Source: Utricularia gibba
Taxonomy: Eukaryota > Streptophyta > Magnoliopsida > Lamiales > Lentibulariaceae
Assembly (NCBI GenBank): GCA_002189035.1
Contig: NEEC01000017.1
Location: 558,001-622,000 of the forward strand
Length of the DNA stretch: 64,000 nucleotides
Direction: 5' to 3'
Below, piece by piece: positions 1 to 64,000 of the stretch (within the stretch, counting starts at the first letter, position 1; every line of letters begins with the position of its first letter). The notes beneath the pieces were generated by a model, which was not told the DNA's origin, made no database searches, and was given only the letters and a program-made list of their open reading frames with translations. The translations under genes and the position numbers were made by a program.

Positions 1-29
1 TACCTATGTTGGGAGAGGAACATCCCATC

Positions 30-930
30 TCAAGACCGAGTGAGCACGATGCCGAAAAAATAACTAGCTTCGCCAAGATCTTTTATAGTGAATTTCATGT
101 GCAAGGCTTTCTTCAAAGCAGTAATATCGGATAAGGAGGAACCCACTATCAAAATATAATCAACGTATACCAATAATGCCATGAAGCCATCAGAGTTCCA
201 TCGCACAAAGATGCAAGCATCAGAGTTAGCCTGCGTGAAATTGAGAGTGCACAGGAACGTAGTGATCTCAACATTCCATTGGCGTGATGCCTGCTTAAGC
301 CCATATAAGGATTTTTTCAAGAGGCAAGCATCCCCTGGCTTGCGAGGAAGATCATCATGAGGTGTCATATAGACTTCCTCATCTAGTCTTCCATGGAGAA
401 ACGCATTATTCACATCGATTTGATGGAGAAGCCAGCCGTGCTTAGCGGTTAGGGCCAGTAAAATTCAAATGGTTGTTGCCTTGGGTACGGGTGCGAAGCT
501 GTCATGGAAATCCACACCTTCGACCTGTGTATACCCCTTAGCCACCAGATGAGCCTTATATCATTCTATCTGTCCATTCGGTAGGCTTTTGATCTTATAT
601 ACCCACTTGCACCCAATGGCACGTTTGTCTGCAGGAAGAGGGACAATATCCCAAGTGTGATTCTGGTCTAATGCTCGAAGTTCCTGCTGCATGGCATCGC
701 ACCAACAGGGATGGCGACGAGCCTCTTGGTAATTTCGTGGCTCTATCAAGATAGGAGGGTCATTGGGTTGAGACACGCCCACCTGATAAGTATAATAATC
801 TTTCATCTTGGTGGGTGGAAGACGGAGGCGGTCACTGCGGCGCAATTTAGCAATCTCAGAGGGCTGAATGTTGCTGTCCACCGGTGGAGCATTGTCCCCC
901 ATGGGGTCTACAATGACAGCTAGACGTGCC
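30..930 (-). pseudogene. copia reverse transcriptase fragments
   Basis: The upstream block (561 to about 930) carries ARRHPCWCDAMQQELRALDQ, WDIVPLPADKRAIGCKWVYK and a frame end after IKSLPNGQIE, the N-terminal RVT_2 pattern. After a frameshift the block 30-413 has NNAFLHGRLDEEVYM, LKKSLYGLKQASRQW and FIKDLGE-like motifs. The catalytic YVDD box reads YVDY, a loss of one metal-binding aspartate. The upstream partner 'VD' of VDVNNAF is also lost to the broken frame. Non-functional. Confidence 0.85.
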
Positions 931-936
931 AATACT

Positions 937-1449
937 TCAGACCTTACATCGTGGAGGATGCTCTGAAAAGTTGGGCATATCACCGTCACAATCCATAACA
1001 TCAGATGATGACACCTCAACAGACACACTAGAAGGGACTCCAGATCCCCTGGTGTCAAGTTCATCCTCATCATTAATAACGTCTGCTTCTGGGAAAATTA
1101 GTGGCAACAGGACATCCAGAGAGTCTAGATCAACGAAGCCCTTGAGAGGATATACATTTTCAAAGAACTTGACATCCCGTGAGATGAAGATTTCTTTAGT
1201 GCACAAGTCATATAACTTGTACCCTTTGTGATCTATAGGGTACCCCAGGAACATACACTTGCGTGCTCGAGCTGCTAGTTTATCATTTTCAGCACTAAGG
1301 TTGACTGCGTATGCTAAGTAACCAAAGATACGCATGTGGTCATATTCTGGTGGTTTATTCATCAAAACTTCAAATGGAGTTCGCCAATTTAGCACCAAAG
1401 ATGGAAGCCTGTTTATGATATAAGTGGCGGTAAGAACCGCTTCACCCAA
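937..1449 (-). pseudogene. copia integrase C-terminal part
   Basis: The translation has the standard end of a copia integrase: a run like AVLTATYIINRLPS, then TPFEVLMNKPPEYDHMRIFG and CMFLGYPIDHKGYKLYDL. These are the hallmark 'FG-L-Y----D-----R-KC-FLGY---KGYKLYDL' motifs. It lies between the integrase core and the reverse transcriptase in the expected order. A stop truncates it near 937. Confidence 0.85.
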
Positions 1450-1658
1450 AAGATATTAGGGAGTCTAGCTTGGAACATAAGGGCCCGTGTGACTTCTAGT
1501 ATATGCTTGTGCTTCCGCTCTACTCGTGCATTCTGTTAGGGGCATTTTGTGCAAGAAAATTGATGGTGTATGCCTTTCTTAGCATATAGGTCACGAAACT
1601 GGTGACTCAAAAATTCGCCTCCTTTATTTGATCGGATATGTTTAGTAGTGTACCCAAA

Positions 1659-2444
1659 CTAATTTTCAGCATACTTGAGGAAGGCTTCCAAATAAGCATC
1701 GACTCCTGACTTAACATTTAGCAAGTAGATCCATGTGGCTCTAGAGAAATCATCCGCAATTGTAAGAAAGTACCGAGTGTCTGTGATCGTTGCACATTTA
1801 TAGGGACCCCATAGATCATAATGCAAGAGATAATGGGAATGAGGAGCCCATGAGGTACTTATCGGTAGTGGAACCTTATGGAACTTGGCGAAATGGCAAA
1901 AATCGCAAGGAGTTCCGTTTAGACCACAAGAAAAATTCATATGTTTGGACTTGGAATCAGAAAAGTGCCTCAATCGACAATGCCAAAGCAATGAATCGTT
2001 CATGTTCTGAGTATCAGCAAAGAAGGATAATGCAGGGATCAAGTTATTCACCAAGTTGCTTTGCAGCGTACTTGAGTGGGCTTGTAAAGCTGCAAAGCTG
2101 CCAACCAGGTTTGAGAAGAAAGAGCGCCTATTAGTCACGTATAGGCCGTCCTGGACTCGTCCAACCGTCAATATCTTATGTGTGTCCCGGTCCTGCAATA
2201 GACAATGTTGGCTAGAGAAAATAACATTGATACCAGTGTCATCAGCTAATCTCTTGATAGAGATCAGATTATACTTGAAGTATGATACTAATAGAGTGTT
2301 TTTCAGCTGCAAAGTGTCAGTCAAGATAATGTTTCCAACCCCCTGGACAAGGACAACACACCCATTTGGCAAATTAACTTGCATCTGTACCACTGGTTTA
2401 AGCGAACTAAAGCATGATTTTGAGTATCCAATGTGCGTCGTCAC
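1659..2444 (-). pseudogene. copia protease end, GAG-pre-integrase and integrase start
   Basis: This 261-codon open stretch begins with a protease-distal segment (VQMQVNLPNG and LLVSYFKYNLISIKRL, typical of the region just after the aspartic protease). It continues into the GAG-pre-integrase motif LLWHCRLRHFS and then a zinc-binding CDFCHFAK and the integrase core start HYDLWGPYKCATITDTRYF. The usual copia histidine-histidine-cysteine-cysteine arrangement is recognisable. It ends at a stop before the second catalytic aspartate region. Part of element no. 1. Confidence 0.85.
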
Positions 2445-2791
2445 TTTTGAGTCTATGATCCATTCCCAAGAGTGACATGTAATATCATTGCGGGTATCAC
2501 TCTATAGACAAAAATCTGCAAGCGCCATACCTGAGAAGGAAAAATTAGCCACTTACTGTCCGGTTGCTGGGTTTTGCTGTTGTTGACCACCTCCTTGGAA
2601 AAGCTTTCCTAGCTCTCGTTGAATTAATTGTATGGAGTCAAGATATGCCCCAGAGGTGTCGCTGTCACAGATGAAGACAGATTTTCATCTAGTGATGTTT
2701 CCACGCAATGAGCTGCTAGCTTATAGGACTCATAGTTCATGCCTTGTTTGGGAACTAAATTCCAAGAGTTCTGTGTGGCATCCTTTTGGGA

Positions 2792-3016
2792 CTATTGACC
2801 AGATCTGCTTCCTTTCTTTCGCCACCATGGTGGTGGTTCTCTGATAGTAAAGCAGGTATCTTGCATGTGACCGGCTTTCTTAGAAATCGCACAGTAACAG
2901 TTATCCCTTTTTTGCCCTGACTTAAGGTTCATGTTGCTGTATGGCTGCGATGTTGAATTGTTGAACATAGCAGAGTTAGAGTGAATGTTCACGCCTTCTA
3001 ACCGCTGCTTGGCCAT
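2792..3016 (-). pseudogene. copia gag zinc-knuckle fragment
   Basis: A short open stretch carries a degenerate CCHC knuckle (CYCAISKKAGHMQDTCF), the nucleic-acid-binding end of a copia Gag. The spacing between the first two cysteines is one residue short of the consensus. A 23-bp piece of this knuckle (2858-2880) recurs exactly at 5678-5700 beside a hAT transposase fragment. Confidence 0.75.
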
Positions 3017-3019
3017 CCA

Positions 3020-3646
3020 CTATTCAACATTTAGTAGTGCTGCATAAGCCTTCGAAACTAGCATAGAATCATCCATAGCAAGCAGTTGATTACGCGTCAC
3101 CTCATATTGATCATCAAGGCCAAATAGGAACTGGCTAAGCTTTGTTGCTGCGAAGAGTTTATCAATGCACACTGGCGTATGGCATTGGGTGCAGCAGACA
3201 TCTGGGAGAAGCACGTCCAAATCCTTCCATAGGCCACTCAATTTAGTGTAGTAATGAGCAATGCTCATATCCCCCTGCCTTAAGTTGTACAGGTCAAACT
3301 ACACTTGATAGAGCATAATGTTGTTAAGTTGACCATAGTGCACTTCAAGAGTTCGCCATAGCTCGCACATCCAGTGAAACTTGTTACAAGATCCTTAGAA
3401 AAAGAATTTAGTAGCCAGGACATTACCATGAAATCATTTGATTTCATAGCCACAGTTGTATGAAGGATCATTGGGAGGAGGTTTGAGGATATCTCCATAG
3501 ATCATTCCTAATTTGTTCTTGGCACCTAAAGCCAACCGTACACCACGACACCAATCGAAGTAATTCTGTGTTGTCAACAGATCGCTTACTAGTGAGGTGT
3601 TCGGGTGATTTGATCTGCTCAAATGCAGGGGATCGGCTCTGTCCAT
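3020..3646 (-). pseudogene. copia gag fragment (N-terminal and UBN2-like part)
   Basis: The segment starts at an ATG at 3644-3646. It contains a copia-type gag N-terminus with DPLHLSRSNHPNTSLVSDLL and then NYFDWCRGVRLALGAKNKLG, the usual 'DPL-L--SD-P---L-S--L---NY--W----ALGAKNKLG' pattern. The downstream part (3020-3268) has the typical YYTKLSGLWKDLD and FLFGLDDQYEVTRNQLLAMD motifs of retrotransposon gag. Frameshifts near 3280-3440 break the frame. It once coded the nucleocapsid precursor of element no. 1. Confidence 0.85.
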
Positions 3647-4058
3647 CTCAGAACCTGCAGTGAGAGGTCTGAACAGCGACGTATTGTCGTGATCCTGCGC
3701 AATCGGAAGCTGCTGGTAATGAATCAGTGGGAATTGCGGTTATGCTCCATGCTCACCGTACCATGAACAAGATCTAGATCCCATAATTGAGGAATTGAAG
3801 TGGGAGAGCAGATATCCTAAGCGGAAGAATGCTTAGTTTTTCTTATTGAAGCTGAAGGTATGTACAGGGTTTTATACTGAAAGTATAGGCACGCGATCTG
3901 TACTCGTAAAACCGTCAAAACAAACTCTGTGTCAGAGCACGCCTGCTCTTGCATCCGCGGGAGTGCGCATCCCATGGTACTCAAGACGTTGCAAGTGGTC
4001 CTGCGGGGCATTTCCAGCATATTTCTTCTTAAGTAACATACCTACCTACCTTGAGATG

Positions 4059-4944
4059 GAGTGGGAAGGCATTGAGGTCCAAATCGCGAAATAGGGAGGA
4101 GAGGCGATGCAGGACACGCAAAATAGGGACATGGGTCTGTAGCACAACGAATAATTTGGGTGGAGTTGCAGGATGGTGGAACATGCCGCCGTGAAAGTGA
4201 GATCAAAGTCGGGAAGAGAAGCGGATTATCGGTACATGAAGACATTTACATGAATGAAATCAATGAAGTGGGTCGTTTCTTGGGCGGAGGATGGATCTTC
4301 AGATCAGGAGATCGACATCTTTTCCACTGACGTCACACATCTACCTCGCCCACAGAAGTGCATTATTGAGGCTTGGTGCTTTTGGACAGACGTTAGGGAA
4401 GGATGGTTATGGAGGATGCTTCTTCACTTGTGGGTAGTCTGTCAGCAGCTGTATCCCATAGTCAAAGATACCAGAAACACGGCGGAGGATTTGCAGAATC
4501 ACAAGCATGCTGTTGTGATTTTAAAGCATCGGCGGCACCCCATCTCTTAAATGCTGGAAGATACAGATTCCCCTCCGTGTCTTCTCTCCTGGAAACCATT
4601 ACATGCTTATCATAGTAGTAAAGTAATTCTTAAAAATATAAAAAGCAATCAAAATTAATTTTATAAAAATATACTATTACATGCTTATCATAGTAGTAAA
4701 GTAATTCTTAAAAATTAATTCTTGTAGATTAGAATTTGATATAAGTTTTAAATACATAATCAATTCTATTGAGAATTTGAATGATTTCTAAACCTTGCTT
4801 ATACCGACAGTTTGCGATAGAGTGGGAAGGCATGAAGGTCCAAATCGCGAAACAAGGAGAAGAGACAATGCAGGACACGCAAAATAGGGATATGGGTCTG
4901 TAGCACAACGAACAATTTGGGTGGAGTTGCAGGATGGTGGAAAA
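4059..4944. repeat. Diverged direct repeat pair (4059-4180 and 4820-4944)
   Basis: About 120 bp are repeated with roughly nine-tenths identity by eye (GAGTGGGAAGGCAT... to ...GCAGGATGGTGGAA). A weaker match follows each copy (4190-4250 and 5088-5150, GTGAGATCAAA..GGGAA.AG). Both minus-strand translations share CNSTQIxRCATDPxPYFACPA. I do not recognise a protein family, so the repeated unit could be an exon relic or a transposon end. A second short duplication (about 40 bp, ATTACATGCTTATCATAGTA) at 4599-4638 and 4675-4716 lies between them. Confidence 0.6.
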
Positions 4945-5459
4945 TGGTATTTTATGAATTTACTCATTTCACGTCTATCTCTCATATAGTAAATTTATTT
5001 TTTTTCAGATGGAGGAGACACTTTTTTCATACAATTAGATGATAGTGGTTATTTTTCAAAATCACTCGTTAAAAATATCACCCTAAGGTGAGATCAAACT
5101 TGGGAAAAGAATGAAATATTAGCATAAAGATAAATATTTTTTTGAAAATGTTTTTTATACACATGATTCCAAATACGAAATAATTATATTTGAGGAATTT
5201 ATTTCACGTAATTATTGGATTTTGAATTAATATATAATATATAACATTTAATTACATAATTGTTGTATTATTCTTTAGATTAGTGATTAATCGAAAGATT
5301 ACAAATTCAACTTTTATTTTCATAATACATATAAAAATTCAATAATACAAATTAGATATCTTATAATATTTAGAACAATATTTTGATGTTAAACACAGAA
5401 AACAATAAAATTATAATTAATTTCAAAAATACTCATTCAAAAAAAATGAGTTATTCTAT

Positions 5460-5700
5460 AAAATAATTAACCCGTGGCCCCTTAAATGGGAACCGGGGCT
5501 CCTGAGGACCCCGCCGCTCTCTTCTCCGCGTTGCCCAACCAATCCTTGGCACACACCAGCGCTTCCACCGTCTCCGGCCGCAACGAGCACCGGTAGCCAT
5601 CCATTTCCTTGGGCACCGTGTCGAAAACAGATTCGGGAGGGACCGTGCAAACCGGGATGGACAGGATGTCCAGAGCCATCTTGCATGTGACCGGCTTTCT
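5460..5700 (-). pseudogene. hAT transposase C-terminal dimerisation fragment fused to gag knuckle scrap
   Basis: A GC-rich island in AT-rich DNA translates on the minus strand to MALDILSIPVCTVPPESVFD, then YRCSLRPETVEALVCAKDWL. This is the pattern of the hAT-family C-terminal dimerisation domain (A-DIL-IP-STV-SES-F ... R--L-P--VEAL-C--DWL). Just upstream, at 5678-5700, are 23 bases identical to the copia gag zinc knuckle at 2858-2880. AT-rich DNA resembling the hAT-type element interior at 22645-22710 adjoins it (5705-5785). It is a truncated mosaic and not a functional transposase. Confidence 0.75.
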
Positions 5701-6640
5701 CTGATATATGTATTATAATTATAATTATATTTAATTTTGAATAATTTAAATTCATTATATATATATTATTTAAAAACATGGACTATCATTAAGCAATGAA
5801 TGCTCTATTTTTTCCATAGAGATATAATATTTAATTCTTGTTTGAAGATTATTGTCCACATTTCTCTATCCTACTCAATAAAGTCCTTATTGTACTTTCC
5901 CATTTCATAAATAATTACACTTCTATGCCTCTATTTTCTCAACACACCTACTTAGCCTTTATTTAATGATAATAAATAATGAAAATCATTATAGCGTGAA
6001 AAAAACATCCTAAATTTTAGGTTTTTCCACTAACTCCTATCTTTTTATCTTTTCTATTAATCTTTCATATGTGGCACAAATTGTGATTAATTGCTAGAAT
6101 AAAATTCATATCATTTTTTGGACAAAAATAACTTCCTTATTTAAGGATTAGGTCTTAATGGACACAAATGTAAAATTAGATGCAAATTTTGGTTATTTAT
6201 AGTGAATTTAAAAATGCTACGTGCATTTCCAAATCAACATCTCAAAGGTGTGTTTGGTTGCAAATTGATGAGAAGGGATAGGGTAAATCTTGGTAAAAAG
6301 AGATATATTGAAGTAAAAATTATTTAAATCAATATATGAATGTTTCATAAAAATGTGAAAATGATGATTTTTTCATTATATTTTCGAGAAAATGATGAAA
6401 TCATCAAATTTTATTTCTATAATAATTTAAATTAGTACAATTATCTTCTTTTAAACATATGTTAGAGGATAATATCCTTTGGATGTGCCATTAATGACGT
6501 CATAAATCTTACTGTTGGAGGTAAGAATGAATCATAGGTACCTTTATTTTATAACAAACCGATAACGCCAAGAATTGTTATGATAACTTATTGCAAGCTA
6601 TGAAACAGTGAAAAATCCCTTGACTTGTCACCCGTGAGAC
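5701..6640. other. AT-rich intergenic DNA, no gene seen
   Basis: The first 85 bases resemble the interior of the hAT-type element at 22454-23012. A TGTGTTTGGTTGCAAATTGATGAG stretch near 6247 looks like a PIF/Tourist-type MITE end, but I find no matching inverted partner. The last part is the 3' flank of the GRP locus that ends at 6641. Confidence 0.5.
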
Positions 6641-7625
6641 CTACCATCCGCCACCAGCAGCGCCGCCACCTGCGCCAAATCCTCCGCCGATGCCGTGTCC
6701 ATGACCACCGCCTCCACCACCGCCGCCTCCTCCGGCAACGATCCCACCTCCAAGATTTCCAGCGCCACCGAATCCGCCACCTGCCCCAAAGCCACCTCCG
6801 ATACCACCTCCAATTGCTCCTCCGCCGCCGCCACCTCCGGCAGCAACGATCCCACCGTGTCCAACAGACACACCGACGCCGCCACCTTTACCAAAACCAG
6901 CTCCATGGCCACCGATCGCGCCACCACCTCCGGCGCCACCTCCGGCAACGATGCTGCCGCCACCATGTCCATGACTTCCGGCGACTCCAAAGCCACCACC
7001 TTTCCCAATTCCTGCTCCATGGCCACCAATCGCGCCTCCTCCACCAGCACCACCCCGGCGGCGATGCTCCCGCCACCATGGCCATGACTTCCCGAGACAC
7101 CAAATCCACCACCCTTTCCCAATCCTATTCCATGACCCAAAGCGGCACCTCCTCCGGCGCCACCACCTGCGGCAATGCTTCCGCCACCGAGTCCATGACT
7201 CCCAACCGCACCGAATCCACCACCTTTTCCCAATCCTATTCCATGACCAATCGCGCCACCTCCTCCAGCGCCACCGCCCGCAGTGATGCTTCCACCACCA
7301 TGTCCATGACTTCCGGCGGCACCAAAACCACCACCTTTCCCGAACCCACCGCCAAGAATTCCGCCGCCTAGCCTCCACCACCTCCACCCGCAATCCGCCC
7401 ACCACCGCCCTTGATAGGCCCATGATCAGCAGGTACGGAAAAATGGGGTTTAATCTTGGGCACTCCCGGTCTAACAAAGCGACCGCCTATCAGCGGTCCA
7501 TGGATAGGCTTCCGGCCAAAGAAGCCTTTGCCGTATTCACGGCCGTCGTGAACATCTAGAGAAGATGCTGCAATCAAGTTTACAGCCAAGAGAAACAGCA
7601 CCAGAAGCTTCCTTGAAGAACCCAT
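6641..7625 (-). pseudogene. Glycine-rich protein locus A (His-containing), two frameshifts
   Basis: The ATG at 7623-7625 opens a good signal peptide (MGSSRKLLVLFLLAVNLIAA, cleavage near residue 22). Next comes a basic, Pro/His-containing linker (to about residue 80) and a Gly-rich run. The frame then meets TAG at 7368-7370. Ignoring one shift there and another near 7060, Gly-rich coding continues to a stop at 6641-6643. Its modules of about 37 residues are of the type GKGGGFG..GSHGHGGGS..AGGGAGGG. It resembles cell-wall GRPs with His-Gly motifs and is clearly diverged from loci B-Q. A TATA-like CTATATATT lies about 70 bp upstream. Either a pseudogene or indel errors in the consensus. Confidence 0.75.
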
Positions 7626-7691
7626 TCTTCTTTCCGTATTGCCCACTTGCAGTTTGCAATCTGCATGGAAGTTTGATCCAAGGAAGCCATG

Positions 7692-7700
7692 AATATATAG
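7692..7700 (-). promoter_or_regulatory. TATA box of GRP locus A
   Basis: CTATATATT on the minus strand, about 67-75 bp before the ATG of locus A. Confidence 0.6.
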
Positions 7701-7709
7701 CGATGCCAA

Positions 7710-8742
7710 TGATGCACCGAGCTAGAGCATTAAAGCATCAACGTGTTGTCATCAAGGGCGGATGGGGCACCAAGTTGCCATAAATGATCTCTCTTGCGGC
7801 TACTAAAACCAGCTACTTCCCATCATTGAGATTGTTTTTAGTGGCATTTAAAACCCCCCACACCATATTCTATATCATTTACTGTCTTCATCTCGAGGTC
7901 AAACTTGGAACATTAATCTGTACTCCATCCCTCAAACTGGGAATAACTCAATAAATCCATCATACTTTTGGTATCACTAATCATGTTCTACTATATGATA
8001 TTGTCAATATCTGATTCTTACAATTTTGGCATTATTTCTTTTTAGAGTAAAATTACTCACTGAAGATTTGAATAGTACTTTTATTTAACCACGTTATCTC
8101 CATTCTTAATTAATGTGGTATATTGTCAAAGTTGGGGGTGTTCTAATCTAACAATGGCTTATGTTTGAGAGTCATGTTTTATTTGATGATATTGCCATTT
8201 GAATAAAATGATCATAATATTTCGTAATTCGTGTACGACTTTATATTGCTGGTTCACATATACTGCGTTAGATTTATTACTATTGGTGCTTAGATTTTTA
8301 TTTTGTAAAATTAGGGCCCTTTTTATTTGATGGATTGCCAATACGTGATGTTAATTAAATGGAATTGCTAGTAGAACATTCGACATCGGTATATTTATTT
8401 TTGGGTAATAAAGTATTTGTAGGAAGCTGTTGTCTGTTTCTAAATTCACACAATAAGTAATGATAAGTGTGATATTATTGGATGCTGCTAAGTCCATTAT
8501 TAGTATGTCACGTGCTATATTATTCGCCACGTGATTAGCAATTAAAGAAAACGCCCCTAATCGCCGCAATAATTATTCTTGCTATTAATTCCCACAATCC
8601 ACCGATGCCGACAGCGGGTTTCATGACAATGCGGTAAAAAAAATTCCGGCGAAAAATAAAAAAGAAATCTGCCTGGAATGTTTGAGATTTAAATTGATTA
8701 GAATTGATTATTGGGTTTGGGATTTTTTGCATCGTGGCATAT
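7710..8742. other. Promoter-side and AT-rich spacer, no gene seen
   Basis: This is sequence upstream of locus A followed by AT-rich DNA. The short open frames have no recognisable motif. I see no repeat with a clear boundary. Confidence 0.5.
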
Positions 8743-11560
8743 TGTTGGAATATGCGCTATATATTTATTTAAATATTAATTATGTAGTAATTTCAAATAA
8801 TATATTGGTATAAAAGTATGAATCATTGTAATAACGATTATTTTGTTTTCAAAGTTTTAAATATAGGGTGCTTTTTAAAATTTTCTCAAATCAGAAATTC
8901 TCATCTATCGAATCTTCAATTTTCAACTTTGTATCAGAGTCTTTTCTTGTTCCTCTTTGCCCATCCGTCCCCATCCCTGGGTTATTTCCCTCAAGTTGTC
9001 TTGATTTCTACCATCATGTAGAACCCTAGGGTTCCTCTTTGGAAAATTGACCCTGGGTAAATAGAAGTAGTGGATGGACTAGTTATTGCTAAAAAAATAT
9101 GGGTACATCAGTGACCATCAATTAGTTGAAGTAGATTATGGACATGATGGCAAAAATGCTTCAGATGCATATAGAAGAGATGAAAAACGCATCAGCAAAT
9201 CGGGCCATTGTTATGCATCAAGATGTGACACCAACGAGGGTGCAACTACTACCCTTGGAAGTAAAGCTTGAATTATATGCAATTACCTTAGCTCTCTTGC
9301 TAGGTTAGCCTAGGGCTTCATAAGAAAAACTTGGAGAAGTTTATTGATGGAGAAAATGGAGATGAACCACTTGATGAGAAAAGGGAAAGCCCCTTGGAAT
9401 GCAATCAATTCATCCATCACTATCATACTAGAATCCATCCCTTGAACAATCAATGTGTGGAAAACACTTGAAAGATGTATTATGGATCAAGTAATGTTAT
9501 TATGATGACTGAAGTGGAAGATAAAATTGATAGTTGCATATAAGGGGAACATTAAAAAAGGGAGTATGCCATTGCAATGAAGGGCATGTGGTCTTTATCT
9601 CGATCATTATGATCCACTTAAACTGGCCTACCCTGATGATATAGTTTTAGGCAAATCGTATATTGAACGAAGGAAAGTGATTAAATTCCTCAAGGAGTTG
9701 TATTCATACAGACAAGCATTCATTTATCATCTAAAAATGTTACTATCATTGTAATAAGTTATAGCAACATTGAAGCAAGAAGAAATTCGACATAAAGTCA
9801 TGATCAGTGGGAACTCTCCTCCAATGAGATTTGCTCTGATCATTCCAAAAAACCCTAAACCAAAAGAGAATGCTACAATTGTAGAAAGAAGAGATATTTG
9901 AGCTATGATTGTCCATTTCCTAATAATGCTACTAAATTCAAAGGAGGTAGAAGTATGGAGGTAGGAGATGTCAAAGTGCAAAAGTCTTAGTCAAACTCAT
10001 CTAGTCATTGAAGATATTCCTATAGGATACTCACATGCTGAAATGTTAAATGATTGGAAGAGTTGAGACAATTCAAAAAAAAAAAAAAAAATAGAATGAA
10101 TAAGCATAGAGTAAATATCACACATCTGAAAATCAAGAGATCTACAGAAGTTTTGTTGAATAGGCTAATACAGATTTGGGTAATAAAGAACAAACTTTCA
10201 GTTCAAATAGGTCTACTAAATATTTGATTGTAGATTCAAGTGTCTCAAGGCATGCGATTGGTGATCAATCAATATTTGACTCATATAACACTAACAAGAG
10301 TAAGCAGCAAAACTCAGAGCAAATGATTTATGAGATATCACAATCGCTTAATGTAAGTGGTGTAGTACATTGCACCCTTTTATTACTCTATCGACAATCT
10401 TATATGTGCATTAATTCTTTGTTAATTTGCTATCTGTTAGTGAGATAGTAGATGAACTAAATTGTGTTGTTATATTTGATCAAGATAAATGTTATTTCAA
10501 AGAAGAACATTGGAAGCATACTCGAGATTTGAATAAGACGTGATGATTTGTGGTTTCTAGACAAAGCAAGATTATGCTACAATACTATAGAGTAGGTCAC
10601 CTATCTTTTGTTAATATGACTCATTTGTATTTGAAGATGATATAAAAGGTAAATAAAAGCAAACTACTTAATGAGACATGCAAATCGAGTAAATATACAA
10701 GAACATATTATTCATATGTAGAAAATTTGAGTTGAAAACTTTTTTCATCTTGTACATTTAAGTGTTTGGGGGCCATATCCTATTATAGTTCATTATTTTT
10801 ATTGATTGTCATTCTTGAATGAAATGGGTTTATATGTTGAAAGAGAAGAATGAAAAGTTGAGAGGTTATCATGGATTAAGAGCCTTTATAAAGTCACAGT
10901 TTGGGACTAAGATTCAAATATTAAGAATTGATAACGGTATAGAATACTTGAATCAATACTTTGATAGTTATTTGTTTGGAGTAGGCTATATTCATCAAAT
11001 ATCATGTCAATAAACTTATCCTAAAAATGGTGTAACTGAATGCAAGAATATGCATCTTCTAGAGATTGTAAGGTCATGAATGATAAAAATGAATGTATCA
11101 AAATTCTTGTGTGTGAAAGTATTATGATAGGAACTTGATAAATAGGATACTATTTGGAGTATATAATAAAAAAAACTCCAACATAAATCTTGTTTGAAAC
11201 TAATACTGCTATAGTATTTCTATAAGTCTTTGGATGTGTATGCTTTATAAGAAATTATTAGCAATACTAAAATAATCTTAATCCTAGAATCCTGAGATAC
11301 ATCTTTATAGGATACTTCTCAAGGCCGAAAGACTATCGTTGCTACTCATCCATTGAAACAAAATTCTTCATAAGCATGGATGTCATATTATTTGAAAACA
11401 TGTATGTCAGACACCCTAGATCAGAAGTAATCTGAACTAATAGTTAGCAGTCCTACCGTACGAATTATTTATGAAATAATGGACAAATAAGATACATCCC
11501 TCGAAGGTGAAGTATTGAGGCCGTGATCAACAAAGTCATTATAGAATTGAACTTGATGAA
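8743..11560 (+). mobile_element. Heavily decayed Ty1/copia element no. 2, plus strand, lacking RT
   Basis: A likely short 5' LTR (8743 to about 8928, TGTTGG...CAACT) is followed by TTTGTATCAGAGTC (8929-8942), a good match to the initiator-Met tRNA primer-binding site. Downstream, in scattered frames, are a gag knuckle CYNCRKKRYLSYDCPF (about 9870), a protease-like LIVDSSVSRHAIGD (about 10225, DSG changed to DSS) and an integrase core near 10819-11013 (WVYMLKEKNEK, FIKSQFGTKIQILRIDNGIE). An integrase tail near 11290-11400 reads NPRILRYIFIGYFSRPKDY, then FFISMDVILFE. No reverse transcriptase or 3' LTR was found. An old, internally deleted copy. Confidence 0.8.
10819..11013 (+). pseudogene. copia integrase core fragment
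   Basis: The 64-codon open stretch has WVYMLKEKNEK, FIKSQFGTKIQILRIDNGIE and YIHQISCQ. These correspond to the integrase core between the first and second catalytic acids ('LRSDNG-EY') and the following 'G--HQ-SC-' motif. The conserved RSDNG is RIDNG here, with the catalytic Asp retained. The frame is stopped on both sides. Confidence 0.8.
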
Positions 11561-13431
11561 TGATAACACATATTTTTTTTAATATTTTTATAATATAAAA
11601 TTATCATGTTTTGTTATAATTTAGATCTTTTATGTGTGGCTTTTAATATTTTAATAATTTTTAGATTATTTACAATTTAATGTATAAAAATAGATTTCGT
11701 CCATGTTGTGATTACTAACATTTGGGTAAGTCTTCACAATAGATATTAGCAACAAATTGAATTTGAATTATATGCATCAAGTGAAGGTGGCATGTTCTGC
11801 AAGAGGGGATATAAAGGATTATCTTTATTGCCAACAATTAGTAGCTTCAAATCAGGAGTAATATGGAAGTCAAAAATAGTAAATGCTTTTAAAAATGAAA
11901 AGAGACAAAAAGACAGAAGATATTTTCAAGAGGAGATATTTTTTTTCAAACGTGAAGAGGAACTTCAACCAAAAGAAGTGAAGAAAGCAAGTTTGAGAAG
12001 AAGAACATCATTTATAGCACTTAATTGTAAAATCTAGTTTAGTCCTATTATTTTGAACACAGAACAAAAACTAATAGAGAATAAACTTAACTCTATTTTA
12101 TTATATATTTAAAATATTCAGTATTGTAGACTCTAGTTGTAACCATGATATTACTTTTTTTTTTAGTTTCAATATCTAAAGTTATGGTTTTAGCTTTCAA
12201 TGTGTGTGGTTAACTTGTAATAGATGCCATAAAATGTGATATGGTGGTGTGGGATTCAAATTTTCGCTTTGATCTACATTTTTACATGTTTGGTATCTGT
12301 TTTCGCATGCATTGGGAAGACTTAAGAGATAAAATAATTAGCAACATAAGTTACAAAATTGTGTTTTTATATTCCCTTCCAAAAAATAAAATGATTTTAT
12401 ATTATAATCCAAGACTCAAATTGTTCCAAAAAAATTAGAAATTTTGAAAAGCTTCAATTCCTTTTGAAGGACTCTATTCCATACTCTAAAAAATTTGAAT
12501 CACTTTTTTAAAGTTGGAACTATACCAGATAAAACTTTGGATATAAACAAAGGCCTGTATTTAAAGTTGAGACTAAACATATCATTTATAGGAACAATGT
12601 ACAACAATCAAGGTATTTTTATAAAATATGAAATTTTAGTGTTACATGACTATGGAGTTGGTGAGAAGTGACTGGATGCATAAGTTTAGATATTTTAAAA
12701 AATTCATTATTTAGTTTATATTTTATAATGAAATATGAATCCATCAATTTTTCTATTTGCATTATTAATGTTTCACACTAAAAAGAACATTATTCAAAAG
12801 ACATGACAATAAGTATAGATATTTTGATAATTTTATTAAAGAACATTATTCAAAAGATATGACAATAAGTATAGATATTTTGATAATTTTATTATAAATT
12901 CTATTACAAATAGTTTTCAAATAAATAATTAATTAATTTTAAATAAAACCTTATATCAAACTAATATTATTCTTAAAACATGGATTCAATCTAAAATTAA
13001 ATTTGATTCAATTATTTTAAAATTAAAGTGAAGAATAGGTTCAATTCTTTAATTTTATTTTTTAAAAATAATTTAAATTCGTTTTTTAAAAAAGGGATAC
13101 TACTCACATTTAATCCACAAATAAGTTAAAATATTTTATAAAGCGAGGTGTAAATGGAACACAACGTGCATTCAATGGATGGTGTTGGCGGCCCAATATG
13201 TCCGAAGCGTAAAAGCCCATAACGTGTGGCATGGCATTTTGAAGCAGTCCTTTGGACACGTAAAATTGTTGTAGAATGAAGTTGTGATGTGGGAAGCACG
13301 AAAACGTGGGTATTATTCTTTTTAGTAAAAAAAGCTTTTGGGTCACACCACACGTATAATATATGTTATAAACAGCTTGAAGCCAAGATTTGTTGGGTTG
13401 AGGCTCATCATGTAGGAGATGGCTTATGGAT
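11561..13431. other. AT-rich spacer with one small tandem duplication
   Basis: No convincing gene was found. A 57-bp tandem duplication (AGAACATTATTCAAAAGA...) occupies about 12782-12897. The end (from about 13100) is the 3' flank of GRP locus B. Confidence 0.5.
12782..12897. repeat. Tandem duplication, two copies of about 57 bp
   Basis: Two adjacent, almost identical copies of an AT-rich unit containing ATGACAATAAGTATAGATAT. They differ at one or two positions. Confidence 0.8.
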
Positions 13432-14298
13432 TTAGAAGCCTCCACCGCCGGAGCCGGAGCCGACACCGACGCCTTGTCCGGAGCCGCCTCCCACACCTAT
13501 CCCTACACCGATCCCCACGCCGATGCCCACCCCGCCGCCACCAATTCCACGTCCAACTCCAAATCCGCCGCCTGTGCCTCCCCCGAAACCGGCTCCACCA
13601 CCAAACCCGCTTCCACTACCTCCACCTGCGCCTCCGCCTCCGCCTCCACCGCCGCCACCTCCTCCACCGGCTCCTCCGAAACCTCCACCGGCGCCGAATC
13701 CACTTCCAGAGCCTCCACCTCCGCCACCGCCACCACCACCTCCTCCTCCTCCTCCTCCACCTGCACCGCCGATACCTCCACCGGCACCAAATCCGCTTCC
13801 TTGTCCATATCCTCCTCCGGAACCTCCACCTCCACCGCCGCCACCTCCACCGCCTCCTCCTCCACCGCCTATGCCTCCTCCAGCTCCAAATCCGCTTCCT
13901 TGTCCATATCCTCCTCCACCACCGCCGCCACCACCACCACCTCCTCCTCCGCCGCCTATGCCTCCCCCAGCACCATATCCGCCTCCTTGTCCATATCCTC
14001 CTCGAGGACCTCCACCATCGTCACCATCCCATAGCCGCCCCGGGGGCCTCTATTGTAGCCGTCATCTCGTCCACCCCATCCTCCACGGTACCCACCCAAC
14101 GCCGCCGTCCACCCCAACCTCCACCGTAGCTACCCCAATGCCGCCGTCCGCCCCATCCCGGGCCACGATCATCCCAATCATCACCATCCTCCATTGATCA
14201 GGGCGTATCCCATCTCCCAAACTACAGACACTCAAAGTTAGCCCCACAATGAGAAGTAACGCCAGAGAGCAGATACGTCGCTGTGAGAAACAACCCAT
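13432..14298 (-). pseudogene. Glycine-rich protein locus B (Tyr/Arg-rich N-terminal type), frameshifted
   Basis: The ATG at 14296-14298 opens a signal peptide, MGCFSQRRICSLALLLIVGL. An upstream in-frame GTG at 14317 is not a plausible start. About three single-base shifts between 14010 and 14195 break a Trp/Arg/Tyr/Gly-rich linker, with a TGA at 14062-14064. The original frame then resumes as pure Gly-rich sequence with GGYGQGSGFGAGGGIGGG modules. It ends in a (G-V/I)n tail and a TAA at 13432-13434. The linker is like that of locus G, so G is its closest relative here. It would have been a secreted, Tyr-rich wall protein. Now a pseudogene, unless the indels are consensus errors. Confidence 0.75.
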
Positions 14299-14355
14299 GA
14301 TTGCTTCGCTTCGCTTCACTCACCACTGTATGCCACTCTGCTCCCATTGCAGAGA

Positions 14356-14363
14356 ATTTATAG
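14356..14363 (-). promoter_or_regulatory. TATA box of GRP locus B
   Basis: CTATAAAT on the minus strand, about 58 bp before the ATG. Confidence 0.75.
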
Positions 14364-14399
14364 CTCATCATAGGAAAGACCCAGCCAATGACGCGTTTG

Positions 14400-15292
14400 A
14401 GTGGATGGGAAGTAGCATTTATTGCTGACGAACTCGAAATGCAGGGCAAAGTCAAAACGCTGCCCCACCCCTACAAAACTTCAACTCCTGCAGGACATTT
14501 AAAAAACACCAAATCAAATTAAATAATTGTTTCGAGTCGGAGACAACTCCACTGACAGCAGAATCCATCTTCTGTTAATCTTCTTACACCTCTCTGAGTT
14601 ACTACAAAAATGTCTAAAACGAAATAGGGAAAGGCCTTGTTTTGTTCATCTGATACTTCATTACTGAACAATCAATCGACAACCCACTCTGTCCCTAAAA
14701 AAAAAAAGAACTCAACAGTGTAACTATTTGATACTTGCTGACTTTCATTGGGCGTTGAAAAAGCCAGTTCAACATGTGCTGACCGGTTCAACAAGAACAA
14801 GTGATCAATCCATGAAATGACAGAGAGAGACATTACATTTATCCACAGCCACAACTCTCGACCTAATTGTTGCCCACTTGCCGTTCCTCTTGTAGTGTTT
14901 CAAACGGGTGAGCCCACACACACACCTTCCGATGGGATTAAGAGCCATCCTTATGGAAAAATAGAGAGAATTCAGAACTCATGGAGCTGTTTAGGGAGAA
15001 CTGGGAAGCATGAATCATTCTATTCTATTTGGAGATTCTGACAGGCGAAGTGATTATTCTAGCAGTGCAGTCTAATGCAAAACCGATGTCTCAAGAACTT
15101 TCAACCGTAGGCTATTCAATAGTTTCATTGATCCGCAGTGATTATCATCAGTTGGACACAGGATAAATATTTGTAGAGTGGGACAGCAAATACAGTTTAG
15201 CGCTAGGGCTTATAAATAACATATACCAACACTCTTTTCAATTTATGTGAAGCTTATTTTCGTGTGTAATAACATATGTTAATGCCCCATGA
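14400..15292. other. Intergenic spacer, no gene seen
   Basis: Upstream DNA of locus B and unremarkable spacer. The segment 15205-15290 (ACATATACCAACACTC..TGTGAAGCTT) is an older, diverged copy of the C/D 3' flank at 15910-15970 and 25760-25830. Confidence 0.5.
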
Positions 15293-16002
15293 GTGCGTCA
15301 TTATGGTAATAAGATATATTATTATCCTAAATGGTCAAAAACACATTGGAGATGGCACAAATTGTGGCATAGATGCGATCTCTCCGGTAAGATGGCCGTA
15401 GAACCCTTTATTTCTACAAGAGCAATCGCCATTTCTTTCCAAAGGTGATATTTGATGTGGTTAAGTCTTTGAGGGTGATAAATTTGGACTTATTAATGGA
15501 ATTTGCACTTCATTTCGAGAGATGGGAGGGGTGAACCCAACCAAAGAAGAAAATCAGTCGACAAGGACGAATCAGTCGTCCCTCCGATGCCTACCAGATG
15601 GAATTTGCACTTCATTTCAATTCACACAGCAAGTGTAGTTTCAAGAGGAAAAAATAGAAGAGAAGACCCTAATACTTTTGGTGGAGACTGGAGATCCTCA
15701 AATCTTGCCTCCGGTCTGGTAAGGATCTGCAAATGAAGAACCTATAGTTATTGCTCTTCCATTTTTCGCATATCATCATTTGAATAATCATTTTTTAGCG
15801 AATAAGTCTTAATCCTTTCCACAGTCGTGTCTTGAAAATCACATGTAGGAATAGGATAACTTAGATCACTATGTAACTTTCCAGATTAGGGTTTATGATA
15901 TGGTTCAACTTACCAACACTTTATTTGTTTTTCGATGATGTGAAGCTTCTTATATTATTACCCAATGAGGAAAGTACACTGTTTGTTGCGATAAGCATCG
16001 TA

Positions 16003-16731
16003 TCAATGTCCTCCGCCGCCACCTGACCCGCTGCCAACTCCGACACCCCGAGCACCACCACCTACGCCTACGCCAACTCCAACACCGACGCCCACTCCTA
16101 CTCCGATCCCATGTCCACCTCCACCGATCCCACCACCGGCACCGGCGCCGATTCCTCCGCCAGCTCCGAATCCGCCGCCACTACCTGCACCGGCACCGAA
16201 TCCACTGCCTTGCCCGAATCCCCCACCTGGGCCTCCACCACCGCTTCCACCTCCGCCACCTCCCCCGGCACCGAATCCCCCACCAGGGCCACCACTTCCG
16301 ACACCTGCACCAAACCCGCTGCCTTGGCCGAATCCTCCACCGGGGCCTCCGCCACCGCTTCCACTTCCGCCTCCTCCGCCGGCACCGAATCCGCCACCAG
16401 GGCCACCACTGCCAACACCTGCACCAAACCCGCTACCTTGACCGAATCCTCCACCCGGGCCTCCACCACCGCTTCCACCTCCGCCTCCTCCCCCGGCCCC
16501 GAATCCTCCACCAGGGCCACCGCTGCCTATTCCTGCACCGAATCCGCTACCTTGCCCGAATCCCCCTCTCGGACCCCCACCGCCGCCCCCACTTCCACCA
16601 CCACCACCAGCTCCAAAGCCACTCCCTGCCCTTCTCCCCCAGTCAGACTGTCCGAAACAGTTTGCACTCAAACTCAGTCCCAGAATTAGAAGGAGCCCCA
16701 GGGCAGATTGCCATCTTCTCGAGAAACCCAT
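16003..16731 (-). CDS. Secreted glycine-rich cell-wall-type protein C, intact (242 aa)
   Basis: The predicted protein starts at MGFSRRW (ATG 16729-16731), chosen because this start is shared by all paralogues. An in-frame ATG four codons upstream is less likely. Residues 1 to about 25 form a signal peptide ending near SANCFG. A short QSDWGRRAG linker follows, then four GFGQGSGFG-centred modules of Gly with Ser, Ala and Pro. The C-terminus has a long alternating Gly-Val stretch and ends GGGGGH. A single uninterrupted exon, with no cysteine after the signal peptide. Family: plant glycine-rich structural proteins, secreted to the wall. Its duplicate D is broken, so C is the only intact member with the Gly-Val tail. 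Confidence 0.85.
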   Translation of the reverse strand: MGFSRRWQSALGLLLILGLSLSANCFGQSDWGRRAGSGFGAGGGGGSGGGGGGPRGGFGQGSGFGAGIGSGGPGGGFGAGGGGGGGSGGGGPGGGFGQGSGFGAGVGSGGPGGGFGAGGGGGSGSGGGGPGGGFGQGSGFGAGVGSGGPGGGFGAGGGGGGGSGGGGPGGGFGQGSGFGAGAGSGGGFGAGGGIGAGAGGGIGGGGHGIGVGVGVGVGVGVGVGGGARGVGVGSGSGGGGGH

Positions 16732-16783
16732 TTCCAAACACACTCACTCCACTCCGCTTGCCGATATGCCTCCAAAAGAGAGT

Positions 16784-16880
16784 TATTTATAGCCCACATC
16801 CGCGACGCAAAAAGATAAGGTAAAAATGGCTTTACTCTCTGGGAAGTAGCATTCAACGAGGCCACATTAGGGATAGTCAA
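16784..16880 (-). promoter_or_regulatory. Promoter of C: TATA box and distal TTGAC core
   Basis: CTATAAATA lies at 16784-16792 on the minus strand, 53-61 bp before the ATG. A TTGAC core is at 16876-16880, beyond a CATTCAACG element. The proximal TTGAC seen in later paralogues is absent. Confidence 0.65.
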
Positions 16881-17800
16881 CCTGGCCTTCTCCACCAATC
16901 TGAACCCAAGACTCCAAACACAAGAAAAGAATGTGAACGCCGAGAAACTCAGATACAATACATAGATGTAGCGTATTAAATCATTGCCGACATTTTGCAT
17001 ACAACACTCAAGTTGACTTCGCCCACGAATATGTATAGTCAATTTGGCGACTGAATCAAGAAAACTGTCGTTAGTGCAATAAAATATAAAATATCAATAG
17101 GGACTTAAGAGTGTTTTAAAAACCAAATAGCAAATATATGGTACATTTTTTATCACCCCAAAACCCATAGGCATACCTACAATATCTATTAAAACAAATA
17201 AGCTCATATTAAAATTTAAATGTGAAATAATCAAGTATATAAAAATATTAATAATTGAATAAACTTATTTTTCTAATATAATTTATGTTTATTATGTATT
17301 TAAATTTTATATGTATTCGTTTGATTTATCGTATTCTGAATTTCAACAATATACTTAGGTGGATGTAAGCGTTGCGTATCGCACAACGTTCATTTTCAAT
17401 TAGCTTGGGCTAATGTGTGTGTATGACATTTTCTTTACTTCTTCCATGAAGTAAAACACACTTTCGTGTCTCGTAACTTGGTACCACACGTAACCGGTGA
17501 GGAATTCCGGAGGGCTGATTACTGGGCCTTGACGCATTACTCGCTTGAATACAGTTTGAAAGTGAGACGTAAAAGTGATATCGAGGGATTTACGGGTATA
17601 TGAAGTTTGAAGAGCAAGGGCATGATGAGCATAAGAAATGTTATTTGTCACTTGTATTGAGTTTATGTTGCAGATTTGCACAAGAAGAAAGACTGCAAGT
17701 AGTAGGATATATGTATAAAACAGTTATGAGAGATTAAACCGAGTCAGCCATGGATAGTGTGATATGATGATTTCCCTTTTCACGTCAGGCTCACCATAAA

Positions 17801-18225
17801 AGCGATATTGAGGGATTTACGGGTATATGAAGTGTGAAGAGCAAGGGCGTGATGAGCATAAGAAATGTTATTTGTCACTTGTAAGTAACTTACATTCTTC
17901 AATGTACATGAGGTATATAGACTCAAAAAATTAGCCGTTACTAAATAGATAATGTATTCTTGCCGTTGTTACCATCATTTTTTTCTAATCCTCTTGCGCA
18001 TAGGTCGGTTGCTTGTTCAGACCTACAAGCTGAGTGAGCATGGACTTGGGTCATCTCCTTGTGTGCCGTCTCCTTAGTATTTGATCCATATTTGCTATAA
18101 GCCCATTTCATGGAATTAGGATCAAAGATGATGAGGCCCATGTCTTTGTTATGTCTTCTCTTTACTTTCTTAGCAGCAGAAGCGTTCCTACGTGATCCCC
18201 TAGAGTTCTCAGTTTCTGCATCAGC
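17801..18225 (-). repeat. 3'-side LTR of copia no. 3
   Basis: Direct match to 24596-25020, located just after the pol remnant. In the element's sense it is followed by a leader copy and a partial LTR tail (17571-17800). Confidence 0.7.
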
Positions 18226-18615
18226 TTTATTCTCACACAATTCATTCTTCAATTCATCGTGATCAACCTTCATTCCTCCTTGAGGGTGAGGCTGAGGTAA
18301 AATCGCATACTCTGTAGGATTGTGACGTAACCCTAACAATTCCCTAATTTGGGAGAATTGCTTCGAAAATAGGATTTCGTGAGGATGTTTGCGACTTTCT
18401 TCTCTGATGGTAGATACTCTAGCTTGATGCATCCTTATTTGATATAATCTCTCAAAACATGATATTTGATTCTAATATGCTTGGTTTTACCAAACATTAC
18501 CGGATCCTATGTGATGCTTATAGCTCACTTGTTGTCAATCCTTAAGATGAGTGGTCTCTGTATTTTACTTTCAAGTTTTCACATAAGTCATTGAGCATGA
18601 TTAGCAGCGGAAGCT
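17941..18615 (-). pseudogene. copia no. 3 RNase H, C-terminal half running into the LTR
   Basis: On the far side of the insertion the RNase H resumes with a SAANHAQ-type motif. It continues through frame changes to HIRIKYHVLRDYI and EEKVANILTKSLFSKQF, the usual copia pol C-terminus, at about 18320-18432. The open frame then runs through the polypurine region into LTR sequence and stops at 17941. Confidence 0.8.
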
Positions 18616-19821
18616 TGATGAACGTTAGAATGAGTTGCTAAATGTCGCAGTTTAGCACATTCAACGCATCAAAAGAAATTTATAAACCTAGTTATTCTAC
18701 TACACAAATCACATGAATTAATGTAGTGTGGCAAGTAAGGGTCGAATCCACAAGAAATAGTTGTAATTTCTTGAAGTTCATTGCATTTATTGAAAATAGG
18801 GGGTTTTCTGGGGTTTAGTTCTAACGTGGGTAAGATCTAAAATAACAATAACTGGAATAAACAAGTTGCAGGGGTGAAAAGGGATTAAAATTAAAGTGAA
18901 GGTAGAAAACATAAAATAAAAGTAATTTGGTTGGGTTTTACACCAGAGTCTGGCTCTTGTGTCACTCAAGAGAGCCCATAGGCTTAAACCTAGTTTTGGA
19001 ACGCTTAAAAACAGAGTAATAGTTTGCAGAAACAGAGCATGGTTCGCAGGAACAATAAAAGCGCGTTAAACTTAAAGGCAAACATGAAAAGCTTAATCAA
19101 GAACATGGTTAAACGTAGAAATAAGGTCTACAGAGGATTTATCGCTCACAATAAGGTGCAAGAACATAATAGAAAGCATGTAAACGTTGAAGGAAACAGC
19201 AGCTATTTGTCAACGAAATAGAAGTGCAGAAAATAAAAAATGAAGTGTCTAGCGGTTGCTCTCAGCTATAGATCTGCTGGAAATCAAGTTTCTAGGTGGA
19301 AAGATGGTGTAAACTCGTAGATCTAGAGGTCGCCGGAGAAATGAAGTTTCTCCTTGCTCCCGCTCGCTTCTGTTCGCTTTCTGTGCACTCTGCGTGCACA
19401 GTGTACCCCCGTTTCTCTCTCCCTTCCTTTTTCCCTTTTGGTGCTCAAACGTAAGGGCAGCTTGGTCTTTTACTCAGGCTTCTAGAATGGAGATCCCTTC
19501 TCCATATCTTATCTCTTCAGAAGGGCAGCTACTTTCGGCGGAAAGTGACTTTTGCACAGCTTTTCTGTCTCTTCTGACTTGTCAACGCAGAAAGTGCACT
19601 GCTACAGTACTAGCTCTTACCCTGGTAAGACTTAAAACATAGACTAGACAAAATATTAGAGTTTTCGGCTCAATTGTTGCCAATTGAGACTGTTTTCACA
19701 ATAAACATATCTCAACAGTCTAAATATGCAAAAGAAGACATTTTAGCACCCTAAGCAACATTTAACCCTACAAAACACACTTAAAAACATATATAAAAAC
19801 ACAATTAAAACGGTGTTATCA
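18616..19821. mobile_element. 1206-bp LTR-type insertion (probable solo LTR) with 5-bp target duplication
   Basis: The insert begins TGATGAACG and ends GTGTTATCA, so it has TG...CA ends. It is flanked by the direct repeat AAGCT (18611-18615 and 19822-19826). Removing it brings the two RNase H halves together in frame across the junction. It has no long open frame. A GGGTCGAATCCACAAGA stretch at 18748-18764 resembles text common in plant gypsy-type LTRs. I therefore read it as a solo LTR, most likely gypsy-like, though it could be a short nonautonomous LTR element. Confidence 0.85.
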
Positions 19822-19826
19822 AAGCT

Positions 19827-20115
19827 CCCGCAACATATTCGGCTTCAGGAGAGGATTGAGCCACTAAATCTTTTTTCCTGTTGTTCCAGCAAACGCTGCT
19901 GAACCTAAGGTAAATAGGTACCCGGTAGTGGATCTTAAATCCATTTCATCCCCTATGAAATCAGAATCTACAAACCTTTCGAGAATAGGGTTAGTATGCT
20001 TTTGAAAGTAAAGACCTAAAGATTTTGTGGAGTTCAAGTATCTGAAAATCTGTCTGGCGATTTTGAGATGCAGGGTGAGGGGTCTGTGCATGAAGCGAGA
20101 CAAGAACGTTACCAC
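19827..20115 (-). pseudogene. copia no. 3 RNase H, N-terminal half
   Basis: The translation has FVDSDFIGDEMDLRSTTGYL and then, after a one-base shift, VAQSSPEAEYVAG. These are the 'DAD-AG----RRS-SGY' and 'SSSEAEY-A' motifs of copia RNase H. The gene is cut at 19822-19826 by the 1.2-kb LTR-type insertion and resumes at 18615. Confidence 0.85.
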
Positions 20116-20148
20116 AAAGGTGATATCATGTCGGGTTGTCGTAAGATA

Positions 20149-21282
20149 TCATAGGGCTCCAACGATTTTCTGATATTCATGCATATTTTCAGCATTAGCT
20201 TCATCAGTTTGGTCGTGAGACTTATTTGAATGTTCTTTCTTTGACAACAGATTTGCTTTGAGCTTCAGGTACAGTGTGAACGGAGTGGCTGCCTCACTGA
20301 CGTGCATCATGTCATATCTGGTGAGTATGTCTTCAGTGTATTTTTGTTGGCTGAGGAACATATAGTCTTTGGATTGTATGATTTCTAGACCAAGGATATA
20401 CTGTGCCAGACCCAAGTCTGATAGATCAAATCATTCTTTGAGTTTTAGCTTTTGCTCCAAAATCATGGTTTCATTGTCTCCTGTAAGTAGAATGTCATCC
20501 ACATAGAAAGTGACAATGATTCTGCCAATATTAGACTCAAGTATGTATAATGTAGTATCATTTTGCTGTGTTGATAGCCAAGTTGTGTGAAATATTCATC
20601 AATTGTGGCATACCATTCCTTAGGCACTTGTTTGGGACCATATAAGGCCTTTTGAAGTTTGAGTACCTTGTGATCTCCATTTTTCATAGTGAAGCCAGGA
20701 TGTGGGAGTACATAGACATCTTCCTTTAGGGTCCCGTTTAGGAAGGCGTTTTTTACATCCAAATGATATAAGTTCCATCCTTGGCTAGCGGCATATGCGA
20801 TGACTCACTTGATGGTGTCTAATTTGGCCACCGGTGAAGGTATCCCAATAGTCAAGTCCCTCCTTTTGGAGATACCCCTTCGCAACTAACCATGATTTTA
20901 GTTTATTCATAGTGCCATCAGGATTGAGTTTGATCCTATATACCCATTTGAGGCCAATAGGCTTGACGTGAGCAGGTTTGTCCACCACTATCCATACTTG
21001 ATGTTTTTCAATAGCAGTTAACTCATTTTCCATGGACTCTTTCCATGCAGGATTTCGCAAGGCTTCATAAGGGCCTAGAGGTTCATGCATGAGGATACCT
21101 CGATCATAAATTTCATGAAGGGAGTCATACCCTCTGACAAGTTCCTCATCTAGATTTTGATCGGGGTTGTTGGATTGGAAATGAGGTATGTAACTGTCTT
21201 TCCCTGTTTCAAGTGCAAAACTGATGTCTGGTTCAGAGTTGTTTGAAGAATGCCTTGATGGTGAATGATCTTGGATTCTCAT
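20149..21282 (-). pseudogene. copia no. 3 reverse transcriptase remnant
   Basis: The N-terminal block has NPAWKESMENELTAIEKHQV and GLKWVYRIKLNPDGTMNKLK. The middle block has MDVKNAFLNGTLKEDVYVLP and ALYGPKQVPKEWYA. The YVDD box survives only in a shifted frame near 20500. The C-terminal connection reads AQYILGLEIIQSKDYMFLSQ. At least three frame changes make it inactive. Confidence 0.85.
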
Positions 21283-21408
21283 TGAATGCGTATTATTCTC
21301 GTTTTCCTCCTGAGTAGTTGTATCTTTAGATTCATAACTAGTGCTGTCATTGATATCGTCAGAGGAATTTTGCAGAATCTCATTGAGAGAATTGAGGTTT
21401 GGCTCCTG

Positions 21409-22401
21409 CTAGTATAAGTGACTATCTCGTTGTAGAACCTCATGTGTTGCTGTGCCTCCAATATTATCTGCCTCGATATTATCTTCATGATTAGTGACAT
21501 CAGTATCATGTTGTGCCTCCAGGATGCCAAAGAAGTCTTGACCTATGGGAAATCTAGATATTTCATCTGGAAATAATAAGTTTATTTGTTGATGATATAT
21601 GGATGAAGAGGTCTCTAGTGTCTGTTGCTTGGTTTCCCAGTCAAAGAATCGAGAATCATCCACAACTACATCAATACTTCGTTGGGTGACAATCCGGTTG
21701 ATGGTAGGAACATATATCCTATATATTTGGGGTACTTTCAGAGTATCCCAAGAAAATTCCAATCTGTGAATGATTTTCTAGTTTAGTCCTTTGCTCCTTT
21801 GAGATGAATACATAGCTCAAGGATCCAAATACTTTCAAGTGTTCCAAATTCGGTGCACTACCATACCACATTTCATATGGGGTTTTTCCTCCAGGTACAC
21901 CTTTGGTAGGCAGGCGGTTGAGGAGAAAAATAAAAGTATGAACAGCTTCTCTCCAGAAGTGATGGGTAACTTATGATCTAGCATGAGGCATCGAGCCATG
22001 TTCATAATAGTTCGGTTTTTTCGTTCACTGATGCCATTCTGTTATGGAGTGTAGGGAACGTTGAAGCGATGCACAATACCATTCTCGGTGCAGAGGTTCT
22101 CTATATCCTTTGACTTGTATTCCTCACCATTGTCGGTATGAAGAGTAATAATCTTAATGTTGCTTTGAGTCTCTGCTAGCACCTTGAAGGTCTTGAAATA
22201 ATTCGTTGCTTTAGATTTATGTTTGAGGAAATAGGCCCAAGTGTACTTGGAAGAATCTTCTGTGAAAATGATATAGTACCTGTTTCCTCCTAGTGTGTTG
22301 ACACGCATAGGACCACAAATGTCGCTGGTGACCAGCTGAAGTTTTGCCTCTGATATTGCTGGTCTTCGTTTAAACAAACTCCTGCTCATTTTTCCTAGCA
22401 A
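21409..22401 (-). pseudogene. copia no. 3 integrase remnant
   Basis: The integrase core (22042-22401) contains LVTSDICGPMRVNTLGGNRY with the first catalytic Asp and ITLHTDNGEEYKSKD with the second. It ends at a stop after NVPYTP. The C-terminal part resumes in other frames, with an integrase tail at 21409-21762 (EFSWDTLKVPQIYRIYVPT). The hAT-type insertion at 22454-23012 separates this block from the protease. Confidence 0.85.
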
Positions 22402-22453
22402 GCAGGTGCTGCAAGGCTCAAAGCATGGGTGCAGTTCGGGTATGCCTGATATT

Positions 22454-23012
22454 TAGGGATGAAAGTTAAAGTCAAGCCCATGGACCGGCCCGGCCTGGCC
22501 CTAAAAAACATCGGGCTAGGGCCTATACATTAATGACCTGAAAGATTGTCGGGCTTTTTAGCCTGAAGCCCTAAGCCCTAAGGGCTGATTGGGCTTCAGG
22601 CCTTAAAGCCCGACGAGCCTAGGGTCAATTTAAAAATAGAATTTTTATATATAATAATTATAATTATTTTTAATTTTGAATAATTTAAATTCATTTTATA
22701 TATACTATTTTATTTTAAATATAAATAATTTGAATTAATAATTTATATAATAATTTTAAATTTTTTTCTATAAATTATTTAAATAATATTAAAATATATA
22801 TTAATGTTTACTATTTTTAAAAAAAATTTTATTGATTATATGGTAAGCCCGTGGGCCGGATAAGGCCAGCCCGACCCTATGAATAATCAGGCTAGGGCCA
22901 CGTTAATCTTATTTTTATGTGATCGGGCTTTAGCCTGACCCTAGCCCGAAACTTAGCGAGGCCCTCTGAAATAGGGTTGGCCTAGCCCGGCCTTACCCAA
23001 CTTTCATCTCTA
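22454..23012. mobile_element. 559-bp nonautonomous hAT-type element
   Basis: The ends are inverted repeats TAGGGATGAAAGTT and TAGAGATGAAAGTT (13 of 14 match). They are flanked by near-identical 8-bp duplications CTGATATT (22446-22453) and CTGATACT (23013-23020), which is diagnostic of hAT transposition. Subterminal regions contain repeated GGCCCGGCC/GGGCTTTAGCC text around an AT-rich core. It has no coding capacity. A piece resembling the core occurs at 5705-5785. Confidence 0.85.
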
Positions 23013-23277
23013 CTGATACTGTACCCTGAGATTTTGTTTTTACTACTGCAGTATCTGGAACTACAAAACTGAGTAGCTCGTTAGTGTGAAGACAATTAAC
23101 AGGAAAGAGTCGATTTACCATTTGAACTTTGAACACAAGGTTTTGATTGTGATCAATCAGCATGCAAGTACAGTCTTCCAGGTGTATCTTGTATCTTTTT
23201 TCGATGAATTGACTAGCACTTAATAGATTGTGTGATGCACCAGGGACATAGAAGACCTCAATGAGCTTGAGAAGGCA

Positions 23278-24462
23278 CTAGTTAGTTTCAATACATACTG
23301 ACCCAATCCCATGAACAGAGATGGATGTTCCATCGGCAATAAGCAAGGTTTTCCCAGATATTGTTGTATAGGAAGTAAATATCAACAGTTCATTTGTTAG
23401 GTGGTTGCTGCAAGCACAATCCATAAGCCGGGTGACTTTATGCCTACGGTCTTTTATTTCTGTTAGTATAGATTTGCTGCATATCGAGTAGATAGGAATT
23501 TTTGGAGTCTTATTTGCGTCATCAATGGATACATCTTGTAGTTTGGCTAGAACGTTTTCAACGTTAGCAGTGGATGTATGAGAGTTCTTGCTTGGTTGAT
23601 TTTTCTTGGTAGGGCAGACTCTCCACATGACCTTTGGTGGAGCACAAGGTGCAATATGCTTATGGATTCCAATAGCAGCTGACCGGAGGATGATTCTTCT
23701 GAGCACAGTATGGGCAAGGTGAAAAGGCCCTTTTTTTCCTTCTTTGCATGTTGGAAGGTGGGAGCAGAATATGGTAGGTAACTTCCCTCATATCTTGGCA
23801 GGTTTGAGGTAAGTGTTGCCTTGAAAGCCTTGTCTTGAGCTTCTTCTTCGTTCCTGCTCTTTCTTCGGCTCTCCACATTTTTGAGATGGTTTAACAATTG
23901 CTGCAGAGTTAAGGTTTCGAGAAACCCAGTGGCATCGAGCGATTCGATTTCAGTGTCAAACTCTGTTGGGGCACTGTGGATGACATGTGCTTTTAACTTC
24001 TGTTCTTCATGGTTGTCGACAACTTCGCCTAACCGTTTTAACTTCTCCAGGTTTTTCAGAAGTTGCTCAGCACTGGATGCGACCTTGCCATCTCTAATCC
24101 GAAAGTTGTAAACTTGGTTCCACATGAGTTGAATTTCCCGCTTTCTGACTTCCTTTTTTTCTTCATATAAATCTTGTAGTGTTAACTAGGCTTCTTTTGA
24201 TGATTTTTTTGTGATGCATCGATAGGTATCACCCATGACAGTACACACTAACACTGCTGAAGTTTGGATTTCCTTCTCCAGATATGCATGTTCAACAGCA
24301 GCTTTTTCTTTGGTTGTGCCTTCGAAGTGAGGATTTGAAACTATGAAGTTCCGCAGTCCATGTAACCGTAGGTAAATCTCCATTTTAGGAGCCCAGATGT
24401 CGTACTCCTTTCCATCAAATATGGGTGGAGAGATGTTTGTAACCGATGTATTTGAGTTCATG
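23278..24462 (-). pseudogene. copia no. 3 gag and protease remnants
   Basis: The Gag start MNSNTSVTNISPPIFDGKEY (ATG at about 24460-24462) shows the 'PIFDGENYD-W---ME-YL' pattern. After a stop, 23547-24125 carries the UBN2-type MWNQVYNFRIRDGKVASSAE and LQQLLNHLKNVESRR. A frameshift leads to a good CCHC knuckle, CPYCAQKNHPPVSCYW (about 23680). The aspartic protease remnant at 23278 to about 23500 reads LMDCACSNHLTNE, with the catalytic Asp kept but DSG changed to DCA. Non-functional. Confidence 0.85.
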
Positions 24463-24595
24463 TTGCAGATCTTCACAAGAAGAAAGACTGCAAGCAGTAG
24501 GATATATGTATAAAACAGTTGTGAGAGATCAAACCGAGTCAGCCATGAATAGTGTGATATGATGCTTTCCCTTTTCATGTCGGGTTCACCATAAA

Positions 24596-25020
24596 AGCGA
24601 TATTGAGGGATTTACGGGTATATGAAGTGTGAAGAGCAAGGGCGTGATAAGCATAAGAAATGTTATTTGTCACTTGTAAGTAACTTACATTCTTCAATGT
24701 ACATGAGGTATTTATAGGCTCAAAAAATTAGCTGTTACTAAATAATGATGTATTCTAGCCATTGTTACCATCATTGTTTTATGATCCTCTTGCGCATAGG
24801 TCGGTTGCTTGTTCAGACCTACAAGCTAAGTGAGCATGGACTTGGGCATCTCCTTGCATGCCGTCTCCTTAGTATTTGATCCATATTTTCTCTAAGTCCA
24901 TTTCATGGAATTAGGATCAAAGATGATGAGGCCCATGTCTCTATTATGTCTTATCTTCACTTTCTTAGCAGTAGCAGCGTTCCTCGCGATCCCTTAGAGT
25001 TCTCGACTTCTACATCAGCT
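24596..25020 (-). repeat. 5' LTR of copia no. 3
   Basis: Direct match to 17801-18225. It starts TGATG on the minus strand, and the match ends at ...CAATATCGCTTTTA before a shared leader TGGTGAACCCGACATG. Exact ends are approximate. Confidence 0.7.
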
Positions 25021-25863
25021 TGATTATGATAATAACATATATTATTATCCATAATAGTCAAAAACACATTGGAGATGTCACAAATTGTGGCATAGATCCG
25101 ATACCTCCGGAAAGATGGCAGTAGAAACCTTATTTTTTACTAGAGAAATCGCCATTTCTTTCCAAAGGTGATAGATGTTGTGGGAAAGTTTTTGAGGGTG
25201 ATAAAGTTGGCAACGTTGATGGAATTTGCACCAGCCATTTCGAGAGATAAGATGGGAGAGGTGAACCGAACCAAAGAAGGAAAAAAGATCAGTCAACGAA
25301 GGACGAACCAGTCGTCACTCCGATACCTACCAGATGGAATGATCAGGCAGATGCCTTCCGAGGCAAAACGTTGTTTTCAAGACCTTTTGTTATTTTCAGT
25401 TCACACAGCAAGTGTAGTTTCAAGATGAAGAAATAGAAGAGAATAGCCTTATACCTTTGGTAAAGACTGGAGATCCTCAAATCATGCCTCCGGGTCTGGA
25501 AAAGATCTGCAAATGAAGCAGCTATAGTTATTGCTCTTCCATCTTTCCGATATCATCATTTGAATAATCATTTTTTTAGCATATCAGTCGAATCCTTTCA
25601 ACAATCGTGTCTTGAAAATCTCATGCAGGAATAGAAAATCTTAGAACACTATGTAGCTTTCCAGATTCCGAGTTCAGGAGTAAATCTCATTATTATTCTT
25701 CTACTTATTTAACTTCATGTCTGTTTTATTCGACATAATACAGATTAGGGTTTATGATATGGTACAATTTATCAACACTTTTAATTGTTTCTCGATGATG
25801 TGAAGCTTCTTATATTATTACCCAATGAGGAAAGTACACTGTTTGTTGGAATAAAACATCGTA

Positions 25864-26587
25864 TCAATGTCCTCCGCCACACCTGATCCGCTGCCAACTC
25901 CGACACCCCGAGCACCACCACCTACGCCTACGCCAACTCCGACACCGACGCCCACTCCTACTCCGATCCCATGTCCACCTCCACCGATCCCACCACCGCA
26001 CCGGCGCCGATTCCTCCGCCGGCTCCGAATCCGCCGCCACTACCTGCACCGGCACCGAATCCACTGCCTTGCCCGAATCCCCCACCTGGGCCTCCACCAC
26101 CGCTTCCACCTCCGCCACCTCCACCGGCACCGAATCCACCACCAGGGCCGCCACTGCCGACTCCTGCACCAAACCCGCTGCCTTGGCCGAATCCTCCACC
26201 GGGGCCTCCACCACCGCTTCCACCTCCGCCTCCTCCGCCGGCACCGAATCCGCCACCAGGGCCACCACTGCCAACACCTGCACCAAACCCGCTACCTTGA
26301 CCGAATCCTCCACCCGGGCCTCCACCACCGCTTCCACCTCCGCCTCCTCCCCCGGCCCCGAATCCTCCACCAGGGCCACCGCTGCCTATTCCTGCACCGA
26401 ATCCGCTACCTTGCCCGAATCCCCCTCTCGGACCCCCACCGCCCCCCACTTCCACCACCACCACCAGCTCCAAAGCCACTCCCTGCCCTTCTCCCCAGTC
26501 AGACTGTCCGAAACAGTTTGCACTCAAACTCAGTCCCAGAATTAGAAGGAGCCCCAGGGCAGATTGCCATCTTCTCGAGAAACCCAT
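25864..26587 (-). pseudogene. Glycine-rich protein locus D, broken duplicate of C
   Basis: The start MGFSRRWQSALGLLLILGLS (ATG 26585-26587) and signal peptide are identical to C. One C is missing from a five-C run near 26495, and a compensating change occurs near 26440. Together they give a frameshifted segment of about 20 residues. The Gly frame then continues through the modules. A lost G near 26003 shifts it again and a stop follows at 25958. A two-base loss near 25877 lies in the old tail. Compared with C the nucleotide identity is very high, so the breaks are young or are base-calling errors. Confidence 0.8.
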
Positions 26588-26639
26588 TTCCAAACACACT
26601 CACTCCACTCCGCTTGCCGATATGCCTCCAAAAGAGAGT

Positions 26640-26648
26640 TATTTATAG
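26640..26648 (-). promoter_or_regulatory. TATA box of GRP locus D
   Basis: CTATAAATA on the minus strand, 53-61 bp before the ATG, identical to that of C. Confidence 0.7.
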
Positions 26649-27395
26649 CCCACATCCGCGACGCAAAAAGATAAGGTAAAAATGGCTTTACTCTCTGGGA
26701 AGTAGCATTCAACGAGGCCACATTAGGATAGTCAACCTGGCCTTCTCCACCAATCTGAACCCAAGACTTCAAACACAAAAAAGAATGTGAATGCCGAGAA
26801 ACTCAGATACATACATATGTGTAGCGTATTAAATCATTGCCGACATTTTGTATACAACACTCAAGTTGACTTCGCCGCGGAATATGTATAGTCAATTTGG
26901 ACTATATAAAAAATTCGTTAGTGCAATAAATATAAAATATCAATAGGACTTAGAGTGTTTTAAAAAAACCAAATAGCAAACATATGGTACATTTTTTATC
27001 ACCCCGAAAACCCATCGTCATCCCTCCAATATCTATTAAAATAAATAATTTTATATTAAAATTTAAAAGTGAAATAATAAAATATACAAAAATTAATAAA
27101 TGATTAAATCTATTTTTCAATGATTCATATTTTTTGTGTTTTTAGATTTCATGTGTGTTCATTGGATGTATTACATCCTGAATTTTAACAATATACTCAG
27201 GGGTAGTTGGATGTAAACGTTGTGTATTGCACGATGTTCATTATTCAATTAGCTTAGGCTAATGAATGCGTATGACATCTTCTTTATTTCTTCCATGAAG
27301 TAAAACATACTTTCGTCTCTTATAACCCGATTCCGGAGGGCTGATTACCGGGGCCATGACGCATTCCACGCTTGAATAGAGTTTGGAAGTGAGAC

Positions 27396-28383
27396 GCGCA
27401 ATGGAACTCTTCGAGATGTAACAACTTCAAGACCCGGCATTGTTTTTTTATGAACACTGAAGAATCAACTCTAAACCTCAGTTGACTCGTTCCGACAGAG
27501 AGATAGATAGAGGCAGAGACAGAGCTGCCGACGCGAGGGTCCATCATTAGATGCATATAATTAAAAATAATATTTTTTGTAATAATTTTATGGGCTATAA
27601 TATACACTTATTTGATATTCTTGAATCCGTAAAATCTGAAAAGATTAAGAATAATGTAATAATTACACCTCATCAAGTCGAAACAAATTCAACTTGCAAA
27701 AACTCGAAAAAATTGGTTTCTATCAAAAATTGAACAAAAATGAAATATAGAAAAAATGAGTCGAATTGTACAATCATATAAGTCGAACAAAAATCGAAAC
27801 ACTTATAAGTGTCCATTATATTACAAGTCTATAGATTTTTCAAGAATATATTAATGGAACCAAAAGGAAGATGGCCTGAATTTTGTGTATGATAATGGAC
27901 AAATAGAGATTTGAAATGCATGGTCCAAAGGTTCACAAGTGTAAAATACTAAATTAATGAATATTATTTTTATTTTCTTAACAAAAAAGAGGAATAAATG
28001 CACATCGAATTGCAAGAAATTCAGCATGAATCTTTTTTTTATATTGAGTTAATTTAATTTCAACTTATTTGATAAACTATTGTAAAAAAAATAATTATGT
28101 AAATTTAATATTTTAGATTAAAAAAATTATCTTTTATAAAAATATTGAATTAAATCCAACATAATTATGAATCCATGTGACACGAAGGACAGATCCCCGA
28201 TTGTCATCCATGATGTCTCACTTATTTATTGGAGTTTATTAGGACACAAATGCACAATTATGATTGATTATGAAGTGGATTAATGACCAGCAAAAGGAAC
28301 TAATGATCACCAGCCTTTGTTTTTGAAATAAAGAGAAGCTTATTTGTTGCCTTTGTAAATAGCTCAAGTAAAGCAGAAATTTT
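27396..28383. other. AT-rich spacer, no gene seen
   Basis: Single-copy AT-rich DNA after the duplication boundary. The last part (from about 28240) is the 3' flank of locus E. Confidence 0.5.
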
Positions 28384-29122
28384 TTACGGCGAGGCTGTGT
28401 CCAAGTTGCTGCCACCGGATCCACTGCCAAATCCAACGCCGGTAGCTCCTCCCGATCCCGCACCGATGCCTACGCCAACTCCGACACCAATTCCAACCCC
28501 GATTCCCCCGAAACCTCCGCCTACTCCCCCGCCGCCTCCGGCGCCGATGCCGCTACCAGAACCAGTACCTACTCCTGCACCGAATCCGCTGCCTTGTCCG
28601 AATCCTCCACCGGGGCCTCCGCCACCGCTTCCACTTCCACCTCCTCCGCCGGCGCCAAACCCTCCACCAGGACCACCACTGCCGATGCCACCACCGAAGC
28701 CGCTACCTTGTCCGAATCCTCCTCCTGGGCCTCCACCACCGCTTCCACCTCCACCTCCTCCGCCCGCGCCAAACCCTCCACCAGGACCACCACTGCCGAT
28801 GCCGCCCCGAATCCGCTTCCTTGCCCGAACCCTCCACCTGGACCCCACCGCCGCTTCCGCCTCCTCCTCCTCCACCGGCGCCAAATCCTCCACCGGGACC
28901 ACCACTACCCACACCTGCGCCAAATCCACTACCTTGTCCGAATCCCCCACCAGGGCCTCCGAATCCACCTCCACTTCCGCCACCACCGCCAGCTCCAAAG
29001 CCGCCGCCTCCCCTCCTTCCACCCCACCGTTCATCCCTCCAATCAGGCTGTCCAAAACAACTCACACTCAAGCTCAGCCCAAGCATTACAAGGAAGACCA
29101 AAGCTTTTCTTGAGAACCCCAT
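28384..29122 (-). pseudogene. Glycine-rich protein locus E, two frameshifts
   Basis: The ATG at 29120-29122 begins a signal peptide, MGFSRKALVFLVMLGLSLSV, followed by FGQPDWRDERWGGRRGGGG. Two GFGQGSGFG-type modules read cleanly. One-base losses near 28848 and about 28812 then change frame twice and the original frame stops at 28703. In the third frame the Gly-rich sequence runs on with further modules, a Gly-Val/Ile alternating stretch and a distinctive end, GSNLDTASP, with TAA at 28384-28386. A secreted wall GRP of the C-G group with a Gly-Val tail, now disrupted. Confidence 0.75.
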
Positions 29123-29172
29123 ACTCAACTCACTCACTTCACTCTGCATGAGATTTTCCTGCAAAACCTACG

Positions 29173-29180
29173 TATTTATA
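29173..29180 (-). promoter_or_regulatory. TATA box of GRP locus E
   Basis: TATAAATA on the minus strand, about 51-58 bp before the ATG. Confidence 0.75.
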
Positions 29181-29329
29181 CTACGCACGGACAGCGAAAC
29201 GGACCAGGTCATCACACGGTACCCGGTCGGCCCCACTCCGAAAGTCATACTATCTTCTACCTCCAACTTTATAAATACAGTTCACAAAAGGAAGAATGTG
29301 AAATCAAGACTCCCTTTTGATCTACCTAC

Positions 29330-30198
29330 CTAATTTTTATATTGAATTTAAAGAAAAAAAAAGAAGCAACCTTGATTATTTTTTTATTTAAAAAATTAAT
29401 GGAGGTGCCCAGTTTTGTATTATCGAAAATAGAAAATAAAATGACGCGGTCGTGGTGGACTTTTGATGGCCATTTTACACCAACTCACGACAACTATTTG
29501 GAACTTACATTTAAATAGATTAACTTGATTTGTTAATCACCCCCTTCCATTTCCACTTGAGGGTAATCCAATTTTGAAAAACTACTTGCGAGTAATCCAA
29601 TAGTCAATCGGAAATTGAAAGCAGCACACAACATATCATTTCAAATCTCATTCTGAACCGGTTCAATAATCCATGAATGTCCAGTCATCCCATGAAGGTT
29701 AGATCTACAAGAATGGTATGGAGATCCAGAGTTGATGGGCAATACCTTGCTTGAATCTTGCTTTCAATAAATTGGACTTGTGTATAACAGGTCATTTACA
29801 AATTTGGCCATCCTAATACTTTCTCACATAAATTACATTAAAAAAATATATACCATGGATGGTCAGATTTCCCACACATTAGTCGAAAGGTAGCCAGATT
29901 TCTAATACACCCGTGTATAACAAGCTACTAATACCAGAACATGGTATTTGGTTGGCAAGTGTAATAAATTATACAACATTTAATTCATGAATTTAAGCAA
30001 AAAAACTGATCTTTTTCCATCGTATTTCAAATACACTCAAATTATCTGTTTGTTGGGGAGGGTGGGGGGGGGGGTGATAAGGTGCGTAATTAAGATTAAT
30101 TAGGAGGTGGATTAGGGATGCAGAGAAGGAACTAATTATTTGCGTTTTCTTAGTACAGTAATACGAGAACATTTCGTCTCCCAAAGGGCAACATTGTA
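29330..30198. other. AT-rich spacer, no gene seen
   Basis: Upstream DNA of E and 3' flank of F. A G9-10 run lies near 30066. No repeat with clear ends. Confidence 0.5.
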
Positions 30199-30871
30199 TT
30201 AACGCCCTCTGGTGCCGGATCCCCCGCCGACACCAACACCTACGCCGACTCCGACGCCAACCCCGACTCCGATTCCACGTCCGCCGCCACCGATTCCACC
30301 ACCACCTCCGTCGCCAGCACCGCTACTTCCTAGGCCGCCACCGAACCCGCTTCCTTGTCCGAAGCCTCCTCCGGGACCTCCACCACCGCTTCCACCCCGC
30401 CGCCTCCTCCGGCACCAATTCCTCCACCAGGGCCACTGCTACCTATGCCAGCTCCGAAACCGCTACCTTGCCCGAACCCCCCACCGGGCCTCCACCGCCG
30501 CTTCCACCTCCGCCTCCTCCACCGGCCCCGAATCCTCCACCCGGACCACTACTGCCCACACCGGCACCGAATCCGCTACCTTGTCCGAATCCTCCACCGG
30601 GGCCTCCGCCGCCACTTCCACCACCGCCTCCTCCCCCGGCGCCGAATCCTCCACCTGGACCTCCACTACCGATACCCGCACCGAATCCGCTGCCTTGCCC
30701 GAATCCCCCACCCGGGCCTCCGCCACCACTTCCACCTCCGCCTCCCCCTCCAGCACCAAACCCAACTCCTCTTCTCCCCCAATTAGGCTGTCCGAAACAA
30801 TTTGCAGCGAAGCTCAGCCCCAGAAGTAGAAGCAAGCACAATGTAGAATGCTCTTTTCGTGAGAACCCCAT
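30199..30871 (-). pseudogene. Glycine-rich protein locus F, two frameshifts
   Basis: The start MGFSRKEHSTLCLLLLLGLS (ATG 30869-30871) opens a signal peptide, followed by FGQPNWGRRGVG. Two complete modules follow. One base is missing from the usual GGGGCC near 30487, and the frame ends at 30443. A second loss lies near 30393, in the text TCCACCCCGCC. Gly-rich coding resumes beyond both, with a GIGVGVGVGVGVGVG stretch and an ending SGTRGR, stop TAA at 30199-30201. It belongs to the C-G group. The second indel is shared with loci M and P. Confidence 0.75.
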
Positions 30872-30925
30872 TTCCACAACTCCCTCACTTCAATTTTGCA
30901 TGCCAATATGCCTCGCAAGCTACGC

Positions 30926-31018
30926 ATTTATAGTGCACCATCCACACTCCTAGATGATCAGGTCAACCCCGATCCGCCACAAAGCAGCATTAAATGAGAG
31001 ACACACTCGTAAAGTCAA
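30926..31018 (-). promoter_or_regulatory. Promoter of F: TATA box, two TTGAC cores, CATTAAATG element
   Basis: CTATAAAT at 30926-30933. TTGAC cores (minus strand) at 30962-30966 and 31014-31018 flank GCATTAAATG near 30988. The same arrangement recurs in most later loci. Confidence 0.65.
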
Positions 31019-31039
31019 ATTTATCTGCTTGGACACAAA

Positions 31040-31520
31040 ACGCTTCAGCTGATTTCCCATTGCGAATGATGTGTGTGTGTTAGACAGAGTTCTCATTTCA
31101 TATCAATGTGAATCCAATGTTATGGTTGCGGTAAAACAGAGATTCCAAATCCAACTGCTGCTTGGGGAAAGATCAAATGATAACTTGTGTGGCATACAAG
31201 AGGCCGGTTCTGTTTTATTAATTTATTGAAGTGATATTACGAGAACCTATGTTTCAAAGAATAAATAATAGACTCATTTTCAAAATACATTTATATCAAA
31301 CTGATAACTGCCGTTCCCATTGCGAATTCAACTCACACATACAAATACGTGTGTGTGTGTGTGTTAAATACTTGCAGAGTTCTCATTTCATATCAATGTG
31401 ACTGGCTGATCCAATGGTTATGGTTGCGGTATAACAGAGATTCCAAATCCAACTGCTCAAAAACACACGAGCATTTCCAGGGAAAGATCAAATGATAACT
31501 TGTGTGCTATAAAAGAGCTG
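31040..31520. repeat. Diverged direct duplication upstream of F
   Basis: A block of about 170 bp (31040-31210) recurs at about 31330-31520. Each copy starts with a (GT)n run (31070-31080; 31350-31362) and contains CAGAGTTCTCATTTCATATC, GATTCCAAATCCAACTGCT and AAAGATCAAATGATAACTTG. Small indels separate the copies. Confidence 0.8.
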
Positions 31521-32069
31521 GGAGTTTAAGGGCTTCTACACATATCTGCTCCAAAGAGTACCGAGGCTGGATTCATCTGCGGGTTCTTTCCCGGGATTCT
31601 CCACCCGCAGAAACCATGGCAATTACCTTATCAAATTATACAGCAAAGACAAGCAATGGATCATGATCATTTACACAAGTATACCTATCCCCACTTTCTC
31701 AAAAACAAAAAATTAATATTCAAGATGATAAAATTTGTTTACATATATATCACAGAATAATCAGATGATTCTGATGTATAAAGTATACTAGTGGATCGTA
31801 TGCTACTACAACTTAGTTATGCTACTTTTGCCTAATGGGGTGCAAAGTATGGATGATATATAAATCTGATTCCTATATATATATACACATTATATGAAAA
31901 TATTAGTCATTTTAAATATTAATTTTTTATCTTATTGGATGATTTATATTTAATATAAATTTTTGGTAGGAAATTTTAAATTAATTTAATAATATAAATT
32001 AAAAATAATTTAAGATAAATTTAAGTATCATTGACATGTTTCTCAAAAACAAGGGATTAGTGTGGATCA
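31521..32069. other. AT-rich spacer, no gene seen
   Basis: No recognisable gene or bounded repeat. Confidence 0.5.
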
Positions 32070-34095
32070 ATCTATCAAACCCATTTCAAATCAAAATCAG
32101 TAAACTTTCTTTTGGAGAACATTTTAGCAAAAATGGGATATGATATAAAAGAATTCAGAGCTTTTGATATAGAAACATAGGTAGTACATAACATGTATGT
32201 ATTGTAATGCCAAGCATCATATAAGTATAGGACATTGCAAATATCTATAGGCAGGATCCAAGATAAAATATTAACTATTCTCTAGTTAGTGATCAAGTAG
32301 CCCCCCCCCCCCCCCCCCCCATTGGGATGTATTACAATAGTGCCCATGTCTCTTGCAACCCCCTCTTTTACTCCTTTGTTTTGTACATTCCGTACGACTC
32401 TCGTCATCAACTTCACCACGATGCTTCATTAAAATGGATACGGCAAGTTTTCAGATTTAGGGGGTGTTTGGTATTATGGCATCAGACTGCATCCTTGGGC
32501 ATGTTAATCCAAAATTAGGGAGGTATACGCCATTAGCTAATTAATACAGTCATTAACGCTTAGCAGTGGTGCTTAATTAGACTGGCGAGTAATTATGAGG
32601 TAAATTAGGCCAGGGCCTTTGTTTGATCAAGAGAGGCATGCATGTGTATCTGTCTCTTCGGATACGTTGGCAAGTGTTCTTATCTTACCAAGTAATTACA
32701 GTGAACGCATGATTTTTCACCAGGGGGTGAATTTATGTAATAAGCCGGTGTTGCATCAACGTCCTCCTCCCCCACCACCCGATCCGCCGCCAACTCCAAC
32801 GCCTCGAGCAGCACCCGATCCCGCGCCGACGCCTACGCCAACTCCGATACCGACACCGACTCCTACTCCAAGTCCATGTCCGCCTCCAATTCCTCCGCCG
32901 AATCCGCCGCCGCCGCCGGCACCAATTCCACCACCACCGCCGCTTGAACCAACTCCAGCGCCGAATCCGCTACCATGCCCGAATCCTCCACCAGGGCCTG
33001 TGCCTCCACCACCGCTTCCACCTCCTCCCCCGGCTCCATTCCTCCACCAGGTCCACTGCTTCCTACACCTGCACCGAATCCGCTGCCTTGGCCGAATCCT
33101 CCGCCGGGGCCTCCTCCCCCACTTCCGCAATCTATCAAACGTAAACTTTCTTTTGGAGAACATTTTAGCAAAAATCAGAGCCCGTATGTATTGTAATGCC
33201 AAGCATCATATAAGTATAGGACATTGCAAATATCTATAGGCAGGATCCAAGATAAAATATTAACTATTCTCTAGTTAGTGATCAAATAGCCCCCCCCCCC
33301 CCCCCCCCATTGGGATGTATTACAATAGTGCCCATGTCTCTTGCAACCCCCTCTTTTACTCCTTTGTTTTGTACATTCCGTACGACTCTCGTCATCAACT
33401 TCCACGATGCTTCATTAAAATGGATACGGCAAGTTTTCAGATTTAGGGGGTGTTTGGTATTATGGCATCAGACTGCATCCTTGGGCATGTTAATCCAAAA
33501 TTAGGGAGGTATACGCCATTAGCTAATTAATACAGTCATTAACGCTTAGCAGTGGTGCTTAATTAGACTGGCGAGTAATTATGAGGTAAATTAGGCCAGG
33601 GCCTTTGTTTGATCAAGAGAGGCATGCATGTGTATCTGTCTCTTCGGATACGTTGGCAAGTGTTCTTATCTTACCAAGTAATTACAGTGAACGCATGATT
33701 TTTCACTTTATGTAATAAGCCGGTGTTGCATCAACGTCCTCCTCCCCCACCACCCGATCCGCCGCCAACTCCAACGCCTCGAGCAGCACCCGATCCCGCG
33801 CCGACGCCTACGCCAACTCCGATACCGACACCGACTCCTACTCCAAGTCCATGTCCGCCTCCAATTCCTCCGCCGAATCCGCCGCCGCCGCCGGCACCAA
33901 TTCCACCTTGAACCAACTCCAGCGCCGAATCCGCTACCATGCCCGAATCCTCCACCAGGGCCTGTGCCTCCACCACCGCTTCCACCTCCTCCCCCGGCTC
34001 CAATTCCTCCACCAGGTCCACTGCTTCCTACACCTGCACCGAATCCGCTGCCTTGGCCGAATCCTCCGCCGGGGCCTCCTCCCCCACTTCCGCCT
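32070..34095. repeat. Tandem duplication of about 1.0 kb (32070-33126 and 33127-34095)
   Basis: The left copy runs from TCTATCAAAC at 32070 to ...CCCCCACTTCCG at 33126. The right copy restarts with TCTATCAAACGTAAACTTTC and ends inside the coding region of GRP G. The right copy has several small deletions relative to the left, two of them exactly 11 bases (near 33712 and 33908). Both copies contain a C homopolymer (20 C at 32302-32321 and 19 C at 33290-33308). Confidence 0.85.
32756..33126 (-). pseudogene. 5'-less copy of the GRP G 3' half
   Basis: This is the 3' half of a GRP gene. It begins at the duplication breakpoint at 33126 and ends with a Gly-Val/Ile tail, ARGVGVGGGSGGGGGGR, and TGA at 32756-32758. 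It has no start codon, signal peptide or promoter. The Gly frame of its last 90 or so codons is open. It is a by-product of the tandem duplication that also spans the 3' half of locus G, and it keeps 11 bases that G has lost. Confidence 0.8.
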
Positions 34096-34788
34096 CCGCC
34101 TCCTCCCCGGCACCGATTCCTCCACCGGGACCACTGCTGCCTACACCAGCACCGAATCCGCTCCCTTGGCCAAATCCTCCACCGGGGCCTCCTCCCCCAC
34201 TTCCGCCTCCGCCTCCTCCACCGGCACCGATTCCCCCACCGGGACCACTGCTACCTACACCAGCACCGAATCCACTGCCCTGGCCGAATCCTCCGCCGGG
34301 CCTCCACCACCACTACCTCCTCCACCTCCTCCTCCGGCACCAATCCCTCCGCCAGGACCACCACTACCTACACCACCACCGAATCCACTACCTTGACCGA
34401 ACCCCCCACCCGGACCTCCGCCACCGCTGCCGCCTCCACCCCCTCCTCCGGCACCAATACCTCCACCGGGACCGCCCGCGCCAACACCGCCCCCAAATCC
34501 GCTTCCTTGCCCATATCCTCCTCGAGGGCCTCCTCCAAATCCACCCCCGGGATGATAGCCGCCTCGAGGACCTCCCCACCCCTGACCATAGCCACCAGGT
34601 CCTCCACGGTAGCCATAACCACCAGGTCCTCCACGGTAGCCACCGGGTCCTCCCCAACCTCCTCTTCTTCCACCCCATCTGTCACCGTCCCTCCAATCTC
34701 TCGGACCCCAGGCATCTCCGAGACAAGTTGCAGCAAAGCTCAGCCCCAGAATTAGAAGCAAACCGAAAGTAGAAAGCGAGAAACCCAT
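33731..34788 (-). pseudogene. Glycine-rich protein locus G (Tyr/Arg-rich N-terminal domain), frameshifted
   Basis: The start MGFSLSTFGLLLILGLSFAA (ATG 34786-34788) opens a signal peptide. Residues about 25-95 form a Trp/Arg/Tyr/Gly domain with GGPGGYRGGPGGYGYRGGPG repeats, seen only in G and B. GFGQGSGFG modules follow. A one-base loss near 34300 ends the frame at 34255. Further breaks lie near 34112 and 33908 (an 11-base deletion). The remaining Gly-rich tail ends with Gly-Val alternation and TGA at 33731-33733. If expressed, the intact N-terminal part would be a secreted Tyr-rich wall protein, with tyrosines suited to oxidative cross-linking (inference). Best called a pseudogene. Confidence 0.75.
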
Positions 34789-34840
34789 TGCTGAAGTCGC
34801 TCACTTCACTCTGCATGCCACTACACCTCCAAACCGTGCG

Positions 34841-34961
34841 TATTTATACTGCACAGCTACACTTCCATAATGCAAAAGACCACGTCAATGGCGCGTTGCC
34901 GGTGGGAAGCGGCATTAAATGTGTTTCTAGTTTTAAATGCCAGCCCAACACGGATAGTCAA
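34841..34961 (-). promoter_or_regulatory. Promoter of G: TATA box and two TTGAC cores
   Basis: TATAAATA at 34841-34848. TTGAC cores at 34884-34888 and 34957-34961 flank a GCATTAAATG element near 34914. Confidence 0.65.
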
Positions 34962-36391
34962 TCTTGAGGTGGCATCCCCCAACTCCAAAAGACAGCTGTT
35001 TCAAAAAAAAAAGGAAATGAAAGCTTAAATAATCTCCTATTCTTTTTAAAATCGGAAAAATAAGAAATGTGTACTGTATTATGATCCTGCGATTAGGCCA
35101 ACTTAATAATAAAAAAATACCAAAAGTCGGTTGGTGACGCTGAACTATTCTTCTGTGAAGAAAAGAGTCTGTCTTCTTTTTAAGGTTTCATTGCATAATT
35201 AATGAGCGTTGAAAAATGGTGTTGTCTCAACTGACAACGTCCACAACTGTTCCTCCCTCCAAAGTCCAAATTGAACTCACGGGAATATGAATAGAGATGT
35301 AGTCAACGCATTGCACATGCAATTGGATGACACTCATAAGTTCACATAAAACTTAAATACATAAAAAACGTAAATTATATTAAAAATTAATTACTAATAA
35401 TTTGGAATTTTTTTATATTTTTAATTATTTTAATTTTAAATCTCGATATAATATTATTTGTTTTGACATGAATATCACAAATTTATTCGACCATAATCAT
35501 GTATCTACAAGGCATATATATTACCCCTCACCCCTCCCCTCATATTGATACCTGGATTTTATAAAAATCTGATCACCTTGCAATCCATGTATAATTTGGT
35601 CATTCTTAATGTATAAAATAAAAATTGATAGCGGGTATATTTCTTAAGGACACCAAACATTGATTTAATTCAGTCCTAACCTTTTTGTTTATGTTGTAAT
35701 TCAGTCGTAAATAATTCAAACAACTATAACTTTTTAGTCTGTTGTTGTTAGAAAACGTTGCGAAACCATTTCCATCCATTATGTACGATCATCACTCACT
35801 TGGACTGAGTCAACTCACTGAAGTAGCAGTTGACTCTGTTGTCAATTTCACATCAGCACTGTTTTTTCTTTTTCTAGGTCCCAAACATAAAATTTTGCTG
35901 TCTTATTATTCTCCTTTTTAAGCCTCGTGTTTACGTTGAGATGAAAAAAATGAGAAAGTTGAACAATTTTTTTTTTATTATTATTGTCGGAAAGATTTAT
36001 AGCTGGCTGACATTTTTCGAAATTATAGATTTTTTTTTCTGATTATGATTTTTTATTTCTTTCTAAATATGAGGATAAATTACAAGGGAAAATTCCGTTG
36101 CTTTATTTTGCAGGGATGCGTGTATAAATCTTCAATTGCGCCCTTGCTTACTTCCTAACTTTAAAACATTGAAATTTAAAAAAAAGCCACTAAAAAATCG
36201 ATCACCTTTAGTGTTAATTTTTTGATTTAATGTGTGAGAAATAAATAAAAGTGTGTGAAAAAAATTACCATATTCAATTATTATTTTTTTATCCTATTGT
36301 GAAAGAGTGGGCACATTTATGGATGACCGGATAGCCATAGTTGAAAGGAACACATCTTGTTGCTTTATGGCAATTGCTGCATCACAATGTC
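34962..36391. other. AT-rich spacer; right part is the duplicated H-type 3' flank
   Basis: No gene found. The stretch from about 35740 to 36391 is homologous to 43950-44480. Shared text includes CAGTTGACTC, TTTTTCTAGGT and GGGATGCGTGTATAA / GGGATGAGTGTAATAA. The H-type 3' flank therefore exists at least twice in the array. Confidence 0.55.
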
Positions 36392-36861
36392 TCAACCTGC
36401 AAGGCCTATACCGGCGCCGAATCCGCCGCCTTGACCAAATCCGCCTACCCGACCTCCGCCGCCACTTCCACCGCCACCTCCTCCTCCGGCACCAATTGAT
36501 CCGCCACCGATACCTACACCTGCACCGAACCCGCTACCTTGCCCGAATCCCCCACCCGGGCCTCCGCCACCACTTCCACCTCCTCCGCCACCCCTGCACC
36601 AATCCCTCCATGAGGACCACCACTGCCTATACCGGCACCAAAACCTCCACCAGGACCTCCACTACCTACACCACCACCGAATCCGCTGCCCTGTCCGAAT
36701 CCCCCACCGGGGCCTCCGAATCCTCCTCCACTTCCACCGCCACCACCGGCGCCAAAGCCACCTCCCGCCCTTCTCCCCCACTCAGACTGTCCATAACAAT
36801 TTGCACTGAAACTCAGGCCCAGAATTACAAGCAAACTCAAAGTAGAAAGCGAGAAACCCAT
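36392..36861 (-). pseudogene. Glycine-rich protein locus H, one frameshift
   Basis: The start MGFSLSTLSLLVILGLSFSA (ATG 36859-36861) is a signal peptide, followed by NCYGQSEWGRRAGGGFGAGG. One and a half modules read well. A single base is missing from a C run near 36593, giving a stop at 36514. The Gly frame continues afterwards with GFGQGSGFGAGVGIGGG modules and ends GFGAGIGLAG, TGA at 36392-36394. It lacks the Gly-Val tail of C-G and so sits at the transition to the alpha/beta part of the array. One inserted base would restore the frame, so resequencing is worthwhile. Confidence 0.75.
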
Positions 36862-36912
36862 TCCTAAAGTCGCTCACTTCACTCGCATGCCGATGTTCCT
36901 ACGAGAGCAACG

Positions 36913-37015
36913 TACTTATAGGCTATAGCCCACGCCTACCACGCAAGAAGCTTTGGTCAATGGGGGGTTTCCCGTTAGCAAAGTGCATTAAATGACGGAA
37001 CACTAGGAGAGTCAA
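36913..37015 (-). promoter_or_regulatory. Promoter of H: TATA box, two TTGAC cores, CATTAAATG element
   Basis: CTATAAGTA at 36913-36921. TTGAC cores at 36956-36960 and 37011-37015 flank GCATTAAATG near 36985. Confidence 0.65.
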
Positions 37016-37079
37016 CCATGTCTGCTACCGACCTGACAAGAGAAAAAACAATGTGAAAGAAGAGCTCAAACTCTGAACT

Positions 37080-37990
37080 GTGGAGGTGCCGATTCTTATC
37101 AGAAATAGTGCAGCATCTTGTATTCAATAATTGATTGATTACACCATATATTTCCTTGGCTCACACTCTCCTTTTTGTTTTAACGTGTTTGCAAGAAAAA
37201 TAGTACCTACAAAAAAAAATATGAGAAAACAATTACTCTTACCTAATTCAGGACAAGCCAGTATGAAATGGTTGCCACTAAGTCAACTGATGAAGTCACT
37301 GCCGACATGGAGGACCCTCGTCGACTTCGTCCACCAAAATGATTGTTAACATGGACCACAATTTTAGATTTGAAAAGTATGTTATTGTCTGCGTCTAAGG
37401 ATCTGGTCGGCGTGTCGGCTTCATGGGCGGGCTGCTTTATTCTGGTTGACGTTGTGCCGTGATCATCAAGTTTTTATGGGTACGTTGAAAGAGTGCTGAT
37501 CCAAGTGATCCAGACGTCGTAAATTGTTATCTGAAAACGAAGCTCAAAAAATATTAATATGGGGTAAGTGACCACTCTCGCGGAGTTTTAGGTAGAGAAA
37601 CACCCCGGCATAGAGATGCATGAGGCCTGATCCTGGTGATGGAAGGGTTTTCAAGATCAATGGATGTTTTTCTTTTGTGTTCTGTAGAGAAGACACGACA
37701 CCTGCAAACGTATCGGCGTGGTACCATTCATTTACTGTATGCACGAGGAAGCTGGCTAGTTATTTGATCAAGTAACTGCGTGCAGTCACATGTTTGTGAT
37801 CTGCATCATAGTTTTGATTTGCTGTGAAAATGGATAGACTCATGAACGGGTAGAGCGAACTCATTTCATAATCATCATTCTCATTTGTAAAGGGAAGCAA
37901 CAAATGGCATGGGATACAAAAGCTACAATTATGCTTTCGCAGTGATCTTGAATTGGATGGAGGAATTTACTTTTACTTCGACCAGAGTGC
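37080..37990. repeat. Alpha-gene 3' flank repeat (copy at I)
   Basis: A block of roughly 0.9 kb downstream of alpha gene I recurs, in whole or part, downstream of K (about 45380-46175), O (about 55390-56108) and P (about 58290-58700). Shared text includes AAGTTTTTATGGGTAC, GATGGAAGGGTTTTCAAGAT and ATAGTTTTGATTTGCTGTGA. It has no convincing gene and marks the duplication unit. Confidence 0.75.
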
Positions 37991-37995
37991 ATGCT

Positions 37996-38538
37996 TCAGC
38001 CCGAACCGCCAATTCCCGCACCGAATCCACTACCTTGTCCGAACCCACCTGTAAAGCCTCCACCTCCGCTTCCACCACCGCCACCTCCTCCCGCACCGAT
38101 CGCACCACCAGGACCGCCGATGCCTACACCTGCACCAAATCCGCTACCTTGCCCAAACCCCCCTCCGGGACCTCCACCACCGCTTCCACCGCCGCCGCCT
38201 CCTCCAGCACCAATCCCACCACCTGGACCGCCGATCCCTACGCCACCACCGAATCCGCTACCTTGCCCAAACCCTCCTCCGGGACCCCCACCACCGCTTC
38301 CACCGCCGCCGCCTCCCCCGGCACCAAAACCTCCACCGGGACCACTACTGCCTACACCAGCACCGAATCCGCTGCCCTGTCCGAATCCCCCACCGGGGCC
38401 TCCGAATCCGCCTCCACTTCCACCACCACCACCAGCTCCAAAGCCACCCCCTGCCCTTCTCCCCCAATCAGACTGTCCAAAACAGTTTGCACTCAAACTC
38501 AGACCCAGAATTAGAAGAACCCCAGAGCAGATTGCCAT
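37996..38538 (-). CDS. Alpha-type secreted glycine-rich protein I, open with a displaced start (180 aa)
   Basis: The open frame from ATG 38536-38538 begins MAICSGVLLILGLSLSANCF. It gives a short but usable signal peptide, then QSDWGRRAGGGFGAGGGGGS, four GFGQGSGFG modules and the alpha-type end GFGAGIGGSG with TGA at 37996-37998. In the other alpha genes translation starts 17 bases upstream (here 38553-38555) with MGYSRRWQSA. Here one missing base in the AGAAGGAACC text turns that frame into a 14-codon dead end. Either ribosomes use the second ATG or the base loss is an error. A secreted wall-type GRP without a Gly-Val tail. Confidence 0.75.
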   Translation of the reverse strand: MAICSGVLLILGLSLSANCFGQSDWGRRAGGGFGAGGGGGSGGGFGGPGGGFGQGSGFGAGVGSSGPGGGFGAGGGGGGGSGGGGPGGGFGQGSGFGGGVGIGGPGGGIGAGGGGGGGSGGGGPGGGFGQGSGFGAGVGIGGPGGAIGAGGGGGGGSGGGGFTGGFGQGSGFGAGIGGSG

Positions 38539-38613
38539 CTCCTCGAGTAACCCATTTCTCACACACCACACCTCACTCCTCCGTTGATGCCGATATGCCT
38601 CCCCAGGGCAATG

Positions 38614-38712
38614 TATTTATAGTGCACATCCACCATGCAACACATAGCAGGTCAACGAGAGAGTCCCCGCTGGGTTGTTGGGCATTAAATGACACTACAC
38701 TCTCAAAGTCAA
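38614..38712 (-). promoter_or_regulatory. Promoter of I: TATA box, two TTGAC cores, CATTAAATG element
   Basis: CTATAAATA at 38614-38622. TTGAC cores at 38651-38655 and 38708-38712 flank GCATTAAATGACACTACACT at 38682-38701. This is the best-conserved version of the array promoter. Confidence 0.7.
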
Positions 38713-40622
38713 GCAACTGCTCCGATCCCTCCCATTTCACATGGAAAAAATAGAATGTGAAAGCATGGAAAAGGAGACGCGATCGACATAAGTTTGTGGT
38801 GATTCTTGTGCATCAATTTGAATTCTTATGAACCAAATTTTTTTGATGAAAATAAATGTCCTAGAAGTATAAAAATGCGTACATAAATCTAAAAAATAGA
38901 GAAGTGTTAGGATTATACTTTTTAAATATTATATACAAAAGATTAAAGATGATCACTTTTTTAAGCAATATTGTATTTATTGGAAATATGGTGTGAGAGA
39001 CAAGGTGTTAAATCCCACATTGTTACTTGAAACTCATTTAAACTAGTTCATATAAGATGATATAGTTCTAAACTTCTCCGGTCTAAGAATGAGTTGGGAT
39101 TTATTTATTAAATCGCTTTGGGTTTGAGAAGAGCCCCCTGAAACCCAAAACATTGATTTCTGTAGACCCAGAACATGTGCTCGAAGATTCTCTTGAATCT
39201 TGGAGAATTGAAAAACCATTTAGGACATCGACATGTCTGAGGATTTCGTCATATATGATTCGTATAATCATGTTCAAATACACATGTATCTTTACGCTTT
39301 GCAATATTCAAAACGAAGCGAATATTGTATTCTGATGATTACATTTTCTCTTATTATACTGTATTATCTGAATGTCACTATTGATATGCACCAATTTATC
39401 ATAAAATGTCACATGCATAGTGTAATTCGTCATTAATGTTTTGTAATTTGCACACATTAATTATCTACAATAATTATTGTCAGTTCTAATTTGCAATAAA
39501 CTCAATTGCACCTATTTTCAAAGCCCACTTAGAATGATAGTATTCATTTTTTTTTTCAAGAACCATGTGGTATTTACAACTCAAATATGGGGATTCGGCA
39601 AATGTTCCAAATTCCTGCACGGGATATGTGAGTGCATGTAACAACTGACAAAGTGTATAAATTTGTAATTGTTGTTGATTTTTATAACTAAAAGTTTCTT
39701 TTAGATTCAGAATAATTGTGTCAATAGTTACTATTGTTTACACAAATGACATAATTTAAGTTGAATATATATGTAATCCATTCATTGATGAATAGAATTG
39801 TAGAGTCAATATTGTTTGTTGATGATGATATTGTTGATGCTTTTAATGGTCTGGTCAAAGATCATTGATTTTAATATATTGATGTAAAAACTAGTCATAA
39901 CTGAAAGAAGATGCGTAGCTCACAAACTAGAAGCCTTGTTTTAGATTGAAGATGCAAAAATGTGATATGTTGTTTTTTACTCAACATGAAGCATAAGAAT
40001 TATCTCATCACAATTTAACAATAACTTGTACTCATGTACATTATTTTATTTTGTCAGCACATATTAATATACCACTTTTTAATTAAATAAATAATAATTG
40101 CAACTATTTTCAGGAATCCATGCCATCCACTAATCTAACCAAATTTCCATCCTATGGGTTCCAATTCATACAAAGGGAATATCTGCCCCGTTAAGGAAAG
40201 ATCATGTGACTTATTACAAACGGAATGCTTTTCGAATGCCCAGGATCTTCCAAATTATGTTTGGTTCATCCCAAGACTGTTGATTAAAGGTGTATATTAT
40301 CAAAGAGGTTCAGGGTTTTTGAAATCAGTAAGTAAAGATGTGTTTGATATAAAGTTTTTAAAAAAATTGATAAATTGTATATTAAATAATAAAGATATAA
40401 GAAACACCTCCTTTTAAAATATCGAAAGAAAAAAAATGTTTTGTAAATAAAAATATTTATATTTAATTTGAAGGATAGAATAAGATAAACCATAAGCATA
40501 ACTACCTGAGCATCTTTCACAACTAAAGTGACTGAATTTGGCACAGTATACAACACAAACTTGCACATCAGAAACATAGTGTGTACGGCCATAACTTGAG
40601 CATCCTTCTCAACAAAGGTGAA
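38713..40622. other. Spacer between I and J, no gene seen
   Basis: 38713 to about 39470 is homologous to the upstream region of M (51900-52340), except for an insertion of roughly 260 bp at about 38976-39240. That insertion contains GTTAAATCCCACATTG and may be a retroelement fragment. The remainder is AT-rich. 40120-40620 is the beta-gene 3' flank, shared with 60450-60780 and 53600-53720. Confidence 0.55.
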
Positions 40623-41432
40623 TCAATTTGAACCCCCGATTCCGGCACCAAATCCACTGGCTTGCACAAATGTGCCTCGGAAGTCCCCACTTCCACTTCC
40701 ACCGCCGCCGCCTCCTCCGGCACCGATCGCACCACCAGGACCACCGATCCCTACTCCAGCACCAAACCCACTGCCTTGCCCAAATCCCCCACCAGGAAAT
40801 CCACCTCCACTTCCACCGCCGCCTCCTCCTCCGGCACCGATCGCACCACCAGGACCTCCTAGTCCAACACCTGCACCAAACCCGCTGCCTTGTCCAAATC
40901 CTCCCCCAGGGCCACCACCTCCACTTCCACCACCCCCACCTCCTCCGGCACCGATTCCACCACCTGGACCGCCGGTCCCAATACCAGCACCGAATCCGCT
41001 TCCCTGCCCGAACCCCCCACCGGGACCTCCACCTCCACTTCCACCACCCCCGCCTCCTCCGGCACCGATTCCACCACCTGGGCCGCCGGTCCCAATACCA
41101 GCACCGAATCCGCTTCCCTGCCCGAACCCCCCACCGGGACCTCCACCTCCACTTCCACCACCGCCACCTCCTCCAGCACCTATTCCACCTCCAGGACCAC
41201 CACTACCAATACCACCACCGAATCCGCTACCTTGCCCGAATCCCCCACCAGGGCCTCTGAACACCCCTCCACTTCCGCCACCGCCGGCAGCTCCAAAGCC
41301 ACTTCCTACCCTCCTTGTACCCCATCCGTAACCCCCCCTCCATTCAGATTGAGCAGAAGAAATTGCACTCCAGCTCAGCCCCAGAATTAGAAGCAAACCC
41401 AATGCAGAAATCCTTTTCTGTGAGAACCCCAT
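40623..41432 (-). CDS. Beta-type secreted glycine-rich protein J, intact (269 aa)
   Basis: The start MGFSQKRISALGLLLILGLS (ATG 41430-41432) matches the other beta genes. Upstream in-frame ATGs lie before the likely cap site and were ignored. The signal peptide ends near SAISSA. The linker QSEWRGGYGWGTRRVGSGFG and the block GGVFRGPGGG are beta signatures. Five GFGQGSGFG modules of about 38 residues follow. The beta end is DFRGTFVQASGFGAGIGGSN with TGA at 40623-40625. It is the longest intact array member. Two internal modules (about 40935-41162) are nearly identical 114-bp units. A predicted structural wall protein. Confidence 0.85.
   Translation of the reverse strand: MGFSQKRISALGLLLILGLSWSAISSAQSEWRGGYGWGTRRVGSGFGAAGGGGSGGVFRGPGGGFGQGSGFGGGIGSGGPGGGIGAGGGGGGGSGGGGPGGGFGQGSGFGAGIGTGGPGGGIGAGGGGGGGSGGGGPGGGFGQGSGFGAGIGTGGPGGGIGAGGGGGGGSGGGGPGGGFGQGSGFGAGVGLGGPGGAIGAGGGGGGGSGGGFPGGGFGQGSGFGAGVGIGGPGGAIGAGGGGGGGSGSGDFRGTFVQASGFGAGIGGSN
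40935..41162 (-). repeat. Two nearly identical 114-bp coding modules in J
   Basis: Adjacent 114-bp units encoding GGGFGQGSGFGAGIGTGGPG plus the Gly/Ser spacer differ at only a few bases. This indicates recent in-frame unequal exchange or slippage. Confidence 0.8.
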
Positions 41433-41481
41433 ATCAAAACTCACTTCACTTTGCATGGTCGATATTCCTCCAAGCGCCATA

Positions 41482-41559
41482 TATTTATAGTCCACAGGCA
41501 CACTGGAATAGTCAATGACCTGGGAAAGAGCATTCAATGACACCACACCGCAATGTCAA
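41482..41559 (-). promoter_or_regulatory. Promoter of J: TATA box and two TTGAC cores
   Basis: CTATAAATA at 41482-41490. TTGAC cores at 41511-41515 and 41555-41559 flank GCATTCAATGACACCACAC. Confidence 0.65.
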
Positions 41560-42240
41560 ACTTATCCGCAATCTTACAATTTTGACTTCTAAAGAAAATG
41601 AATGCCGACTTTGGGCTCTGTGAACCATTTGTATCATCAACTAATTTCTCATTGATATTCAATAAAGTGCCTTCCATTTCATCAAGTTATTCAAATTAAA
41701 CACTCAATATGTTAAGCATCGTGATGTTACTGGTTAGCAGAGCAGAAAAAATCTTCTCCCAAAAAATATTATAATCCCCACACGCATCAAATAGAAAAAT
41801 TCATTTTCTTATAAACTGACTAAAGAAGTTTTAAAAATGGCTTCACTCAAACGTCTATAAGTCTCATGAAATAACTTCGGAGGTTGTCTCCTAGCGGCCG
41901 TACCCCTACTGAGTTCAAACCAGAGAGTCAAGATTTCGTGTTCCAATGCTGACTCATGAATCAACTGCCGACATGTGCTACTTTGTCCGAGTTTCATACT
42001 TGGTCATTTGGTGAAGATTAGTTCACATGATGTCATCAAAACCCATATTATAATTATAGTTTACACTCAGTGGTTTCGAGTTTGAACCAACCGATTCATA
42101 TAAATTATAGTTCCATAATTGTAAAAATATCGATTCTTATTCGAAATTGGAATCTTGATGCTGAAATCTAGTTGGAACTGCAATCCCACGTTTTAGTTTG
42201 AGTCACGGTTCATATTCAAATTGACCCCAACACTATCAAA
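41560..42240. other. Conserved beta-gene upstream flank
   Basis: Matches the upstream flanks of L (48960-49330) and Q (62210-63000), and the orphan flank at 57640-58140. No gene found. Confidence 0.6.
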
Positions 42241-42500
42241 TATGATGTGTTTTATGAACTAAAACATCTTCACTTTTTAGGTAGCGGGCGGGCGGGAAGT
42301 GTGTGCAAAGTGCTTAGTCTAGTTCAAATATGATGTGTTTTATGAACTAAAACATCTTCACTTTTTAGGTAGCGGGCGGGCGGGAAGTGTGTGCAAAGTG
42401 CTTAGTCTAGTTCAAATATGATGTGTTTTATGAACTAAAACATCTTCACTTTTTAGGTAGCGGGCGGGCGGGAAGTGTGTGCAAAGTGCTTAGTCTAGTT
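42241..42500. repeat. 88-bp tandem repeat, three copies
   Basis: Copies start at 42241, 42329 and 42417 with TATGATGTGTTTTATGAACT and include TAGCGGGCGGGCGGGAAGTG. They appear identical, which points to very recent amplification. The third is a few bases short. Confidence 0.95.
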
Positions 42501-42873
42501 GGGCTTAGCGGGTTTTCAAGGTTGTTCAGCAGTTACACGCACTGTGTGGCTTTGGGTGGCAACATGATGTGGTATTGTGGCTCAAGGAAGATAGTGTGAA
42601 TTATGTGTGGTTTCGATGGAGTGCTGGACTTCTTCCTTACTTATTGTTGGGGTTTTACCGGGTTAAAAGCTGTGTTTTACTTGTTTTGTTCATCAATCAT
42701 ATGTACCATAAAGTCCATAGAGTGCATAACAAATGTTTACACCAACACTTAATTTTAGTAGGGGAACTTAACACAGCATCAGTTTTTCAGGTTAACAACT
42801 GGTATTAGAGATAACTGTGAATAAAATACATGGTATGCCCAATTTTACTGTAAGGATCATTCATGTTCGTATA

Positions 42874-43618
42874 TGTTAAAGATTGAAATTTTACATGATG
42901 GTGTATTTGGAAGCTTGATCGAAAATAAGAAAAGTAAAGAAAAACACACAGATTTTACGTGAAACCTCGAAGTGAAAGAAAACCACGGACAATGAAACCG
43001 TCCACTATACAAAAAAAGAAATTAATTTAGTTACAATACACACAGGAAACACAATGACACAAGAAAAAAGAAAAATAATGTTGATGGGGGATAAATCAGT
43101 AGAGCGTAATCGACTTCTAAAAGGTAGTCAAAAGATATTCTAAGGGGATAATGCCAGTCGACAGACCGATATCTGTCAGATTTCTGATAGATATGGCCGT
43201 ATGGCACAATCTGAAAAGCGGCCGAATTACGATATAACAAGCGGGCGATATCTGAAAAGCGAGATCGTATAGCAAGTGCAGAAAGCAACCGATATTTGCA
43301 GACGTCAGGATTCGACTAGATTGAGCTCTTCTATAAATAGAATAAATCATTACGGAGAAAGGGTTGGACCCGAAGAACTCTTCAACTAGTACCATCTTCT
43401 CTACCACCTCCGTCTAGTGGAAATCTTTTTCGGCGATCTCCGATAGCTCCGTGGTTTTTCCGTTTTCTGGCGGTTTCCACGTAAATATCTTTGCTTACTC
43501 TTACCTCAATTGATCAAACCAAACCCATCGCAAAAAAACGCAACTAAGTGCGATATTCCTGACTACCCTTATCACCATAAAATCGGCTTCATCTTGAATA
43601 TCGATTTTATCCGTAACA
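42874..43618. mobile_element. Probable LTR-derived insertion with inverted arms
   Basis: The block runs from TGTTAAAG to CCGTAACA. The right side (43440-43500) reads CCGTGGTTTTTCCG...TTTCCACGTAAAT, text typical of a copia LTR end, with a TATA-like TCTATAAATAG at 43329-43339. The left side (42890-43010) carries the reverse complement of the same text (TTTTACGTGAAACC..AAACCACGG). Two LTR pieces therefore seem to face each other. No matching target duplication was found and the boundaries are tentative. Confidence 0.4.
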
Positions 43619-46175
43619 GATGTAACTTTAAAATCCTTGAAATAAATGTCTTATATCTCTACTCATATCATGTTATGTAAGAGATACATTATGTATTGTT
43701 GTTGAGTTAAATTATAATGGCCCATCACTTGTCCCTCAAGCACTAAGGAATCCGATTCTAAAAGATTACATCTAAAAGTGATAGCAATTATTAACCTATA
43801 CATAGATAACAATCTCTCATATAGAATTAGTTCTGAAGTTTTTTGTGATGTATTTCAGTTCTATAGCTTTTGTTTCTATTGTCATGGCACCATGATTGCT
43901 GTAGAAAGTCTTATTATTGAAAGCGATATACCAATAATTCAAACCACGACTTTTGTTTTTTTTTCTTGTTGTTGGAAAACTTTGCCCAAGCATCCCCATG
44001 GATAAACTCACTGCCACTGAAAAAAAAAAACGCAGAGTCAACTCGAAGATGCAGCAGTTGACTCATGATGCCAACTTCGTATCAGTACCTACATGTCTTT
44101 TTTTTCTAGGTTTCAAACCTAATTATTGTGCTGTCTAATCATTGCCATTGAAAATAAAACTTTATTTTAATCTTTTTGTTAATTTTCCCTTTCAGAAACA
44201 AGATTTGCAAGTTGGCTGAAACATTTTATTGTTAAAATGATAAGTCTAATTTTCTTTTGCTTGATAAATATCAGGATAAATTATATGCGAAAATTGCGTT
44301 GCTTTGTTATTATATTACAGGGATGAGTGTAATAAGATCTTCAATTAATTACTTCCTAAATCAAAAGTATTTACGTGATTGAAAATTAAACAAAAATAAG
44401 GTTTTCTTAGTGGGACTGGCTCTTGTTTCATCACAACATCTCATCCTCCAAGATATATATGGGCACCAAATCTGCTGTATTCAAATTAAGGATTCAATGA
44501 GTTGGATGAATACGTATGAAATTCAAGTCTATAGAAAAAATTAATCATATTTGAAAAAAATTAAACTCAATCAATTACTAATTATTCATAATTTCTTATA
44601 TATTTCATCATATCACTTTAATGTTTCAATATGTATTTGTTTGCTCTGCCCCAAATGGAATTAATCTTGGTTCATTTAAAAAAAAAATTTTAGATTGTAA
44701 GTAGTGATTTGGTGATAAGTCGATCTAATTTTTGTTATATAAATTCAATGCACTTTCTTGTTTTTTTTATATTAGAGCAAATAAATGTATATCGAAAAAT
44801 AAAAATAATATGATTAAATATATTTGAGATTGTACACTATTATTAATAGATTGTACCTAATATTTTCATTTATAATCTATGCTATTGCTGTACTTAAGCT
44901 TCGCATATGTTCACTGAAGTTATTAAATCTTTAATTTCAATATGATATTAAAAGATTTGTCTTGCAATATGGTTGGGTGGCCGAAATGGGACTATGATTT
45001 TCAGTTAAAAAAAAATAAAAAAATAAACACAAAATAACATAATTGACACAAAAACATGAAATTCAGTTAATGGCCTATGCGGGAAATCCCAAGCACATAA
45101 CAGAATCCACGAAACCAGGATTGATGAGTTGCCCTCTTCCAATGGTTGTGGAGATTTTATTCCTTAACAACAATCTGATTTTCCAACGTAATCTTACAGC
45201 ATAGCATCAGCTTGTCCCACTCAAGCAGCTTCCCACTTGATTTGTACGGCTGGTATCCTTGAGACTCGTTGCAAAACCCCTGAACCCGATCAGCCTCAAT
45301 TGGGAGAAAACCCTCAGCCCTGATACTTGTTGCTACCGACAATTTGACAGGGAAAAAAACAATGTCAAAAGAGAGCTCATCGCTGAACTCTGGAGGCGCC
45401 GATTCTTATATTATCAGAAAGAGTGCAGCATCTTGTATTCAATAATTGATTAATTATACAATAAATTCCTTTGGGTCACACTCTTCATTTTGTTTTATTG
45501 TGTTTGGAAGCAAAATAATACCTACAAAAGTAAATGAGAAAATAATTACTCTTGGCTAATTCACTGCCGACGTCGAGGGCCCTCGTTGACTTCGTCCACC
45601 AAAATGATTGTCAACGTGGACCCCACTTGTAAACTTGAAAACTGCATGCTATTCTCTGCGTCGAAGGTTCTGGTCGGCAGGGGGTTTCTCCTGTTTCGGA
45701 TCAGCAAGTTTTTATGGGTACATTGAAAGCATGCTGATCCAAGTGATCCAGACGTTGTGAATTCTTATCTGAAAAAGAAGCTCAATTAATTTTAATATGG
45801 GGTAAGTGACGAATCTCGCGGAGTTTTAGATAGAGAAACACCCCGGTACAGAGATGCATGAGGCCTGATCCGGGTGATGGAAGGGTTTTCGAGATCAATG
45901 GATTTCTTTCGTTTGTGTGGTGCAATTCATTTACTGTATGCACGAGGAAGCTGGTTATTCATTTGATCAAGAAACCGCATGCAGTCACATCATTGCAACC
46001 AATCTGCATCATAGTTTTGATTTGCTGTGAAAATGGACAGCCTCTTAAAAGGTAGAGCGAACTTACTTCATAATTATCATTCTAATTTGTAAAGGTAGAT
46101 GCATGACATGCGATACGAAAGCTACAACTATGCGTTCGTAGTGAATGTGCTTTCACTTCGAGCAAAGCGTATGTT
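43619..46175. other. Spacer holding duplicated flanks and a ghost GRP site
   Basis: 43950-44480 repeats the H-type 3' flank (35740-36420). The few bases around 44463 (GGCACCAAATCTGCTG) look like the last trace of a GRP coding end. 44400-45230 is homologous to 53945-54720. An open frame of 61 codons at 45157-45342 has no family I recognise. From about 45380 the alpha 3' flank of K begins. Confidence 0.5.
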
Positions 46176-46849
46176 TCAACCCGAACCGCCAATTCCGGCC
46201 CCGAATCCACTACCTTGTCCGAACCCACCTCTAAAGCCTCCACCTCCACTTCCACCACCGCCGCCTCCTCCTGCACCGATCGCACCCCCACGACCGCCTA
46301 TGCCTACACCCGCGCCAAATCCGCTACCTTGCCCAAATCCTCCACCGGGACCTCCACCACCGCTTCCACCGCCACCGCCTCCTCCAGCACCGATCCCACC
46401 ACCTGGACCGCCGATGCCTACGCCACCACCGAATCCGCTACCTTGTCCAAATCCTCCTCCGGGACCTCCACCACCGCTTCCACCGCCGCCGCCTCCTCCG
46501 GCACCGATTCCACCACCTGGACCACCACTACCTATTCCACCACCGAATCCGCTACCTTGCCCAAACCCCCTCCGGGGCCTCCACCACCACTTCCTCCGCC
46601 GCCTCCTCCACCGGCACCGAAACCTCCACCGGGGCCACCACTTCCTATACCAGCACCGAATCCGCTGCCCTGTCCGAACCCCCCACCGGGGCCTCCGAAT
46701 CCACCTCCACTTCCACCACCACCACCAGCTCCAAAGCCACCTCCTGCCCTTCTTCCCCAATCAGACTGTCCAAAACAGTTTGCACTCAAACTCAGACCCA
46801 GAATTAGAAGGAACCCCAGAGCAGATTGCCATCTCCTCGAGTAACCCAT
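46176..46849 (-). pseudogene. Alpha-type glycine-rich protein locus K, one frameshift
   Basis: The start MGYSRRWQSALGFLLILGLS (ATG 46847-46849) gives a good signal peptide, then FGQSDWGRRAGGGFGAGGGG and about two modules. Near 46568 the text AAACCCCCTCCGGGG has one base fewer than in other paralogues. The frame ends at 46532 with GLGKVADSVVE. Beyond it the Gly frame runs open through three more modules to GFGAGIGGSG and TGA 46176-46178. The same base is missing at the equivalent site of locus M. Together with its flanks, K is nearly identical to locus O and its flanks. Confidence 0.75.
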
Positions 46850-47847
46850 TTCTCAGACACCACACCTCACTCCTCTGTTGATGCCGATATGCCTCCCCAC
46901 GGCAATGTATTTATAGTGCGCATCTACCATGCAACACATAGCAGGTCAACGAGAGAGTCCTCGCTGGGTTGTTGGGCATTAAATGGCACTACACTATCAA
47001 AGTCAAGCAACTGTTCCCATCCATTTTTCTCCTATTTCACATGGAAAAATAGAATGTGAAATGTGGACTCACTTCATCTCCCCAATCATCATATTGCTGA
47101 AATACTCTATTTTTTTTTTATCAAGCAAATGGAGTTGTCAAACTTTATACTATCGAAAGCAGGGAAAAGGGAAACGCGATCGATATGATTTTGTGGGGAT
47201 TCATATGCACCAATTATTGTCACTTCTAATTTGCAATAACGCCAATGGCAACTACTTTCAAAGCCGACGTATTACAAGAATATTTTAATGAAAATTTCAA
47301 GAATGGTGAGTTGTTTACAATTCCATTTGGCAATTTCGCCAAATTCCCAACAGGGGTATTACATGGCTCAGAAAGTTTATAAGTCTGTAATCAGTGTTGA
47401 TCCTTATAATTGTAAGTTTTTTCTTTCAAGTTTTGACTTATATGATTGCGTAATTCGATTTATTTCTCTAGAATTCATATTTTTGCGTTTTTTTTTTGAA
47501 AATTTCATATTAAGGATCTTAGAGTAGTGAAGCAGAAATTTCATAAATTTGTTTAATAAAACCAACAATAACAACAAACCTCTATCAAAGTTTTGGAAGG
47601 TATAACTAGATGTGAATATTATAAATACCTAAACTGTCACTTAATGAATAGGAGGGAGAGTATATGTTGGTTGATGATGATATTTTTTTATTTGTGTAAT
47701 GATGTAGCTCAAAATATTTGAATTTTAGGAAATCAGAATATGGTGACACAATAATTGCCAACCAAAAAATAAGAATGACGTTAAAAAATATTAGATTTAA
47801 TCAATTAATATTTATATATAATATATTATATAAGATTAGACATTTTT
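46850..47847. repeat. Upstream half of the K unit, near-identical to the O unit
   Basis: 46850 to about 47270 matches 56668-57090 almost base for base. Weaker similarity continues to 47847 and 57640. It has no gene. The shared 102-106-codon open frames at 46983 and 56801 have no recognisable motif and are probably fortuitous. Confidence 0.8.
46908..47006 (-). promoter_or_regulatory. Promoter of K: TATA box, two TTGAC cores, CATTAAATG element
   Basis: CTATAAATA at 46908-46916. TTGAC cores at 46945-46949 and 47002-47006 flank GCATTAAATGGCACTACACT. Confidence 0.7.
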
Positions 47848-48263
47848 TGAGTTTTTTTAAGATATTTTTTTATGATGGTAGCTATTACTCGAATTATAAA
47901 ACGATTTAATTTTAATCGACTAAATTCAAGGTATGTTCTTTTTTTATGATTGTGTGTATTGATATAGTCATATATATATTTAATTTTTTAATCTAAAATT
48001 GTTTGCTTAAATAAATATTATAATTTGTAGTCGTATATATTATTTGGGTTTTATTGAACCATATTAACTTTAACTTTAGTAAATAAAAATGGAAGCTATT
48101 CATAAATGCATACACCAAAATTCGTATATCAGTATAAGTATCTCATCGTCCATGACTAGGAATCATGTAACAAAAAGAGAAAATGGCACATCAGAAGCAT
48201 AAAATGTAGGTTATAGTGTATGAACTGAAGCCAAACATGACCATCTTTCAGAACTAAAGTGAA

Positions 48264-48844
48264 TCAATTTGAACCCCCGATTCCGGCACCGAATCCGCTG
48301 ACTTGCACAAATGTGCCTCGAAAGTCCCCACCTCCACTTCCACTGCCGCCGCCTCCTCCGGCACCGATCGCACCACCAGGACCGCCTATCCCTACGCCAG
48401 CACCGAACCCACTGCCTTGTCCAAATCCCCCACCAGGAAATCCACCTCCGATTCCACCGCCGCCTCCTCCTCCGGCACCGATCGAACCACCAGGACCTCC
48501 GTTTCCAACACCTGCACCGAATCCACTTCCTTGCCCAAACCCCCCACCGAGACCTCCACCTCCACTCCCGCACCGCCGCCTCCTCCGACACCTATTCCTC
48601 CTCCTGGACCACCACTACCTATACCACCACCGAATCCGCTACCTTGGCCGAAGCCCCCACCAGGGCCACTGAACACGCCTCCACTTCCACCACCAGCAGC
48701 AGCTCCAAAGCCGCTTCCTACCCTCCTTGAACCCCATCCGTAGCCACCCCTCCACTCATATTGAGCAGAACAAATTGCACTCCAGCTCAGCCCCAGAATC
48801 AGAAGCAAACCCAATGCAGAAACCCTTTTCTGTGAGAACCCCAT
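48264..48844 (-). pseudogene. Beta-type glycine-rich protein locus L, one frameshift
   Basis: The start MGFSQKRVSALGLLLILGLS (ATG 48842-48844) is followed by the beta linker QYEWRGGYGWGSRRVGSGFG and GGVFSGPGGG. After one module, a single base is missing near 48570 (CCCGCACCG, against CCCGCCACCG in Q) and the frame drifts to a stop at 48392. The Gly frame continues afterwards with two more modules and the beta end DFRGTFVQVSGFGAGIGGSN, TGA 48264-48266. One base restores a full beta protein of about 190 residues. Its closest intact relative is Q. Confidence 0.75.
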
Positions 48845-48896
48845 ATCAAAAGTCACTCACTTCACTCTGCATGTCGATATTCCTCCAAGCGCCATG

Positions 48897-48953
48897 TATT
48901 TATAGTCCACAGGCACACTCTAATGGTCAATGACACCACACTCGCAATGTCAA
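48897..48953 (-). promoter_or_regulatory. Promoter of L: TATA box and two TTGAC cores
   Basis: CTATAAATA at 48897-48905. TTGAC cores at 48926-48930 and 48949-48953. The CATTCAATG spacer present in J is mostly deleted here, bringing the two cores close together. Confidence 0.6.
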
Positions 48954-49339
48954 ACTAATCGGCAATCTTACAATTTTGACTTCTAAAGAAAATGAATGCC
49001 GACTTTGGGCTCTGTGAACCATTTTTATCACCAATTCATTTCTCATTAATATCAGAAAAAGTTCCATGTATTTCATCTAATTCATCAAATTTAACAATCA
49101 ATAGGTTTAGTAAAGCAACAAAAAACTTGTCCGAAAAATATTCTATTCCCCAACAGGCCTCAAATAAAAAAATCATTTTTTCTTATATAAAAAAGTTTTA
49201 AAAATGGTCTCTCTCAAACGGACAATGTATATTACGTCATATGAAAATAACTTGGGAAGTTGTCTCCTTGGGGCCGTACCCATACCCAGTTCAAACCAGA
49301 GAGTCAAATTTCGTATTACAGGGCTGACAAAAAATTGAA

Positions 49340-49411
49340 AGGATATGTAGCTCTCTAACTTGGAGCCTCTTTGGAGGAGATATGTAGCTCTCTAACTTGG
49401 AGCCTCTTCTA
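49340..49411. repeat. Short tandem duplication beside copia no. 4
   Basis: GATATGTAGCTCTCTAACTT and GGAGCCTCTT occur twice in adjacent units of about 36 bp. Confidence 0.85.
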
Positions 49412-49429
49412 GTCACTGAACTATAACTG

Positions 49430-50450
49430 ATATTATTGTATCTGTTTTTCTGAAAAGAAATCTACTCGTTACAGGTGTGATTCAGTACTTATAGAGTTTT
49501 TCCCAACGGCTATAAATGTTACCGTTGCACAAGTGGTGGAGGTTGGTTGCTCATGATCCCATGTATTGCGAGTTAGGCTGGGCTGGTTTGAGCCCCCCCC
49601 TGTGGCCTTTCCAAAGCTTAGGTGGGCCTTGTTTGTTCCGGTGGTCCATGGTTTTAGCTCATTTCAGCGGCCTTCTTGTTCCTCGAACCCTAGCCACATT
49701 CTTTCCCCTTCGTGAGACTCAGCGTGATGACTCTGGCCAATCACATCATCCTTCAACACTCCACCTTGATGGTTTGGCTCTGAGTTGCCTTCATATCGAT
49801 ATATGGAGCGGCTGTTCTTCAGACCCATCTTCTCCCTCAAATAGCAAAATTGTTTTGGGTACATCAGCTTCGTAAGCGGATCTGCTACCTGTTCGATCGA
49901 GGGTATGTACTCCACCTCAATCACCTTGCTCCTTACATAGCTGCGGAGTGCATGATATTTGATCGCTATGTGTTTATATCGACCGAAGTCCACTGGATTC
50001 TTTGCCATGCTGATAGTTGATTTGTTATCTATATTGAGCGGTATGGTTCTGTCCAGATCCATCTGTAAATCCTTGAGAATTTTCAGTAGCCAAGCAGCGT
50101 GGTTTGCTGCCGTTGCTGCCGCTATGTATTCCGCTTCTGCCGATGACTGGGCAACCACTTCTTGTTTTTTGCTGTTCCAAGCAAAAGCGGTTCCCCCAAG
50201 TAAGAAGATGTAACCAGATGTCGATTTGTAGTCGGTAGTGTCACCTGCAAAATCACTGTCCACAAAACACTTGATGTGTGGGTTAGAATTTTTCTTGTAA
50301 GCTAACCTGAGGTTTGCGGTGCATCTCACATAATTAAGTACTTTCTTTGCAGCTTCATAGTGGTTCTGGTGTGGGTTTCCCAGAAATCTGGAGAGTAGTC
50401 CAACCGGAAAAGCAATATTCGGTCTAGTTGAGTGATGAACTGATCCTGAT
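49430..50450 (-). mobile_element. 5'-truncated Ty1/copia element no. 4 (RNase H and 3' LTR)
   Basis: On the minus strand the block begins near 50445 with shifted pieces of an IAFPVG..LSRFLGNPHQNHYEAAKKVL motif, the end of the copia reverse transcriptase region. It continues into a long open RNase H. After the polypurine-like AAGGTGGAG, sequence starting TGTTGAAGGATGATG (right edge 49758) is a probable 3' LTR reaching to about 49430. Everything upstream of the RT tail is missing. Confidence 0.8.
49664..50329 (-). pseudogene. copia no. 4 RNase H
   Basis: This 221-codon open stretch contains IKCFVDSDFAGDTTDYKSTS, EVVAQSSAEAEYIAAATAAN, NIDNKSTISMAKNPVDFGRY and IPSIEQVADPLTKLM. These are the full series of copia RNase H motifs, with the catalytic acids in DSD, AEAEY and NIDN visible. 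The best-preserved retroelement frame in the window. It has no ATG of its own and no intact RT upstream, so it is an orphan domain. Its last part reads into the LTR. Confidence 0.85.
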
Positions 50451-51190
50451 GAATCTGGTCAAACCCTCCGAGAGAGAGGAAATCGCACAGCAAGAGGATT
50501 GGGAAGATGGAAACAACGATGGGCCAGAAATCGAGTGATAACCATGCAGGCTGTACCAACAACCTACCGGGCTGGACTCGACAGACCCAATCACACTTGT
50601 GAGCGGCCCAAGATAGGGACTTCCAACGGCTACAAATATAACCGTTAGACCTGGGGTGCGACTCAGCACTTAAGTATAAATATGAACTAAAACCAGATGT
50701 AAAGCAGTAAATTTTGTGTGTCAAAAGGAACGTTACAATATTTTCTCTCAACCTGTTGCTCCCCAAGCCTTTCAATGTCTAGCTTCAAGTTCGGAAGCTC
50801 AAAACCAAGCTAGGCTTCAAGTTCGGATGCTACAAAATCGTTTCCTCCTTTCAGAAGTCTATAGTGAGGAAGAAGAAGATGAAAGTAACATGAATCTGTT
50901 GAATAAAGACCTAATGAATTGTAAAGGAAAAAAGCTCCAAAATAAATAACGTACAAAGCAAAGAAATGAATCCCAAGACTAAATAATTATTCAAGTCCAT
51001 CATTTGATGTTGTCATATAAACCAAGAACGGTGTATGAGAAATCCTCAATGGTTGCACAACAACTAGTTTAATATCTCAGTCTATAAATTTTGCAAAGGG
51101 AAGGAAACATGCGACACATGACATGGGATACGAAAGCTACAATTATGCGTTCTTAGTGAATGCGCTTTCACTTCGACCAGAGCGCATGCT
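50451..51190. other. Spacer, no gene seen
   Basis: Contains AACGGCTACAAATATAACCGTT near 50625, resembling AACGGCTATAAATGTTACCGTT near 49505 on the other side of copia no. 4. No gene found. The last 100 bp are the alpha 3' flank of M. Confidence 0.5.
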
Positions 51191-51748
51191 TCAACCCGAA
51201 CCGCCAATTCCCGCACCGAATCCACTACCTTGTCCGAAACCACCTGTAAGGCCTCCACCTCCACTTCCACCACCGCCGCCTCCTCCTGCACCGATCGCAC
51301 CACCAGCACCGCCGATGCCTACACCTGCACCAAATCCGCTACCTTGCCCGAATCCTCCTCCGGGACCCCACCACCGCTTCCACCCCGCCGCCTCCTCCAG
51401 CACCAAAACCTCCACCGGGACCACCACTACCGATACCACCACCGAATCCGCTACCTTGCCCAAACCCCCTCCGGGGCCTCCACCACCGCTTCCACCGCCG
51501 CCGCCTCCCCCGGCACCGAAATCTCCACCGGGACCACCACTACCTACACCACCACCGAATCCACTGCCCTGTCCGAATCCCCCACCGGGGCCTCCGAATC
51601 CACCTCCACTTCCACCACCACCACCAGCTCCGAAGCCACCTCCTGCCCTTCTCCCCCAGTCAGACTGTGCAAAACAGTTTGCGCTAAAACTCAGCCCCAG
51701 AATTAGAAGGAACCCCAGAGCCGATTGCCATCTCCTCGAGTAACTCAT
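51191..51748 (-). CDS. Alpha-type glycine-rich protein M, open frame with an internal shifted segment (185 aa)
   Basis: The open frame runs from ATG 51746-51748 (MSYSRRWQSALGFLLILGLS, signal peptide to about residue 25) through QSDWGRRAGGGFGAGGGGGS and two modules. Residues about 96-127 are read in another frame (GLGKVADSVVVSVVVVPVEV and following) between a one-base loss near 51468 and a two-base loss near 51385. The Gly frame then returns with two modules and the alpha end GFGAGIGGSG, TGA 51191-51193. The result is a GRP with a hydrophobic, charged insert of about 32 residues. It could be a neo-sequence, a pseudogene or paired errors. The first loss is shared with K, the second with F and P. 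Confidence 0.65.
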   Translation of the reverse strand: MSYSRRWQSALGFLLILGLSFSANCFAQSDWGRRAGGGFGAGGGGGSGGGFGGPGGGFGQGSGFGGGVGSGGPGGDFGAGGGGGGGSGGGGPGGGLGKVADSVVVSVVVVPVEVLVLEEAAGWKRWWGPGGGFGQGSGFGAGVGIGGAGGAIGAGGGGGGGSGGGGLTGGFGQGSGFGAGIGGSG

Positions 51749-51801
51749 TTCTCAGACACCTCACTCCTCTGTTGATGCCGATATGCCTGCCCACGGCAAT
51801 G

Positions 51802-51900
51802 TATTTATAGTGCACATCCACCATGCAACACATAGCATGTCAACGAGGGAGTCATCGTTGGGTAGATGAGAATTAAATGACACTACACTCTCAAAGTCAA
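51802..51900 (-). promoter_or_regulatory. Promoter of M: TATA box, two TTGAC cores, ATTAAATG element
   Basis: CTATAAATA at 51802-51810. TTGAC cores at 51839-51843 and 51896-51900 flank AATTAAATGACACTACACTC. Confidence 0.7.
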
Positions 51901-53720
51901 GCCACTCTTCCTATCCCTCCCATTTCTCATGGAAAAATAAAATGTGAAAGCAGGGAAAAGGAGATGCGATCGACATAAGTTTGCGGTGATTCTTGAACAC
52001 CAATTTGGATTCTTATGGTTCAATTTTTTTGATAAAAACAAATGTCCTATAAGTATAAAATATGCGCATAAATGAAAAAAAAATAGGGAAATATAAAAGA
52101 TTAAAGATAATCACTTTTTAAGCAATATTTTCTCGTCAAACAGCATTCGTATAATCATGTGCAGATACACATATGTATCTTTACTCTTTGCAATATGCAA
52201 AAACGAAGTTAATATTGTATCTGATGATTACATTTTCTCGTATTATCTGAATATCAATATTGGTATGCGCCATTTTGTCATAAAATGTCACATACATAGT
52301 GTAATTCGTCATTAATATTTTGTAATTTGCACACATTAATTCATTAATCATCCATTATTGTTCAGGTCAGAAATCAGTTTTATGAAGATGGCCGATTTTG
52401 GGACTATAAAACCGGCTTATATGTATCCAATTCTCGAGTTGGGGTTTTAGGATGTCAAACGTTATTTCCAATTGATTATATACATATGCAATTACATTAT
52501 ACTTAAATATACTAATACTTTACTATCAAAAGTTGCATGAATTATTTTTGAAACCATATTAAAGAATGGCATAGAGACAATTTATGTTTTTGAAACCGTT
52601 TGGAAGAATGGTGTTCATAGACTCTTATACAAAAATGTCAATGAAAATCAAAATAGTTATAAAATTCATCTCCAATGTTGTACTGTCAGCTATTTTAAAT
52701 CATTGGAATGCGAAACGCTTCATACAAGCTGGATGTTCATCATTGAAATTACAACAAAAAGTGTAATTTATGAATTAATAGTGAATAGGATTGGGAGCAA
52801 ACAATGTGAACTAAACTAGTATGAATTAATCATTTATTCATTAAATACTTTAAGAAAATTGAATATGATAATTTTCATTTCACATTTTATAATTATAATT
52901 AGTTATAACTAGTTATTTTATCAAATTATATAGATAAATAATAGTATGATTAATTCACAAAATATTAATATATTTTTATTATCTCAAAACATCCCCATAA
53001 AATTAGTTACTATTGTTTTCATAAACAGTTTGGCAAAAAATTTTCCATTGTTTTTTAAAATGTTAAAATTAGTTTTCCATAATTAAATCTTAATTTTTAT
53101 GGTTTAATTTAATTTAATTAAACCACCACTCTAAATGGCAGCCGTGCACAATAGTTAACGATGAAATTTATGGTTTGATTATGGTAACTAATTTTGTCAT
53201 CTTGCAAAACAGTGGGGATGTATGGCGTTAATTTAATTTGTAGAACAATTTTTCCATATAATAAAACTATGAAAATTAAACATGTGTAATTTTTAAATAA
53301 TGAGGATCAAATATGCTCAGTATTTAAATAGTACAGATAAATTTAGCTGAATTTACAAAACATTAGTTACTAATTTTGTTCAATACATCAAACTTTGAAA
53401 ATTAATCATGTTTAATACGTCAAACAGTGTGAAACAATTGTTTATTCAGACTAAACATAAACATGTCATTTTAAACAAATAATGAAGATTAATTGTGTCA
53501 TTTTGGTAAACAATTAGGATTTTCGACACCCATGTCCCAATTTGATACACTTTCTCGTTAATTTTTCTATTTGCTCAATTTTGATAGAATAAAGATGATA
53601 AACCATACGCATACCTACTTGAGCATCTTTCACAGCTAAAGTGACTGAAGTTGGCACATCATGTAACACAAACAGAAAATGGCACATCGGAAACTTGAGC
53701 ATCTTCACAACTAAGGTGAA
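51901..53720. other. AT-rich spacer, no gene seen
   Basis: The first 440 bp match the upstream region of I. The rest is strongly AT-rich with no bounded repeat. From about 53600 it is the beta 3' flank. Confidence 0.55.
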
Positions 53721-53940
53721 TCAATTTGAACACCCGATTCCGGCATCAAATCCACTCACTTGCACAAAGTCCCTATCTCCACCGCCGCCGCCTCCACCGG
53801 CACAGATCGCACCACCAGGACCGCCGATACCTACTCCAGCACGAAACCACTGCCTTGCCCAAATCCCCCACCAGGAAATCCACCTCCACTTCCACCGACG
53901 CCTCCTCCTCCAGCACAAATCGCACCACCAGGACCTCCTT
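53721..53940 (-). pseudogene. Fragment N: 3' end of a beta-type GRP gene
   Basis: Only the last two modules of a beta gene remain. In broken frames they read GGGFPGGGFGQ..GF, IGGPGGAICAGGGGGGGDRD and FVQVSGFDAGIGCSN, with TGA at 53721-53723. The 5' three quarters and the promoter are missing. At 53940 the sequence joins an H-type 3' flank (GTGTTCATCACAATGCATCA), which is also seen at 44430 and 36380. This is therefore a recombination junction between two array members. Confidence 0.8.
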
Positions 53941-53944
53941 GTGT

Positions 53945-54720
53945 TCATCACAATGCATCATCCTCGAAGACCTATACGGGTGCCGAATTCGCTGTCTTCA
54001 AATTAAGGATTCAAAGGGTTGGATAAACACATACGAAATTTAAAAGAAAATTTAATTACATTTGAAAAGATTAATCTCAATCAATTATTAATTATTCATA
54101 ATTTCTTATGTATTTTGTCATATCACTTTAATCTTCCAATATGAAATTGTTTTCTTTAATACTTGTCACTAAATTGAACTAATCATGGTTCATTTAAGGA
54201 TTTTTTTTTGTAATTGTAATTAGTGCTCTGCTAATAAATTAATTTTTATTATCTAAATCTAATTTATTTTCTTATTTTTATATTAAAAAAATAAATCTAT
54301 ATCAGAAAATTAAAGTAATATAATCAACTATATGTAAGATTATAAATCATTAGTAATCAATTGTACCTAATATTTTCAATTATGATTCATGTTATTATTA
54401 TACTTGAACTTTACATATGTTTAACGGAAAGATTGAATCTTTAATTTCAACATGATATTAAAGTATTTGTGTTATAGTATGATTGGGTGGCCAAGATGGT
54501 ACTATGATTTAAGTTTTGGTTAAAAAAAATAGACTCAAAAAATAACAGAAATGACACAAAAACAGGGAGCTAATGGCCTGTGCCAGAGATCCCAAGCACA
54601 TAACAGAATCCATGAAACCAGGGTTGACGAGTTGCCCTCTTCCAATGATTGTGGAGATTTCATTCCTTGATAACATTCTGATTTTCCTACGTCATCTTCC
54701 GGCGTAGCATCAGCTCGTTC
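53945..54720. repeat. Segmental repeat matching 44400-45230
   Basis: Long colinear similarity includes TCAATTATTAATTATTCATA and GTTGCCCTCTTCCAATG. It has no recognised gene. It shows that the spacer beyond the ghost GRP site was duplicated along with the array. Confidence 0.75.
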
Positions 54721-55421
54721 TGTTGACAACTTGAACGATGTTGATGACTTGAGAAGCAGGAGGACTTTGTAGAATATTTTGGGAAAGCTTGTGAAACGTT
54801 GTTGATGATTTTTCGCATTAATTTCCAGGATGCAAGTGTAGGATCAAAAACTTCAAAGAACACCAAAAATTGCCAAAAAGCAAGAACACGTCTGATCTTG
54901 ATTAATTGTTTTTCTCTTCTTTTACTAACGCAATAAAGAACACACGGCAATTTTAACGTGGAAACCCTTACGGGAAAAACCACGGGTGAATCCTAACCAG
55001 GTCTAAGAAACTTCACTAAAGCAACGTCTGAGTACAAGAGTAATGCAGCTCTGACAATCAGCTTGAATATTCAAGCAAAACTGATACAATACCAGATTCA
55101 TAAAGGAACGAAAAACCTCAAAGAGAATTGGTTATCATCCTCTCTTCGATTCTATCAATATCTTAACATCATAGGGATAATCTGAGTAAGAAGAAAAATT
55201 GCTCCTGCCAATTTTCTTCTGAACTTTCTGGTATGTGCGTCTACTGCCCTAGCCAAAACTGCTTTTTTCTTCCTCTTTCTTTCAGTTATTTTCATAACCG
55301 TCGAAGCACAATCAATGTTCATTCTGATATTGGGCAGAGTCCATTTCAGCTGGATTATTGGGCTGTCTCCAGCCCACAGCAAGAACAGGTATTTGTAGTG
55401 AGTAAACTAGCAGTTGTCGTG
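54721..55421 (-). mobile_element. Probable solo LTR of about 700 bp
   Basis: The segment is absent from the homologous spacer near 45240-45480. It runs from TGTTGACAACTTG to GCAGTTGTCGTG, with weakly inverted ends around GACAACT. TCGTT occurs on both sides (54715-54719 and 55422-55426). It carries AACGTGGAAACCC..ACGGGAAAAACCACGGG (about 54950-54986), text often seen in plant copia LTRs. The ends are imperfect, so assignment is tentative. Confidence 0.45.
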
Positions 55422-56108
55422 TCGTTTTGTTTTAACGTGTTTGCAACCAACACAATACCTGCAAAAGTAAATGTGAAATGGTTGCCACAAAGTCAACTTT
55501 TTAAGTCAGTGCCGACGACGAGGACCCTCGTTGACTTCGTCCACCAAAATGACAGTCAACGTGGACCGCACTTGTAAACTTGAAAACTGCATGTTATTGT
55601 ATGAGTCGAAGGTTCTGGTCGGCGGGGGTTTTTTCTGTTTCTGATCATCAAGTTTTTATGGGTACATTGAAAGCGTGCTGATCCACACGTTATAAATTCT
55701 TATCTGAAAACGAAGCTCAAATAATTTTAATATGGGCGCAGAGATGCATGAGGCCTGATTCGGGTGATGGAAGGGTTTTCAAGATCAATGGATGTTTTTT
55801 GTTTATGTTCTGTAAAGAAGACACGACACAGACATATGGTGTGGTGCAATTCATTTACTGTATAGACGACGAAGCTGGTTATTTATTTGATCAAGAAACC
55901 GCATGCAGTCACACCATTGCAATCTGCATCTTAGTTTTGATTTGCTGTGAAAATGGACAGCTTCTTGAACGGGTAGAGCGAACTCACTTCATAATCATCA
56001 TTCTCATTTTATAAAGGGAAGCAAACAAGGGACACATGACGTGCGATACGAAAGCTACAACTATGCGTTCGTAGTGAATGTGCTTTCACTTCGAGCAAAG
56101 CGTATGTT

Positions 56109-56667
56109 TCAGCCCGAACCGCCAATTCCGGCCCCGAATCCACTACCTTGTCCGAAACCACCTGTAAAGCCTCCACCTCCACTTCCACCACCGCCGCCTC
56201 CTCCCGCACCGATCGCACCACCAGCACCGCCGATGCCTACACCTGCACCAAATCCGCTACCTTGTCCAAATCCTCCTCCGGGACCTCCACCACCGCTTCC
56301 ACCGCCGCCGCCTCCTCCGGCACCAATCCCACCACCTGGACCGCCGATCCCTACGCCACCACCGAATCCGCTACCTTGCCCAAACCCTCCTCCGGGACCC
56401 CCACCACCGCTTCCACCGCCGCCGCCTCCCCGGCACCGAAACCTCCACCGGGACCACCACTACCTATACCAGCACCGAATCCGCTGCCCTGTCCGAACCC
56501 CCCACCGGGGCCTCCGAATCCACCTCCACTTCCACCACCACCACCAGCTCCAAAGCCACCTCCTGCCCTTCTTCCCCAATCAGACTGTCCAAAACAGTTT
56601 GCACTCAAACTCAGACCCAGAATTAGAAGGAACCCAGAGCAGATTGCCATCTCCTCGAGTAACCCAT
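56109..56667 (-). pseudogene. Alpha-type glycine-rich protein locus O, two frameshifts
   Basis: The family start (ATG 56665-56667, MGYSRRWQSAL) runs into a stop because one C is missing from the AACCCC run near 56632. A second ATG at 56648-56650 reopens the frame as MAICSGFLLILGLSLSANCF, as in gene I. Two modules follow, then a missing base near 56430 (CCTCCCCGGC) shifts the frame to a stop at 56351. The remaining Gly frame ends with the alpha GFGAGIGGSG and TGA 56109-56111. The flanks are nearly identical to those of K, yet the two genes carry different indels. Confidence 0.75.
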
Positions 56668-56725
56668 TTCTCAGACACCACACCTCACTCCTCTGTTGAT
56701 GCCGATATGCCTCCCCACGGCAATG

Positions 56726-56824
56726 TATTTATAGTGCGCATCTACCATGCAACACATAGCAGGTCAACGAGAGAGTCCTCGCTGGGTTGTTGGGCATTAA
56801 ATGGCACTACACTATCAAAGTCAA
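56726..56824 (-). promoter_or_regulatory. Promoter of O: TATA box, two TTGAC cores, CATTAAATG element
   Basis: CTATAAATA at 56726-56734. TTGAC cores at 56763-56767 and 56820-56824 flank GCATTAAATGGCACTACACT. Practically identical to the promoter of K. Confidence 0.7.
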
Positions 56825-58290
56825 GCAACTGTTCCCATCCATTTTTCTCCTATTTCACATGGAAAAATAGAATGTGAAATGTGGACTCACTTCATCTCCC
56901 CAATCATCATATTGCTGAAATACTCTATTTTTTTTTTATCAAGCAAATGGAGTTGTCAAACTTTATACTATCGAAAGCAGGGAAAAGGGAAACGCGATCG
57001 ATATGATTTTGTGGGGATTCATATGCACCAATTATTGTCACTTCTAATTTGCAATAACGCCAATGGCAACTACTTTCAAAGCCGACTTAGAAAGATGGTT
57101 TTTTTAAAAAAAATTCAATAACGGTGTGTTGTTTACAACTCCATTTGAAAATTTTTCCAAATTCCCTACTGGAAGTATTACATGCGTCAGAAAGTATATA
57201 AGTTAGTCATCAGTGTTGATCCTTATAATCGTAAGTTTTTTCTTTAAGGTTTTGACTTCTATATGATTGTGTAATTCGATTCATTTCTCTACAATTCATA
57301 TTTCTGCTTATTTTTTATTTCTTTTTTTTATAAAAATTATATTAAGGATCTTAGAGTAGTGAAGCAGAAAATTTCAAAAATTTGGTTTGAAAGCCCACAA
57401 ACCTCTATCAAAGTTTTGGAAAGTATAACTAGATATGAATATGTAAACTATCACTTAATGAATAGGAGAGTGAGTATATGTTGTTAGTTGGTGATGATAT
57501 TTTTTCATTTGTCTAATGATGTTGCTCAAAATATTTGAATTTTAGAAAATGAGAATATGGTGATAGAAGAATTTCCAACTAAAAATCTGTTACACTCGAA
57601 TAATTATATATAATCTGTAATATAAGATTAGAACTTTTTTGAGTTCTCATTAGTATTAGAAAAAGTACCATGTATTTCATCAAATTATTCAAATTGAACA
57701 ATCAATAGGTTTAGCAAAGCAACAAAAATCTTCTCCGAAAAATATTTTATTCCCCAACGGACCTCAAATAAAAAAAAATCATTTTTTCTTACATAAAAAA
57801 GTATTAAAAATGGTCTCTCTCAAACGGACAACGTCTATTAAGTCATATGAAAATAACTTGGGAAGTTGTCTCCTTGGGGCCGTACCCATGCCCAGTTCAA
57901 ACCAGAGAATCAAAATTTCGTATTCCATGGCAGACAAAAAAAACGACACGAGTGTGACTTTGAGGTGGATACAAATTTGACTGATGCAATCAACTGCCGA
58001 CATGTTCTGCTTTGTCCAAGTTTCATACTTTGGTCAATTGGTGAAGATTAGTTCCCTTCATGTAATCAAACCCCAAATTCTAGGCTGGTGGAACCAATTT
58101 AGACGCAGTGGTTTCTATTTGGAACCAACCCATTCATAGGAATTACAATCCGATCGTTATTAGAGATTAGAAATTTGATTTGATGAGCAAGGTTCTAGCT
58201 TCCTTCTAGTGTGAGGAGTGATTGAAAACAAAGTGCATTTGATTATCTTGGTTGGAAGTAGTGTGAACTGGGTAAGTTATGGGGCCCAAC
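56825..58290. other. Upstream of O and orphan beta promoter flank; the beta gene is deleted
   Basis: 56825-57640 follows the K-L spacer. At about 57640 the sequence jumps directly to the upstream flank of a beta gene (TTCTCATTAGTATTAGAAAA, matching 49045 upstream of L). The beta gene expected between O and P, with its TATA region, is gone. No coding remnant remains. Confidence 0.75.
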
Positions 58291-58700
58291 AATTGCCATC
58301 CATGGAAGGTGATCCCACAGCTAGAGAAACACAGGCTCATTCAAGTGATGGAAGGGTTTCCAAGATCAATGGATGTTTTTCTTTTCTGTTCTGTTGAGAA
58401 GGCACGACAGACACAAACGTATGAGTGTGGTGCCATTCATTTACTGTATGCACGAGGAAGCTGGCTAGTTATTTGATCAAGTAACTGCATGCAGTCACAT
58501 CATTGCAAGCAAACTGCATCATAGTTTTGATTTGCTGTGAAAATGGAGAGCCTCTTGAAAGGGGTGAGAGCAAACTCACTTCATAATTATCATTCTCATT
58601 TGTAAGCGGTAGGAAAACATGCGACACATGACGTGCGATACGAAAGCTACAACTATGCGTTCGTAGTGAATGTGCTTTCACTTCGAGCAAAGCGTATGTT

Positions 58701-59260
58701 TCAGCCCGAACCGCCAATTCCGGCCCCGAATCCACTACCTTGTCCGAAACCACCTGTAAAGCCTCCACCTCCACTTCCACCACCGCCGCCTCCTCCCGCA
58801 CCGATCGCACCACCAGCACCGCCGATGCCTACACCTGCACCAAATCCGCTACCTTGTCCAAACCCTCCTCCGGGACCCCCACCACCGCTTCCACCCCACC
58901 GCCTCCTCCGGCACCAAAACCTCCACCGGGACCACCACTACCGATACCACCACCGAATCCGCTACCTTGCCCAAACCCCCCTCCTGGACCCCCACCACCG
59001 CTTCCACCGCCGCCCCCTCCCCCGGCACCGAAACCTCCACCGGGACCACCGCTACCTACACCAGCACCGAATCCGCTGCCCTGTCCGAATCCCCCACCGG
59101 GGCCTCCGAATCCACCTCCACTTCCACCACCACCACCAGCTCCAAAGCCACCTCCTGCCCTTCTCCCCCAATCAGACTGTCCAAAACAGTTTGCACTCAA
59201 ACTCAGCCCCAGAATTAGAAGGAACCCCAGAGCAGATTGCCATCTCGTCGAGTAACCCAT
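58701..59260 (-). pseudogene. Alpha-type glycine-rich protein locus P, one frameshift
   Basis: The start MGYSTRWQSALGFLLILGLS (ATG 59258-59260) gives the signal peptide, followed by FGQSDWGRRAGGGFGAGGGG and two complete modules. Near 58895 the text TCCACCCCACC is two bases short of the usual CCACCNCCGCC pattern and the frame ends at 58829. The rest of the Gly frame continues to GFGAGIGGSG and TGA 58701-58703. The same module position carries the same loss in F and M. One of the best-preserved broken members. Confidence 0.75.
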
Positions 59261-59315
59261 TTCTCAGACACCCCACCTCACTCTGTTGATGCCGATATGC
59301 CTCCCCACGGCAATG

Positions 59316-59413
59316 TATTTATAGTGCACATCTACCATGCAAACATGACAGGTCAACGAGAGAGTCCTCCCTGGGTAGATGGGCATTAAATGACACTACA
59401 CTCTCAAAGTCAA
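59316..59413 (-). promoter_or_regulatory. Promoter of P: TATA box, two TTGAC cores, CATTAAATG element
   Basis: CTATAAATA at 59316-59324. TTGAC cores at 59352-59356 and 59409-59413 flank GCATTAAATGACACTACACT. Confidence 0.7.
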
Positions 59414-60781
59414 GCAACTGTTCCCATCCATTTTTCTCCCATTTCACATGGAAAAATAGAATGTGAAATGTGGACTCACTTCATCTCCCCAATCATCATA
59501 CTGCTGAAATACTCTAATTCATTTTTTTTTATCAATCAAATGGAGTTGTCAAATTTTATACTATCGAAAGCATGGAGAAGGAAACGCGACCGACATGATT
59601 TTGTGGGGATTCTTATGCACCATTTTTTCTTTTTTCTTTTTTTTTGCAGATATCTTATATATATAAATATAAGTCATAAAAAAATCTCATCTACCACTTA
59701 ATGAATAGGAGATAGAGTATATGTTGTTTTTTGATGATGATATTGTTGATTTTTCGAAAATGGGAACATGTTGATACAATAAAGTAGTGATAATTTGATA
59801 GCGTGTAGTTATGTATATTATTTTAATTAATGCTTAATAAATTATAATTGAATATATTCTTATTAAAAAAATACTACATTATAAAATAAAAGTAGAATTG
59901 TCAATTATATAAAAGATTATGGTTTACTATTAGTTGATTGAATTTAATCTTTTTTAATATGATTTATATTTTTGTATATTTAAACTTCACGTGTACTAGA
60001 CCGACTCATCGAATCCTTAATTTCAAATTAATATTAGAGTATTTGCCTTGCAGTATAGCTCATGCAGTCAAGATGGATTTGTGCTTGTCTAATTTCTAAT
60101 TAAAAAAAGAACAAGAATATGTATTGGACTTAGAGTGGGTATTAAAATAAATTTAATCGATTTATTACCTGAGTATTATTTACAATTATACAAAAAAACA
60201 AGTATTAACCAAATCAAAGATTAATTCGACTTAAGAGTGGGTATTAGAATGAACACCATCATATCGAAATATGAAAATATAATAATCAATTATATAAAAA
60301 TTATATATCATTAGTAATTAATTAAGTTTAATTTTTTTTAATGTGATCCATATTTCTTGTATATTTGGCTTCATATTTTCTCATTCAATATATCATATCC
60401 TTAATTTCAACAATTCTAACGTATATTTATGCATCAGAATCCCTGTGTTTGTGAACTCAAATCGTGTCAAGTTTGGATCCAATGAATACCAATTACAATA
60501 AATATCTCTCCCCGTAGGGAAGGATCAATGATTTATTACAGATGAAACGCTTTTTTATATGTCGTAGATGGGCACAAATTATGTTTAGTTAATCTCAATA
60601 CTGTTCTATTTTGTGTTGTACGGCAAATGATAGATGAAGTTGCATAAAACTCTTGGGCAATTCTTAGGCGTAGAACAGGCTCATCGTCCATGACTAGGGA
60701 TCATTAACACAAGCAAAATGGCGCATCACAAACATACAGTGTGCATTACATGGTATGACCATCTTTCGCGACTAAAGTGAC
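59414..60781. other. AT-rich spacer, no gene seen
   Basis: The first 200 bp match the upstream regions of K and O. The middle is AT-rich. From about 60450 it is the beta 3' flank shared with J. Confidence 0.55.
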
Positions 60782-61363
60782 TCAATTTGAACCCTCGATT
60801 CCGGCACCGAATCCACTGACCTGAACAAATGTGCCTCGGAAGTCACCACCTCCACTTCCACCGCCGCCGCCTCCTCCGGCACCGATCGCACCACCAGGAC
60901 CGCCGATACCTACGCCAGCACCAAACCCACTGCCTTGTCCAAATCCCCCAACAGGAAATCCACCTCCGATTCCACCGCCGCCTCCTCCTCCGGCACCGAT
61001 CGCACCACCAGGACCTCCGCTTCCAACACCTGCACCGAATCCGCTTCCTTGCCCGAACCCCCACCCGAGACCTCCACCTCCACTCCCGCCACCGCCGCCT
61101 CCTCCGGCACCTATTCCTCCTCCTGGACCACCACTACCGATACCACCACCGAATCCGCTGCCCTGGCCGAATCCCCCACCAGGGCCACTGAACACGCCTC
61201 CACTTCCACCAGCAGCAGCAGCTCCAAAGCCGCTTCCTACCCTCCTTGAACCCCATCCGTAACCCCCTCTCCACTCATATTGAGCAGAACAAATCACACT
61301 CCAACTCAGCCCCAGAATTAGAAGCAAACCCAATGCAGAAACCCTTTTCGGTGAGAACCCCAT
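60782..61363 (-). CDS. Beta-type secreted glycine-rich protein Q, intact (193 aa)
   Basis: The start MGFSPKRVSALGLLLILGLS (ATG 61361-61363) is the family start. An in-frame ATG four codons upstream is less likely. The signal peptide ends near VICSA. The beta linker QYEWRGGYGWGSRRVGSGFG and the block GGVFSGPGGG follow. Three GFGQGSGFG modules come next, one of them with a GLGWGFGQ variant. The end is DFRGTFVQVSGFGAGIEGSN with TGA 60782-60784. No frame breaks. A predicted secreted structural wall protein and the closest relative of L. Its upstream flank is interrupted about 140 bp from the ATG by the Pack-MULE-like insertion. Confidence 0.85.
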   Translation of the reverse strand: MGFSPKRVSALGLLLILGLSWSVICSAQYEWRGGYGWGSRRVGSGFGAAAAGGSGGVFSGPGGGFGQGSGFGGGIGSGGPGGGIGAGGGGGGGSGGGGLGWGFGQGSGFGAGVGSGGPGGAIGAGGGGGGGIGGGFPVGGFGQGSGFGAGVGIGGPGGAIGAGGGGGGGSGGGDFRGTFVQVSGFGAGIEGSN

Positions 61364-61415
61364 ATCAAAAGTCACTCACTTCACTCCGCATGTCGATATT
61401 CCTCCAAGCGCCATG

Positions 61416-61449
61416 TATTTATACTCCACTGGCACACTCGAATGGTCAA
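61416..61449 (-). promoter_or_regulatory. Promoter of Q: TATA box and proximal TTGAC core
   Basis: TATAAATA at 61416-61423 and TTGAC at 61445-61449. The distal core is altered to CTGAC at 61499-61503, exactly where the MULE-type insertion begins. Confidence 0.65.
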
Positions 61450-61509
61450 TGACATGGTACCCGCCGGGAAAGGGCATCCAATGACACCACACCCGCAATG
61501 TCAGACTAA

Positions 61510-62199
61510 GAAAAAATTAGTGAAATACATCTTTATGTATTTTTTATTTGCAAAATACATCCTTTTGTATTGAGTTAGTAAAATACATCATTTTACATTA
61601 ATTGCATCGGTCGACACTCGCCGCTGATCTCCGCCTTGTAATACTGAATCAAATCTCGGAGTTGGCTCACTTTCGTGAAGTAATGCACACCGTAGACTTC
61701 GACTGACGGGTGCCTCTACGGCCCCCAAAGTTGAGAGAACTCCAGAGGAACATTTCGTGGGTCATCCCAAAAACCAATAGATTGCACGGCGGCGGGCGTC
61801 GCCGGAGAACTTCGGCGGTGTACCTCACTTCCGAAGCAGACATACGGCTACTGACAGCGGTGAAATTCTACGACGCATAGTATAAAAGGGCATGGGCAAC
61901 AGATCCAGGAAGCGACGAATCATCTCGTATGACGGACGTCGCAGGTCTGGCTTAAACATAAAGCCTGGCCGAAGAAGATGATAACCTTCAGCACCGCGTG
62001 GTGCTAGGCGGCAATGGTGGGGCCAGATTTCTGGACCGGCGGGTGAATGACGATGAACTTGGCGGACTTCATTCCAAATGCGACGGAGTCAACAGCAATC
62101 GCAGTCGATTTAGTAAAATTATGTATTTTACTAACTTAATACAAGAAGATGTATTTTGCAAACAAAAAATGCAAAAAGATGTATATCACCAACTCAGCC
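61510..62199. mobile_element. 690-bp Pack-MULE-like element carrying IRX15/DUF579-like fragments
   Basis: The left end (TTAGTGAAATACATCTTTAT...) and the reverse complement of the right end (TTGGTGATATACATCTTTTT...) match over about 85 bp. The element is flanked by the perfect 10-bp direct repeat GTCAGACTAA (61500-61509 and 62200-62209). Long terminal inverted repeats plus a 9-11-bp target duplication are the Mutator-like signature. The interior is GC-rich, unlike the surroundings, and encodes captured gene fragments on the minus strand (next entry). There is no transposase, so it is nonautonomous. Confidence 0.9.
61610..62100 (-). pseudogene. Captured IRX15/IRX15-L-like (DUF579) gene fragments
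   Basis: In broken minus-strand frames the interior reads, in order, SAKFIVIHPPVQKSG, VAHALLYYAS (stop) NFTAVSS, SASEVRYTAEVLRRRPPPCN, LLVFGMTHEMFLWSSLNFGG and VHYFTKVSQLRDLIQYYKAE, then ISGECRP. This follows the order of the N-terminus and DUF579 domain of IRX15-type proteins, Golgi proteins needed for xylan in secondary walls. The methyltransferase GXM family shares the domain. A gap after FGGR, stops and frame changes show it is non-coding now. The assignment is from memory of the family pattern. Confidence 0.8.
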
Positions 62200-62479
62200 G
62201 TCAGACTAATCCGCAGTCTTGCAATTTTCACCTCTAAAGAAAGTCAATGCCGACTTTGGGTCTCTCAACCATTTTAATCATCAACTAATTTCTCATTAAT
62301 ATCTGATAAACTACCATCTAATTCATCAAATTGTACAATCAATAAGTTTAGAAAAGCAACAAAAATCTTCTCCGAAAAATAGTCTACTCCCCAACAAACC
62401 TCAAATAAAAAAAAAATCATTTTTTCTTATATAAACAAGTTTTTAAAAATGGTCTCTCTCAAACGGACAACGCTTACAA

Positions 62480-62654
62480 GGGTTTTTTTAGTTGGTTGAA
62501 TTAGATTTTCTTATACTTAAATTATCTGGATTTGTCTAAACCCAAACATATAGGTGTAAAAATATCCATACTACCTTTATGTAAATATATACCCATATAT
62601 AAGCATATTATATGAGTATAATTATACAAAATAACTTTCATATCAAACAAGCCC
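62480..62654. mobile_element. Possible Tourist-type MITE, 175 bp
   Basis: This stretch is missing from the homologous beta upstream flanks of J and L. It begins GGGTTTTTTTAGTTGG and ends ATCAAACAAGCCC, imperfect inverted ends of the PIF/Harbinger type. It is followed by TAA, with CAA before it as a possible decayed target duplication. Confidence 0.5.
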
Positions 62655-62659
62655 TAAGT

Positions 62660-64000
62660 CTCATGAAAATAACTGGATGTTGTCTAATCGTGTGTACCCT
62701 TGGGGGCCGTACCCGTACTGAGTTCAAACCAGAGAGTCAAAATTTCGTGTTCTAGCGTTGACAAAAAATGCCATGAGTGTAGCTTGGTCAACTGAGACAA
62801 GAGAAAGAGTTGACATATCCTACTTTGTCCAAGTTTCATACTTGCTCCAATGGTGAACATTAGTTCATATCATCCAATCAAACCCCAAAGAATAGGTTGT
62901 GGGACCAGTTTGATTTGGAGCCAATCGATTCATAGGAATTACACTTCTATCGTTGTTATCATTTTGATTATGATTCAAAATTGAAGTCCTGATGTTGCAA
63001 AACGAATTCTCATTGTTTTGTGTTGAATCCATTATAAAATGAGTCCATCCATTATATTATGAAAATTTAAAATAATTACCTAAATTTCATTTCTTTTATT
63101 ATTTTTTTTATAAAAATTATTAAATCAAACAAAAAATCATGTATTAGAATCAGATCGAATCTAATGCAGGGTTTTAAAATAATGTACATATTTATCTTGG
63201 GGATTGAGCAAAATATTCTACTATACAAAAGCGGCTTTTTAAATACCAAATTTTTCAGAAGCATTTGATCAATACTTTATTTTTTTTATTTGTTAAGCAC
63301 TTTTTATTTAAATGAGAGAAAAATAAAAAAATACATTAATTTGATATGATGAATGTAAGTGAGAACGTAAGTTGTAGTCGATAAGTTCGACTACAAATAT
63401 TACTTCTGGATCAAAAATCGTAAAAGTGAGGATGAATTTTATATAAAGAATAAAAGAATATATAAAAAAACGAAGAAAATGCCTAAAAGTTGAGTTTAAA
63501 ATTATCTGAGGGATACAGAAATTTTATAGATGAGTTTTATGAGAGAATGTGGTATATAGCGGTTACCAGTGGTGGTTAACTTTTTTTTTTTTAATTTGTT
63601 TAATATTTTGATTATATCTAATTGCTAGTGTGTTTTTTTAATTATTATTTTTAATATTATTAAATGATTAGTACATATTAACCATGCCCCACATCCATAT
63701 GTTGTTATTAAGGGTATGGGTTGGCTCCAACTCATGCTCTTATTTTTTTTCTACCTATCATATATGTATGGGTTATCCTTCCATAACCTATGCTCTTATA
63801 ATCTTATTAAAGTCATGATTAATCATAATTAACATTCATAAGTTATTTTTTATTTATCTTAAATAGGATTATGGTAAAATAGGTTATATCATTAATTATT
63901 TATAATATTAAATAAATTTAATAATTATTTACATGTACAAAATATTTATACAGTTAATTATATTAAAATATATTATAATTTCTGGAAAAATTATATTTTT
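62660..64000. other. Beta upstream flank then AT-rich DNA, no gene seen
   Basis: 62660 to about 63000 is homologous to upstream flanks of other beta genes. From 63000 the DNA is very AT-rich with no coding sign. An imperfect inverted stretch (GGGTATGGGTTGG.. / ..CCATAACCTATGCTC) near 63710-63800 may be a MITE relic. Confidence 0.5.

Follow-up and report, generated by a model that had tools for sequence, protein, structure and literature searches.

The window, a 64,000-nucleotide stretch of Utricularia gibba DNA, contains roughly a dozen glycine-rich protein (GRP) genes arranged in tandem on the minus strand (~16.0-61.4 kb), which have a common signal-peptide-like N-terminus and related promoters. 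One of them, gene Q, looks intact because its C-terminal residues are nearly those of the paralog at 41480. Upstream of gene Q lies a 690-bp element, flanked by a target site duplication and bounded by terminal inverted repeats (TIRs), with a fragment of an IRX15/GXM gene between them (Table 1). The initial annotation had placed this insertion about 140 bp upstream of the ATG of an intact gene; the distance is 146 bp, and the element lies ~90 bp upstream of a TATA-like TTTATA at 61418. The upstream flank of gene Q further contains a dispersed repeat (62479-62626) that has ~30 relatives at 70-87% identity and is unrelated to the element.

Table 1. Features of the insertion locus and of the two paralogous empty sites in the window.
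Feature	Position	Strand	Remarks
Gene Q, glycine-rich protein, 193 aa	60782..61363	-	ATG at 61363
Left copy of target site duplication	61500..61509	.	10 bp, GTCAGACTAA; single copy GTCAAACTAA / GTCAAACTTA in the empty paralogs
Pack-MULE element (probable)	61510..62199	.	690 bp; these exact ends are common to the copies
Left TIR	61510..61602	+	GAAAAAATTAG... end; ~30-bp internal sub-repeats; 80-nt matching core 61517-61596
Captured IRX15/GXM (DUF579) fragment	61603..62109	- (sense)	37 bp of 5' flank and codons 1 to ~180 of the donor
58-aa open frame	61667..61843	-	PF21729 match, E=3.9e-11; remnant, no intact gene
Right TIR	62110..62199	-	GGCTGAGTTGG... end; matching core 62113-62192
Right copy of target site duplication	62200..62209	.	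GTCAGACTAA
Paralogous GRP 5' end and promoter, empty site	48711..49225	-	Reads AATGTCAAACTAATC
Second paralogous GRP 5' end and promoter, empty site	41299..41853	-	Reads AATGTCAAACTTATC

The element had been given the range 61500-62209. It is present there, but the element proper covers 61510-62199 and the remainder consists of the two copies of the perfect 10-bp duplication, which agree exactly as the initial annotation described. The TIRs of ~85 bp reported there were recovered as an 80-nt core with 89% complementarity. Within the 1.2 kb around the element this best 80-nt inverted match scored 71/80, against a maximum of 47/80 in 100 first-order Markov shuffles, which rules out a chance inverted repeat. 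The two ends differ in their terminal 7 nt (GAAAAAA versus GGCTGAG), and sub-repeats at a spacing of 28-30 bp occur three times in the left TIR and twice in the right. The interior is GC-rich, as had been noticed (54% versus 41% for the window), and the TIRs have 19% and 26% GC. The 690 bp contain no transposase and the donor gene explains the whole interior, so the element is non-autonomous.

In two GRP paralogs, whose 5' ends lie at about 48.9 and 41.5 kb, the sequence upstream of the ATG runs collinear with that of gene Q across the insertion point and further, and both have the target in single copy without the element. On the plus strand of the window, GTCAGACTAA occurs only as the two copies that flank the element, and the one- or two-base differences from it in the empty sites are paralog divergence. 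The initial annotation had expected a single target copy at empty alleles; a previously empty site is supported here by paralogs, which take the place of alleles, and both carry the target once. Read most simply, these sequences suggest that the insertion is younger than the GRP duplications. A distal TTGAC core had also been assigned to the target, but this did not hold for the copy in the window, which reads GTCAG. The empty paralogs read GTCAA at the insertion site, and TTGAC cores are located at 61445 and 62243.

All 507 bp of the interior align in order with one gene of the same genome (G000:C321, 333740-334315), from 37 bp 5' of its ATG to near codon 180. The IRX15-like donor that the initial annotation supposed in the host genome was thus found. 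Of the 507 ungapped columns, 44 show a substitution between the capture and the C321 gene (8.7% divergence, 91% identity); divergence from the C1 paralog is 20.6%, which excludes the latter as donor. Since 8.7% still separates it from the C321 gene, the exact donor could be a paralog that was lost. Compared with this gene the element has four deletions of 46, 17, 3 and 3 bp, which break the reading frame. Ordered pieces of a xylan gene had been described for the interior; their IRX15/DUF579 origin stands, but they are a single collinear stretch of donor sequence with later deletions, and separate captures are thereby ruled out. The predicted DUF579 match is present as well, since the minus-strand frame in the capture matches Pfam PF21729 (IRX15_IRX15L_GXM) above the curated cut-off; the product of the C321 gene matches the same family with E=4e-46. 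In the assembly used, the frame of the C321 gene is shifted past approximately codon 212, at a C run, which is either an assembly error or a real mutation. Both paralogs closest to the capture, L029 (C321) and L030 (C1), are frame-shifted, by error or as pseudogenes, and full-length members of the IRX15/GXM family without a frame break are encoded on C304 and C4. The captured piece itself, frame-broken as it is, most likely has no protein function.

A search of the genome (100.1 Mb, 516 contigs) detected nine copies of the whole element (L001-L009), the siblings that the initial annotation had anticipated. A search with the interior only gave 11 candidates, all of which were scored, and these were the nine elements and two genes. 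Exact 10-bp duplications flank seven of the nine copies (L001, L002, L003, L005, L006, L007 and L008) and differ per site (GTCAGACTAA, CTCAAAAACC, AGGATGGATC, CTTATCCTCC, TCAAATTCAA, GTTGGGAGAG and AACAAATGTT); where a flanking base matches as well, the repeat extends to 11. L004 has no recognisable target duplication in its flanks, and L009, of which the right end is shortened, lies beside a repeat of ATGAAATTAC that is a probable duplication. Eight copies are 3-7 substitutions apart pairwise over 690 bp. L009 represents an older branch with ~35-40 substitutions over the element, a few of them from the shortened right end, and 4.6% divergence over the interior. At the positions that distinguish L009 from L001, the donor matches L009 12 times and L001 10 times, so that by substitutions neither is clearly closer to it. 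At its left junction L009 retains four bases (ATTC) that match the donor and are absent from the other copies. It also has the 46- and 17-bp gaps, which are therefore older than the split of the copies. L005 and L007 (G000:C414:3441965 and 3438577) are located ~3.4 kb apart, are oppositely oriented and are each flanked by a separate duplication. In L006 (G000:C451:1047412-1048103) a one-base insertion opens a stop-free stretch of 166 codons across the capture, probably by chance. Pfam matches beside some of the eight other insertions include MYB-like, GRAS and cupin domains; these flanks are too few, and their gene models too unresolved, for any claim of an insertion bias near gene 5' ends.

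The genome also contains longer relatives of the element. Four TIR pairs ~5.1 kb apart (C255, C4, C142 and C412) delimit elements with 98.1-99.6% similarity from end to end; a 4.9-kb relative at C304 is ~86% like these four, and a further copy is located at C409. In all there are five to six such relatives. Their ends, GAAAAAATTGG... and ...ACCAACTCAGCC, are those of the short element apart from single bases and show the same two unlike outermost ends, and they are flanked by target duplications of 9-11 bp. In a domain scan, L024 matched the MULE domain PF10551 (5.7e-17), the SWIM zinc finger PF04434 (3.7e-4) and, slightly below the curated cut-off, DBD_Tnp_Mut PF03108 (3.4e-5); L025 matched the MULE domain too. 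Based on these sequences, the MuDR-like 5-kb relatives are likely candidate helpers of the short element. They stay candidates because the DBD_Tnp_Mut match is below its cut-off and their transposase frames are interrupted, in the assembly used, at positions that differ between copies. Three short elements of the same TIR family (L026, L027 and L028), 82-87% alike, have in common an AT-rich interior without similarity to the interior described here. No second capture of a host gene was noticed in the thirteen other TIR-bearing loci, the interiors of which were searched non-exhaustively; L021-L025 have a transposase-type interior, L026-L028 the AT-rich one, and L051-L055 were examined through TIR and helper matches only.

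MULEs generate duplications of 9-11 bp and Pack-MULEs carry gene fragments inside (PMC3310237), with an occupancy peak just upstream of transcription starts (PMC7337890). We propose, with a probability of about 96%, that the element is a Pack-MULE, a non-autonomous Mutator-like transposon, the interior of which is part of a host gene from the IRX15/GXM family. The siblings, the collinear donor, the transposase-bearing relatives and the two empty paralogous sites bear out the gene-capturing MULE of the initial annotation. Against this reading count the TIRs of ~85 bp, which are shorter than the 100-500 bp typical for MULEs (PMC3310237), and the copy without a recognisable duplication (L004). 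The short relatives L026-L028 with their different, AT-rich interior would also suit a MITE or a simple deletion derivative of a MULE that holds no captured host gene and resembles IRX15 spuriously. This has next to no probability, as an IRX15/GXM gene aligns with the complete interior (91% identity, gaps excluded) and PF21729 matches exceed the curated cut-off in 8 of the 9 copies; the donor alignment refutes it. For the Pack-MULE the order of events would be as follows. An ancestral element would have acquired one contiguous 576-bp piece of the C321 gene or of a close, lost relative, comprising the 37 bp of 5' flank and codons 1 to ~180, from which 46, 17, 3 and 3 bp would later have been lost. 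At least nine sites would then have been reached by amplification, for which the same-ended 5-kb MuDR-like elements most likely supplied the transposase. One copy would have entered 146 bp upstream of a GRP ATG after the tandem duplication of the GRP gene.

The element may affect the GRP promoter. In addition to the Pack-MULE reading, it is a tentative possibility, on balance rather unlikely, that gene Q came under altered regulation, either because the insertion shifted the upstream promoter region 700 bp from the core promoter or through promoter activity of the TIRs. The element is close to the ATG and to the TATA-like box, the ancestral promoter is collinear in two paralogs, and Mutator TIRs are known to contain promoters (PMC3310237). 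A change may nevertheless be buffered, since the gene family forms a tandem array. Much less probable is that the nine copies form a functional silencer, with antisense or hairpin small RNAs acting on the donor IRX15/GXM gene, along the lines of the small-RNA regulation that the initial annotation had considered conceivable. Pack-MULEs are said to be potentially regulatory towards parental genes (PMC3310237), and 46 of 484 captured 24-mers and 59 of 487 21-mers occur exactly in the C321 gene, with a longest exact run of 56 nt. However, neither C1 nor the matching parts of the other IRX15/GXM genes retrieved contain any 19-mer of the capture, and the frame of the C321 donor is itself shifted. 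Exact 21-mers in the C321 gene only mean that an effect in trans would probably be limited to this gene. For U. gibba a truncated DCL3, few 24-nt siRNAs and low methylation were reported (PMC8333044), and this lowers the likelihood of the usual 24-nt route. Because gene Q and the captured gene have their sense on the same strand, antisense RNA would need transcription of the plus strand. Even more doubtful is the combination in which 21-22-nt small RNAs from the nine young copies would target the single donor in trans, in a plant for which few 24-nt siRNAs are reported, and one copy would at the same time have rewired a member of the GRP array. Expression of the captured fragment as a new protein-coding gene is slightly less probable still. 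It could draw on the 166-codon stretch of L006, but this stretch relies on the one-base insertion and departs in places from the family frame, and the other copies are broken by the 46- and 17-bp deletions and by stops.

Like the Pack-MULEs of rice, maize, tomato and Arabidopsis (PMC3310237, PMC4858842, PMC7337890), the element has TIRs, a duplication in the range of 9-11 bp, no autonomy, a GC-rich interior from a cellular gene and a site just upstream of a gene, but it differs from them in its short TIRs and two unlike outermost ends. Multi-copy families and a position just upstream of genes have been described for Pack-MULEs (PMC3310237, PMC4858842, PMC7337890). The tomato PM-ZIBP family (PMC3310237) similarly spreads one captured fragment over a multi-copy family (14 copies, nine here) and has repetitive motifs within its TIRs; its donor, in contrast, is a zinc-ion binding protein, and 13 of its 14 copies have tandem TIRs, of which none were seen here. 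A MULE-type insertion upstream of a gene is also described for rice OsPsbS1, where a 2.7-kb region located 0.4 kb upstream is present or absent depending on the line (PMC4178011), whereas the empty sites of the element studied here are paralogous only. A literature search found no paper devoted to Pack-MULEs of U. gibba, which is weak evidence as most subscription papers lay outside it. The Pack-MULE family is genuine, its mechanism is already known and it does not extend the known range. Still, donor, probable helpers, older and younger siblings and nearby empty paralogous sites are all found in one compact plant genome, and with these in hand the order of capture, trimming, burst and insertion becomes readable. 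The filled and empty promoters form a pair that offers a clean test of the effect of a Pack-MULE on a neighbouring gene.
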